The notes under the pieces were generated by a model. The model saw only the letters and a list, made by a program, of their open reading frames with translations, made no database searches and was not told the DNA's origin. Shown piece after piece: positions 1 to 64,000 of a stretch of DNA of 64,000 nucleotides. Origin of the DNA: Bolinopsis microptera. Taxonomy: Eukaryota > Ctenophora > Tentaculata > Lobata > Bolinopsidae. The stretch spans positions 16,145,919-16,209,918 of the forward strand of contig NC_087076.1 in the NCBI RefSeq assembly GCF_026151205.1. The letters run 5' to 3'. Both the position numbers and the translations under genes were made by a program. Each line of letters opens with the position of its first letter. Position 1 is the stretch's first letter.

Positions 1-259
1 GCGCAAATAAATTATAAGGAGGCGAATATTTTGCTAACAATGCGAAGATTTCATTTTCGTGTAAACAAACTAAAAAGGAGCGTGCAACGCGCGTCAGACC
101 GTTATTAGGCAAATATTTTTTAAAGAATTCGAGTAAAATCGATTGAAATATCACGAAGTTTTAAGTTTAGAGAGAAACTGGATCATCTGCATATCCATGA
201 TTGACGAATTAGTTATTTTACTGTTTACAAACATAACTTAGGTAATTCACAAGAAGTTT
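1..259. repeat. Dispersed repeat, copy A (cut by window edge)
   Basis: This block recurs almost intact at about 970-1225 and in part at 2760-2880. Shared landmarks in order are a GCGCAAATAA opening, an AAAAAGG(A/G)GCGTGCAACGCGCGTC segment, a GAAACTGGATCATCTGC segment and an AGGTAATTCACAA end. No coding potential is seen. The repeat class is unknown. Confidence 0.75.
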
Positions 260-399
260 TCTTCGAGTTTGACAAAATATATTTTTCAATATATTTCCCT
301 GGTGGACTTCAGTGCGTGTTCAGAAGGTAGTTGACTTTAGTTCGGGTCAACTTACGGTCATATCACGTGATCGATGTTAGTAGTACCTGTTCGATCATT

Positions 400-800
400 G
401 AAGGTGAGGATTGCCTCGATCTTTCGGTCTCAGCTTAAGTTCAACTCCGTAGCCGTAGGTCATGATTAGGGCTGTAAAACCAATTTAAATTGATTTCTCG
501 TGCAACGTTGTACAGGTGAGGAACAGTCAGAAAAATGAATTGCTTACCTGCTGTGTTTTGTCGTACTCTGCTCTCCGATCAAGTTCGATCAGTTGAGGTG
601 AGGATTGCCTCGATCTTACGGTTTCAGCCCTAGGTCAAGAGCTGTAGAACCGAAGGATCAATACAATATACCTACATGTTGGCGTTGCTTGTTGCTCGTA
701 TTAACTATAAAACATAAATTTTGAGGAATAAGGATTTGTTAATAGGTTCTGAAACCTAGTTAAATCGATTTTTTGTGCAATTTTAGGTCAGAAACAGTCA
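400..800. repeat. Degenerate tandem duplication between repeat copies A and B
   Basis: A segment beginning AGGTGAGGATTGCCTCGATC occurs near 400 and again near 597. Each copy is followed by a 'ggtcatgattagggctgta'-type or related stretch and by a stretch ending in an AACAGTCA motif. The two units differ by many substitutions and indels. No gene was seen. Confidence 0.55.
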
Positions 801-969
801 TTAAAATAAATAAATTAGACGGTCAATTTCTCGGTAAATTTTGAGCTTTCGTTCAGATAAATATTTTGCTAAGAACTGCACGAACATAAAAAACACAAAT
901 TGAATCCTCTCGCAAATAAATTATAAAGTGGCGAATATTTCCCTAAGGAAGCGAAGATTTATTTGCGTC

Positions 970-1225
970 GCGCAAATAATTATAAGGACGCGAATATTTT
1001 GCTAATAATGCGAAGATTGCATTCTCGCGTAAACAAACCAAAAAGGGGCGTGCAACGCGCGTCAAACTGTTTGGCAATTATTTTTCCAAGAATGCGCGAG
1101 TAAATCGATTTAAAATATTACGGAGTTTTAAGTTTAGAGAGAAACTGGATCATCTGCATATCCATGATTGACGAATTGATTATTTTACTGTTTACAAACA
1201 TAACTTAGGTAATTCACAAAAAGTT
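970..1225. repeat. Dispersed repeat, copy B
   Basis: Second copy of the block at 1-259, with the same order of landmarks and small differences. It ends at the same AGGTAATTCACAA motif, just before a transposase fragment. That suggests these blocks may be parts of one larger transposon, but this is an inference. Confidence 0.75.
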
Positions 1226-1280
1226 TGTTGTAGAACAATCTCGAGGCGTCCATCTCTCAACCTTCAGGTATCCACTGATT

Positions 1281-1463
1281 TCACAGCAAAAATTTCTGGT
1301 CAATAACAGCATGAATCGTATAGCTCTGGGTGAATATATTCGGGGCGACGTAAAACGTGCCGTCTGCAATCCAGCTGCTACCATGCCAGCGTAGCAAGGT
1401 TCCGGGCTGTAGAGAAGGCAACGACTCGTACATTCCGATCTGTCTTCCCGCCGAAGATAACAA
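1281..1463 (-). pseudogene. MULE-type transposase fragment
   Basis: The 60-residue reading frame contains WIADGTFYVAPNIFTQSYTI followed by HAV. This matches the pattern W(I/L)xDGTFxxxPxxFxQxYTIH, typical of the start of the MULE transposase domain in animals, where it often follows a FLYWCH zinc finger. The full transposase would be several hundred residues and no catalytic core is found around it, so this is a remnant. It lies next to the dispersed repeat copy B. The family call rests on motif recognition only. Confidence 0.6.
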
Positions 1464-1492
1464 AGGGCTGGTCCCGTCTCGTGGAGGTGCAT

Positions 1493-2521
1493 GTAGAAGG
1501 AAGGAGGAATTCTTCTGAGGTCTTCGCTTCAGAGTGCTGTGCAGATCCGGACGCCTTGGCTCTACTGCCTTGGGCTGTTCAGCAGCTTTCCGCTTCAGTG
1601 CATGCTCGGCTCACATCCTTGGATACGAGAACCAGCCCCTTTTGGACCTGGTTCACGTCCATTATGTGAACACATGCCGAGAGCTCAAACACTTCTCAAA
1701 CACAACTACTTACTAAACTGTCATGTGAATAATATGGATCACATCACAAATGATACGTCACTGATTGGGCCATGTCATGTGATACCTAGCTGTGGGAGGC
1801 CGGAATGAGAGGTTCCTAGTTGTCGGTCACCGCTAAGTTCTAACACTAAAGTTCGCTAGGTAGATTCGCTACTGTCCAATTGTTTAAATTTTGTTGTTTC
1901 TAGCGGAGTAAAGTCTAAGTCATAGGTACCGCACTCTAGTTCGGAAAATGATGTTTTGTTAAACAAATCGAAGCGGTTACTGTTAGGTAGGTAGTCGTAC
2001 TCGTACACAGTTATAATTAACAAGTTAACATCAACTAAAGTTTAATTGGATTTGGTAAATATAAACACACTTTAACTTTGAGCGTGTGTTTTAGACCTCA
2101 TTATAACCGGCATTAGTGCAATAATTCGTACTGTGGTTTGATATTTGAAACGGGATGAAGTTTAGATTTTTAACTGCTAACACTATAAAAGTAATCTTTC
2201 GCACTACACTGACTACAGTATGTGTCGCACTACAATCCAGGTAGCGTACTCTATTATATTCAGTGCGACACAATATCCTATCTTATTTCCAAGTTCAGGT
2301 CAGATCCTATCCTTCTTTTGGATCATAAACTCATCAAGTGATTCGTCAGGCCGGTTTACGTTACTTATTTCGAAGTGATCTTGTGGACGCGATTCGTCGG
2401 TCACGTTATGTATTTTGATCCACTGATCATAATTCCTTCGGGTCAGTTCAATCCACGTATACAGTATGTGATCCACTGCAGAGTCGTAAGCAGCATATGA
2501 TCCTAATTCCTATCACAAATG
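1493..2521. other. No gene recognised
   Basis: AT-rich sequence with only short reading frames lacking recognisable motifs or codon bias. I see nothing I can support here. Confidence 0.5.
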
Positions 2522-2815
2522 AAGTTATGTAAAATATAAGGTGGCAAAGATTTTCCTAAGAAAGCGTACCTAGATTTAACTCTCCCGCAAATAAATTATA
2601 AGGCGGCAAATATTATGCTAAGAAAGCGTAGATTTAACTCTCCCGCAAATAAATTATAAGGTGGCGAATATTTTGCTAAGAAAGCGTAGATTTAACTCTC
2701 GCGCAAATAAATTATAAGGTGGCGAATATTTTGCTAAGAAAGCGTAGATTTAACTCTCGCGCAAATAAATTATAAGGAGGCGAATATTTTGCTAAGAATG
2801 CGAAGATTTCATTCT
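2522..2815. repeat. 58-bp tandem repeat
   Basis: Units start at about 2580, 2638, 2696 and 2754, an exact 58-bp period. Each has a CTCTCSCGCAAATAAATTAT start and a GCTAAGAAAGCGTAGATTTAA end. A degenerate unit precedes them. The array runs into a partial copy of the dispersed repeat (2760-2880), so the array and the repeat share sequence. Confidence 0.8.
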
Positions 2816-2880
2816 CGCGTAAACAAACTAAAAAGAAGCGTGCAGCGCGCGTCTGACCGTTTGGCAAATATTTTGCTAAG

Positions 2881-3943
2881 AATGCGCATTTTCCTAACGT
2901 AAAATTCGCCTCCTTATGAAATATTTGCATCATCACGCGCAGCCTGGCAAATACATCATAACACGGCGCATATTTTGCTAAGATGGCAAATATTTCGTTA
3001 GCGCGGCAATTATTTGCGTAACATGGCAATGTTGCAACCCGGGAGGGGGCTTTTAAGACAAAACATATTACATGTCAGGATTCATCAGAAGTTCAGAAGC
3101 CTAGCGATTATAAAATTCAGATAACATTACTGATTACTCTTTTATGCCGTGGGAGTAAATTAGCAGGACACAGTTTGCCCCGGCTTGTAGTCTAAATTTA
3201 CATTTTAAATTTACATTTAATTACCTCATTGCTAGAATTCATTCCTTAAAACAAATTTTCCAAGAATTGTTCCAGTTTCTCCCTCCTTGCATTTGTACCC
3301 TCTTTGAGAGTGAGACCTATTACTGTAAGCATATTTTTCAAAATTTGCAGGACTTTTCCTTTTACCCTTAATTAAATTGGCACAACAAAATCTTTGTGGA
3401 TTTATCATTTCACATTGCTAGATTTCAATTCTGGAATCAAATTTCCTGAAATTTTTCCGAGAGAATACCTTTTTCGAACTACACTTATTTCGCAAGAGCT
3501 GCTTGCAGGCCCTAAAATGCATTTTAAATCATATTATTTTAATCGTACTTGAAACTGTGTTTGAAAATGATCTCTATTACCAAATTGCTCAGCTTGGCCT
3601 TTTACACGCTTTGCTGTTTTTTAAATTCAGGCTGTGGCCAAAGCGCGTGCTAAATTTGAAAAACTCTAAAATTTTGGCCCCCTCATGAAGAAAATCATGC
3701 CTACACCCATGGACATAGGTGACTAAAACCTGCACTGAATAATGATTTGTTGTTTTCAGTATTACCTAATACCTATGGAGCTGCCTACATCACTAGACAC
3801 TATTATGTCAAGGTGTAACATCTCTCCTACTATTGCACTGCACACCACTACACCACTCCTCACGTCTTTTCCGTGACATGTCTACATTTCTGACATGCTC
3901 ATCTCTCACGATCCATTCATCATCAGCTCACTCCGATCAATCA
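2881..3943. other. No gene recognised
   Basis: The first 160 bases contain scattered GCAAATATTT-type motifs related to the preceding repeat. The rest is AT-rich with short open frames only. Confidence 0.5.
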
Positions 3944-4072
3944 TGTGACCCTGAAACCTCGTCACGTGACCCTGAAACCTCGTCACGTGACCCTGAAACC
4001 TTGTCACGTGACCCTGAAACCTCGTCACGTGACCCTGAAACCTCGTCACGTGACCCTGAAACCTCGTCACGA
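3944..4072. repeat. 21-bp tandem repeat carrying CACGTG
   Basis: About six units of GTCACGTGACCCTGAAACCTC. Each has one CACGTG palindrome (E-box core) inside GTCACGTGAC. One unit carries a C-to-T change. The frames open through it in both orientations (repeating SRDPET and GSRDEVS) are by-products of the 21-bp period. Confidence 0.9.
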
Positions 4073-6228
4073 ATGACATCACCGCTGTTACTTACGCACA
4101 CTTTCTGACAGCAAGTTTTTGTGTTCAACAATGCAAGGGGTAATAGGCTATTTAAGAAGCAATTAAATACCTTAATAATCCTAAAAAGGATCGGGTATTT
4201 AACGAAAACAGCTGAGCAACATAACTTGCTGATGTAAAACAAATCGGAGCCTGGGTGACTACGCGACCTCTGTACACATCGGTAACGCCAACTGATTTAG
4301 GTCTCTCTCTCTTCACAGAGGATGTTGGCGCCATTTAAATTAAAACATCTCTTTATTTACGATAAAGCAATATCACTGAAATATGTAATGTTTTATTCAC
4401 ATGTACATGAGTGTGTTGATGATGGCGAGTGGGAGTGTTATGGGGCCTGTAAATATTGTAGTCATCACTGTGAGACGTGTATAATAGAGAAAAGTGGGTG
4501 AATTTCCTCTCTTTATTTCAGCAAACCAACTAAAATTCATCAAATCTTCTGAAAATACAAATTACGGGTTTAAACCCGAATATGTTGAATTTGTCTTATA
4601 CATAACTCCAGCCCGCTACCCTAGGAGGGTACAGATTCGAAGATATGGGAGTGTTAGAGATTTCTATAATAAAGCTACTCTAAGTGAATTAGTTTCTATA
4701 ATCTTATGATAAAATTAATTAAGTGTCCAGTCCATGATAATCTGCACACTAAACATCATAACGTGCCCGCCCCGACAATCTTTACACTTAAAAACTACAC
4801 ATTGTAAAAACAGAGACACTACACATACGTTACACACAGTTTACTGTATAGTTTCACATTGGTGGTAGCCACTGAATATTACATGTACTGAATATATCAC
4901 ACCAAGTGTACAGCATACATGATTAATCAAGATGTAATACAACTTGGACAGTTCACTTGCACTATAATATATTGGACTTGTGTAGTGTGTTATTTATTTA
5001 ATCAGGAGGGAGGTATCTACGCATGCCAGCTGATTAGATCCTGTAGTGGCAATATTGCTTGTAGTTTTATAAGAGTGCGCTGTTTTATTAACGGCTACCC
5101 AAAATATCCGGGCGGGAATGTTTATTTATTTGTACAGCTTATCGAAATTTGAGCTAAATTGAAATGTAACAATAGGAGTCGTTATGACGCAGGGATGGTA
5201 ACAGGTGAATGTATATCCACATATCCTCATAATATAATATATACTGATTATTGGGGGGTTTGATTTCCCAGATAATATTAACCGATACATAATTGGTAAT
5301 GAATTGCAAGCGATAGGTACTGGCAATTCAGGAGTCGGCATGAAAATACCCAGTCGGAGCCAAGTTTCGCGATAAGAATAAAGAAATGTTCTGCCGTCTC
5401 GCTTTACACTACACGAGAATACTCAATACTGAATTGTAGTTTTTATAGTACTCGAATCCCCGCCAAATCGTAGTGTTGAGAAGTATCCTCTGGTCTAACT
5501 TGTAAGATAGTAAATATAATTTAAGAAGAAACAGTATTGTTCCAAAATTAGAATAGATCCTTGTAATGAATATTCCGTTTATTCTTAATAGAATCGGTCT
5601 GTTTTTACTGATCTAGACATTAAATTAGACATCCTAGAAAGTACCATACCGGTTAGGCTTAACAACCAACCGATTATTTGACCATTACTTTGATATATTT
5701 CAATTGAGATACATAATTTAATAATGGAGCGCCAGTTTTACAATCTCTCTCTCTCCTCTGATCTTAGTAAAAGTGTAGGAGAGAGTATTGTGACAGATTG
5801 GTATAGTGACACCACAATTCTTCATTAGTTACATGTAGTGACGAGATGTGAAGTAGTATGTTAACTTAATATAAAAGCATGGCTTGTTTTTATTTATTAT
5901 AGTGGATCTAGTGTACTCTGCTTATTTATATTTATTGTTGTACGTAGGACTTGATATCTTCTCATTCTACAGTCATGACTCATGAGATCCGTATTGAAAA
6001 TAGGACGTCGTTACGTAAACCAATAAATTCACTGTGTACCTATTGACTGTTATTTCTAAGGCAACAATAAAATTCAGGACAAATATATGTAAAATATTCA
6101 AGACATCCACACAAAAGAATCAAATTAATTAGCATACAATATCGAATCCCTCATGTCTGATCAAATTATTAAAGCAATATTAAACATATCTTTCTTTAAC
6201 CATACATATCAAGCTGAACAATACGCAC
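4073..6228. other. No gene recognised
   Basis: AT-rich DNA. The missing 3' exons of the minus-strand PDZ gene would be expected here or beyond the window edge. I searched the minus strand for a continuation of its second PDZ domain (a GDxxLxVNG-like exon) and did not find one. Confidence 0.45.
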
Positions 6229-7038
6229 CTTATCAGCAATAGATCCTTGCAGTATATTCCGGATAATGACTCCAGATTTGCCGGAGATGCCAATCCCAAT
6301 ACCCTTGCCGTGGTTGGGTAGGACGATGTACTCGGTGGATCCCAAGCTTTGTACGGAGAGAGGTAAACTCTCCACTGACTCCCGGTAATAGTCCTTGTTT
6401 ACGGAGCTGAGGTATGCGATGGGTGTGATAAGTAACAGGTTACTCAACATGACAATGTTGTTAAGCGCAGTTAGTGGTTTCTTTTCTTCTAGAAGCAATT
6501 GAAAGTAGTATTAAAGAATTCCTCTCACGAAATCAATGACAAAGAAAATTAAATAAATATAATAGATTTCACTATATATATTTCACTAATGCTGGTAAAG
6601 TAAGGTGTACCTGTGACTACTGATTGAGCTGGTAAGGGAAGTCCTGGTATCTGGTCTACTTTGTACTGGAGGTGTCTCGTACCTACAGAGGGAGCTGGTA
6701 TCAGATACCATCTTAAGGGGGGGGGGGGGGCGGGGGCCGGGGGGTAGATACCACCTTAAGTAACACTTCAGATACGGCAGAAGGAGATACTATCCTAATT
6801 AAAAAGTGAAACTACAAAGGAAACAGCCTAATAAGATATCTACAATAGTAGTACCTAGTAAATTAAACAAACCTTCGTTCGTAACCATGTGATCCAGGTG
6901 AGCCGTGCTCGTATCTACTAGAACTAGGCTCGTATCTAGGCGAGAGTGAGGAGCGGGTTGTGGGGTCACTCTCCGAGGAGGAGTGAGTTAGAGCTACTTC
7001 GTGCGAGGAACTTGTTGACATACTGTCCCCCACTGATC
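6229..7038 (-). CDS. PDZ-domain gene, 3' exon cluster (three exons)
   Basis: Three exons join in phase. 7038-6873 is Ser-rich (SVGDSMSTSSSHEVALTHSS onward). 6675-6611 encodes RHLQYKVDQIPGLPLPAQ. 6488-6229 begins EEKKPLTALNNIVML and ends in a PDZ start, GKGIGIGISGKSGVIIRNIL followed by QGSIADK. The last donor is AAG|GTGCGT. The middle exon needs an acceptor seven bases inside the obvious CTGTAG to keep frame. The second PDZ is cut after its third strand and its remainder was not found. Same strand and domain type as the exon cluster at 14574-20302, so probably one gene, but no phase-compatible linking exon was established. Likely a cytoplasmic or junctional scaffold protein; the family is not resolved. 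Confidence 0.6.
6717..6744 (+). repeat. Poly-G tract (poly-C on the gene's sense strand)
   Basis: Fourteen consecutive G, then G5 and G6 runs separated by C and CC. On the minus strand this is a C-rich tract about 40-70 bases upstream of the acceptor at 6675. It has quadruplex-forming potential. Confidence 0.85.
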
Positions 7039-7390
7039 CTGTGTAGTGTGGTATTGAGATTAGTGTAGTGTAGTAGTGTGTTGTGTGTTATTGTAGTGTG
7101 AGATTGAGATTAGTGTAGTGTAGTACTGTGTTATTGTAGTGTGGTATTGAGATTAGTGTAGTGTAGTAGTGTGTTATTGTAGTGTGGTATTGAGATTAGT
7201 GTAGTGTAGTAGTGTGTTATTGTAGTGTGGTATTGAGATTAGTGTAGTGTAGTAGTGTGTTATTGTAGTGTGGTATTGAGATTAGTGTAGTGTAGTAGTG
7301 TGTTGTGTGTTATTGTAGTGTGAGATTGAGATTAGTGTAGTGTAGTAGTGTGTTGTGTGTTATTGTAGTGTGGTAACGAGAGATTGTTGC
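7039..7390. repeat. ~43-bp minisatellite abutting a 3' splice site
   Basis: About seven units built from GTAGTGTGGTATTGAGATTA followed by GTGTAGTGTAGTAGTGTGTTATT. The basic unit is 43 bp and some units gain an extra TTGTGTG. On the minus strand the array runs straight into the acceptor of exon 7038-6873 (TACACAG|GATC). Each unit then supplies a CACTAATCTC element resembling a branch point. Confidence 0.85.
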
Positions 7391-8477
7391 TGCCACGCTT
7401 TATATTATTATTATTGATTATTAGTGGTTAACAATGTTGAGGTTTAAAACGATTGTTTTGATGTGCTCTCGTCTATTGTAATAAATATGTCGCAGAAAAA
7501 GAGAAGGAACACTAATTTGAAGAAGTAACTATGTTGTGAAACACTCATTTTTTTACTACACTGTAAAGTGTAAAACAGCTGAGATTTTTCATTTGCACTA
7601 GAAGCAGCTGGCTACCTAAATTTAAGATGAAAAGGAAGAAGAATTTTAACAACAAAAAAATCGACCGCTTTGTTGTCCAGAGGTTAGAGTGACTTACCAC
7701 GAAATAAAATTGCAAACTCAAATTTCTTTCGCCAGGAGCTCATGTCATTTAATGAAAGTATTTTTATCAACTGTAATGTTTTCATAACTAAACACATTTG
7801 ATAATGCGTCACAGTAGTAAGTTACATTTCAACTCTCATTACATTTCTTGCGACATATAATTATCGCATACACTTAAGTCATGGCATGCCGGACTAATAA
7901 AATAAAGAAACTGCCCGACTTTAATTTATTTAAAATTCAGACTAAAATAATTAAACTAGTAAATTTATGGAAAATTATAAGACAATTGTGACATATGAGA
8001 CTTTGCTAGAGCAACTTTTTCACGGATTGATACGCTCTGGCGACTATCATAATGGATAACTTAGAGTGAAATGTGGTTAGCTATCGGTTGATGCGATTAT
8101 GAGGCATCTTTAAATATGTTCGCCCCCGGCCCCAGTTAGTTTCATATGACCTAAAATATTACAAACAACGAAATGCCATTCTAGAGATTCTTTCTTTAGA
8201 TTTCGTTTAGACGATAGATCACAATTTACTATATTAATTCTTGACAGCTCAACTAGTGTAATCCATACTTCATGTTGAAAGTTAGAAATCGTGTCATAAT
8301 TTTTTACTTAGCCTCTTTTTAGACGAGTCTAAACGATCAATTAACAAAATCAAATATAAGCAATTCTTGCGAGAAATATGATGAAAAACAGATAGTTTAA
8401 AAATTAAACAAGAATTTCGCCGCGGTTAAACCACGCACGATCAATTTTCCCTACCATGTACCATGTACTTGTACCAT
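7391..8477. other. No gene recognised (probable intron of the PDZ gene)
   Basis: AT-rich sequence with short frames only. If the two PDZ exon clusters belong to one gene this is intronic. Confidence 0.45.
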
Positions 8478-8827
8478 TAATTCTTTTGCGTGAAAAGTGT
8501 GACTGGAAAAAAGTGCACCATATTTACAAAGTTGAAAAGTTATCCAAGCGTATTGAACACCAGCGGTGGAAAATGTTTGGACACATTCTCAGGAGTATGG
8601 AGAACACCCCAGCCCAAACGGCTCTCTCATTTGCTATTGAATCAGATAATTTATTCATTGGAAGATTGGGGAGACCTAGAATGAACTTGTTATCGGTTTT
8701 AAGAAGTGATTTAAATTGTAGAAGTTTGCAAATGGACAACTCGTATGAATTGAACGAAATTAAAGATATAGCTGCATGCAACAGATGTTGGGAAAATCTT
8801 TTTCAAGGGTACAGTTTACCGCATTAA
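8478..8827 (+). pseudogene. LINE reverse transcriptase C-terminal fragment
   Basis: The frame encodes a tail of the kind found at the C-terminus of many invertebrate LINE ORF2 proteins: RIEHQRWKMFGHILRSMEN and then GRLGRPRMNLLSVLRSDL. The pattern is W..FGH..R......A followed by GR.GRP. It ends at a stop before CATTAAGG and a short AAT microsatellite at 8871-8883, as expected for a 3' LINE end. No RT catalytic motif (FADD) is present upstream, so it is 5'-truncated. Confidence 0.65.
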
Positions 8828-8883
8828 GGTATTTTTAAGAATCATTTTTGTCGGTAAGATCCTGTTTTATAATAATAATAATA

Positions 8884-11376
8884 TTTACATACTATGTTGT
8901 TTATAAATGAGTGGGATTCGTGCATGGTAAAAATTGACGATTTATTTGACCAATGCAGCGCCGCGCATCAACAATAAATGAATCCAGAAAATTGCGGAAA
9001 ATAACTTTGCGAAGGAGGAATTTCGCTGTAATTAATTAACACATGGCTAGTGTCGCGCGCAGCATAACAGACGCTTCCTATACACATAATTATAGGGGAG
9101 TGGTCTATATTTCAAAGGAGCAGACTTTTGTCATCATCGCAGGTCCATCGGGCCACCTCATATATCCAAACCCGATTACTTATTCCCTACGATCTTTTTG
9201 CCTTCGGCAAGAGTAGGGAAAAAATTAAAAAGGATGAGAACACTCACCGACAGAAATGTTTCTGTGTCCGTTTTTCCTGGAGTCTGTTTGTGCATCGCTG
9301 CGCATGTCAGCGCGCAGGTTGCCGCGCAGCGTACTGTCACACCCTGTATTACTCATACCACTGTGGGAGGTGAGTGTTAACATTATTGGAAACATGCCCG
9401 ACAAAAGGGAAATTGTATAATGTATAACTTAATTCAGAATTACATGGCTCGGCTACACGAACACAACTAATTTCGGCTTATCAAAGCAAAGAGGCAACAC
9501 GGTTTATAAGGTATGCGTTTGTAGAGTTAGTTTATAGACACGCGGATAGATAATAAGGTTGTAACAATAAAACGGACTTGATCAGAAGCTTAAAGTGTGT
9601 TTTTTGTATTGAATCTTTGGCTCGCTACATGACACATTAGAGTTTTAATATGAGGAACAAGGATTCTAGCTAGTTCATTACACAGTACTTGAAAACGGTA
9701 GGGAACCTCGCCATCATTAATCAAATTTCTATTATCTGTCCTTTATTAAGCACGACGTGACAAATGCTAAAATACCGCCTTCAAAAGAGTCAACTCATCG
9801 GCAGGTTTCAACTTCAAAGGTCCACAATTTGGACCTCTTTATTAACAAAAAGATTATAACCGAGTTTTAAGAGGTGTTGGAGTCGGTTTATCGGACCAGG
9901 ATTTCTAACACTTCTGATAACTCTGGGAACAATATTTTTTTCGTTTAACCCTCAATCACGGATAAGATATCCAGGTTTTGAACAATAAAAATGGCCCAAA
10001 ATGAATCCTTAATGAATTGTATGGATTGCCCAGATCTCCGTTTATGGATCTGAAATCTGAATCCATGATTAATTTTTTCTCCTTCACCAGGTGGAAATTG
10101 ATTTTCATTGCGTATTGAAACAGATCTAATACTTTCTACTTCGTCTACTGACATATTAGTAACAGTCAGTGCTGTAGTAGTGAGTAGAAACAAATTAAGA
10201 TAAATGCTTAAAAATTAGCAAGCAGAAAGTATCATGTCTTCCTCAACAACTCATCAATTTACAAGTTTTTCTAATTGCATGCCATCGTCTGATCTATTCA
10301 GCTCGACTACGTAACTCACCGCTCAAAATATGCAGATAAAAAAGTGAGCTCGGATAAATGTCGCCTAAAAGCTTAAATAGATAAACGTGTACAATGTTTA
10401 AGTATTTATTATCTGCCAGGCTTTTAAAGTGCCAATACTGGTTTTAGGAGCGGTACAATACAATACCGCATCATGTGAGCAACTGTAGACTGATTTACAA
10501 GATGACGTAATGAGAGGAGGTGAAAATAGCGTCACAAAGAGTAAATAGAGAAGACACAGTAATTGATTTAGACAGATAAGAGTTGCTTGTTAGATAACGA
10601 GTGGAACATGCCCGGCTCTCTCTGCGTTTTTATTTTAAAATTTGAATTGTAAAATAAGGATATCCACCTTTCTGAGTGACATGACGCTGTGATTGTGCTA
10701 GAATCATCTAAGCTGAGTGCTGAGTGTCTCACACAGAAGATGAACTTTGGTTATCGACTAAATTAAGTATTCTAGAAAGCCACAAACTCACATTTTAAAA
10801 GAGGGTTTCCATGTTAAAAACTTGAAAAAGTAACCTTGAATGTTTCTAATAAATAGAAAGCTACTCATTGCGGTGGGATTTTAATATTTTACCGTTAAAG
10901 TATTATATAATGGTGATCATTCTGTTTATATAATCCGAGGACACGACCCACCGCACAGGACACTATTCACCACACAGCATGGCAACAAGTTCAAATGTGA
11001 AACATTTAAATGCAACATTATTATATATACGGTGAAGGTTTACAAGTTTCCCGCTTTAGGTTTTTAAACCTTGCGTAATTAGTATAACATAATAATATAC
11101 AACTATTTACCACACAAAAAATAACGAAATACCAACAAAAAGTCAATAATTACCAAGTTCAACAATATCTGTTGTGACCAATTTGAGGTCTTATAAATGA
11201 TTTTACGTAATTTTTCCAGTAATTTCGTTAATATTATAATTTTTGGACGGAATAGTTGATGCACCTTTTACAAACAAGAGCCACTTTGGTATACTCGCTG
11301 TGTTCCTTAGCAACAAGGGTTAGGGATATCCCTTTTTTCTCCTTTTTACTTGTCTGAATATTTAGTTGTTACTAAC
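8884..11376. other. No gene supported
   Basis: Mostly AT-rich. A minus-strand frame at 9945-10193 (82 residues) has no recognisable domain. The 9128-9373 frames overlap a GC-richer patch (GCGCGCAGG.. near 9310) but show no motif. Probably intronic to the PDZ gene. Confidence 0.4.
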
Positions 11377-11477
11377 TTGTTTCTGTAGATGGTTGAGGAG
11401 GCCTCGCTGCAGTTAGAGAGAGTCCCAGGAGAACTGAAGGACAGATCCAGAGCTAACTTGTAACTGTTGTCTAGTGC
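11377..11477 (-). other. Possible exon of the PDZ gene
   Basis: Acceptor TTTCCCAG|GCACT and donor ACAA|GTTAGT bound an open 101-bp segment coding ALDNSYKLALDLSFSSPGTL and a further Ser-rich stretch. A C-rich tract and a CTCTAACC branch-like element lie upstream. Its end phase (2) does not fit the next known exon (7038-6873), so at least one more exon would be needed. Weak. Confidence 0.25.
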
Positions 11478-11527
11478 CTGGGAAACATTGTGCTGTATAC
11501 TGGTTAGAGTGGAGCTTGTAGGGTAAC

Positions 11528-11580
11528 GGGGGGAGGGTGGGGGGGGGGGGTAACCGGGGGGGGGGATACGGGGGGGGGGG
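11528..11580 (+). repeat. G-rich tract with repeated TAACC/GATAC interruptions
   Basis: G runs of 5 to 12 bases are separated by A, T, TAACC and ATAC. At least four runs exceed five G, so an intramolecular quadruplex is possible. On the minus strand it is a C-rich tract upstream of the possible exon at 11377-11477. Confidence 0.85.
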
Positions 11581-11853
11581 TAACCTTATAGATACTTGTG
11601 GGAAGTTGAATAACAATGTTACAATACGCTAATCAACAGAGCAAAGCCCCAGTACCACTATTAAGTGTCATAACAAGTGTATTTCATCTCCCAGCCAGAT
11701 ATTACAGCCAGATATTACATGTTTGAAAAGTTTAGAATAGTGCAATGAATAATATTTTCATACAAATTTACACATAATATCTGTATAATGTGAGAGAGAA
11801 TGAGAGCAACAGGTGCAGACTAACAACTAAAATCTAACTGAGCTCCACTCTAT

Positions 11854-11960
11854 AATATCACGTGTAATATCATGTGTAATATAACGTGTAATATCACGTG
11901 TAATACCACGTGTAATATCACGTGTAATATCACGTGTAATATCACGTGTAATATCACGTG
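11854..11960. repeat. 12-bp tandem repeat carrying CACGTG
   Basis: About nine units of AATATCACGTGT, most with an intact CACGTG core. Two units vary (CATGTG, AACGTG) and one has a CCACGTG context. Two more ACGTGAC motifs follow at 11958-11977. This is the second of several separate CACGTG arrays in the window. Confidence 0.9.
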
Positions 11961-11977
11961 ACTACACTTCACGTGAC

Positions 11978-13404
11978 TGCACTGTATACTATCACCTGCT
12001 TCTGTTTGCATTTTACACTGCAGAATAGCTAACTAGATACAAATGTGAGCCACAATATGCATTATGCATACTCCGCTATTTTTCATATTTATACAGTTGT
12101 AACGAATGAGCCGGAAGAACTGTTTACCGATAAACCCTGGTCTAAATACCCAAATAGAAACCAGCGCACTCAATACATGTAATAACTTTCATGTCAATTT
12201 GTTTGGGTACAGCCATAGTCCGTACCCACAATAATTTATACATTTTCAGAGTGCATGTATCCTTGGGAGCTGAGGTTACTCGTTGATAAGTGGATAAAAA
12301 ACATGGTGTGTTAACGGTCATGGTATTGGTACATTCACAGTACTAAAACAATTATCTGTATCTCCAGTCTCCCATACACTTTTCGTTTCAATTATGTGTT
12401 TCTAGAACCTGTTCCAGTACAATATACCTGCGCTTATACACACTAAAAGTATAGAATATAAATCTAAGCTTAATGTATGTGTGTTGAATTAAGAGTCATT
12501 ACCCCCGACGCACAGCCCCTATTACATTTTATCTTTTCAGTCAAGTCAAGTCTCGACGTGAAAATATTGACGGCAACATCTTTGTGGTTATGAAGTAGAG
12601 ATAAGATAATTTGACAAGGTAGAAACACCCATTGTTTCACAGGAGTGGATATCATGTTATAATGCACTGTTCCCATATTTAAAAGTTTTAAGTAACAACT
12701 AGTAATATTTTATAACTTAATACAGTCAAAAATTACTTTAGGGTAAGTTTGAGATCATAATTTAATACAGTTAGATAACAGGCTTATTATCAGGTGACCT
12801 CTTAATATTGTGACATTATACGATTATGTAAGGCGTGTCATATTGGAGCAAGGAAATGTACTGGAAGTACAAGTAAATTATTTGGGTTGTGTTACAGAGT
12901 TACAGGGACTACAATCTTACAATCTACATGTAGAAACTGCAGAGGGGTTCTAGAACTTTTCTTTATAATATTACTATATTATTATTATTCTCTTCTAGAA
13001 TGAAATTTGTTTGGATAGACAGTGAGACTTTCTCAGGAACACCGAACTGAGTAATTTAATTTTAAAAGTTTGAATGTTTTATTAACATTACTTTATTAAT
13101 ATTGGTCATTAATTCTCGGTTCTTCTTTAATAAACCAATCACCATTATTTATTGAAAAACCAAAAGTATCTGCTACCTCGTCAAGCGTAACTATGGCGCG
13201 TGGATCATATTGGAACAATTCCAAAACAAAACCCAACTCCTTAGGTGCGAGTTACGCGTAATTTGATAACACGGCTCAGTTCAGGTACAGTTAAAAGTGT
13301 GTAATATAATTTACTAACGATTTGATGAGCGTTATTATATACCAGCTGGCGTACAAGTTACAACGTATGTGGACATTACATTTTTTAAACTTCACTTTTG
13401 ACAT
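11978..13404. other. No gene recognised
   Basis: AT-rich, probably intronic to the minus-strand PDZ gene. Short frames lack motifs. Confidence 0.45.
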
Positions 13405-13740
13405 TGTTCAGTTTGGTAGGGAGCGGTCACGGCTCTCTGCAGACAAAGTGAAACAAGGCAAAAAAGCAAGGTTTGAAATACGGCTGATCATGAATATGAT
13501 GATCAAAAGTTTTGTCAAGAAAGTTTTAAGATAATTAAGAATGTATGTGATTAATTTATTTTATTACAAAGGTTGATTGTATTTAAATAAGTCTCACATT
13601 GCATCTAAGTAAAATTAATCTTAGTGAAAGGCCAATCAGTGCCGAAATATCGATTATTCTCATTTATTTTTCACCAGTCATCTATCTATCTTGTTTCACT
13701 TTGTCTGTCGAGAGCTGTGATGCTCCCTACTAAACACTGT
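13405..13740. repeat. Imperfect inverted repeat, MITE-like
   Basis: The segment near 13408-13460 (CAGTTTGGTAGGGAGC ... GACAAAGTGAAACAAGG) returns as its reverse complement near 13688-13735 (CTTGTTTCACTTTGTCTG ... GCTCCCTACTAAACACTG). The arms are about 50 bp with a spacer of roughly 225 bp. No clear target-site duplication was seen. Confidence 0.6.
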
Positions 13741-14389
13741 CTTGTTAAAAACTCGCGCTCTGCCTCACGAGATCTATCTTAAATTTTAAAAGAAATGAAC
13801 CAGATCACGATGTTGGAATGTTCTGGACATTCTATTCCCTCAGAAATTACATCTACCCAGAGAACTCTCATAAATCTCAAGTTCTGATATGAGTTCCGCT
13901 GAATGGTCACCCAACTTGGCACCTACCAATGACCGTTACAACCCAACCTTCAACCAGACCAAACCCCACTAACACTACAAATACCCGCCACAGAAGCATG
14001 CAGTTTCCCTGAACCTTAATTACCTGAAAACTCACTGAATGCTCGGTAGAAAATACCCTTTATTCTCCTGAAACGTGCCGAATATATTAGACTGATGGGG
14101 CAGCAGAAAACAGTGAATCACACTAAAAGGATAACCATGGTTACCGGGCTTTGGCGGAGAGGATCGGTTTACTAATTATTTGTATTGGAATGGGGGTAGT
14201 GTGATGTGGGGATGTTGGAGTACCGGGCTGCTTCCCCCTACACTCCTTATATGGGCATCACGTGGATAACAATACTTCCCACCAACCCACAACTAAGACA
14301 AGGAGGATACGGCAACACTGGAACTGTAGATTATTCTATTGATAGAGCCAGTCCTGATTCTTTGGACCCCATAGCTGGAAACCTATTAC

Positions 14390-14471
14390 TGCCGGTATTG
14401 AAACCGGGAAATACGGAGCTAGTTGAGGTTTGTACTTGTCTCCGCGGGAAATGGGGACTAGTTTGACTAGA
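14390..14471 (-). other. Possible exon of the PDZ gene (ambiguous strand)
   Basis: On the minus strand, acceptor TTCACAG|TCT opens a phase-0 frame (SSQTSPHFPRRQVQTSTSS) that would follow the phase-0 end of exon 14690-14574. Donor GGCA|GTAATA is possible at its end. The same DNA is also open on the plus strand (14206-14466, ending at a GAG|GTTTGT donor-like site). I cannot decide which, if either, is used. Confidence 0.3.
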
Positions 14472-14573
14472 CTGTGAAGTGTTAACTTAATTTTGGACCA
14501 AGTCCAAATCATTAACCATGACGGGAAGAAACACTCATCTTGGCTCTACTAGAGGTAAAAAGTGGTAACTTAC

Positions 14574-17500
14574 CGGTGATTGCAGTGGGCTGTTCCTATC
14601 GTAGGTAGTTTCGGGACAACCTTTACCGTCAAAATTAACATGAGCTACAGTTAACTCTATCTCTTTCTCCTTTTTCAGCAGCTGGATAATCTGAAAATTT
14701 TCAAATTAAGATGAGAATACATCCTTATAATTTGTAGATAAAATATACATAGATAAATTATAAGATTCTTGTTTATCTGTAACTCTGTATCATATTAATA
14801 TGAGTACATCAGATTGGAAACAACCCATGACAGAGTATCCATGAATGAGTAAATGTTGTTAGTTGTTATTGTCAACAACAACAACAACAACAAAGCAAAT
14901 GATACTTGTTCCAACTGTCCAAGAAAAGCTTGTCTCTTGTCATATGATACGATGAGCAAGCACACTATGTTAAATTGTTAACAGCACATCGGGGTCAGAA
15001 ATTCTTAATAATCACTAATCAGGTTATTTCTGGTTATTTGTGCTTGCTTCTTTTAAATCTTTACTAGTTAAAAAAGGTATCATTTGGTGGAAAAGATGGC
15101 AAAGGTGTCCCTGGTAGTAAGGGTGTATTGGTATTATTACAGTGCATTCTTACGGTATAACGTCATTAGTCTCCCTAGCTGTTCTATCACTGTTATATAG
15201 CTGTTCTATCACATAATATACTGCCTGTCATGCTGAATACAGTTCTATGAGGCGCTGCAGGCTTAGATGCACTGAGTATGCCACTACTGTGTATTCTGAT
15301 CGTTTTTACCCTTTTCATTAAAGTTGGCACCTGTGGACTTCCTCCGTGTTAACTATTTGTAAGAACACGATTCTACCAGAGGTTTTCTAAATAACGACAA
15401 ATCTTTTATCTGTCGATGGACACTGGAGGTACGGTTCGTATAAAACCGTAGATTAAACTTAAAACATTACATATATTATTTCGAAAATGTTTCGGCAGAA
15501 CCTGAGATTCACTACGGGCTTAATGAACTTTGAATAGCTATCCTCGCTGCAATTGTATTGGTATAAAGCTGTGACATGTTGTAAATTTGAAAGCTATCGA
15601 GAAAACTCGCAGAACTAGAAGTCATTGTTTTTATATCAAATTGCTCTGCTTATTTCTCAATAACATGTATTTTGTATAATTATTATAATAATGTAAACAA
15701 TAAACATAATAATATTTAGTAGTCCCTTGATCAATTTCAGCAAATATTAGGCTCGTTCAATGAGGTTCTACATTGAACACAGGTCATTGGGATGTAATTT
15801 AAATTCCATTATATGAACAAGAACGAGACAGTTTAGTGTAAAATATTGTACAAAATATATATAGTTATATCTACAGAAATGTAAAGCCTCTTACAAGTAT
15901 AGGACAATGGTTGAGTGAAGGAAACACAACTATGTGTGATAAGGTGTGATAATGTGTAATTGATGTGGTGTGATTCTCACCCCGTTTTGATTGAGGGTAG
16001 CCCCAACATTCGTACCGTTCACAGACACTACCCTGTCTCCTTCCTGCATCTTCCCGCTCCTGAAAAAATAAAACTGATTTTAAAAGTTTTTTGAGGTATT
16101 ATATAAAATTATCAATTTGGCGCACTGAGATACCGTTGTTTACCTTGGGGCATTTTAATAAACAGAAGAATATTTATATGAACCCACCTTGATGAGTAAT
16201 GAGTATGCTATAAATATTTGGCGTACAATATTGGGTTAGATCACCAAAAAAGGAAAAGATTTACGATAATTAGATATCGGGCATAGCTATACTTTGTATA
16301 TGGGTTGGAGTCTTTCCAGTCAAGAATGTGACGATACTAAGAAGAAGTGTAACATAACTTCGTTAAGACAGTGTAGGACGTTTACTTTTCCCGGGTGTAA
16401 GCTTGTTTGTAATTGCATAACCTCGTTATTGATAGATCTGACTATAAGACATAAGTGATGTATCTGCAAATTACAGTTCTAGGACCTGAGTTATATGACA
16501 ACAAGGTCATAAGACATTGTGTGCAGTGATATAATAGCTTACAATACTCTTATCGTGTTTAGTAAAAGAATATATTTTAGGTCGTGTAAGTGAGATTAAA
16601 ATATTGCGATTTTAGTAGGAGCTTCAAGAACATACTAAATCCCTAAATTAAATATTGCGTTATTTTCGAGTAAGTAAAGTGTTAATTAATTATATAATGG
16701 TGTTAATCCCGCATTAAGATGTCTGCTCACTCTGCTCACTTCATCTCCATGCTGCACTGACTTTTGAGGTAATAAAGTAATTACAAATTACGGTTTATCG
16801 TCCTTTATTAGATTACAATGTTAGAGATTGATAACACAACGATTGAGCTGAGCGAGCTCCAATCGTCGGTTCAGTACACCTTAAAGAGGTCCGCAACCTG
16901 AAAATAACCCTGATGAATACTTGACGGGGGCATTATTTTAACCCCACTAATGCCGCAGTCAGCCGTACCCAGGCAGCTCTGAGGTACTAATCAGGGTTCA
17001 AGCACTTTAATGCGGGCAGGTCGTGTCCTTGTAATCACCACATTACTTCTAACTTGACAGACTGATGGGAAAGTGAGCTCCAACTCACGGACTCTCTATC
17101 CTGGGTTCACTGTACAGGACCCTCTAGCTGGCTCTCTGCTCTCTGTACTCAATTGTGTAGATTAAAATACCGGGCCCAGTAGTGTGGTTATTACTTGTTG
17201 TGAGCTCCTGTTTGCACGCAAGAGTGCAGGTGGTGTAGCGGAGGCAGGTAAGTGTTTTAAACCTGTTCCTATGTTAAAAGGTTGTGTTAAATTTTTTAAA
17301 TAAATCCTTGTGTTTAAAATAAAGTAGGGAACTGACGCGCTAGCAGGAGAGTAAGGTTGGAGTCTCCTCACGTATACACTCCTATCAATAGTAACCAGGG
17401 AGAAGCCGAACCCGGAACCCATCTGTTTGGTGAGGTGGACGGACTGGACTGGTTCCTGATCACGTGTCTTTATACTCCGCCATGACAGGTGATCCGGCTC

Positions 17501-20302
17501 ATCGTCTGAGAGAGAGTAGTGAGTAGTGAGTAGTGAGTAGTGAGTAGTGAGTAGTGAGTAGTGAGTAGTGAGTAGTGAGTAGTGAGTAGTGAGTAGTGAG
17601 TAGTGAGTAGTGAGTAGTGAGTAGTGAGTAGTGAGTAGTGAGTAGTGAGTAGTGAGTAGTGAGTAGTTACTTAATTGGGTTACTTGGGTTGGGTTCCGAG
17701 CTAGAGTGCTACCAGGCCAAGAATGTCTTGTGAGTAGTGAGTAGTGAGTAGTGAGTAGTGAGTAGTGAGTAGTGAGTAGTGAGTAGTGAGTAGTGAGTAG
17801 TGAGTAATGAGTAGTGAGTAGTGAGTAGTGAGTAGTGAGTAGTGAGTAGTGAGTAGTGAGTAGTGAGTAGTGAGTAGTGAGTAGTGAGTAGTGAGTAGTG
17901 AGTAGTGTGTAGTGAGCAGTGTGGTCTCCAGATTTATACTTGAAATATGGACAGTGGACACACTGGAACTTACAGTGTATATCTGTTGTTATCACTGTTT
18001 CTAACCAGGGTTCACAAAGAAAGGAATTATAATGACTACCTAATTTCAGCTCCAGCACCTACAAAACCCTACAAAGAGAGGTAAAACTGACCAGGGACGA
18101 TGTCAGCAGCGGCAGCACAGTTGAGTATAAGTAACCTGTCCCTGACATTTGTTGGGGTTGCCCAGGTCAGAGCACTGTCAAACTCACGTACTAGACCCTG
18201 TGGAGTAATTAGAACACTGTTAGTTTCAGTTATATAATGTTGTTATAATATTTATCTAAAAAGGATGTGAGGTTTTACTGGGTGTAAGTCAGGGTAATAG
18301 ACAGTTGGAAGAGTAAATTATTTCAGTCATTAGCACGGGCGAGTAGGTGATTTCAAAAATTCATCCAACAATTTGTGGACATTTTCACACAATAGTCTGG
18401 GGCAACGACTGAAGCAGCATTTCATTAGGCATTACAACTAAAAAATCTGCTGGTTGTGGGGTTACTGGCAAATAAAAAGATGGAATTGGTCAGAAACCGA
18501 GCTACCCACAGCGTACATCGCCTAGCAACCCAACCACATTTAACTTCATTTACACATCTCGGAGGGGCAAATACTAGTCAGTAGTATTATCTCTGTTTTA
18601 TTAGGAATCATGACTGGCAATGACTAGCTTGGCTACGTTAAGAAGAGACAAATCCGACTAAAGTCTAAAATACGAGGCTGACCAGTATCAGACCCAGTTT
18701 GTTGGTGAGGCTACCTATGAGCTGGAACAGACCTACTCTTAGTTCACTTGAAGCCTATTATCATTTCACGGGTAGCACATATACAGGTCACTCTCTCACT
18801 CTCTCTGAGGGGTCTAGACTGATCTAATAAATTAATTAAGATGTGTATGTTGGGAGCACTTGTCCGCACAATATGTGGTAGACTTGCAAAGGAGAAGGCC
18901 CAGAAACGGATCGTAATATATACCTCATGTTACACCAGATTATTTTGTCTTTTAATCCAGGGTTATGTTATACTTCCAAGTTTATGTGGGTATTTAATGA
19001 CTGGAGGGTAATTTGATCCACAGGAGAGTTTAAATTTTCGTAAAAACATTACAGCAAGTTTCGTTTTATCACATTGTCAGAGTTTGATTCAAGACATAAC
19101 AGTATATTATTTGAAATAAGATACTTAAATTTGAACCACACAAAACAGCACTGGCAGTTGTCTGTCCATCTTAATTAAATTATTTGCTCTTAAATGCGAT
19201 TATAATTGAAAACAATGCCACTTAAATTGACATAGATTGCTCAACGAATACACATGATTACAAATCATGAACAATATTCACACGACAGACAATAAAGTGA
19301 GTTAGATCACAATGAAGTGCAACAAACCTGAGGCCCCGCCTCATTAAGATAATCCTGCAACAATCCCCCCTCCATTAGTTTCAATGCATTGCTGCTGGGT
19401 CTCCCACCATAACAACCATCTTTAGACTTATGGTAGTGCGCCTCCAGCATTTGAGAAACTATTTGAGCTGAAAAATGAGTTCCATCATTGGAGTTATACT
19501 TCAAGACGAATAATCTGAATTAAGGAATCTATAGTGATCTAATGTAATTAGTTTCTAGATCATAGTTTCCCCTTTTTTAGGATTAGATCGATGGATACTC
19601 TAACCCAGCTATAACGTTCAGGTAGCATCTCGATTGAGAATTAAAGGCGCCCAAACATTGAAAACCAGCTGAGACTTATTGTTTGGGATTCTTACATAGT
19701 TTTCACTGTTCCAGAGAGGTCGGGACTTCTTTGAAGTGGGGCTAGTGTTGACCAGGTGGCCTCCCAATCCATTACATTAAATGTGAGCTTTAGGTATTGA
19801 ATGCTATGTCCTTAAGCGGATTATGGTATTACTGGGCAGGGAGTTCAGGCTCAGGTTACATTGGCATGTTCTTGACATGAACTAACACACGTAGTCCAGT
19901 AGAAACAGCTTAAGCTTGTAAACAACGTATGCAAAGCCGAAATTTGACCGAATTGTCTAAGAGCATTTATATCGTACAGAAGAAGAAAGTTGGGGAATAA
20001 TATGGAATAGATGATTAGTGAATAATGATACACTCGTTTCAAGCTTCAAATATAAGGTAAAGTAATTATAAACTTTAATCATAAAGGATTTGTGTGCTTT
20101 ATGATATTTTTATTTGTACTGTAAGCAACTCCGACATGGTTAGCTACCTTTCTTATGTTGGTATGTTAATTATATGAACAGGATTCAAATACCTCCCATA
20201 ACAGTATAAATATCATAATATTAACAAATGAATATTACCTGTGCCGTGAGACATTGTAGTGTTCAATATTTTTCTCAAGCTTCACAAGCTCTGAATAACA
20301 TC
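14574..20302 (-). CDS. PDZ-domain gene, 5' exon cluster (six exons)
   Basis: Exons 20302-20239, 19514-19328, 18058-17974, 17505-17337, 16059-15981 and 14690-14574 join with matching phases (2, 0, 1, 2, 0, 0). The last three make a whole PDZ domain: a GSGFGFSL carboxylate-binding loop, [18 protein letters not shown], then a helix and strand ending [18 protein letters not shown]. Upstream coding sequence includes [14 protein letters not shown] ... [15 protein letters not shown]. Its hydrophobic spacing faintly recalls a DEP domain, but I would not assert that. One donor is GTCAGT rather than GTRAGT. The start codon and earlier exons were not found. Probably the same gene as 6229-7038, giving a two-PDZ intracellular scaffold or regulator. 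Orthology unknown. Confidence 0.7.
17513..17667. repeat. (GTGAGTA)n heptamer satellite, block 1
   Basis: About 22 near-perfect copies of a 7-bp unit, GTGAGTA on the plus strand and TACTCAC on the minus strand. On the sense (minus) strand of the PDZ gene the array ends a few bases before the acceptor CTCTCTCAG|ACGATG of exon 17505-17337. The 298-residue open frame across it (repeating TTHYSLL) arises from 7x3 bp periodicity. Confidence 0.95.
17730..17919. repeat. (GTGAGTA)n heptamer satellite, block 2
   Basis: About 27 copies of the same unit, with one GTGAGTA-to-ATGAGTA variant and degenerate copies at the right end. The two blocks are separated by 62 bp of unique DNA. Together they fill roughly three quarters of the 468-bp intron 17506-17973. 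Confidence 0.95.
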
Positions 20303-20715
20303 CTAAAAACAATAATAGTTATTTATACTATATTCAACTTGACGAAAACTTTACACAATTCAAACTGATAGTGGTCAAGGCCAAGTGTTGCCATATGATG
20401 AAAAGAGATATGAAATTACTGAATTTTTTACAACAGGTTTCTAGTATACTTATATAGTAGAGGCTCTAATTAAAGATCCATAATCCTTAGGAGTCATGTG
20501 CTATAAATGTATGTGGTGCTCTAGAAAGACAATCTTTTCGAGATTTGACCAGCAAATCTTCTAACATCACCTAATTTGTCCAATTTTACCTTGCATCTGA
20601 TCCAAGTCCGATGGCACGGATCACCTGGAAGTGGTAACACCATAAAGCCGTTAATTGCAACAAGGGGTGCGCTGTTCAATGAAACAAGAAATTTTTTCAA
20701 TGAAACAAGAAATTT

Positions 20716-20935
20716 AACCAGGCCAGGTAGCGTAGTTGGTTAGAGCATCAGCTTTGCAATCGTGAGGTTGTGTGTTCAAACCTGCTGTCTACCTAGTCGT
20801 GAGGTGAGCGTCGTTGACGTTCTGCTAAGGATCCCATAGGATCTATGCAGCCTCCCGGTTCACCCAGCCGAATGCTCGAGAAATCGTGTGTGAGGGTTAA
20901 ATGGGGAGCTGTGCAATAGTACAGCGAAAAGCAAA
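20716..20935 (+). repeat. tRNA-derived SINE-like element
   Basis: The 5' part reads like a tRNA: an A-box TAGCGTAGTTGG at about 20727, an anticodon-arm context around CTTTGCAA (TGC anticodon, Ala-like) and a B-box-like GTGTTCAAACC. The T-stem and acceptor pairing are poor, so a working tRNA is unlikely. An unrelated ~140-bp tail follows (GTCGTGAGGTGAGCG ... GTACAGCGAAAAG). This is the usual plan of a tRNA-derived SINE. Confidence 0.65.
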
Positions 20936-20940
20936 AACTC

Positions 20941-21959
20941 AATGGATGGTTACCGTTGTCAGCCTATTTTATATTACCTTTAGGTTATTCTATGTAATAC
21001 AGTTCATTGTAAGTTGTTCCTCATTCATTACCTGGTTTCATTGAATAAGTGCAATTACAAGAACCTCACACCGTAATGGGTGCCACATGCCTAGCATGAA
21101 ATATTTACCTACTTACTTGCACTTTTGTAGGTCTGTAGAAGCATTAGAATCGGGCGTTGCCTGCCACAGGCTATCCCGAATTTAGAAGCTTGCTTTAATA
21201 ATTAATAAAGAAGATTAATAAAAGATAACTTTTAGAACATTTTACAGAATAAAAAGATGTAAAACAATTCATAAAAATATAAGGCCCATTTGGTCTTTTT
21301 GTCCTGGACTGCTAGTTTGATTTTGAAAGGACAGGTAACTATGGGGCAAGGAATGTGCGTGCCTGAAAGCTTTTGCACACACCGAAACGCTAGTACAGTT
21401 GAGTTTTTAGAGACAAGGCTCATATTAGGATCAGAAGAGAATTTTTAGCAGACATTAGGGGTTTTGTTACTATTGGTTGCAGTCTTTTTGTGACAAAAAC
21501 TCTACATTATAATATGCTTAAGTTTAGATTGTATAGTTCGAGGATATAAAATGAGGCTTCAAGGTGGAAATTGGTGAGCTTGCGAAAGATTATGGCCTTT
21601 GTATAAATGGTTATAATAGGCTATATACTATGCGTTTTGCTCTAGAAACACACTTTTTAGAGATTTTACCAGCGTATCCACTAAAATCACCTAATTTGTT
21701 CAATTTTTGGAAGGGGTTAGGTGCCAAAAGGGAGGTAGGCGCCAACAGAGCAGAGGGCGATTTTTCGGGGGGCGCGCCAACAGACAACATTATACCGCTA
21801 AACCGATCTTTGGGTCAAAAATACGTCTATTTAGATGGGTCTGATGTATCGAACAGATAATCCTTGTGGAATATGGTTAGTACAATAGTGCAGTGAATGT
21901 TGCAATGAATAAAATCCATCGATGTAGGAAGATTGTGAGGAGGGGGATTTGTTGTGACA
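20941..21959. other. No gene recognised
   Basis: AT-rich. The segment at about 21600-21760 resembles 20540-20590 (both contain 'accagc(g/a)(t/a)at.. cacctaatttgt'), suggesting shared repeat sequence. No coding motif. Confidence 0.4.
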
Positions 21960-22074
21960 ACTTGTTAGTGAAAATTTTGCGCTTTTATCTCTGATATTGG
22001 AATACGAAACATGTATCAAATCATGATAGCCTAAGGTCCCCAGGTAAATAAAATTAAAAAGTTTAGGGGGCAAT

Positions 22075-22195
22075 GTCATTTGTATTACGTGGTGACCCCC
22101 ACTGTCGCTTCACTTTAGTAAAGGTTCGACGATACAGGGGGAGTCCTGCACTCGTGCGCGGCGGGTCATACAACGTATGATTTACTGGGCGGCGC
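22075..22195 (-). repeat. Inverted, diverged copy of the gag-element terminal repeat
   Basis: The reverse complement of this stretch (TTGTATGACCCGC ... CCCCCTGTATCGT ... GTGAAGCGACAGTGGGGGTC, then ACCACGTAATACAAA) matches 25085-25165 and 27485-27570. It shows the ~395-bp direct repeat family has at least a third, older member here. Confidence 0.7.
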
Positions 22196-22199
22196 TCAG

Positions 22200-23118
22200 C
22201 CTGTCATTCCGCCCAATCTTTATTCGGGCTGAGTGAATTACGACCTCCATCGCCTTACTTGACCATTGTTAATGGTCTGGCCCGGCGCGCGCTACTTCGT
22301 AGCACTTGCCATCGGGCAGAAAGCGGCGCGCGCTACTTCGAAGAAATTTAGACGAGTAACATCCGTCAATCGCCTTACCTGAGGACCCCAGGCTTTAATG
22401 TTGTTAAACAACAATAGAGATTAGGCGGAATGACATGCTGAGCGCGGCTTGCTCTAGCTAGAGCCCTCTCGCTTGCAGTAGCGCGCGACCGCTGAAGGCG
22501 GCAAAGGATCTACTTGTGAAACAAGCGCGTCACGCAGTACAAGAAAACAACAATTTCAAGAAAACAACAATTTTATTTAGTATCAATTAAAGCAGACAAA
22601 AGTATATTTTCTATATATATAACTAGCACGAACTTTAGATCAGATATCTTAGGGGACTTGGAGTAGCAAGAGATTGACTAGAAGGTATATACCTTTTACA
22701 AAGATACGTCGAGAAGAATCCAGGGTGATACAGGATCGGAGAGTGCAGACCAAAAGTTTACGCACCCACCTTTGCCTCCTGAGTTCTTGGTTGGATAGAA
22801 ATTTAAGCAAACTTGGTCGTTTATACTCCAAGTCCCTTTCTTAAAAGAAGTAGTATTAACTATGTCTAGAGTTAGCTTCGTTCAATAATAACAATATCAA
22901 TATAATCAATATCAATACCAGATAAACCTACCGAATAAATTATTAAATATCAATCAATTAATTCATTCCGATAAAAAATTTTATAAATTTAGATATTTAG
23001 TATCTAAAAACATTACAACAGATGGTTAAAAAGCGCCCAAAATCGATTTGAAAGATTTTCTGTCTATAGTACAATCATGATAGTAATAGTAAGTGTGCGC
23101 CGCTGCAATTAGACTTGA
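22200..23118. repeat. Mosaic of GC-rich repeat fragments
   Basis: GC-rich repeat DNA (GGCGCGCGCTACTTCG twice near 22290 and 22325) followed by AT-rich sequence. Positions 22440-22545 form an inverted pair with 23800-23885 (CGCGCTTGTTTCACAAGT ... GCGCGCTACTGCAAGCG ... GGGCTCT). They may be ends of a damaged DNA transposon that enclosed the LINE fragment between them. No intact gene. Confidence 0.5.
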
Positions 23119-23672
23119 TTACTGCAATTTAAAATTGTTTGGAGTCCAAGTATCTTTTAAGTCAGCTGCCTGTGCTTGTATTAATAGTGCTTTTGTTCTC
23201 AGTTTTATCAAGCTAATGGACGTTTCTAAGCAATTGCTTGAAGTTAAAATTTTTTTATGAACAGCGTTCCAAAGCTTGGCTGCATTAAACAAAAAGGTAT
23301 TTGATTTATTTAGGAGAATAACCGTGAGACTCGTTGCACGGTTTGAAATGTTGATAGTCTCATAAAGGGAGTATGGGCAGTGGTACTTGATAATCTTAGA
23401 AAATTCTAAGATGCAGTGATATTTGTACAATACAAGTTTTGAGCCGTAAGTATTTTTAATCTATTAAAAATGGGTTTTGTATGTTCCTTTTCAAAGTGTT
23501 TATGGTCTAGTTTTTGCATACCGTATGGTCTAGTACGTGCACATGTTGATTGTTTATCTAAATATGCGTAGACACTCTCTCTCTTTGTTCTGGTCAACGG
23601 TTTCTGGCCTCTTACGATAAAGATGGAGGCCTTCTCGCCGTGCCCACAAAATGTAACTCCTGCTAGCTGCAT
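23119..23672 (-). pseudogene. LINE ORF2 C-terminal fragment, frameshifted
   Basis: Two overlapping frames in different phases read as one LINE tail. The first (23672-23406) has LDHKHFEKEHTKPIFNRLKI, then LTAQNLYC. The second (23430-23119) has SNTFLFNAAKLWNAVHKKIL. The order 'plFxxLkILtxxnlY ... LWN.vp..i' is the common end of CR1/Jockey-like ORF2 proteins. The frame break marks it as dead. It lies between the inverted GC-rich repeats at 22440 and 23800. Confidence 0.6.
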
Positions 23673-24124
23673 TCCAGGACTCCCAAAGTATATACGAAAT
23701 CATAAAATAATAAATATCAATGCAACAGACCTCTGGAGTCTTGAAGCTGTCACTACCTGTCTCAGAGCAAACCTTCACCTAACCATGTGCTTTCGCGCCA
23801 CTGCGGGCGCGCTTGTTTCACAAGTCAAGAGGCGGGCGCGCGCTACTGCAAGCGCAAGGGCTCTGGATAGAGCAAGAGCAAACCCACTTCGGTTGTGGTA
23901 CTTCGGCATTCGGTGGGCAGACAAGGGACTTCTTGACATACGTTGCATGCCACTTTTTGCGTGCGAAGCGCGCGCCGCCGAAGGATACGAAACATGTATC
24001 AAGGGACTTCCGAGCCAGGTCATCTCCTGGAATTGGTGCTATTATTAGTTTTCCTGGGAGTGGGTTATTTCCTGATGTTGTTTTCCTGAAATTGTGTTAT
24101 TTCCTGGTGTTAAATCCTAGTAGT

Positions 24125-24758
24125 TTACCCAAAGAGATCTTCCTTGTCTAGTCTTTTTGACTGTTCCACAAACTTTATGATGTGGTTGAGTTTACTGTTG
24201 ATAATTTCCTCCATTGTGAGTAGAGGTTTACCAAATATCCTCAGTCTGATAGTCATCAGCTGTACACATTCGCAGAGGAAATGTTGTAATGTTTCTGCTT
24301 CCCCTGGGCAGTGTTCGCAGTCTTGTGTCTCAAAGTTGACGTTATTGGCCCTAGTCTGAAAGTAAGCTAGTGGGCTGTGCCCCGATAGTAGCCATGTTAG
24401 CCATCTGAGGTGAGTTCCTGTGATATTAATATTCCTGTATTTGTATTTGTTAAAGAATAGTCCAAGAGGGATTTTCCCTTTATCACTGCATGAGGTCGAC
24501 CTGTCGGTATGCGTTGAGGTGTAGTTTGAATAGGTACTCATCGATTGCGTTGTTGATGATTCCTTCAGGTAGTGGGAGGAATGGTTCAGGTCCTATGGGG
24601 ATACTGCTGGATCCCTCTCTTGCGAGTTCGTCGGCAAGTTCGTTACCGTGTACTCCTTCGTGTCCTGGGACCCACCTAAATTCTACTCGGTGGGAGGTAC
24701 CTAATGTATTAAGTTGGTCTACGATGTCCAGTACTATTCTGGATACGCGTAGACACAT
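24125..24758 (-). pseudogene. LINE RNase H plus zinc-binding tail, frameshifted
   Basis: The first frame (24758-24483) holds the end of an RNase H domain: FRWVPGHEGVHGNELADELA, with the conserved H and D of the WxPGHxGxxGNExAD motif. The second frame (24541-24125) continues with a Cys/His tail, WLLSGHSPL ... CEHCPGEAETLQHFLCEC (CxxC...HxxxxC). This order is typical of LINE ORF2 from clades that carry RNase H. The two parts are in different frames, so the copy is inactive. Nothing upstream of the RNase H was found. Confidence 0.75.
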
Positions 24759-24837
24759 GGCTATGTGAAGAGCGCGGCCCAGTAACCATCGCCCTGAAAA
24801 AAGTGTGAATGCTCATTGGATGTTAAAGCGCACGTCA

Positions 24838-25232
24838 CTAGCATTCACGTGATCGTTCAGAACCAATTACAGCCGCGCAAAAGATCACGTGCACGCCAAC
24901 TACCAATTAGACAGAAGTGACATATGCGCTACAAGAGCCGCGCGCTGAGTTAGATTGTAAAATCTGATTATTTGATTGTAAAATCGCATAAACGCGCCTA
25001 CATGCGCGTTTTAGAGGGTTCAATTACACCAGGCTATGTTTATGAACATAATAGCCTGGGGTCTCCAGGTTATTGTCATATGTTGTATGACCCGCTGCGT
25101 ACGATTGCGCGGCTCCCCCTGTATCGTAGAAACTATATAGTGAAGCGACAGTGGGGGTCACCACGTAATACAAACGTATGACAAGTGACAAGATGTCATC
25201 AGAATTTTGAAAATATGTATTGCTTACACTTT
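24838..25232 (+). repeat. ~395-bp direct repeat, copy 1 (LTR-like)
   Basis: Begins CTAGCATTCACGTGATCG and ends near TGCTTACACTTTA. It matches 27242-27637 with only about ten differences noticed. The two copies flank the gag ORF, as LTRs would. However, no TG...CA ends, tRNA primer site or polypurine tract could be recognised, so the LTR reading is provisional. Confidence 0.75.
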
Positions 25233-25663
25233 ATTGCAGTTAGCAATTTTAAAAAAGACTGGGTAACACACACCCACGGTGCATGTACGGATGATGTTTA
25301 ATTTAATAATTCTACACTCGACTGTCACGTGACTTTTTTAACACAAATCAAATCAAAACAGTAGGAATCAAAACGTTCAAAGTACGTATTGCGCTTATTT
25401 CAGGTTCAAAATATTATATATTTTAATCATAGCATAAACGTCATTAAACCCACTAAAAATTATGTCTACAGGCTTATTTAGCCCCTAAACTAATTATCAA
25501 TCACAAGTTCTTATATCACATTATATATAATCTTGAATAAGATTGCTGTCGTATTATATAATCGCGCCACTTATATGAACATATATGGACACGTTCATTT
25601 GAGTTTGAGGATATTGGTAAACAAAAATAATAGCGTTTTTGACGATAGTGGCTTAATTTTGAC

Positions 25664-27028
25664 ATGTCTGGACTCGTAGAGATGGAAAAGAATCTGAAGG
25701 AACTGGCAGAAAAGAGTGAGCTAATTTTGGATGAGATGGTGGAAATGAAAATGGAAATGAAGAAATTAGACTCGGATGATGATAAGGATCAGATAAAAGA
25801 AAAGAAGGTGGAGTTGTTTGATTTGAGCGAGAAGAGAGAGGAGTGTTTGAGCAGAGTGAGAGAGTTGGAGAGAGATATGATCAAGTGGAGACAGGACGCA
25901 GAACTTGAGCGAGAGGGATTGATGAGGGATCAAGAAGTAAAGTTGGAGCACACGAGCAACTTATTTCAAGAAAGAGTGAGAACTACTGAGAGTGATGATT
26001 TGCAACCCGGAAATACAGAGAGAGATAAGGGAGTATACACGATGAAGTGTAAGGCGCCTAGGTATAGGAAGAATGATGACTTTTGTACATTTTTACAGAG
26101 ATTCGAGCAATGGGTCCTGTTATGCGGAGTAAAGGACAATCTAGACTTGAGGCTAGCAAATCAGATAGAAGACGATGCAAAGTTCAAGAAAGTCAAGAAC
26201 ATTCGGCTGTTGAGTGAGGAGAGAGGTGACGTGAAAATGCTGATCAGTGCGGTGAAACGAGAGCTATATCCCGCTACTGATGCGAGAATTATGAGAACAA
26301 CGTTTCACAAGATGAGACAGGAAGCGTTAGAGAGCGTGGAGCAGTTCGCAGAGAGAATACAGGACACTGCTGAGAAGATTTACCCGAGAGCTGTGGAGAG
26401 AGAGAGTGCAGGTATCACTGTGTTGATACAGGGCGTGAGAGACCCTGCTATTAAAAGACGGCTCCTTCAGATGAACACGGAGACAGAGGATTTTGATAGT
26501 GTGATCCGTTTAGCTGTACAGGAGGAACACATATCCAAGGCAGTAGAGGGAGAGCTTGACAGTGATCCAATAAATACACTGGAATTCAGGGCACCTACTT
26601 ATGGTGTTGGCAGGCAAGGTGAGAAAGAAGAGGATGAGAATGACTGTCAGATGTGTGGGAAGAGGGGTCACAAGGCTGACTCGTGTTGGAGCAACATTGT
26701 GTGCCAGCTGTGTGGAGGTAAAGGGCATGTTGCCAGTGTTTGCAGGAGTAGAGTGAGTCAGGTTGAGCAGAGTAGCAGAGGTGCGAGTAGAGGTGCGAGT
26801 AGAGGGGCGAGTGGAGGTGCGAGTAGAGGAGAGAGTCGCAGGCCATTGATTTGTTATAATTGTCGCGGTGAGGGACACATTCAAAGATTCTGCAACGTCG
26901 ACAGAGGGCGATCTGGAGGACGAGGAGGGCAGCACAGACCCACAGAGACTGAACAGTATGGTATGCAGAGAGACCATTTAAACGGGCGTGCGACTGGACA
27001 AAATCAATTCCCCGTCAGTCGCAATTAA
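25664..27028 (+). CDS. Gag-like protein with three zinc knuckles
   Basis: A 454-residue intact frame. Residues 1-105 are charged and likely coiled coil. Residues 125-300 look like a retrotransposon gag core (RTTFHKMRQEALESVEQFAE region). Three CCHC knuckles follow at about 328-341 (CQMCGKRGHKADSC), 347-360 (CQLCGGKGHVASVC) and 397-410 (CYNCRGEGHIQRFC), with an Arg/Gly/Ser-rich stretch between the second and third. Such proteins bind and package element RNA. No protease, reverse transcriptase, RNase H or integrase follows: only ~215 bp separate the stop from the second direct repeat. It appears to be a gag-only, non-autonomous LTR-type retrotransposon; a domesticated gag gene is the alternative. 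Confidence 0.8.
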   Translation: MSGLVEMEKNLKELAEKSELILDEMVEMKMEMKKLDSDDDKDQIKEKKVELFDLSEKREECLSRVRELERDMIKWRQDAELEREGLMRDQEVKLEHTSNLFQERVRTTESDDLQPGNTERDKGVYTMKCKAPRYRKNDDFCTFLQRFEQWVLLCGVKDNLDLRLANQIEDDAKFKKVKNIRLLSEERGDVKMLISAVKRELYPATDARIMRTTFHKMRQEALESVEQFAERIQDTAEKIYPRAVERESAGITVLIQGVRDPAIKRRLLQMNTETEDFDSVIRLAVQEEHISKAVEGELDSDPINTLEFRAPTYGVGRQGEKEEDENDCQMCGKRGHKADSCWSNIVCQLCGGKGHVASVCRSRVSQVEQSSRGASRGASRGASGGASRGESRRPLICYNCRGEGHIQRFCNVDRGRSGGRGGQHRPTETEQYGMQRDHLNGRATGQNQFPVSRN

Positions 27029-27241
27029 AATCATCAGGGGAGCAGAAGGAGGTAAATGCAGTGAACTGGAAACACATCTTGGTGGCTGGGAGTTGCAGAG
27101 GAGTAGCAGCCTACCTTTTTGTTGTCAGTCGCTAAGAACGACTGAGAGTATAGTGTGTAGTGTGAGAGGACTTGTGAGCAGGCACTGTATACCATTGGTA
27201 CGCCCGGGAGGACTGGTCTAGGTGACATCTTATTTTACACT

Positions 27242-27637
27242 ATCTAGCATTCACGTGATTGTTCGGAACCAATTACAGCCGCGCAAAAGATCACGTGCAC
27301 GCCAACTACCAATTAGAAAGAAGTGACGTATGCGCTACAAGAGCTGCGCGCTGAGTTAGATTGTAAAATCTGATTATTTGATTGTAAAATCGCATAAACG
27401 CGCCTACATGCGCGTTTTAGAGAGTTCAATTACACCAGGCTATGTTTATGAACATAATAGCCTGGGGTCTCCAGGTTATTGTCATATGTTGTATGATCCG
27501 CTGCGTACGAGTGCGCGGCTCCCCTGTATCGTAGAAACTATATAGTGAAGCGACAGTGGGGGTCACCACGTAATACAAACGTATGACAAGTGACAAGATG
27601 TCATCAGAATTTTGAAAATATGTATTGCTTACGCTTT
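27242..27637 (+). repeat. ~395-bp direct repeat, copy 2 (LTR-like)
   Basis: Second copy of 24838-25232. Just after the match ends it continues with AGTGGCTTAATTTTGACAT. That is identical to the 19 bases that end at the gag start codon's AT (about 25648-25666) but lie ~415 bp further on in copy 1. So copy 2 carries leader sequence with the intervening ~415 bp absent. Confidence 0.75.
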
Positions 27638-27716
27638 AGTGGCTTAATTTTGACATCTATTAACCTAGCACGTTCAGAAGTTCTGAACATTAGCCACGCA
27701 ACCCATACTCCCATAT

Positions 27717-30385
27717 CACCCCCCGCGCGTGAGGGCACGTTTTTGCTAGTAATTTGCGACATTACTTTATGGATATCGAATCTCGCGACTTCAACGAAGT
27801 GCTGGGGACAAGTTTTCAATAATTCATAAACTTTTCAGTTCCTATCGTTTTAAGCATCGTTAGGGCTTTCCCATAAACTAACTCTCATCATCCTAGGATA
27901 ATCATGTGTCGCACAGCACTTGTTTCAGTAGAGAGTGTACTCGCCTTTACGAGAGAATGACGTGTACGTTTCGGTCACCTGCGGAAAAAGGAAGTGAGAT
28001 ATCGAAAATCTGAGATAAACCCGATCGATAAAATCCTTTCAGGTAGGTGCTAGTCAAGATTTCATCTCTTTAGACATTAAGATGGCTTCAAACACCTCAC
28101 AAAAAGTTTTCAAAAGTAAAATTGACTCGCGACCTACAAATACCACCATAAAACTTGCCCTCATATATTTTTGAGGGCAAGTTTTTGAGCGCGCCGCGTG
28201 ACTTTGTCTCAGCAACAGCAAGACATAGTTACAATCTCGCAACTATGAACAGACAAGGAAAATATTGTATTAATATCTGTCAAAGGAATTTAATGTATTT
28301 TAACAACTTGTTCTAATAATGCTAATAACTAATCGATGAACCTCATAAATGGTCGGCCCGGTGTGAGTGTATAGTATGGATTGTGCTCTGAAATGGGGCG
28401 CTGTTATTGGTTAATACAGCGGCCAATCAGGATCGAGCTGGTTTGTGGCTGCAGTCCAAATTTAGGATCATATCTGATTAGGTACCTAATTAGTGATTAT
28501 GCACTTTAAAGTAAGATTAACTCGGTATTCACAATCCACATTAACAATTGTCTGCAACCAATCAAGGTCAAGCTGACTACTTAACGTGAAAATCATATTA
28601 TTATATAGTGTTTGTATCATTATAAGACGACTCATGTTTCTGACATGTCACTTGTCAGTTAAGAGGTGAAATGAGAAGACAGTTAGACTCTCATATGATG
28701 TACACATTTTTCTGAATTGTACATGTAACAATCTTTATCGGTAATCTGTAATCAGCATATAAATCACATACCAATGTATCAAAGTGAAAACTGAAATCTT
28801 ACCTGACAACACAAATTATAATAGTACCATTTTAACTCTCATGCAAGTTTACTCTTCTACTGCACTGGTTTTAATTGAACTTCCAAGAACTGTCCGGAAA
28901 ATAAATCAGTCAAAAGCAAAGCCCCCGAATGCACTGTACACAATCTTTGTAATTACCCAATGTATTTTATCGTGTACACTGTACAGACAGTTCCAATTAA
29001 ATGCAGAAGAGTTGTTTAATGTTCCCACTTCCCAATTACAATCATAACAAACTCAAAATTGAGGATTGTATGCGGTACTAATTTCTGCCAAATAAGCACT
29101 ATATAGACATCACAATTTTAATTAGCGTATATCCCGTGTGGCGTGACGGCTAGAACGTCGAGTGCCTCGCAGGGCGGTCGCACGTTCGATACCCCGTGGA
29201 GTTCGAATTAATTTTTTGCCCAGATCACTCCGAGCACAATCATTTTTCATGATAAATAGAACATAAACAAAACTGACATGGGCCTGGCTATATCTAATTT
29301 TAAAACATAACCCAGGCCAGAATTTTCTTGAATAACTGTTGAGCATCAGTAACCAGTGCAGAAAAAGAGAAGATATTTATCTCACTCCACTCTTTCTGCT
29401 GTTCTTACTGCTGTTCTAAAACCTCTGTTTTAGTGTCATTAACCGCTGCTGGTTCTTCTATCCTGAATGCTTGTTAAACCGGGGACCTGTATAAATATAT
29501 AAGTTACAACTATTTTTTAAAGTTACAAATATCAGCTGATTTGCAAAATGTAGCGATTTAATGTGGATTGTGAATACCGAGTCAATCTTACTTTAAAGTG
29601 CATAATCACTAATTAGGTACCTAATCAGATATGATCCTAAATTTGGACTGCAGCCACAAACCAGCTCGATCCTGATTGGCCGCTGTATTAACCAATAACA
29701 GCGCCCCATTTCAGAGCACAATCCATACTATACACTCACACCGGGCCGACCATTTATGAGGTTCATCGATTAGTTATTAGCATTATTAGAACAAGTTTTT
29801 AAAATACATTAAATTCCTTTGACAGATATTAATACAATATTTTCCTTGTCTGTTCATAGTTGCGAGATTGTAACTATGTCTTGCTGTTGCTGAGACTAAG
29901 TCACGCGGCGCGCTCAAAAACTTGCCCTCAAAAATATATGAGGGCAAGTTTTATGGTGGTATTTGTAGGTCGCGAGTCAATTTTACTTTTGAAAACTTTT
30001 TGTGAGGTGTTTGAAGCCATCTTAATGTCTAAAGAGATGAAATCTTGACTAGCACCTACCTGAAAGGATTTTATCGATCGGGTTTATCTCAGATTTTCGA
30101 TATCTCACTTCCTTTTTCCGCAGGTGACCGAAACGTACACGTCATTCTCTCGTAAAGGCGAGTACACTCTCTACTGAAACAAGTGCTGTGCGACACATGA
30201 TTATCCTAGGATGATGAGAGTTAGTTTATGGGAAAGCCCTAACGATGCTTAAAACGATAGGAACTGAAAAGTTTATGAATTATTGAAAACTTGTCCCCAG
30301 CACTTCGTTGAAGTCGCGAGATTCGATATCCATAAAGTAATGTCGCAAATTACTAGCAAAAACGTGCCCTCACGCGCGGGGGGTG
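27717..30385. mobile_element. Fold-back element with ~830-bp inverted arms
   Basis: The left arm (27717 to about 28545) returns almost perfectly as the reverse complement at about 29559-30385; the spacer is ~1.0 kb. The ends are CACCCCCCGCGCG and its complement. Both flanks carry CATAT (27712-27716 and 30386-30390), a convincing 5-bp target-site duplication. The arms hold identical 62-residue frames (28242-28054 and 29860-30048) that are simply the same DNA. No transposase is encoded, so it is non-autonomous. CAC ends and 5-bp duplications are features of Transib/RAG-type transposons, but the terminal heptamer does not match, so assignment is open. Confidence 0.9.
29131..29206 (+). repeat. 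tRNA-like sequence in the fold-back spacer
   Basis: GTGTGGCGTGACGGCTAGAA resembles an A-box region, and GCACGTTCGATACCCC contains a good B-box (GTTCGATAC). The anticodon stem does not fold convincingly. It is probably the head of a SINE or a tRNA pseudogene, not a working tRNA. Confidence 0.4.
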
Positions 30386-30455
30386 CATATATGCACCGCT
30401 CAGAAAGAAAATCTATTGTTGTTAGGCACTATAATGTTTCAAATGTCACATTTTG

Positions 30456-32383
30456 TGTGACTTAGTTAACTGCAGTTGTCTAATTATCATTCCTTGGTCT
30501 GAAATATAGTAAATTAGGTCAATCTAACAATTATGATACAACATTGGTTAATGGGCACGGATTGAATGGTTACAGGGCAATATTTGGGTAACTTTGTCAC
30601 ACTCATGATACCATACCTCTATTCTACTGTGAGGTGTCCTAAAAACCCTTTCAACTCATTATTTTATGGTTGCTCTACCAAGCATAGCCCTAAAATATGT
30701 TATTTTGAATAGTTAGCTAATACAGGCACTTGGTTATTGGGAAATGTCAAATGAGGTTAATTCTGTCACAATATATGAAATTTAAAATTTTGGGCGAATA
30801 ATTTATATCTGATTTTGGTTTGAAAGGCGGGAAAATTTTATATGATGACAATGTAGTTGATGCAAGTTAAGATCAGTTGATGTTTACATTGTCACAAAAA
30901 ATTATACGAAATCGTAAATAGATTAAAAACAATGATTATAGAATGAAATAGTCTCTTAAATAATAACTCTTATAATAACTGATGTGACAAAGTAAACATG
31001 TCTTGCCCCTATTTTGAAGATCTATATTCTATACCTCTATTAGAATATTGTCCAGAACATCAGAGCTTAAGTTTAACAATTTTAGGTTAAATTTGTCAAA
31101 GTCACTAAAAATGTGACAAAATTAACTTTTCATGCCCCAACAATTTCAAGATAGTGTGTAAAAATTAACATTGGCTGCTTTATTACCTATATAAATCAAT
31201 CCAAACTACAAAAAATATATGTTTATGTGATGACGATTACCTAACACTTATAATAACTGATGTGACAAAGTAAACATGTCTTGCCCCTATTTTGAAGATC
31301 TATAACTCTATTAGAATTCAACATTCTTTCAGAAACGATTGGAAGAATATTGTCCAGAACATAAGAACTCAATTTTTAAAATTTAGATTAATTTGTCAAA
31401 GACATTGAAAATGTGACAAAATTACCTTTCCCTGCCCCAACAGTATCAAGATAGTGTGTTAAAATTGGCATAGGATTTATTACAGGTATATTAAAGTATT
31501 AATCGATCCAAACTACGAAAAATATCTTTTAATCTGATGACGATTACCTAACTCGCTCTTATAATAACTGATGTGACAAAGTAAATATGTCTTGCCCCTA
31601 TTTTGAAGAACTATACCTCTATTAGAATACTATGTAACTTTATCATCAAAAAAATTTCGATAAACTAGTTATTTTGCCAGCAAGGAGCTAACAGAGTTAT
31701 AATAATTTTGTGTGACGAAATTACCCTATTTTTGACCATGTAGCGGTAGTTTAATTGTGACACTGTTAACATATTACCACCTGATAATGATTTATATGAC
31801 TGGTGCATGGTACTAGCAGTGTTGTTTGATCCATAGTACGTATAATATAAGGGGTTAAAGCTGGTATATCATTATTTGTTCAATTTCACACATGTTCAGA
31901 TATTATCAAGATTATGTGACAAAGTACAAGCTTGGTTGTGCCTTCTGTGTTTTAATTCGTTACGACTATATGATATAATAACAATTCCCAGCACTTCCAG
32001 GCCATCAAATAAACTTACACTACTCAGCATTGCTTATCAGGGTGCCCTAAACATTCATCACATATTTTCTTTAATGTGTGACAGAGTAAACCTGAATGCA
32101 CCATCTAACAAAAAAAGTCGTCAAATATGTAGGTAATGGTCATATGTACCCATCCAATCAACTGGACACTCAAAAATTTGGTCAAAAACGGCAGCAAGGG
32201 GTCCATATTTACTCCGTCACATGTTTATAGTGTGACAATGTAACCATTTCTGTGCCGGCCGTATTTAAGCGATATCTTATCACCTGATTAAGATATCGTT
32301 ATGTGACAAAGTTAGCCTAGAGGATGAGACGATTATCCTAACCATCAAGGGTTTAAGTAATTTCATAGTGTGACAAAGTCAAC
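30456..32383. repeat. Field of a recurring 15-bp motif TGTGACAAAGTWAAC
   Basis: Close matches start at 30456, 30983, 31112, 31261, 31412, 31572, 31711, 31756, 31915, 32077, 32231, 32302 and 32369 on the plus strand. On the minus strand they are near 30587, 30756 and 30882. TGTGAC is nearly invariant; the last nine bases are A/G/T-rich and usually end TAAC or TTAC. Most spacings are 100-170 bp. The intervening DNA is mostly not similar, except for two or three copies of a ~290-bp unit (next entry). No protein-coding frame explains it. Confidence 0.8.
30966..31590. repeat. ~290-bp tandem repeat inside the motif field
   Basis: The block CTTATAATAACTGATGTGAC followed by AAAGTAAACATGTCTTGCCC occurs near 30969, 31247 and 31558, giving periods of about 280 and 310 bp. 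Between them ATTTGTCAAAG ... AATGTGACAAAATTA and GATAGTGTGTWAAAATT also repeat. These are the only long-range similarities seen between the 15-bp motif copies. Confidence 0.75.
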
Positions 32384-32523
32384 TACACTTTGCCTTTTAA
32401 TAGGGTCACTTATATTTACCAATATCCTCAAACTCAAATGAACGTGTCCATATCTAATCGCACTAAAAGGAATCGAGCGCTACAATAAATTGTCTCCTCA
32501 TCGTTTTATTTTGAAGCAGTTTG

Positions 32524-32557
32524 TATGGATACAAGGATACAAGGATACAAGGATACA
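32524..32557. repeat. (GGATACAA)n microsatellite
   Basis: Four to five copies of an 8-bp unit. It directly follows the motif field and precedes a 3' LINE fragment on the minus strand. Such short tandem tails are common at LINE 3' ends. Confidence 0.85.
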
Positions 32558-32818
32558 AAAGTGATAATTACTTTATTGAGTACACAATAGTTGTAATTGT
32601 GAAATAATTTAAGTTACACAATTCTAATTATTTACAAATGTGTAGGGATAATTTAGAAATGTTATATAATTTAGAAATGTTTTATAATGTTATATAATGC
32701 GAGAAATGTTATATAATAAATCGAGTTTGTATGGTTCAATTTTATTTTAAGGTCCTATAGCATTATGCACTTGCCAGTATTTGAGTGGAAATCTGGGCTC
32801 TTATAATAGGCTGTATAT

Positions 32819-33366
32819 TATCCGTTTACAGAGAGAATCGAACGGATTGCTCTTGCTGTGGCAGTGAGTGTGGTAGGATCTAGAGTTTTGTTGGAGAGCA
32901 AACCAGCTAGGTCAGTAATTTTTTGGGGATGGAAATTGAATTTTTCCCTAACTGAGGAGTAGAGCAAACAGTCAATCAATACGTGACTTTCGTCCTCAAT
33001 AGGCTTGAGCCCTTTGCTGAAAAAGCAGTAGGTGCACCAACGTTCTTCTCTTGGTACAAGGGAGGTTTCGTATCTGCCCCTTTCGATGTATAGGTTGTGG
33101 CAGCTGATACGAAACCTTGTCATACTTTTTCGAACATCAGGTATTTTGATAATTCGTAGATATGCCTCTGGTTCGAAATCATGTTCAATTAAGTTATAGA
33201 ATTCTAGTTTTGGCGAGGAGGCCTTGGCAGCTTTCCAGGTATTCACGAATTCTTCCCTCATGTTATAACTGATTTGGGTGGAGAGCTTAGATTTTGAGGA
33301 AGATGAGGGGGTGAAGTTGTATTTGGTGAGAAGCTTTGAGATGTTGGTATACCAAGGAAGTCCCAA
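32819..33366 (-). pseudogene. LINE ORF2 C-terminus (3' half of a split copy)
   Basis: The 182-residue stretch contains MTRFRISCHNLYIERGRYET and then a Cys/His tail with WCTYC ... ESHVLIDCLLYSSVREKF. This is the CxxC...HxxxxC zinc-like end common in invertebrate LINE ORF2. It ends at a stop at 32818. Its upstream half lies at 34330-34892 on the same strand and the two are separated by a plus-strand LINE insertion, so this copy is disrupted. Confidence 0.7.
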
Positions 33367-34320
33367 CATGACAAACAATTTCCTTCAACTGAATTCTTCT
33401 AAGACTGAAGTCATCGTTATATCCTCTAAATTTGACTCAAAAAATATTCCAGCCTCTCTACAGATTGTTAAGGATCAAGAGCCACATGTTGTTAGTGGAA
33501 CTGTGAAGAGTCTTGGGCTGTATTTGGACAGTTATCTTTCAATGAGTGATCAGATTACGTCAGTGGTTCAAGCATGTAATATTCAGATCAGAAATTTGTG
33601 GTTTATTGCATCAAAACTGTCTTTTAACCTTAAGATTCAGCTTGTTCATGCTCTAGTACTCTCTAGAATTGATTATTGCAATAGCGTATATTTTGGACTG
33701 AGCTCTTATGATCTAAGTCGTTTACAGAAGGTGCAAAATTCTGCTGTAAGATTTATTTTCGGGAGAGGAAGAAAGGCACACACTACTCCACTACTTAAGA
33801 AAGTTCATTTTCTACCAGTTAGATTTAGAATAGATTTTAAGATTGCCCTACTTGCCTTCAAGTGTTTAAATAATATAGCTCCTCCTTACTTAAAAGAGTT
33901 GATATCTCCTAGGCAGCAAAGTTTTAAAAATGTACGTCTTGATAATGATTATTTTTACCTTAGTTTTCCGCCCTCTCCTAACTATGTAAACACAGAGAAA
34001 GCTTTTAGTCACTGTGCAGTTAAAGTATTTAATTCCTTGCCATATGACATAAGATCAGCTGAGTCAGTTACATCTTTCAAGACCAAACTTAAAACATACT
34101 TCTTTTCTCTAGCATTTGATTGATTTTGCATTTACATAGGTAAAATGAACTTGTCATGTCTAATTTTCAATTAAACTAAGCTCAGTTAATGTAAGAGCCG
34201 CTTTAGAAAGCACTGGAGTTTATCTCCAGGATTAAATTATATTGAGTTATATGATTTAGCTATAAGGCGGTTTATAAATGTTGTATTTATTTATTATTTA
34301 TGATTTGTTCGTGAAATACA
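33363..34320 (+). mobile_element. 5'-truncated LINE with an open RT C-terminal frame
   Basis: The frame encodes the end of a CR1/RTE-like reverse transcriptase. It starts at the beta-strand after the catalytic centre (LNSSKTEVIVIS, the usual LNxxKTE motif) and has VVSGTVKSLGLYLDSYLSM, then LSRIDYCNSVYFGLS and LQKVQNSAVRFIF. It ends at 34123 with a stop. The 3' end is an AT-rich TTTATTTATTATTTATG tail. The catalytic centre itself is missing, so it is 5'-truncated. It interrupts a minus-strand LINE whose halves lie on either side. Confidence 0.8.
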
Positions 34321-34329
34321 GCACAGAGT

Positions 34330-34892
34330 AGTTCGTTTTCAGTGTTTTCAAGGCGACTATAGTAATCTATTGCAAGTTTGCAGACTTCAAAGAATAGGGG
34401 GTGGCGCCCGCTTTCGCCCCAGCAACCTATATTTGATGCTTTTGAATGGACGGACAATGACCACTTGATAAACTTTAGGTGGAATTTTTCAAAGTGGTCT
34501 TGTGCAATTTACTTCAAGGTATGCTGGGGGTTGGCTTTGTCATCTATTTTTGAAACGTATCTCATGGTTTTTGAGTGGGGGCATAAGACTTGACAGCCAT
34601 AAAGCAGGATTAGTTTTATTAAGGAGTCAAATAGAATATTAAGGGCACGGTGAGAGAGGGCATCCTTAACTATATTGCCTTTGAGGCCATAGAGAGCACG
34701 GAGAGCCTTGGCCCTCAGCTCAGTATTTGCTGCTGTAAACTATCCATTTCTGTGGAATATTATGCAGTATTTATCGGTGTGCTGGATGGGCTGACCTCCC
34801 AATGTGAATGTTTCATAGGTCTGCTTTCGTTTGGGAGGGCTGAATATTATTGTATGTGCAAGTCGTTTCTGTCAGGTCTTTAATTTAGACGA
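34330..34892 (-). pseudogene. LINE ORF2 internal fragment (5' half of a split copy)
   Basis: Minus-strand translation gives LRALRALYGLKGNI ... LILLYGCQVLCPHSKTMRYV, then FHLKFIKWSLSVHSKASN and GRHPLFFEVCKLAIDYYSRL. This is the usual region between RT and the zinc-like tail of an ORF2. At least one in-frame stop (near 34520) shows it is decayed. It reads into the insertion at 33363-34320 and resumes at 33366-32819. Confidence 0.7.
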
Positions 34893-35593
34893 AATTTATC
34901 AAAATTTTCAAATGAATTACTTACTTCCGACTAACGATTCAGGACGAATCCAATCTTTATGAATTCGATTCTTCTCCATATACACACGTAATCACCCCTT
35001 CACAACATCATCCCCAACTGAAGACGATTTACACATGTATTTTTAAAACTACTGCTGAACAAACATTTCTTATCACTTATATTGATGCTTTTCATACACA
35101 CAAGTTAAAACAAATTCTTTATGTCGTGCATCCTGGGTTTGGACAGGATATGCCCGCTTAAAATACTTCCATCGCATTACACTACATAATTCTCAATAAA
35201 TGTAATAGTTTAAAACAATCAATTAATTTAAAACAATCCCCCAATGTTCATATACACATTTCGACTTACTATAATTAAGGACACATTTAATCTTTATGAA
35301 TTTGACTCTTCCCCATTTAAACAAATTTGGAGGAAATTCGTGTGTACATTTTTCAATCACTGGAAATTTCGTCGGAGTTTGTTGTTTGATATTGCACGAT
35401 ACAGTTAAAATCATTATTATATTACTATAAACAAAAGCCCTGCAATATGAATTTGCATTAACGACGTTCACAATCTTTGCAAAATATTAATAAATTTTAA
35501 TAGTATTTTAGATTTACTGTTCAGCTATATTTATATCTTAATTACAAATCTGAGTCATTAATCTCATTATATTAATTTACATATCCTCAGGTG
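34893..35593. other. Intergenic / 5' region of CLPTM1L
   Basis: AT-rich. A segment near 34925-34990 (AATCTTTATGAATTCGATTC) is echoed near 35288-35320 (AATCTTTATGAATTTGACTC), so a degenerate tandem duplication is present. TATCCTCAG|GTGATG just before the CLPTM1L start looks like a 3' splice site, implying a non-coding first exon further upstream. Confidence 0.5.
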
Positions 35594-37364
35594 ATGAAGC
35601 TTTCATCGATACCATGGGGAAACATAGGTTTGGGTTTATTTGTTCTCTACATTCTGAACTCCGTGAATGTTTTTTACACTTTGTACTACCCTCGCCTGTG
35701 TAATGAGGAATCAGAGTCATGCTTCTCTGCAGCGTTTGATGACAAAACTTTGTATGACTTCTACGTTGTTGCTTCCACCGATTCTTATAACCTGCAGTCC
35801 CAAAATATCATTGTTGGAAAGAAGAATGTACAACTATCTGTTGGTTTCGAAGAAATTGTCACAATCGATCTTGATAAAAAGTTCTTGAAGAACAACACTA
35901 TTTTTGGGCATGTTGTAGTTGTTAGAGCAGGAACAAATCCAATGTCAAAGAACATAGTTTCTGGCCATTACACCACATCATTGACGTCATTCAAGGTAGA
36001 AGAGATTGTTAGAATCAATCTCATGGAGGCAGTAAGTGCTAAAGACAACTCCACTGTCATCGCACATTGGAGGCCACGCCTAGCAGCTCACATATTGGAT
36101 CCTGCTCTTAAATTTGATGGGAAAGAGTACCCAGGAGAATTTAGAAGGATGATGAACAAGAAAAGCATGACCTACAAACCTGTGCTCTATGTTGATCAGC
36201 TTAGTCAATCCAGACGATATGACACATCTCTAGGCTCAGGTGCTGTTAATCTTACTGTTTCCTTTACTCCCATTACTATTGGTAAGCTCAGAATATGGAT
36301 GCAGTTTGAGGAAGCAATTCGAAATCTCAAAGAACTCGGATTTGGTGAAAATGACATTGATGAAATCAAGGGTATATTCACAGACACAAACATGTACTTC
36401 CTGACACTTACATTCTTTGTGACAATCTTTCATCTTCTGTTTGATTTCCTTGCCTTCAAAAACGATATTAGTTTCTGGAAAAATAGGAAAAACACAGCTG
36501 GATTAAGTACACGAGTAATAATATGGCGATGCTTCAGTCAGGTCATCATCTTCCTTTATCTCTGTGAGTTCAAAACATCTTACATTATCCTTGGTCCTGC
36601 TGGGGTCGGAATGTTCATAGAGTTGTGGAAAGTTTGCAAATCTCTAAAGTTTTCATTTGTTGGGGGTAAAATGCACTTTGGAGAAAAGTCAGAAGAGGAA
36701 AAAGCAACAGAAAAGATTGACAGTGAGGCTATGTGGTACTTGCAATGGTTGATGTACCCTCTTATACTTGGGGGCGCTGTGTACTCACTGCTTTATGTTC
36801 CTCAGCGCAGCTGGTAAGTATTACATATTGTTATCATATTATTATCATATTCTTATATATATATCTTCAGGGGCTATCCCGTAGTAAACCATGTTTAACT
36901 GAATACAATATTAGTAAGCCCCATGCCAGTAATCATTTGTAATAATCTTACTTAACACTAATTTAAATTAGGCCCAACTGCCTGTTTGTTGTTTTTTCTA
37001 AAAGATTCCAATTTATAGGTACAGTTGGGTGATAAACAGTCTGGTGAACGGAGTGTATTGCTTTGGGTTCCTCTTCATGACCCCTCAACTCTTCCTCAAC
37101 TACCGCCTCAAATCAGTTGCCCACCTACCTTGGAGAGCTTTCATGTACAAGGCATTCAACACCTTTATAGATGATGTGTTTGCTTTTATAATCGTCATGC
37201 CAACTGCCCACAGACTCGCATGTTTCAGAGATGATATTATCTTTGTGATCTATCTTTACCAGCGCTGGCTGTACCCTGTTGATAAGGCTAGGGTTAATGA
37301 GTATGGGCAGGTATTTGATGAGACTGAGACTGAAAATGCTGTGGAAGAGAAAAAGGAGCAGTAA
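35594..37364 (+). CDS. CLPTM1L: CLPTM1L (CLPTM1-like / CRR9), two coding exons
   Basis: Coding exons 35594-36813 and 37019-37364 join in phase 2 (CTG|GTAAGT ... TTATAG|GTAC), giving 521 residues; human CLPTM1L is about 538. Hallmarks are HWRPRLAAHI, GKLRIWMQFEEA, DEIKGIFTDTNMYFLTLTFF, FHLLFDFLAFKNDISFWK and the block FNTFIDDVFAFIIVMPTAHR, then YQRWLYPVDK near the C-terminus. Residues 10-30 form a signal-anchor helix; several membrane helices lie in the C-terminal half. In mammals the protein is an ER membrane scramblase implicated in moving glucosaminyl-phosphatidylinositol during GPI-anchor synthesis. ATG 35594 gives an N-terminus collinear with the human one. The frame is intact. PRRC1 follows 0.75 kb downstream on the same strand. 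Confidence 0.95.
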
Positions 37365-37408
37365 GCAGTTTAATTGTACTAGCTACATTTCTTTTCAGTT
37401 TCAATTAT

Positions 37409-37414
37409 AATAAA
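37409..37414 (+). promoter_or_regulatory. Candidate polyadenylation signal of CLPTM1L
   Basis: AATAAA 45 bases after the CLPTM1L stop codon, followed by AT-rich sequence with GT-rich stretches. Position and sequence fit, but no transcript evidence is available. Confidence 0.5.
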
Positions 37415-38110
37415 ATAATGTTTTAAGGTATAATCTTAGTAAGTTAGTAGTATGGATTGTTTGCAGTTGTTAGGTGCTTTTATCTCAACATGGTTTAATT
37501 GAGTTTAAATATCTAACTATAAGTATTTTGTGTTAGGTTAAATACCTATGTTTATTGTTTAATATAAAAAGGTTAGGTCTTAGTCATGAATATTCAATAC
37601 TGATGAGAGCCTTAATGTCAACATCCTTTGACTTGAACGGATTTCGGAAATCCAGAACATACGAGCTCGGCCATGTTACTGAATTTGGTGCTCATACTGT
37701 AATTTAGAATAATTTAATTATACTTGTTTTTTTTGTTGCGTTTTACAGGATATTTTTGTTAGTGTTTATTTATGTAGGTACTACGTCCTTCACTCAATGT
37801 GCATAATATGTACTATGTAGGGATATATGATATACTATGTAGATGTTAGTTTGTTACATTTCTTTTTCAGATCGTATCTTATGTTACAAGTGTTCTTTAA
37901 AGTTTGAATTTCACTAAATATGCAAATTGCAATATATATTATATTTCATTGCTTATTCTAGATTTCGGCTCAATTTACGTACATACAAACCCACACAAAT
38001 TATGTTAAAAATCTGATCGTTTTACAGTTTTAAAAGTTGTATATATATATATTATCGATCTAACGTCTCGCTGAGTGACGTCCCCCATATCATCTCAGCT
38101 AGAACCAGGT
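37415..38110. other. Intergenic, CLPTM1L to PRRC1
   Basis: About 700 bp of AT-rich DNA. An ATATATATATAT run sits at 38040-38051, about 60 bp before the first PRRC1 coding codon, and TGACGTCC nearby (38076) resembles a CRE-type site. ATCTCAG|CTAG upstream of the ATG could be a splice acceptor. Confidence 0.4.
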
Positions 38111-41100
38111 ATGTCAGATGCAGAGGTTGAGGAACTAACTGGAAGTATGGCTGCTGCAGCTGTGAAAACATCCCCTAAACTTGCTAACAGACCTGCTTCT
38201 CCCATAATTGATATATACGGGGATGAGGAGGACTCTTTTGACCAAGGAGGAAACATAAATGTAAGTTTGATCAATAAATGTAAGTTTAATCAATGAATGT
38301 AAGAGTACGTTTAGTTCAATATGATCAGATATGCAAGAATATAGAAGTAATGAATCTTATATTATTTCATCTAAATTTTTTCCTGGCTCTTTGCCAGGAC
38401 CAACTTCACAATGAGTATGTTGACAATTTGACGACCGACCATGTCTGGTTTAAAAGTATGTATGTTTGATAGTAAATAGTTTAACGTATTATATAGCAAA
38501 GTATCTTGAACAATCAACAAGCACAATCCCAACACAACAAAACTATTTTAAAAGTTTTACCGGGAGTTTCACAAAAAAATGGCGCAAGATTGAGGCCCGA
38601 ATAGTTCCTAGTATCATAATAATACCTCTTGCCGGGCAGGGTGCCCCTATATAATACTGGGGACGATTATAATCCACCAAGATTACTATGTACTAAGTTT
38701 ATAAAATGTTTCGCATATTATTCCGACTGATCGCACATTCTTCTGGAACCTTCGGTAGAACATAAAATACTTAATAACATTCAGTTGTTAAACTATTTGC
38801 TGATAAGGCACTAGTCTAGACTAGTTTGTGCAGTATAAGTGCTCATTATTTTGATTTTACGACTTTGAAGATGTTTGACAAGTTGTTTGTTTCTCTGAAC
38901 TCTATAAAGCGATCTACAAACTACTTATATAATTGAAGTTACGACTGAGACTAGAATCAAAACATCATGGAAACTAATGTGAGTGTTATGCAAGTGTTAT
39001 CATAACAGTACATCGGAATCACATAACACGTGATCCCGCTGTACCGTCCACATTTTTGGAAAAGTTCTGGCATAGTGTCCTATTATACCGAGCATAGTAT
39101 TTCAGCTCAAACGCCTTGGCTCTCGGCCATGTTTTGTCTCCCAAGATGGTACGTGTAGGAGACAACGTCTGAATTAAAAGCGTGATCCTTATCTCTGTTC
39201 CCGAAATGAAATTATGGAATTAAGGAATGACTGGGACCAATATTTCTAAATTTCTTTCAAGTATTTAAATCTGTATTCTAATATTTTGATTTAAAATAAC
39301 GGCCTGTTGCATTTTAAAAAGTCGTAAATCTATCGCCTATATTTTTGTTTTAATCTGCTGACGAAAGTGTTACCTGATGTTACCTGTCTGTATGTCATCT
39401 GCAAGTCTCAAATTTTAAATACGGCAATGTTATACGACCCAACCGGACCCAACGTATGTACATTATACATTGACCTCTTGCACTGTACTAGTCGTTAAAT
39501 GTTTTAATTTCTTCGCATAGATTATTATAACGACGATGATTAAGCTAGGTTATTACTGTTTTGACAATGTATTCAAATACCAGTATCTGTTATAGCAAAT
39601 AAGTAAACTCATAGTTTCAACAAGCACAATATCAAACTGAACACAGCGAACTACGTGGTGGTATTATATATTAAAATCATACCGAAACCCCACAAGAAAC
39701 ATCAAGTAATTTAGAGAGTGTTAAAACGAGGGTTCCAACAATTATCAGACCAGTTCCTGCCAGAGAAAGAACCTCCACCCGCTCACTGAATACAACAACT
39801 TGAACCAGGAACGCTAAAACAGTATCGAAATTTCTCATCAGGGACACGGTTGCAGTCTTCTCATAGGACAGTCCCCTGTTAAGAGCTAGGACACCAGTCA
39901 CGTTTAGAAATCCTGAAAGTAGCATCAAGAAGCGAGGAGTGTAGCAGGCGGGGTTAATGTATGAATCCCCAGATACTGTTTGGAACCCTAATCCTCCGAG
40001 ATCTCCCGCAAAAACCATGTACACTGAAACTGTGACATAGTTGACTCCTTTACCAATTTTTCTCTGAACTGTGTAAGCTGCTGCCATGTTAACTGCCCCT
40101 ATAATCGGCACCAAGTTGTAGTACCACGGTGCCGCCTTGTCTGCATCGCCATGGAATAAGAAAGTAGGCTTGGCGATCATAACTATTCCGAAAATTCCAA
40201 GCACCATTGCTATGATTTGGGGAAGGGTCAATTTCTCTTTCAAGAATATTCTACCCAGAATGCAAGCAAAAACTGGCGATGCGAATATGAGAGCTGTAGC
40301 ATCTCCTAAAGGAAGATTTTGGTAACTCCAAATTTTGGCCAGCCGGACCACCACACTGAACATGACTCTAAAAAATAGCAGTTTCTTCAAAGGAAACTTG
40401 GTGAGAGAAATGCCTTGAAAGGTGACAAGCACGAAGAATAACAGTAGGGAATATGTGCACGTTATTATGATAAATTCCCCGGTAGGGATGTCCTTTAGAT
40501 GCTTTGTGATGACTCCCTGCGACACAGAACATAAAATACATATCAATATTAATCCAATCCCTTTGGCCCGATTTCTGATCGATGTTTTTTCCTCGCCAGA
40601 CGCTTCCTTCAGGATTGTTCCCTGTTCCTCTAATTCATCTTCTTCTTTCGTACTATCCTCTAAATCTACCGATTTGAGTGATTGTGATTGTTTTGATAGT
40701 CCAGCATTATTTCCCGTTACATCTCCATTGTTCATTGCAACAGGATTAACGACGACAAGTCCTCCGTGAACGTCTTCAGTTTCATTATTATTTCTTGAAG
40801 AAACATTTATCATCTCAACTTCAGCATCATTTCCCGCACTTAATACTAGGGGATTACTTTGAACGATGCTGCTGTCCTCGCAGTTGGTAGTTGTGGCGGG
40901 AGTCATGTTGTTATCGTGTTTCTGGTTTACCTGTGAGTTGGTATGATGGTAAGGTTACTAGTAGTAGTTACTAACCATAGTAACCGTTACTACATAATAA
41001 AATACAAACATTGTAGTTGTAGTTCAGCGATAGAACTATTTTAAAGGCGCTTGTGGATTTTTTGGCACAACGAATTTCCTGGTTAACAAGCAATAATATA

Positions 41101-44100
41101 TGGTTACAAAACGCACTTTAGGGACTAGGGTACTAGGAATATGTTATATGACATCATCGTGCGCGTGGTTCAACCAGAAAGAAGTTGAAAATGTCCAACG
41201 AGCTAGTCAAAACATCTCAACATAAAACGACCATGTGTTCAATCCAGGCATCGACCTTCATATCAAAATACGTGCAGATCAATTGTTCTTCATAATTGGT
41301 TTAAATTTAATGCAAGACAATCTAGCCATATGTGATATGATGATTAACGAAATCAAAAAATTATTTTGGATTAATATGCAACCGGCCGTTATTTTGAATC
41401 ATAAGATTAGAACACAGATTTAAACCCAAAATTTAGCAACTTAAAACTTAAACGAAATATTTGGTCCAATTCGACTCAGTCATTCCTTAATTCCCTAATT
41501 TCATTTCGGGAGCAGAGATAAGGATCACGCTTTTAATTCGGACTTTATCTTCTGCCCGTCTTATTAAGGGTGGGGGTTCACCCTGATTATTAAGATTATA
41601 TAACGCTGGTTGTATGGTAGCTTCTTGAAAATATGATAAGCAGATTAGCTAGGGCCGGGGATCTACAAATTATCACCTGGTAATAAATTCCCGATCAAAA
41701 GTAGACATTAGACACTAGACAAGGGCCCCGACACCAAACTAGCGCCACGGCATGTATTTTTCTCATGTTTTTATCTTCTTAAGTTCCTAGGAAATGAGAT
41801 TGACTCGGATATATAAATAGGCTGTAAGTCGCAAATTACGCATCCACCAGGCCGCCTCTGGAAGAAGGAAGTCTTTGATAGAACAGCAATTTAACCTACC
41901 AGGGGGGCGGCCGGCGGCAAAAAAGAAAGCGCAAACAAAAATAAAGAAAAAACATTTTAAAATAGTTTGGGGGCTGGAAAATAATTTGGTCGGGGGCGGA
42001 AAATTATAACGTTGCACCACTTCGAGTGGCTCGAAACGGAGTTCTCCAATACTGAATCGACGTTAATACTCTACGAGACAGGAAATCAATTTTAGCTAAT
42101 GACTGACGATCATGTTTTACACAAATAATATTGAATTACACGTGATCTAGTGACTTAAGTTATGTGATATTGTACAATAATTAACCAAGTTTAAATAGGA
42201 AACAGCATAATTAACCTACACTGCCTACAGCAAGTTAAGAGTCTTTTTGCTTTTTGGATTTTGCGGAGAATTGGTCTAGTGAGCTGCACTTGTATTATAG
42301 GCGGTCACTAACCGGTCACTAACCTGTTAATGACTCAAATTGCTGCATCTTGTTACAAATCCCAATTCAGGTCGTCAAAAACCAATAAAATTACTATCTA
42401 TAAAATATTTTTTGTAAAGAATACCACGTGATAATTATCTAACTTTGTTTCAGGTGGATCTCATGTCAGCTCCCTCCTCCCCCAGCAACATCCGCCACGA
42501 CTCCTTCTTTCAAGACGAAACCAAAATCGTTGGCTCATGTAGGTCGTGTTTTAACTCTATGTTAATTTCAGTGCGGATGCGTTATCTACTTTGTTTTCAT
42601 TTCACTTAAATCCATTTTATTTTATTCGCTTCAATCGTTTGTACGATTCCTTGCCTCAAACCCCAATCTGTTGCAATCCACGAGGATTAAAACCATTCTC
42701 TTGTGAAATTTACTGACAATCTTAGTCAACCACAAATTATTAGATAATTATGGTTGTTTAATTGTAGTACATTCTCAGAGCAATGGTAATTATAACGTCG
42801 CTAAGTATGTGGTATAGACACTAGACAGTTCATATAGACAGTGCACGTGGACAGTTTTCATTATTAGACAGTTTCCACGATTAGAGTATCTGCTTTTAAA
42901 TATGATGATTACTTTTACGGTAAATGTTATGCCCGTCAACCCTGCCGTGTTTCTTTCATCGACACTTTGTGTAAATCAGCTAAATCTAACGCATCACTTG
43001 CGTTAGTAGTTCACGACCGATCCTCCGGCACCGATATCATTTTTCCACTGTCCGTTATATACATGAACTCCGTCAGTAAAACTCGTTAATTCTAAAGAGG
43101 GAGGTACGTGACATTTAGATCTTAACCTGGTACCGGTAAACATTGTCTGATCATTAGACACTGGATTAGATTAGATTCCCTGTATGAGCTGCTGTGCAGC
43201 GTACTAGGAGCAGGTGTGTGTGTGTGTGTTTACATAAACCCTTTGTACTTGTACTTGTAGTAGTAGTATTAGGGTATAAGTAGTATTAGTGGTATTAGTA
43301 TTAGTAGTAGTGACGTTATGTATACGCTATCCAGTGCAGTTGTAGTGTTATCTAACTACGCTCAGTTACTGCTCGCATTCTTTGTCTGTCAGATTGGGAT
43401 GACCTTCCTCCTTGAACCATTCATTTCACGTAAGTTTCCGTTTTAATAGGCCGTCGCTTCACGTGCATTTCCATTTAATTGGTCGTGGTTTCACGTAAGT
43501 TTCCGTTTTAATTGGTTGGTGTGATCCACAGTATCGTTATCATTGGTAGTGCAATTAAATAATTGACGTCAAGTAAACGTCTCACACAACCATCTCTCAC
43601 AGTAAATAGTTAGTTAGAAAAGCATATTTTATTTCTACTTTGCGCGCTCTGTTTGACATCAGTACTAATATCGCTCTGAACCGCCATGGTATTTAGCAGA
43701 TCTATACATGCTCCAACATTACAATATTGTATTGTTATTATATGCTGATTGCTGATTGTAACGATTAACTACCTACCTTGTTAATGAGTTATAATAGTAC
43801 AGTCGCTGCTTGCCCTTGTGTCTGGCTGCTATTTGAACTGTCTGATGTTTTCCCGACTGTTCTTACGTTCTTTCTCTCTCTCTCGTTGTGTCACATGGTT
43901 TCCTGTTTTGTATTGTGTTTTGCGGTAGGAAATTGGGAATGTAATTGTTAATGTACCCACATAGAGAACATTGTATTTGTACTCAGTGCTACATACAGTA
44001 TGATGTTGTATTAGTGGAGATCTCCTGAGTTTTCCATTGCTCAGACGGGGTTCCTTCTTTTTATTGGACAGTTGTCCGTAATCTCGTGCTGACTGACCTA

Positions 44101-47100
44101 GCTTCTACCTTTGCATTTACTTGCTATTGTATTATTCCTCTATTATACAATTGGTAATCAGAGATGCTTATTCGGTGCTTAGCCTACCTTCAATTAATTA
44201 TATAACTATTGAGTAGCATGGACGCAGTCTTACGGCAGGCTTTACTTCCCAAATTACGTTTGCTCGTTCTGCTGTATTTATTAGGTTGATTCTGGTTTCG
44301 GTCATTGATAATATAGCCTGTTAAACATTTGATATATTATATTGATATTTACTTTATTTCGTGTATATTATATTATTTGATTAAAGGATGGATATGGATG
44401 ATACTCTAGATACATTAGGCACCAAGGCGGGGGAAGTGAAGGATAACTTGATAAATCAAGGGGAGAATGTTAAGGGTACTGTTCAGTATTATACCGCGGG
44501 ATATTGTTAGCCTGGATCAATTCAATTAACTCTGAGATAGTGATTAAAGTCTATTTTAAATATTATCATGTTTCAATAGTTCATAGAACTAGAAGGATAT
44601 ATTATTATATTATAAGATTTGATAAATGAACTCCAGCTATGCGATTTTTGTCTTTTAATTATTACAATTGCAAATAAATGCAACCATTTCAGCTGGCGTG
44701 TGGAACTGGTTCGCGTATGCTAGAGGTCAGATGGTTGATGGACTGAACTCTGCCAACGCATATCTCGAGGACAGTGCGGTAAGTTTACTTTTACATTGCG
44801 GTTTAATTAAAATTTAATTAACCTTCCTGTAACATAATTGTCAAAACAACAAGTGTGCCTATTATTGAGCATGCATACGAGTGACTGAATACAAGACTCT
44901 GTCTAGAGGTAATCTCTAATCTTATAACTCTTTTACTGTCGTATTTTACGTCTTGATTTCAAACTGAACCTGCAGGCACTACAAGCAACAACAAACACCA
45001 TATACCACGTGGGAGAGGAAGCGCACAAGAAATTCGCACAAGCTGGGGCTTACACTGGCTCTCTGGGACAAAACGTCGTAGTGAGTATATACATTCCAGT
45101 GAACTTCCCTTTTGTGAAATTCTGTACTGCTAATCTCCCGATTTGATCAATGTAACAGATTTTGAAGTGTCATAATTATAACGCCCTTTGCTGTAATTTG
45201 AAACGAATTTAATATTTTGGGTTCGTTATAATTGATACACATCGGCAGACATTTTAAACCATGACCAGTGGTTTGGCCTTGTGCCAAATAATGTTTGCTG
45301 ATGAATAATTTCTGCTGATAAATAATGTCTGCTGATAAGAGTATAAGCTTGAACTAGCTGGAGGCTGGGTCTTATTTCAAACCGATCTGTAATAAATCTT
45401 ATCGTTCAGTCACAAGTGCAGTCGTACGGTCAAGTTTTGCTCTCGACAGTTGATTTAGCTAAAGTTAAAGATGATAGTAAGTTAAACCTTGTAATTATTG
45501 CTCTGTGAATTGTGATATCGACACGTCTTCGATAATTAGATTGTAACGGAAGTCTAAGTTCTGGCGCGACATGTAATCTTGCACAAGATGCTGGTTTCTT
45601 AGATTCGATTCTTTCCGCTTCCTGAATTGACAAGATTTTAAAGACTTATATCGCATTATCCTATGACTGAATATACCAAGATTTTCGGGGACTTACCCCG
45701 GGTCAAGCTCTCCTCCGCAAGCAGATGAGAACTAATGAAAGATTCCTTGTTTTCTATAACAAGTTTTGGGATATTATTGATATTGAAAGCAAAGCTTTCT
45801 TCGCGCAAAATGACGCGCGCTAAATTCAATTTTTCGTTCTGCCGATTCGTTCGATCGATCGCTTAGGTACTTTTAATTCCTCATTTACACGTTTAAGTAA
45901 CACCCTAATAACTAATTTATGCTAAAATTGATCATAACATATCCCTATTACCTATACGATACTGGGGACGGATCTCTCTTCTGAACGACACTTAACGTAT
46001 TTCATCATTCCAGCGCCGATCGAGTTGAGCATAATCTGCGAGAAGCACATTGACGCCAGCTCTTTGAACGCTGCTTTCCAAGAGGTGTTTTACAATACCA
46101 CCTCCTGTGGTTACGATGTAGTATCTGGTTTGGCAGCACAACTGGTCGGTCCAGCATCTGCTATTGAGGTTAATATGTTAACAGTTTAATGTTAGTATTA
46201 CTCATGTCAAAAAGATGGCAATAAATTAGATCATACTTGTTAAATATAAGTCATAAACAAGGGATAGTTAAAAACAACGTCCAAGTCTAATCTTTCCCTT
46301 AAACGAGTAACTAATTATTATAAAATATAACTTCTAAAATATAAACATGTATGATGTGTAGGGTTGTAAACTGAGGATTCAAGCAGCCCGAGCGCAGAAG
46401 TTGGTATCAGATGGATCAGTTGTGGTTGCAGTCGACAGTTTTATCAATGAAGTAGTCCCTGGAACGTAAGTTGCAATTCTAAAGACTATATTTTCTGAGG
46501 ATCATCATAATATGTATAATAAGTTTTAATTTTCAAAACTCTCGTTCTCACCATGACACAAAATAAAAACTAATGTCGAGAACCAAAACAAGGATCTCAA
46601 ATCACCCGATTCTCATTCAGATGGGTAGAACAATACTGCATGTTGGTAAATGACCTGCAACACGAGATAGATCTGCATGTGTTCAGTCAGCCGGTAAACG
46701 TACCAGCCTCTCTTATCATCAAATCTAAAGATGCCACCCCGGCTGAATATGCTCTGCGATCTTCAGGATACGCTAAATCCATTATCGAGGTGGGGCATAT
46801 GTCTGACGCACTTGTTATTTATCATTATAGACAGTTTCCTTTTGTGATTATGTTCATTTTTATCAGGGCTGTTGGAAATTTAGCATTTTCTTGTTTGAAG
46901 AATTCCTCAGTGTGTATAAACATTGAATATTACAATTTTGAATGAAATATTCGCACCCCTAAGCTAACATAACCATTTCAGGTGATATCAGAGACATTTC
47001 CCGATGTAAACATCAAAGATTGGTACAGTCCATTTGTAGGAATCTCCAACAAGAAAATCCTCTACCTTGTATCCCAACTTTTAGCTGCGCTTTATCATCA

Positions 47101-47179
47101 ACGACTGGTAAATACGCAACGTCCCGGTGTCAAGAGCGATGAGGAAGATATCGATGTGGACGCCATGGAACGGTCGTAG
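38111..47179 (+). CDS. PRRC1: PRRC1, nine coding exons
   Basis: Exons 38111-38260, 42454-42538, 44693-44778, 44976-45080, 45410-45476, 46014-46168, 46362-46465, 46621-46789 and 46982-47179 join with matching phases to 372 residues. The C-terminal ~200 residues align with the PRRC1 domain, an ITPase/Maf-like fold: AAFQEVFY, GLAAQLVGPASAIEGCKLRI, VVAVDSFINEVVPGTWVEQY, then SGYAKSIIEV and DWYSPFVGIS. GVWNWFAYARGQMVDGL matches the human GGIWGFIKG segment. The long Pro-rich N-terminus of vertebrate PRRC1 is absent. Human PRRC1 associates with ER exit sites and COPII and has a reported link to PKA. The first intron (4.2 kb) contains SLC35G on the opposite strand. The start codon is the first ATG of the first open exon; an upstream exon is possible. 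Confidence 0.88.
39677..40906 (-). CDS. SLC35G1: SLC35G-type EamA transporter, intronless, inside PRRC1 intron 1
   Basis: A single uninterrupted 409-residue frame. Residues 1-110 are an acidic, Ser/Thr-rich cytoplasmic tail. About ten hydrophobic segments follow, arranged as two EamA repeats: GIGLILICILCSVSQGVITK, then FRVMFSVVVRLAKIWSYQNL and PLGDATALIFASPVFACILG, which is typical of SLC35G1 (TMEM20) and relatives. Human SLC35G1 is about 365 residues, so the extra length is in the tail. Members are drug/metabolite-superfamily carriers with poorly defined substrates; SLC35G1 is reported in ER and plasma membranes. It sits entirely within PRRC1 intron 1 on the other strand. Paralogue assignment (G1 versus other G members) is tentative. 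Confidence 0.88.
   Translation of the reverse strand: MTPATTTNCEDSSIVQSNPLVLSAGNDAEVEMINVSSRNNNETEDVHGGLVVVNPVAMNNGDVTGNNAGLSKQSQSLKSVDLEDSTKEEDELEEQGTILKEASGEEKTSIRNRAKGIGLILICILCSVSQGVITKHLKDIPTGEFIIITCTYSLLLFFVLVTFQGISLTKFPLKKLLFFRVMFSVVVRLAKIWSYQNLPLGDATALIFASPVFACILGRIFLKEKLTLPQIIAMVLGIFGIVMIAKPTFLFHGDADKAAPWYYNLVPIIGAVNMAAAYTVQRKIGKGVNYVTVSVYMVFAGDLGGLGFQTVSGDSYINPACYTPRFLMLLSGFLNVTGVLALNRGLSYEKTATVSLMRNFDTVLAFLVQVVVFSERVEVLSLAGTGLIIVGTLVLTLSKLLDVSCGVSV
43424..43521. repeat. ~33-bp tandem triplication in PRRC1 intron 2
   Basis: Three units of TTTCACGTAAGTTTCCGTTT followed by a TAATWGG-type end, starting near 43424, 43457 and 43489; the middle unit is diverged. Each has CACGT, and two contain ACGTAAGT, which resembles a 5' splice site. 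Confidence 0.75.
44388..44475 (+). CDS. PRRC1: Candidate alternative first exon of PRRC1
   Basis: ATG at 44388 opens MDMDDTLDTLGTKAGEVKDN and reads LINQGENVK before a donor AAGG|GTACTG in phase 1. That is exactly the phase needed to splice into exon 44693-44778 (giving NVK-A-GVWNWF). As an internal exon it would need phase 2 upstream, which no found exon provides (42454-42538 ends in phase 1 and would create TGA). An alternative promoter is therefore the simplest reading. No transcript support. Confidence 0.45.
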
Positions 47180-48009
47180 CTAAAAAATAAGACACTAAGA
47201 ACGTAGTTATAGTTCTCAAGCTTTCAAGATGAAATCGTTTCAAGGAGCGAAAATGTATGGTTTGTGTTTATGTGTTCATGAGTTATGAAAAAACTTCTGC
47301 CGTCGATCGGCAAAATCGTGAACCGAATTGTGAGATTGTGATGAATTTATTATTGGTAATTCATGTTTCAAGTTTTAAGATTTATTTATTCAAGATAAAT
47401 CCGAGCTCCTTTCCAATTTACGTTTATGGTGATATTGAACAAATTTGGTATCATGCTGTTGACAGAATGATAATTCAATTTATAGATCCGATAATTGATT
47501 CGTTGCATGGTAGCTGTGACTTTAGCAATTCTGACAGATTCCCGAGGTTAAGATGCGAAAAAGTTTACATGAATGATTAATGAAAAGATTATCTCTATAC
47601 TTTTAGTTTTCCAATTCTAGCGGCTTCATCGAATTTGATGATATTAAATATGAGATCAGGGATTCAGCTTTGTATTTTCGTAACAGATAGTTTCCCGGAT
47701 AAACTTGTATTTCAAAGTTCTAATTGATTGATATCCATTAAACTACCGAGTTTGATTACCTTATTAGCGGACGGAAACGTCATAAATTCGAACCAATTAA
47801 CATAATTATTACCGATGGACAAAATAGATTTTTGACAAGGTGCAAAAGCTGAGGTTAATTTAAATTTCCTATATTTCAATTATTAAGTGAAATAAAATTG
47901 TTAAATTGAACGGAACTAATTGCATTTGCATCAGTCGCGGTGTGAGCTCAAATATTGATACATCTGGCATCCCTGCCGCATAATAATCGGTGAACTTTCA
48001 ACTGTTGCT

Positions 48010-51000
48010 ATGGTTTTACCTGACGGCCTCGGTATTGATCTTGATGAATTGGATGTTTCCCACTTGGATGTAAAACCAATTCCCAATTATGCGTAAGTAT
48101 CCAATCTTAAAAGCAAAAACATTTCCGTTATTTTGTTAATGTTAGTTCAATTATATTTACATCACCATTACAAAGAACAAGTTGCGTGCCAAAGTCTTGC
48201 TAAACCAGTACATCAGGGCTATAATACTGGTTTAGCAAGCCACAGTCTGATGCAGGAAGCACCCATAAAAAGTTGATAGTAAATTAGATATTAGAGAGCA
48301 GGGAATATGTTTTTAAATGTTCCGCTTTGGCATAAAACTAACCATTTCTTGTAGTATCGTCATTTCGCCGCGAAATAGTGGCTATATCTAAAATGGGCGG
48401 CCACACGGTAGATAATCCGTGAGTCTTTACTCTTTAGACTAGATTATGTTATTATTTACCTGCTTGCAGTTGCAATTTCTTTAATTCTAATATCTTTCCC
48501 ACCCTGGGATTTTGAGCTGTTTTGACCGAAATTCTTATTTGCAGAGAACCTGCGAAAGTAGCTGACCAAAGTCAACCACACGATCATCTTGACATCGAGG
48601 AGGGAAGTGATGAAATCCTCTCTGCCTTGGGGTTGGCTTTAAAACTTCATTTTTATGTCTGATCTTATATCTGCTAGACTAGGACTGATTTTTATATTCA
48701 TCCATTTGACCTTATAGTTATAAAAAGTTGATAACACTTCACAGAAGGTCTGGAGAAGGTCGGTCACCAGTTCTACGCGATAAGTCGCGTGGACAGCAGT
48801 TAAGCTTCAGATATTCATAGGCTATATTTGTACCCCGGCCAATTGGCAATTAATAGTGACGAAAGCCAGCAACACCTCAGTCGGTCACCAACATAGTATA
48901 GTAAACTGTGGACAATGTTAACATTTGCCGAAGTTGAAAACATCGCGCGTCGGATGGGTCACATTACAAATATCAAAGAATCAATATTAAACCAGATCAG
49001 AAGTTGGGGAAGTTGAGATAAACGAAGAACTATTGGAACCGTTCTACGAGGACAATGAGATTGACGTGTCCAAGTTCATATGTGGACTACTCGATAGGGG
49101 TCTGCAGCCACTGAGTGATCCTCGATTCAAGACCATCATCAACAAGTGAATTATTCTTTCTTTATTTGAAAATGAAATTCAAGTTGCAAATTTGAGCACC
49201 TTAATCATTAATTAAGCTCGATAATAATATCCCAGTTGGAGCATTTGTCAACCATATTAGGAAGAATCCTGAATAGTGAATGGAATATGGATCGTGTTTA
49301 AATGTATGTAATATTTCAGGATGAAATCATTCAATACCAGTGATGATGGAAAAACCATGCCAGAAACTATGCTACCGGAAGATTTCAAAAAGTATGTATT
49401 TAAGGATTTAAAATTTGAATGTTGATCTACAGCAACATGAGTGAGATCAAAATAGTTGTCCGTTAGAAGATGTTTCCTGCTAAATAATATTAAAACTGAA
49501 AACATGTCCCCACTCGGCAGTCGGCACTCTCCTACCACAAGGGTGGGCGGAGATTATTATATTCTCCATTAACAATTAAAATCCAACCCAGTTTTAATTC
49601 AAAAACACGTCCTGACCTCTATCTCCTATAGATCAGAATAACAAGTGAACCCATTGCAGATGTTTGGCCTCCAACATGGTGTTTATCCAACAGGCTCTAT
49701 CTGGCAACATGATAGTCCCTGACTGGAAGAGGTTTTCTGGCATGATCTCTGATATTTTCGAGCAGTGCAGACCCGGAGATTTTGGCGAGGTTGGGTCTTT
49801 GAGTTTTTGTTTCAAATTGGTTTTGGTTTAATCATCTTAAAATTAATATGTCTAAGTTCAATTAGGATAATTGTTCATTATGTATTTTCAACATTATTTT
49901 CAACATACTCTTCTATTACATGTACTATTAAATTAATGCTCATTTGTGCTCCGATTTGTCCATGATATATCCTACACAACTTCGTTGTCAACTAGGTAGC
50001 TAAGCTAACTGCGCAGCTCCGCAATGTTAACCCTGACGGTTGGGGTATATCTGTCTGTACAACTGACGGACAACGGTTAAACTTAGGAAACTTCGACACC
50101 AAGTAAGTACCAGCGATGATGCTGTGCTGGTGATTTCGAATACCTTAATTCCCAAAAATTTGGGCGACAAAAAATTTGAGCGGGCCTCTCGCCCAAATTT
50201 TTTGCAGACCAAATTAATTGCATAAATCTTTTCCGTCTACTAAATTTTTTGCTAACCAAACTTTTGGCATTTGGCCTGTGGCCCTGAAATCTATAGAAAG
50301 ATGGCTTTTTCTTCATATCCAAGTGAAATAATATTTGAAATTTTAGTTTTCTAATCTGTCATTCATGGCTTGACCAAGTAAAAAGGCTTATATTTTAAAT
50401 GAATAGAAATAACTGGGATAGCTAACAGCTACTAATAAAACAAATGGCTAGAGGTACGGATAGCTAGAGATTTAAACAAGATCTGCAAATGGATTATCAT
50501 CTACCGTAAAGTCTGATCTACAAGCATCAGTTATACCCGACTTCTCAAAGCCTTTCCTTATGTCATCTGGCCTCCGTTTTAAATATACAAAAAGTTCGTT
50601 GATCCAACGAACGTGTACTTCACGGATCACTGTCAAGCGGGTATCAATTTTCACATTGTCTGATGAAACTCCTCCATTGAGGATCTAACTGAAATTTTAG
50701 TGGAAAATCGTTCATTTTTCGAAGAATTTGTGCCCAAATTTTCGGTCGCCCAAATGAGTTCAAATTTTCTGCCCAAATTTTTCGGGCTCAAATAAATTGT
50801 GCTCAATATAATGGCACACAAATTTTTGGGAACTAAGGTATTTAAAATATTTTATCAGAAAATACGATTATTGATGAGCTCTGAATGCGCTATGCTTTTA
50901 CACCTATCAGAGTTTTCCACGTTTACTGAGATTGATGGCGTATATAATCGCGCCCGATTGGTCTCCTTTGAGACGTCCACGAACGCCTGCTCCGCGAACG

Positions 51001-53973
51001 CCTGCTCCGCGAACGCCTGCATAACATCCCACCTAAAACCCAGGTTTCCTCTGATGGACTTTAGTCGAGTCCTCCTGTACTGTATCGTTTGCAGCGATAC
51101 GTCTGGTGATTATGTCCACAAGTACATCGGCAAAGAACCTAGTGGGGGCAGCGCTGAGGCTCTTACTCTTAAAGATAGTTTGTACTAAATTCACTATCAA
51201 TTTCATTATTTACTCTGATCATCAAAATTAATTAAGATCATCATTCGGCATCATAGTTATTATGGAACATGTTTCTGCTATCTTCACTTGCCGGAATATT
51301 AAAACATTATCTGGTCATTATGGTTTAAGCCCTGAATTACACTTACCAGAGATGCCGCACAACCCACTGCTTATGACTGGTGGAGTGACCCTTACTTCTC
51401 TCATGAAGCCAACTTACTGCTTCTCCGAGCGGTTCGAATATTTCTCTCGAAAGGTTCAGGGGTGAGAAAACTTTAACTATCAAATCATTAACACGTGACT
51501 GGTTATTGGTTAAGTTATGACACGTGACCTTCAAAGAACAAGAAAAGTAGCTCATGTTTTACTTTGAAAACATTTAAACCGTTTAATATGTTTATGACGA
51601 TTGTCCTTGTTTCCTCAGGTTTGCTGGGAACGACTACATAGGTTTCAACAACTCTCTCTCCCTAGCACTGAAGGACCACTCCAACAGACTCTACGCTATC
51701 GGACACTTCCTTAAAACTAACAAATGTCTTAATAAAGACGCCCCTGTGAGTCTCAAGATCATGATTATTTCATTTATGTTTAGATTTATTTAATGGACTT
51801 ATGAGCTAATTTTGGTAATTTTTCATGAGTTACCTGAGCTTACTTTTCGCCGTTTTAAACGGGGAACGACACTCGATGTCCTCAACCCTAAAATTCAGTA
51901 GATCGTCAATAAACAAATTTTACATACACTAATTAATTGCCATTATTATCTTTCAAGTCGCATTAACTTTATTTTCATTTTCTTCACTCAGATAGGTAAT
52001 CTTAACATTAGTTTTATTTATCTTTCATTCTTTGATTGATTTTGTCTTCTTGCAGACATCCAATGTGCGTGCACAAATTACGTTACGGTTCTTTCCGTAA
52101 CGCTGGGTAAGAATTTCTTGTTAAATGGATGTTATTCTCAGAAGAGGATTCATGGAACGCTTTCAATACTACAAAAATCACTGAACAGTCTCCTTTTCAT
52201 GTATTTAACTGCTCATCCTATTTGTTCGGGGTTAACAATTACATACACTTCATAAACTTTATGTTACTTCTCCACGGAGAAATACTTCTCGCTGAACTGC
52301 AACCTGCTTCAGTGCTCACTGCTCACTTATACTCTCACTAGGTACTACTGGAGGAGTTAACAGAACTAACTATCCACTTCTCCTCAATAGACGCAACTTG
52401 TTCTAGTGGCAGTGTCATCGCTGCTACTCTCGCTAACGGAGGAATCTGCCCCTTAACAGGTTCCCTGACGGGCATACTTTATATTGGGAGAACATCTTGT
52501 CATTAATTAATTAGAAAGTTGTACCGTATATGAGATAATAGTGAAGGTGACAACTTTTAACACTTATAATTCAGGGGAAAAGGTGGCACTTCCGGATGCA
52601 GTCAGGAACTGTCTTAGTATAATGAACTGTTGTGGAGTTAACGATTACAGCGGAGAGTTCATGTTTGAGGTCAGAAAGTTTTCAGACGCTCTGTTCCTTC
52701 ATACGAGAAAAAAAAAACATTTTGTTTCAATTATCGAAGAGCGAAAATGCTTGATAAATTAACGATAATCTATTTCTATCACCCAGGTGGGACTGCCAGC
52801 AAAAAGTAACCAGTCAGGGGCACTAATGTTAGTTATACCTAACGTTCTGGGAATGTGTATCTATTCTCCACGTCTGGATAGCAGCCAAAACTCCTCCCGC
52901 GCTGTTAAATTCTGTAAGGTACGGACACTTGAATCGCTTGTTCAGTGCACTGGTGAATTATGGTGGAGATCGGTTCCTAATCTTGTTGCTGGTCGACTAG
53001 ATTAATACAATTTTGCTTTACAACATATCTTGTTTCAGTCACAAAACCCGTTACCCACGAATATTTCCAGAAACTTCTGAGCACGAACAAATTTCAAGCG
53101 AGTTATCTTTCAGCTGTTCACGGAGAAGTTTACGTTCCACCAGTTTGACCCCTGTTCCACAGCTAGTGCTCTCAGCGATAAGTGGGACCCTAGACGGCAG
53201 GAGTTCTCCGAGAGTAAGGTATCCAATTGAATAATGTCCCATACTTTTCACCTACCGTCTTTTTTTGGAACATTTCCTTGAATGATCGATTTGAATTAGC
53301 ATAAATGATAAATGTTAATAAAATACAGATGGGAGCCAGATCTCCATCACTATAACACTTTACAACAGGAGCAACAGAACTTAACGTTGCTATTCTCCTC
53401 GTTTGAGGGGAAGATGACCACTCTCTACCGGTACCTGAAAGAGGGCGTTAACTTTGATTTCCCTGACTACGACGGTAGGACTGCTATCCATCTAGCTGTT
53501 TGTGGTGGTAAGTAAATTAGTTGCTTGTAAGTTTTAGTTTTAATTCTTTCTTAGTTTTTAGAGTCTAATGGATTTTCCTGACAGTAGCAGTAAGGTTTTA
53601 ATTCAGTTTGCATTAAATCTGATGTAAAGCATGGAGCAGTTCTTTAAATTATAAGGTCAAGTTAGTTGTCTCTCTTCAGGTCAGATTGAGGTTATCAAAT
53701 TCTTGGTTGAGAAATGTAAAGTCTTCATCAACCCGCGTGATAGGTCAGCATGATTTCAATCAATTCGGATACAAAATATTTTTACTGGGATATGAATAAC
53801 AGCCGTTTCATTTTCTCAATACTTTATTTTCTTTTTTCCTTTTTTAAATACTTCATTGTCTTGACAGGTGGCAAAGCACCCCATTGGACGATGCTAAAAA
53901 GTACAACTATGAAGAAATCGTAGCCTACTTGCTCCAGCACGGAGCTAAACCAGGTACCGAAATGAAGGAGTGA
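48010..53973 (+). CDS. GLS-like: Glutaminase-family pseudoenzyme, 17 exons
   Basis: Exons 48010-48092, 48545-48631, 48745-48783, 48996-49145, 49320-49391, 49660-49789, 49996-50102, 51044-51177, 51350-51461, 51619-51745, 52342-52459, 52575-52669, 52787-52918, 53114-53218, 53369-53507, 53680-53743 and 53868-53973 join in phase to 599 residues. The fold is that of animal GLS: a helical region, the glutaminase domain ([56 protein letters not shown]) and two C-terminal ankyrin repeats ([33 protein letters not shown]). By alignment with human GLS every active-site residue is changed: Tyr249 Leu, Ser286 Asp, Lys289 Arg, Asn335 Met, Glu381 Leu, Asn388 Leu, Tyr414 Thr, Tyr466 Asn, Val484 Gln. No glutaminase activity is expected. 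The N-terminus is acidic with no mitochondrial presequence. The 13-codon exon 48745-48783 may be optional. Confidence 0.88.
48196..48239 (+). repeat. Perfect 15-bp hairpin in intron 1 of the GLS-like gene
   Basis: CTTGCTAAACCAGTA (48196-48210) and its exact complement TACTGGTTTAGCAAG (48225-48239) flank a 14-base loop. It lies in the 452-bp first intron. The stem is shorter than a usual animal pre-miRNA. Confidence 0.8.
50143..50838. mobile_element. MITE-like element in intron 7 of the GLS-like gene
   Basis: The left end CCTTAATTCCCAAAAATTTG and right end CAAATTTTTGGGAACTAAGG are inverted repeats with one mismatch, flanked by TA on both sides (50141-50142, 50839-50840). Subterminal GCCCAAATTTTT motifs occur many times in both orientations. 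Length is about 696 bp with no transposase. TA duplication suggests a Tc1/mariner-related, non-autonomous family. Confidence 0.75.
52054..52106 (+). other. Exon-like segment not used in the GLS-like model
   Basis: TTCTTGCAG|ACATCC and GCTGG|GTAAGA bound a 53-bp segment, but reading in from exon 51619-51745 gives a stop after 14 codons. Skipping it restores a phase-perfect join to 52342. It also contains a CGTTACGG...CCGTAACG hairpin. It may be a cassette with a premature stop or chance. Confidence 0.3.
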
Positions 53974-53993
53974 GGTGTGCACGTGCAGTGTGT

Positions 53994-54076
53994 GTCACGT
54001 GGCAAATGAAGGAGTGAGCTGTTTGTCACGTGACTTTCAATCCACGTCACGTGACTTTCAATCACGTCACGTGACT
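53994..54076. repeat. CACGTG-rich degenerate repeat 3' of the GLS-like gene
   Basis: Several GTCACGTGAC(T) motifs separated by TTTCAATC-type spacers directly after the stop codon. A related small cluster (CATCACGTGGTTCGTCACGT) lies at 54607-54640. Same core as the arrays at 3944 and 11854. Confidence 0.8.
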
Positions 54077-54839
54077 ATGTGTGAGACGTGTGGTGAGAGA
54101 AGTTCAGCTCAAGAGGTGGAGTGAGAAAGTGTGTGTGCTGATATCAACCGTTGATAATATCATCTGTATTTGGGCGAATGTTGAAAATTTTGGTTGTTGA
54201 AACTTTTAAAATCAATAAGTTTATGTAAAAGGTTTATTTGCCCACTATGCCCATTTATTTTCTTCCATTAATTTTTTATAATAGTGCAACATCAACTATC
54301 GTTGTAACAGCTCAAAATTATGATAAGTTATTGAAATAATCTCCTAATTTTAATTTGTATTTCTTTTGTTGGGTTTTTTTGTTCCGTATGAGTTTTTCAG
54401 TTTTCTCTCTTTCACATCAGAAAAGCAGAAAAACATGGTTATAGTAGTTCATAAATGTAACACAAACATCAACATTGAACAATTTAACCATACCATCGGG
54501 CAATGACACCTCATATCAGTCTTGTTAGCATCCACTCGGAGTACCTTCTGATGGCCCCATTTGTTTCATCGGGATTATCTCTGGCTCGGTGTTTTTACGT
54601 GGAACATCACGTGGTTCGTCACGTGGTTCGTCATCGTTCCTTACAAGAAACAGACTCCTGATCGACGCTACGATAATCGAAGAACATAGTCTAGGAACTC
54701 CTGTAGTGTTTTGTCATAAAGGACAGAATTGATTACAGAGTTAATTGGTAGAATCATCATGGCAAAAGGAACATACCAATATGTTGCATCGATAATATCT
54801 AGGTTGTGCAAAGCGCAAACAAGGTCAAAAGGAAATCGC
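54077..54839. other. No gene recognised (3' flank of GLS-like gene)
   Basis: AT-rich to about 54500, then mixed sequence. The short frames at 54668-54979 and 54729-54962 run into the TCGCGA repeat and have no domain. Confidence 0.45.
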
Positions 54840-55009
54840 AGCACGTGCAGAATCGCGATTTTTCCCATTCTCCGAGACATATCGCGATTTTTGACGTTTG
54901 CCGAGACAAATCGCGATTTTCTTAGATCCTCGCGACAAATCGCGATTATTCCAGTTCTCTGAGGACCAAATTTGCGCATTCTCCTTTAAATCCGAGGGCA
55001 AAACATCAC
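54840..55009. repeat. TCGCGA repeat, copy 1, interrupted by a retroposon
   Basis: Four spaced AATCGCGATT-type palindromes (for example GAGACAAATCGCGATTTT) about 30-36 bp apart, then CTGAGGACCAAATTTGCGCA and AATCCGAGGGC. The same sequence recurs at about 58298-58470. Confidence 0.85.
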
Positions 55010-56414
55010 GTTCTTTATAGTGTGTGTTCTTTCAGTGTGTGTAATCAGTGTAGCTTACGTTGCAAATATCGAGCTCTCTTATCTTTTGTAAATTTGCGAT
55101 AAGTTCAGTCTGCTGCTACAGCGTAGTTTACCTTTGCGTGTGTACTTGTACATTACTATACAAGTACACTATGGCGGATGACCCAAGTTTGACCCGATCC
55201 CAGGAGTTAATCAAGGAGTTCAATTATGATGAACAGGAAGATGTGGAAGGCTGTGTTGCAAGGTGGTCCAGTCAGTTAGGAAAAGACCTGCACATGGACT
55301 ACAGTGACATTGATTACGAAAGTCGTGAAAAGATCAAGACTAAGGATAAACAGACTCTGTCAGGCTGGCTTGTGAATGCAGTAGACCTTGTTCGTCGGCA
55401 GAATAGTCAGTTGTATCTCTTGAAGGAGATCATCGAGTGCTTCAAGACGGAAGCACTAGCAGACAAAGAGAAGGTGATCAGACTGCAGGGCCAACTGCTT
55501 GTGCAGAAGGATGAACAACTTCAGTTGCTTAAGACGTCTGTTGAGGAGACAGTGCAAACGACGGTGGAGTCAGGGATTAAGTGCTACAGTGCAGCTGTAC
55601 AACAGAACAGTACAAGTGGTACGGTCTGCAACAGTAATATCCTGAAGAAGGTGATGAAGAGTGTGGCTGCAGAGGAGGACAGGAGCAAGAACCTGATTGT
55701 GTTTGGGCTAAAAGAAGAGGAGGAAGAACAGCTTCCAGCGCTAGTTACCGCAGTATTGGAGGAGATCGGGGAGAAACCTCACTTCGAAGCGACTAGAATC
55801 GGCTGGAAGAGACCAGGTAGTACGGCTATCCGACCAGTCAAGATCACCGTCCCAAGCTCCACAGCAGTTCATCAGATTCTGATGAAAACAGGGAGACTGA
55901 GGCTAGTTGAGTCGCACAAAGATGTATGGATATGTCCAGACAGATCCTGCGAAGAACGAGCAACAAGGAAGCATCTGGTAACTGACCTGAAGAAGAAGAG
56001 GGCTGAACAGACTCATCTCGACCACTATATCCGGTACGGGAAGGTATTTAGCCGTGATAAAAAGCCATCATGAGTTATTTATGTCTCTCGGACACTGATC
56101 AGTATATGTAGGAGTGATGAGAATTTTATGAGTTTTCGGATGTTATCTGTATTTGAGAGACAATTATATAATTTAAATACTTTATTATTTGATTGTTTCA
56201 CACTTATCATATTTCATAATTTTATTACTAGGTGGAGGTGATGTTATTGAGACTTTGGGCGGCCATAAAACTCCTGTTTTAAAAGTTGTTCTCTGTACTT
56301 GTTTCACTGACCCACGCTTTATAGCATTTATACATTTCGGCCCAATTTATATGTTGTTCGATTTGCTGTACATTTGTATATTTGCTATTTTGTAAAAGTT
56401 TCAAATAAAAAAAA
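55010..56414 (+). mobile_element. ORF1-only LINE-like retroposon
   Basis: Inserted between the two halves of a repeat that is uninterrupted at 58298-58620. The unit starts after ATCAC, has a ~160-bp leader, one ORF (55171-56073), a ~330-bp 3' part and an AAATAAAAAAAAATC tail. No ORF2 (endonuclease or reverse transcriptase) is present. A short ATCA on both sides may be the target-site duplication. Confidence 0.65.
55171..56073 (+). CDS. LINE ORF1-type RNA-binding protein
   Basis: An intact frame; the ATG at 55171 (MADDPSLTRSQELIKEF) gives 300 residues. An in-frame stretch back to 55060 lacks coding character. Residues ~75-125 are a heptad-rich coiled coil (LYLLKEIIECFKT...LQGQLLVQKDEQLQLL). 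Residues ~171-255 look like the non-canonical RRM of LINE ORF1 proteins, starting RSKNLIVFGLKEEEEEQLPA. A basic C-terminal domain follows (WICPDRSCEERATRKHLVTD, then LKKKRAEQ). ORF1 proteins trimerise, bind element RNA and accompany it in the RNP. With no ORF2 in the unit, movement would depend on enzymes from another LINE. An intact frame suggests recent activity or selection. Confidence 0.75.
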   Translation: MADDPSLTRSQELIKEFNYDEQEDVEGCVARWSSQLGKDLHMDYSDIDYESREKIKTKDKQTLSGWLVNAVDLVRRQNSQLYLLKEIIECFKTEALADKEKVIRLQGQLLVQKDEQLQLLKTSVEETVQTTVESGIKCYSAAVQQNSTSGTVCNSNILKKVMKSVAAEEDRSKNLIVFGLKEEEEEQLPALVTAVLEEIGEKPHFEATRIGWKRPGSTAIRPVKITVPSSTAVHQILMKTGRLRLVESHKDVWICPDRSCEERATRKHLVTDLKKKRAEQTHLDHYIRYGKVFSRDKKPS

Positions 56415-56540
56415 ATCATAATTATATGGAACTAATCACATCCACAGCCTTCCGAATGTACATGTAGCCGTAGGTACGGAACGAAAAAGTATTTTCGGCT
56501 CATAATGATCAGGGTAGCATGAAACATGAACAGAAGTAGT
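56415..56540. repeat. Right half of the interrupted repeat
   Basis: ATAATTATATGGAACTAATC through GATCAGGGTAGCATGAAACA to TTTCCAGAAA matches 58477-58606, where it follows the TCGCGA repeat directly. This shows the two halves were once continuous. Confidence 0.85.
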
Positions 56541-56671
56541 TTCCAGAAACACTTTGAAAATAATTTCGATTTAGAAAATTTTCGGTCCGAGTCATTCTCG
56601 ATAGATACAAGGAAAGTGCCTCAATATGTAAGTTCAAAAGATGGAGTTCGCTGTTTATTAGTCTCGTGATT

Positions 56672-56903
56672 GATATACTGATAGTTGGATAATATCCGGT
56701 TGGAAGAGACATGGACAAATGAAACAGGAAGTTAAGAATGTAGGCAAATTTTCGGCGTCAACGCGTCAACGACATCTTTTAATACTTTCAACACTACTAT
56801 ATAACAAATAATTTGAGCCTGAAGATGGCGTTGCCTACATTCTTAACTTCCTGTTTCATTTGTCCTTGTCTTTTTCAACCGGACATTATCCAACTATCAA
56901 AAT
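56672..56903. repeat. Imperfect inverted repeat with ~73-bp arms
   Basis: GATAGTTGGATAATATCCGG ... GAAGTTAAGAATGTAGGCA (56677-56747) is the reverse complement, with about six mismatches, of 56832-56903 (TGCCTACATTCTTAACTTCC ... CCAACTATC). The spacer is ~85 bp. RNA from it would form a long hairpin. The right arm also contains ATGGCGTTGCC and a donor-like AAAAT|GTAAGT. Confidence 0.8.
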
Positions 56904-57172
56904 GTAAGTTACTCTCCTTTTTTTCTATGTAAACATAACTTTTATAATAATTCTTGCGTAAAAATTATAATAATTTTCTATTATGACTAGAAGCCGCAAA
57001 ATCACAAATCATCAATTAAACCACTTTAACCCGCCAACTCTTTCTATGTCAGTACAGTTAGTTTGGTCTCGATAATTCATACAATACGGATATGCCCTTT
57101 TAGTTAAATCAAACAAGGCACACCTCGTATAGTTTAATATCGGCATTCGGCACTGTTGTGTTGGTTTCAGGC

Positions 57173-57258
57173 AACCTCTTGTTTATGTTGCGGTAGTAGG
57201 GACTGCAGTTGGTAGTGTTCTAGGTTTAATTACAGAACTGTTCGTACTTGCTATTTAA
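57173..57258 (+). other. Possible terminal exon with a membrane segment
   Basis: After acceptor TTGGTTTCAG the frame reads QPLVYVAVVGTAVGSVLGLI, TELFVLAI and a stop. This is a plausible transmembrane helix with small-residue spacing. It would need a phase-2 upstream exon; the donor at 56904 gives phase 1 and an early stop instead. Unsupported beyond composition. Confidence 0.25.
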
Positions 57259-57314
57259 ACAGTCTTCATGTCCGTCACATATCTGGTGAATAGGAACATA
57301 CTCCGAAGAGAAAC

Positions 57315-57545
57315 CTATATCTCATAAGCTAACAGTTTTACAGAAAACGCCGTAGTTGAACCCGTTGCAGTGATTTTCATCTTCACATTCTTCCTCGTCA
57401 CATTTACCATAACAGTATAGGTCAGCTGCTGTGCGGGGTCAATGGCACACAACTGCCCCGTACCCAAAAGTCTTATAGACGGAATAAACGTTTTCAGATC
57501 CGTGATTATAAAGAAGAGTAGCAAAATGACGATGCTCTTTGTCAT
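57315..57545 (-). CDS. Possible small secreted protein
   Basis: A 76-residue frame beginning MTKSIVILLLFFIITDLKTF: a basic residue, then a hydrophobic core, like a signal peptide. The remainder (about 50 residues) is polar with two Thr-rich stretches and one Cys. CTCTTCACAG just before the ATG resembles a 3' splice site, so an upstream non-coding exon is possible. No family recognised. It could be chance. Confidence 0.3.
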   Translation of the reverse strand: MTKSIVILLLFFIITDLKTFIPSIRLLGTGQLCAIDPAQQLTYTVMVNVTRKNVKMKITATGSTTAFSVKLLAYEI

Positions 57546-57639
57546 GTTTGTGCTGTGAAGAGGAGAAATAAATTTCACAATGATAAGTGATAACAAATGA
57601 TTTAATTGTTTCTCAAAAAGCTTCGGAGCCGATTCCATT

Positions 57640-58297
57640 GTAGTACGTTATCTTAATAGTAATTGAACATGCGGTAAAACGAATCAATTTTAAAAACGGC
57701 GGGTAAATTTCGCACTGACGCAGTGATGCAGGTTGGCTGCTATTTCTGCTTGATCGACTTGATCTAGCACTGTGTTGTGTTCATTATAATTATCCAGCTT
57801 AACGATCAATGAAGTTTCAATGACCATTTCCTCCCACTAGGCTTACACTTCAAACGCAGTCTTCTACTGTAATTGATATGTTATTAACTGATCATCCCAA
57901 ATCATAATGGTTTAATCAGTATGTTGTAAAATACTGTACAATATGTGCATCATAATTTGTGTTGTTATTTAAAATACCAATGAGATAAAGCCGGTGTATT
58001 ATATTTGATTTGGCCCCGTTGATTAACGATTGTGTCAATATCACTAGATTTTGTGGTTAAACCCTATTACAAAGCTTTTTTTGAATTTCATAGCGGTGTT
58101 TGTCGACCATCCCAGGAGTTGCTTGTTGGAGTTATGCCGAGAGATACAGACATCAGCAAAGTGTTCGGACGTCATCTCCGACCACACCACTCGTCCACTA
58201 CACCGTAAGCTTTAAGAGTTTAAAAACACTTTTGAACGTGATCGCTTTTCGAATTAAGCATGGCAATGTGGTACTGGTACTGCTATGTGGCACACGC
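57640..58297. other. No gene recognised
   Basis: AT-rich. Near 58095-58200 a frame reading GVMPRDTDISKVFG-like residues has no recognisable domain. Confidence 0.4.
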
Positions 58298-58620
58298 AGA
58301 ATCAGGATTTTTCCCATTCTCCGCGACAAATCGCGATTTTTGACGTTTGCCGAGACAAATCGCGATTTTCTCAGATCCTCGCGACAAATCGCGATTATTC
58401 CAGTACTCTGACTCTGAGGACCAAATTTGCGCATTCTTCTTTATTTTTTAATCCGAGGGCCAAATATCACTTTTTTTATAATTATATGGAACCAATCACA
58501 TCCACAGCCTTCCGAAATCCGATTTCCGAATGTAGGTACGGAAACGTATTTTCGGCTCATAATGATCAGGGTAGCATGAAACATGAACAAAAGTAGTTTC
58601 CAGAAATAAAGTCATTCTCG
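58298..58620. repeat. TCGCGA repeat, copy 2 (unoccupied site)
   Basis: Contiguous counterpart of 54840-55009 plus 56415-56540. The junction reads AATATCACTTTTTTTATAAT with no retroposon. This copy serves as the empty-site reference for the ORF1-only insertion. Confidence 0.85.
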
Positions 58621-59097
58621 ATAGGTACAAGAAAAGTGCCTCAATATGTAATTGTAAGTTGTTTCTTTCCTTGTAACTCTCATTGTTTCTATACAAAGAT
58701 AACATAATGTAAATAGTGTGGATATATGCGAATATGTAATCTACAAACTGCACTCTAACTTGACAGATCTGTTTAGATCTTAGCAATACTGATCAGTACA
58801 CACTCAAAATATTAATATAGATGCTATTGTTTTGCCTGACGAGCCTGTCGCTGGAAATCTTGAAGCTAATTTTTAAAAATATTTACCGTTCTTTTGTTCA
58901 ACCGCCGCTTTATTGTACGGTTTAAAAGATGGTTGGTCGGATATCAACCTGAAATGTCAAGAATTTTCAAGAAAAATTTCAAAACATTTCAGTAAACTAT
59001 TATTTCTCCTGTTTTCCACTCGGTTCCGAGCTCTGGCGAACAGGAAAATAAATTGATATCCGATCAATCGCGGATCATCAGCAGCCAAATCAGTAGA

Positions 59098-60770
59098 CCG
59101 GTTCTCGCAGTCCTAGTCGTTTGTTATTAAATCACATACTAGTTTAACCCGTGCCTACGGCCGGGACTTCACTATCGCAGTGGAAATGCAAAAGTATAAA
59201 CCCACCTATTAAATTTGAAAACACGCATAACATTGTCGTATGAAAGTATGAACTCTCTCTACAGTCCAAACAGACCGCATTGAGTGTACTTCCCCCTAAT
59301 AAGCTTATAATATTATCTAAGTGAAAAACAAACGAACGAATAGAAATTAGCTATAAATCTGATGCCATCACTTTAACTTTGAGGATATCTTTGCTGCATA
59401 GGAGCATGGTATTAAATACTGTGTTTATTTTCGACTGTTGAAAATGTTCTTTGAACTAACATGCCGGGACCTAGGTTTGGATTTCGGGCAGAATAAAATG
59501 TCTTGTGATCAGGGTATCTTAGTTACATGCCGGGTCCTTGACCTCGGATTGAGGGTATAATAAGATAATAGCAGCTGCGGGACCACGTTATTGCCACATT
59601 TTTAAACGACTGAGGTTAAAAAAGGATCAATTTAACAATTTTGACAAGATTCGGCAGCCTGAAATCTCTTTTTCTCAACACCCGGTTCTGGAACGTCTGA
59701 GAAATTCTGGCAAAACGGAAAATATATTAATTTCTGGCGATTTCCGGTCCAGCAGCCACAATTCCTTTGAGTCTTGACTGTTCGGTTTCTAGGCCCATTC
59801 TGCCGTTTTCTGAGAAAAGGAAGTCACATTTTTCTGAGAAAACAGCAGCAGCATTCCTTCAGTCATAAGATTAAAACAGTTATAAATGATATTAACCGCA
59901 CAAGTGACACATAATTGAACAAACGAGCAAATTCTTCATTAACCCTTCCACTGTAGAACTGATTGTGTGATTGTATGTGATCAGTTTGTTCATTGTTCAC
60001 AACCTCTGTGACCTGTGTGACAATGACTTCATGGCGTTAAACATAAAGCGTCAAATTAGAGAAAATCGGCGAATTCTTGTATTTGTACATCATTCGTTGT
60101 GGAGTGTTTTTGTGATAGTTTTGACAAGGCACAGCTATGGTACCCTTGCTTTATGTAAATAACTTTTAAAAGTTATGAATTTTATTTATATACTATTGAT
60201 AGATGATCCAAGCAATAAAATATTGGAGTATAAGTTGGAACGATTGGAACGACTACTGCTGGTTGAGGTTGTCTATCAATCAAAATTTTAACAACATTTT
60301 AACTTTGTTGTTCATTAATAACGGAACCAGATGGCATAAACCTTATTTCATATTTGTACAGATCTGACTTGATCTACAATAGATGGCTCGGGATGTCCTA
60401 TCTAAGCAAACTGGAAAACGTGGGGTAAACGCTTGGAAGTTTCTCAAACAAGTTTCCAATGTTTCTCGATGTCTCAAGGTCTGGTAAGTCCATTAAATTT
60501 GGGCAGTATCCAAGAAGCCCGAATCAGTTGGTGAATTATTCAAAACCACCCAGCCCACATCATGGTCAAAATACTGTTAAATTAGGGGAACTATGTTACT
60601 GCATTCGAGTTGCCGAGAAAGTGTGGTTTCCTATTATTGTTGAATTATTATCGAATTATTTTTATTAGTACTAACATTTCATATAATATCGCTGATTTTG
60701 TATGCAAATATGACCTTAATGTACGAGTAAAGCAGCTCTCGACAAATTTTAGCATAGATATTTTTGAATA
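59098..60770 (+). repeat. ~1.7-kb tandem duplication, unit 1
   Basis: From CGGTTCTCGCAGTCCTAGTC to the TTTTAGCATAGATATTTTTG region. The same order of sequence recurs at 60796-63005 with scattered substitutions and small indels. Unit 1 lacks the ~545-bp segment present in unit 2 at 61000-61545. No TE-type protein was identified inside. A small ORF lies at 60031-60162. Confidence 0.85.
60031..60162 (+). CDS. Small ORF shared by both duplication units (copy 1)
   Basis: 43 residues beginning MALNIKRQIRENRRILVFVH, then a hydrophobic SLWSVFVIVLT and a polar end. The counterpart at 62261-62395 is open too, with three amino-acid changes and one in-frame codon insertion. No family recognised. Survival of the frame in two copies is suggestive but the ORF is short. 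Confidence 0.25.
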   Translation: MALNIKRQIRENRRILVFVHHSLWSVFVIVLTRHSYGTLALCK

Positions 60771-60795
60771 TGTCCGATTGATATCCGATCGATCC

Positions 60796-63005
60796 TAGAC
60801 CGGTTCTCACGGTTCCCAGTCGTTTGTTATTATATCAAATACTACTATCGCAGTGGAAATGCAAAAGTATAAACCCGCCTATTAAATTTGAAAACACGCA
60901 TAACATTGTCGTATGAAAGTATGAACTCTCTCTCTCTCTCTACAGTCCTAACAGACCGCATTGAGTGCAATCCCCCCTAATAAGCTTATAGTATTATCAT
61001 GTGGCTAACCTAATTATGATTCATGTACCAACGCTACATAATATGCAGTAATGGGAGAGACTGAGAGATCGAGGAGGGAGAAAAAGAGAGCCATTTTATG
61101 TGACATTTGTGGTACAAAACCATCAATTAAACCACTTACCGCCGGCCGATTTTTAAAAACCTTATTCATTTGGCTTCGTCAGAGTTTTGTCGAAACTATC
61201 CTGAAAAAACCGGTCCCGTAACTCTTATTCTTTTCTTGATTGAGCCGCTCGGAAATTACACGCGCACAGAGACACACATTCTGAGATTATTGTTTAAGAT
61301 GTTTTGTGGAACTCTAACTTTAAGTCTGCTATCTAAATATATAAAACGGAGTGCGAGCATTATAGTATCCAATTCTGTTAGCTTACAATTGAGTCTGAGG
61401 TCAGTTGACAGTTAACTGTCAATAAATATTTCCCGGTACGCTAGTAGACACGCAATTGATCTCTACAAGTAGTGATCAATTGTCTCTATCAGCTCCCATG
61501 CTCATATGTGTATAATATGTACATTTATTTGAACATAATGAGATGAGTGGAAAACAAACGAACGAATAGAATTCAGCTATAAATCTGATGCCATCACTTT
61601 AACTTTGAGGATATATTTGCCGCATAGGAGCATGGTATTAATACTGTGTTTATTTTCGACTGTTGAAAATGTTCTTTGAACTAACATGCCGGGACCTAGG
61701 TTTGGATTTCGGGCAGAATAAAATGTCTTGTGATCTGATTTTGGGTAACTTAGTTACATGCCGGGTCCTTGACCTCGGATTTAAGGATATAATAAGATAA
61801 TAGCAGCTACGGGACCATGTTTTTGCCACATTTTTAAACGACAGAGGTTAAAAAAGGATTAATTAAACATTTTTGACAAGATTCGCCAGCCTGAAATCTC
61901 TTTTTCTCAACACCCGGTTCCGGAACGTCTGGGAAATTCCGGCAAAACGGAAAATATATTAATTTCTGGCCATTTCCGGTCCAGCAGCCACAATTCCTTT
62001 GACTGTTCGGTTTCTAGGCACATTCTGCCGTTTTCTGAGAAAAGGAAGTCACATTTTTCTGAGAAAACAGCAGCATTCCTTCCTTCATGAAATTAAAACA
62101 GTAATAAATGAGATTAACCGCACTTGTGACACATAAAACAAACGAGCAAATTCTTCATAAACCCTTTCACTGTAGAACTGATTGTGTAATTGTATGTGAT
62201 CAGTTTGTTCATTGTTCACGACTTCTGTTTGACTTCTGTTTGACAGTGACTTTATGCCTTATGGCGTTAAACATATTAAAGCGTCGAATTAGAGAAAATC
62301 GGCGAATTGTTGTATTTGTACATCAATCGTTGTGGAGTGTTTTTGTGATAGTTTTGACAAGGCACAGCTATGGTACCCTTGCTTTATGTAAATAACTCTT
62401 AAAAGTTATGAATTTTATTTATATACTATTGATCCAAGCAATAAAATATTGGAGTATAAACTATAAGTTGGAACGATTGGAACGACTACTGGCACTGCTG
62501 GTTGAGGTTGTCTATCAATCAACATTTTAACAACATTTTAACGTTGTTGTTCATTAATAACGGAACCAGATGGCATACACCTTATTTCAAATTTGTACAG
62601 ATCTGACTTGATCTACAATAGTTATAGATGGCTCAGGATGTCCTATCTAAGCAAACTGGAAAACGTGAGGTAAAGGCTTGGAAGCTTGTCAAACAAGTTT
62701 CCAATTATTCTCGATGTCTCAAGGTCTGGTAAGTCCATTAAATTTGGGCAGTATCCAAGAAGCCCGAATCAGTTGGTGAATTACTCAAAACCCCCCAGCC
62801 CACATATCACATCATGCCTGTTAAATTAGGGGAAACTATGTTACTGCATTCGAGTTGCCGAGAAAGTGTGGTTTCCTATTATTGTTGAATTATTATCGAA
62901 TTAATTTTATTAGTAAATTTCATTTATCATCGCTGATTTTGTATGCAAATATGACCTTGTACGAGTAAAGCAACGCTCGACAAATTTTAGCATACCTATT
63001 TTTGA
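60796..63005 (+). repeat. ~1.7-kb tandem duplication, unit 2, with 545-bp extra segment
   Basis: Second copy of 59098-60770. At 61000-61545 it has an extra block, between TATTATC and TGGAAAACAAACG, absent from unit 1. This is either an insertion here or a deletion in unit 1. The block contains a CT-rich patch and an AATTGATC...GATCAATTG inverted pair (61451-61483), but no clear transposon ends. Confidence 0.8.
62261..62395 (+). CDS. Small ORF shared by both duplication units (copy 2)
   Basis: 44 residues, MALNILKRRIRENRRIVVFV and a tail matching copy 1. Relative to copy 1 all noticed substitutions in the frame change the amino acid, which argues against strong purifying selection, while the only indel is a multiple of three. 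Confidence 0.25.
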   Translation: MALNILKRRIRENRRIVVFVHQSLWSVFVIVLTRHSYGTLALCK

Positions 63006-63531
63006 GATATGGTGAGATGGTCATGCTTCGATTTGTGGTGTTCCAAGAAATCTTTATATTCTGACACTGCAATTTCTATACAGGATAGCACAAGGTAAAT
63101 CAGATAGAAAATGCTTTTTCTTTTGTTTAATTGTCTCAAACCCTCTTTTTAGTTTTGATAGTTATAATTTATGATTGCACTTCTCGGTTTGCCTCACAAT
63201 TTAATACACTAAGCTACTAAGCAGAGAAGACAAATATTTAAATGTATGTAATTGTATAGAATTCTTACGTTATATGTGAATGTAATTCCAATCATAATAA
63301 AAAACTCGACAAAGATATCAAACAGCTCTTATTCTTAAAAACAGAACCAAATCTGTAACATTTTTCGGCTCAAATAATTCAAATTTGAAACTCACAGTTT
63401 GAGAATTCTTCAATTCTGGCAATAATCCAAACGTGATGTCTCATCATACTAAATGGCATTCTTCTTTTCTCGTCAGTCTTCAAACAACACTACATAAAAT
63501 CAAAGGATTCGTCCTTACAGTGCGCCATCAC
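63006..63531. other. No gene recognised
   Basis: AT-rich sequence after the duplication. Nothing supported. Confidence 0.45.
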
Positions 63532-63555
63532 GGGGGGGGGGGGGGGGGGGGGGGG
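63532..63555 (+). repeat. Poly-G run of 24
   Basis: Uninterrupted G24 flanked by ATCAC on the left and TGATC on the right, so the run is bracketed by a short inverted pair (ATCAC / GTGAT). The true length may differ because of sequencing slippage. Confidence 0.9.
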
Positions 63556-63868
63556 TGATCAGGTACTAAGTTCTGTTACGTGACGTCGACTAAGTGTAAT
63601 TTTGAAATTTTGTCAAAAGACCCACCCACCCCCTTCGCGGCTTTTGCTGGCTTTTGTGGTACTAACTGTTGAGAAATCTCGGTACTAACTGTGTCTTGGT
63701 ATATAAAATAAGATAAGCACTCATAAATTGGTTTAAACAGCTCATTAAACATTGGGAAATGGGCAAATTATACCCACTATTTAGTAGGGATTTTGTTTTC
63801 AATGTAGTCGAATTAGATAAAAAGTTACAAAAACAGGGAAAATTTCAAAAAGACCCATACTAACTGTT

Positions 63869-63888
63869 TATAGTGACATGTCACTATA
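63869..63888. repeat. Perfect 20-bp palindrome
   Basis: TATAGTGACATGTCACTATA is fully self-complementary. A second TATATAGTGACATGTGA follows about 40 bp on (63924-63940), and TCCTGTCACTATTAAGTGC lies between. Repeated AGTGACATGT half-sites in both orientations suggest either transposon termini or a dimer-binding site. The window ends 60 bp later. Confidence 0.85.
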
Positions 63889-64000
63889 TAGTCCTGTCAC
63901 TATTAAGTGCGTTTTGCACACTATATAGTGACATGTGAGACGGCTGCAAAATATATATATTGCAGTGCAAATTTACCTAAAAGGATGTGACCCATGCTTT

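Follow-up and report, generated by a model that had tools for sequence, protein, structure and literature searches.

A glutaminase-family gene in the 64-kb window

The window analyzed here, a 64-kb stretch of the 264.7-Mb assembly of the ctenophore Bolinopsis microptera (C5:16145919-16209918), contains a GLS-family gene on the plus strand at 48010-53973. We built the exon chain of this gene, hereafter the window gene, by hand and with a custom-written spliced protein-to-DNA aligner, and obtained a final model of 576 codons in 16 exons with no internal stops. An earlier note on this DNA had counted 17 exons and 599 codons, figures that the rebuilt model replaces; its assignment of the span to the GLS family, with an open frame throughout, was borne out by Pfam and by the stop-free model. 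Homologues in the spliced alignments support exons 3-16: the Mnemiopsis protein P0001, used as template, aligned to the window DNA as 13 exons (4-16), and template P0003 added exon 3, which the aligner started at 48996 or 48997 versus 49001 in the model. Exons 1 and 2 had no homologue match in these alignments and are proposed from the open frame and splice dinucleotides only. Residue positions were assigned by alignment to GLS2, with the numbering checked letter by letter. The features of the window are as follows.

25664..27028, +, gag-like frame of 454 codons that matches the zinc knuckle zf-CCHC; a probable retroelement
35591..36817, +, long open frame matching CLPTM1 (E 3e-99)
39677..40906, -, long open frame matching an EamA transporter (E 4e-24)
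48010..48092, +, exon 1, proposed, with the start ATG of the earlier note (open frame and donor GT only)
48545..48606, +, exon 2, proposed (open frame and AG/GT borders only)
49001..49145, +, exon 3, EF-hand_14-like N-domain (spliced alignment to P0003 and P0046; Pfam EF-hand_14)
49320..49391, +, exon 4, where the deposited Mnemiopsis P0001 begins (spliced alignment)
49660..49789, +, exon 5 (spliced alignment)
49996..50102, +, exon 6, start of the Glutaminase domain; Leu at the Y249 position in the lid loop (spliced alignment)
51044..51177, +, exon 7, SCVK replaced by DFSR; S286D at 51057-51059, K289R at 51066-51068 (spliced alignment, tblastn)
51350..51461, +, exon 8, VNAGA replaced by LMTGG; N335M at 51373-51375 (residue alignment, tblastn)
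51619..51745, +, exon 9, E381L and N388L within a ten-residue segment (spliced alignment)
52342..52459, +, exon 10, Y414T (spliced alignment)
52575..52669, +, exon 11, Y466N in CGVNDYSG (spliced alignment)
52787..52918, +, exon 12, V484Q within a ten-residue segment (spliced alignment)
53114..53218, +, exon 13 (spliced alignment)
53369..53507, +, exon 14, first ankyrin repeats (spliced alignment; Pfam Ank)
53680..53743, +, exon 15, ankyrin (spliced alignment)
53868..53973, +, exon 16, ankyrin and stop codon (spliced alignment)

Several other pieces were considered for the exon chain and rejected. A candidate exon at 52056-52106 contains a stop in the frame left by the preceding exon and was skipped by the spliced alignments, and an 18-nt exon (50595-50612) and a 20-nt exon (48938-48957) were each proposed by the aligner from a single template. 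The exon 13/14 junction of an earlier 584-aa model was replaced after comparison with the Mnemiopsis protein. Tandem repeats lie in the intron directly upstream of exon 7 (three 15-bp copies, 50976-51020) and directly after the stop codon (a 21-bp repeat, 54025-54076).

A Pfam scan, which used the 584-aa model (it differs from the final one solely at the exon 13/14 junction), matched the entire Glutaminase profile PF04960 (positions 1-286 of 286, E 9.6e-74, 248.6 bits against a cut-off of 27), together with EF-hand_14 and Ank_2. The last of these matches corresponds to the C-terminal ankyrin repeats that had been described in the earlier note, and the scaffold motifs that it reported as kept beside the active sites are likewise present. 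The window gene is by these domains a member of the GLS family by descent. Its best solved relatives by sequence are GLS2 and KGA.

The GLS fold that the earlier note had also claimed stands as a prediction, made on the Mnemiopsis orthologue P0001. An AlphaFold2 model of P0001 built from a 24-row alignment had a mean pLDDT of 83 and a pTM of 0.71, and Foldseek ranked KGA and GLS2 first among its structural matches (best E 1.2e-34). Superposed on full-length KGA and GLS2, the model gave TM scores of about 0.6-0.67 with a high rmsd of 8.4-10 A over the whole chain, and on GAC and other ankyrin-free GLS entries it gave TM (target) scores of 0.75-0.79 with an rmsd of 4.2-5.7 A; across the 50 matches listed, identity was 39-42% and TM 0.61-0.79. 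The window protein is thus predicted to keep the GLS fold.

Active site of the window protein

We take the GLS pocket to be formed by Tyr249, Ser286, Lys289, Asn335, Glu381, Asn388, Tyr414, Tyr466 and Val484, with Ser286 and Lys289 as the catalytic (SxxK) pair. In the window protein these positions read L, D, R, M, L, L, T, N and Q: the catalytic pair is replaced by Asp and Arg, and none of the seven other residues is kept, so that all nine differ from GLS, just as the earlier note had claimed. Its reading of SCVK as DFSR was found in exon 7. Its reading of VNAGA as MTGGV, with Asn335 changed to Thr, requires correction: VNAGA aligns to LMTGG, and Asn335 is therefore replaced by Met (some paralogues have Leu here). 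The other replacements that it listed were correct.

The earlier note had named transcripts using an alternative exon with SxxK and VNAGA as a finding that would speak against it. We looked for such an exon in the DNA. Spliced alignment of a canonical GLS2 query to the window gene chose the same exons 7-12. In tblastn of four canonical segments against the whole 64-kb window (E up to 50), every segment matched exon 7 or 8 best, and no further match had an E below 0.016; no other exon bearing SxxK or VNAG was seen. Judged by its residues, the window protein is very probably not a working glutaminase.

Glutaminase loci across the Bolinopsis genome

A search of the Bolinopsis genome with PF04960 returned at least 41 exon-level matches, which we assigned to at least 16 loci. 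Besides the window gene these are L009-L023, 15 in all, with L014 and L015 counted as one gene, L014_15, and L021 as two, L021a and L021b. What had been presented as a single odd gene is instead one of ten among these 16 loci in which the catalytic Lys is absent, and one of the nine members found of the clade described below; in six of the ten the Ser is gone as well. All nine pocket residues are kept at six loci (L016, L017, L020, L021b, L022 and L013), and all of these but L013 combine the full active site with an open model. The search for a catalytic paralogue that the earlier note had proposed thus yielded five copies with apparently intact sites, which are possible partners in the same genome.

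Among the other loci, L021a keeps four of the nine residues, L018 and L019 three each and L012 two; L010, L011 and L014_15 each keep one, V484, and L009, like the window gene, keeps none. The window gene is followed, about 40 kb downstream, by L009 in the same orientation. L013 (C5:7843500-7851500) keeps its active site and has a frame break near the position of GLS2 residue 234, and is either a decaying gene or an assembly error. An apparent SxxK loss in L013 was discarded, as it came from a model bridging the frame break; SVTK is kept by tblastn. At L023 (C6:12005500-12012500, minus strand), which consists of one long open frame, SCSM stands at SxxK, and this Lys-to-Met change is the sole loss among the nine residues; L023 is a second, separate candidate pseudoenzyme. 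Three tandem GLS genes lie at L021-L022 (C11:281000-292000), two of them one-exon models with full active sites and the third a four-exon model with SLRD replacing SxxK. L018 (C1:1.99 Mb) and L019 (C1:7.75 Mb) are very divergent GLS-like frames and have the longest branches in the first of our two trees.

A nine-member ctenophore clade

The window gene groups with L009, L010, L011, L014_15, the Mnemiopsis proteins P0001 and P0005, and P0002 and P0006 in a clade that has a support of 100/98 whether the nine active-site columns are included or removed. Its sister is L012 (100/100 with these columns in, 99/98 with them out). The first tree included L013 and the second did not. On the second tree, the fewest changes needed are one loss for Ser286 and three for Lys289, the latter count being only approximate because of the long branches in this tree (L018, L019, L012, L021a and L020). 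The most clear-cut separate loss of the Lys is that of L023, which groups within a set of intact copies.

P0001 is the orthologue of the window protein: 435 of 478 residues (91%) are identical, and 25 of the 43 differences fall among the 305 residues of the Glutaminase domain. At eight of the nine pocket sites, Ser286 and Lys289 among them, no clade row has the GLS residue, and six sites are fixed to one new residue throughout (Y249L, S286D, K289R, E381L, N388L and Y466N). The clade is not uniform at V484 (retained by four of its nine rows), Y414 or N335.

To set these changes against the rest of the protein, we compared columns across 26 aligned rows: a "catalytic" set of 11, picked for keeping the nine residues, the nine clade rows, and L013, L023, L021a, L018, L019 and L012, which belong to neither. 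In the clade, 46 of the 75 columns invariant in the catalytic rows were unchanged, 18 were variable and 11 had switched to a fixed new residue; six of these 11 switches fall in the active site. Columns lost in every clade row numbered 8 of 9 in the pocket and 8 of 66 elsewhere. The corresponding Fisher P values for enrichment of change in the pocket, 6e-6 and 1.6e-4, are descriptive, since the pocket columns and the catalytic rows were both chosen with the active site in view.

The domain architecture is kept in P0001-P0006 and the window protein, except that EF-hand_14 is missing from P0001, a record that begins at exon 4. The close gene numbers of the two Mnemiopsis members (G010086 and G010093), whose contigs are equal in length, together with the position of L009 on the same strand about 40 kb from the window gene, suggest a conserved array in Bolinopsis and Mnemiopsis. 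P0002 (1967-bp contig, 557 codons) and P0006 (1894-bp contig, 571 codons) each have an unbroken frame and appear to be spliced transcripts.

Three protein searches, made with chosen queries rather than as random sampling and each returning the best 120 of about 8,000 scored candidates, gave 303 distinct proteins among the matches listed. By pairwise alignment, 287 of them keep all nine residues. The clade members P0001-P0006 make up six of the 16 that do not; near-identity to our models indicates that P0003 and P0004 are the deposited versions of L009 and L011. P0218, 95% identical to L023, carries the same Lys-to-Met change, and P0222 has Lys-to-Asn and N388T; the remaining eight keep the Lys and have one to three changed sites or a single site that falls in an alignment gap. 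Both Mnemiopsis-named proteins among the matches listed lack the active site. With L012 as query, the Bolinopsis protein P0121 was the only ctenophore-named orthologue among the best 120 of about 8,000 candidates, an absence of others that means little, as P0001 and P0003-P0005 were missing from the same matches. Two further matches are recorded as observations: in P0140, a GLS of the annelid Dimorphilus gyrociliatus, the catalytic Ser aligns to Ala and the Lys is kept (a candidate change), and P0076, named "MAG: glutaminase A" of a cyanobacterium, has EF-hand and ankyrin domains as in animal GLS, which could reflect contamination, transfer or an ancestral architecture.

Selection on the clade

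We estimated dN/dS with a custom Nei-Gojobori script using the Jukes-Cantor correction for 11 of the 16 loci (all but L013, L018, L019, L020 and L021a). Of the ten pairs among the five Bolinopsis clade genes, five were computable and gave values of 0.05-0.24, all of them between paralogues and none with the window gene. The lowest were L010-L014_15 (0.050; dN 0.067, dS 1.36) and L011-L014_15 (0.053), followed by L009-L011 (0.087) and L009-L010 (0.113), both at near-saturated dS. The most recent pair, L010-L011 (dS 0.09), gave 0.236, a weaker constraint than in the older pairs. Comparison pairs gave 0.123 (L021b-L023) and 0.092 (L021b-L017, at dS 2.8). Between the window gene and its clade paralogues, dS was saturated and dN was 0.30-0.33; differences from L009 by codon position 1/2/3 were 154/121/334, a pattern such as purifying selection would give.

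Aligned to the orthologous Mnemiopsis protein, the window DNA showed no stops, and the models of four Bolinopsis clade paralogues were likewise stop-free. The earlier note had held that a dN/dS near 1 with broken frames in relatives would undermine it; in these comparisons we saw no such frames, and a dN/dS near 1 is contradicted for five of the ten clade paralogue pairs only. Neutral decay would not be expected to leave an open frame over the supported exons, an orthologue of 91% identity and one set of odd residues shared by all eight nearest relatives. By their sequences, the clade paralogues appear to be maintained by selection, and for the window gene the 91% orthologue suggests the same indirectly. 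The selected, non-catalytic GLS derivative that the earlier note proposed therefore stands in its core, on open frames, fixed residues and paralogue dN/dS; the regulator, decoy or filament roles that it attached are ones that we can only infer.

Filament interface and possible roles

According to the available parts of a study of GLS filaments (PMC10912226), GAC and GLS2 work as filaments whose interface includes F355, F373, F378, D412, Q416, N375 and Q379; the activation loop has F/Y318 and K320, the lid has Y249, and Lys-to-Ala changes in the activation loop give enzymes independent of an anionic activator. In all nine clade rows, R387 and the interface residues F355, F373 and N375 are unchanged, and the acidic character of position 412 is preserved by Glu. 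Position 379 is Leu in the clade, as in every aligned row but bat GLS2. All nine rows also have Ser or Ala for F378 and His for Q416, so mixed filaments may be weaker. F/Y318 is changed to Ala or Gly and K320 to Ala throughout, the latter being weak evidence because only one of ten non-vertebrate rows keeping the nine residues has Lys at K320. The parts that lock the substrate are thus gone and the assembly surface is partly left, a combination that, on these sequences, favours an assembly role, either with catalytic paralogues or alone.

Our preferred reading, to which we give a probability of roughly 0.47, is that the window gene encodes a non-catalytic GLS-fold protein that would join the animal's catalytic glutaminases in mixed assemblies and serve there as a regulatory or scaffold subunit. 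Glutamine hydrolysis would have been lost: with Asp-x-x-Arg where Ser-x-x-Lys stood and a pocket made hydrophobic by Leu and Met, glutamine would not be held. The protein could still be incorporated into GLS tetramers or filaments as a subunit that tunes their activity, whether by activating or by inhibiting.

A real but lesser possibility is that the clade works alone, as a ligand sensor with a rebuilt D-x-x-R/Leu/Met/Asn pocket or as a homomeric scaffold with a plugged core and docking partners on its ankyrin repeats. Six pocket positions each hold a single new residue across the whole clade, which is what a new binding site or a packed core would show. The ankyrin repeats have also been retained, and the clade-wide changes at F378 and Q416 could separate these proteins from catalytic GLS. 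Against this reading, V484, Y414 and N335 vary, so that the clade does not share one uniform new pocket. The same fixed residues bear on the improbable reading that Asp286 and Arg289 serve an active enzyme in a new amidohydrolase or transferase reaction. The catalytic pair has indeed been replaced by polar residues fixed in all nine rows, but Y249, E381 and N388 have become Leu in every one, and we know of no enzyme with D-x-x-R at the GLS catalytic place.

A relic on its way to a pseudogene would fit the decay seen elsewhere in the family (the frame break of L013 and the very long branches of L018 and L019) and the lack of homologue support for exons 1 and 2. We nevertheless consider it quite improbable, given that no stop interrupts the exons with homologue support, that the Mnemiopsis orthologue is 91% identical, that dN/dS is low in the five of ten clade paralogue pairs that could be computed, and that P0002 and P0006 have uninterrupted frames in what seem to be spliced transcripts. 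It is scarcely credible that a faulty exon model created the apparent pocket loss and that a catalytic exon is spliced in: the exon model of the earlier note did contain doubtful pieces, but the GLS2 query picks the same exons 7-12, the 64-kb window showed no second SxxK/NAG segment, and proteins predicted from another species carry the same residues.

The ctenophore glutaminase expansion

Glutaminase makes transmitter glutamate, on which the ctenophore nervous system is thought to rely. A 2016 review (PMC4685580) counts, in the parts available, eight GLS "enzymes" in Pleurobrachia and nine in Mnemiopsis and links them to glutamate signalling. This "glutaminase expansion" is very likely the same family as the at least 16 loci of Bolinopsis. 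The available parts of the review treat all members as glutamate-synthesizing and contain no mention that we found of lost active sites, whereas 10 of the 16 Bolinopsis loci lack the catalytic Lys. Much of the published expansion may thus be non-catalytic. If most such genes lack the catalytic Lys, as in Bolinopsis, then gene counts overstate the capacity to make glutamate, and the expansion needs a different explanation.

In domain order (EF-hand_14, Glutaminase, ankyrin) and in several kept filament-core residues, the window protein resembles metazoan GLS (KGA/GAC) and GLS2; it differs from them in lacking SxxK and the seven other pocket residues, and the clade differs in having Ala or Gly at Phe/Tyr318. 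A parallel in kind is Arabidopsis PDX1.2, described as a non-catalytic pseudoenzyme paralogue, kept across a clade and regulating its pathway. Its family and pathway are unrelated, and the regulatory role considered here is a proposed one. In the parts seen of the literature listed on glutaminase and pseudoenzymes, on ctenophore glutaminase and on inactive glutaminase (the last related to CPS1), we found no description of a GLS-family pseudoenzyme; no paper was listed on ctenophore pseudoenzymes.

More broadly, and with more doubt than conviction, we suggest that ctenophores turned most of their glutaminase radiation into non-enzymes, a layer of regulators (mixed-filament subunits or amino-acid sensors) controlling glutamate supply, with one old clade bearing an Asp-x-x-Arg pocket and the catalytic Lys lost again elsewhere in the family. 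The clade also offers a natural experiment on GLS filaments, in which the scaffold is apparently under selection without catalysis. From the residues, it likely encodes conserved non-enzymes, some of which are named glutaminases in databases: P0003 and P0004 are publicly annotated as "glutaminase kidney isoform, mitochondrial-like", an annotation that is likely wrong as to function.
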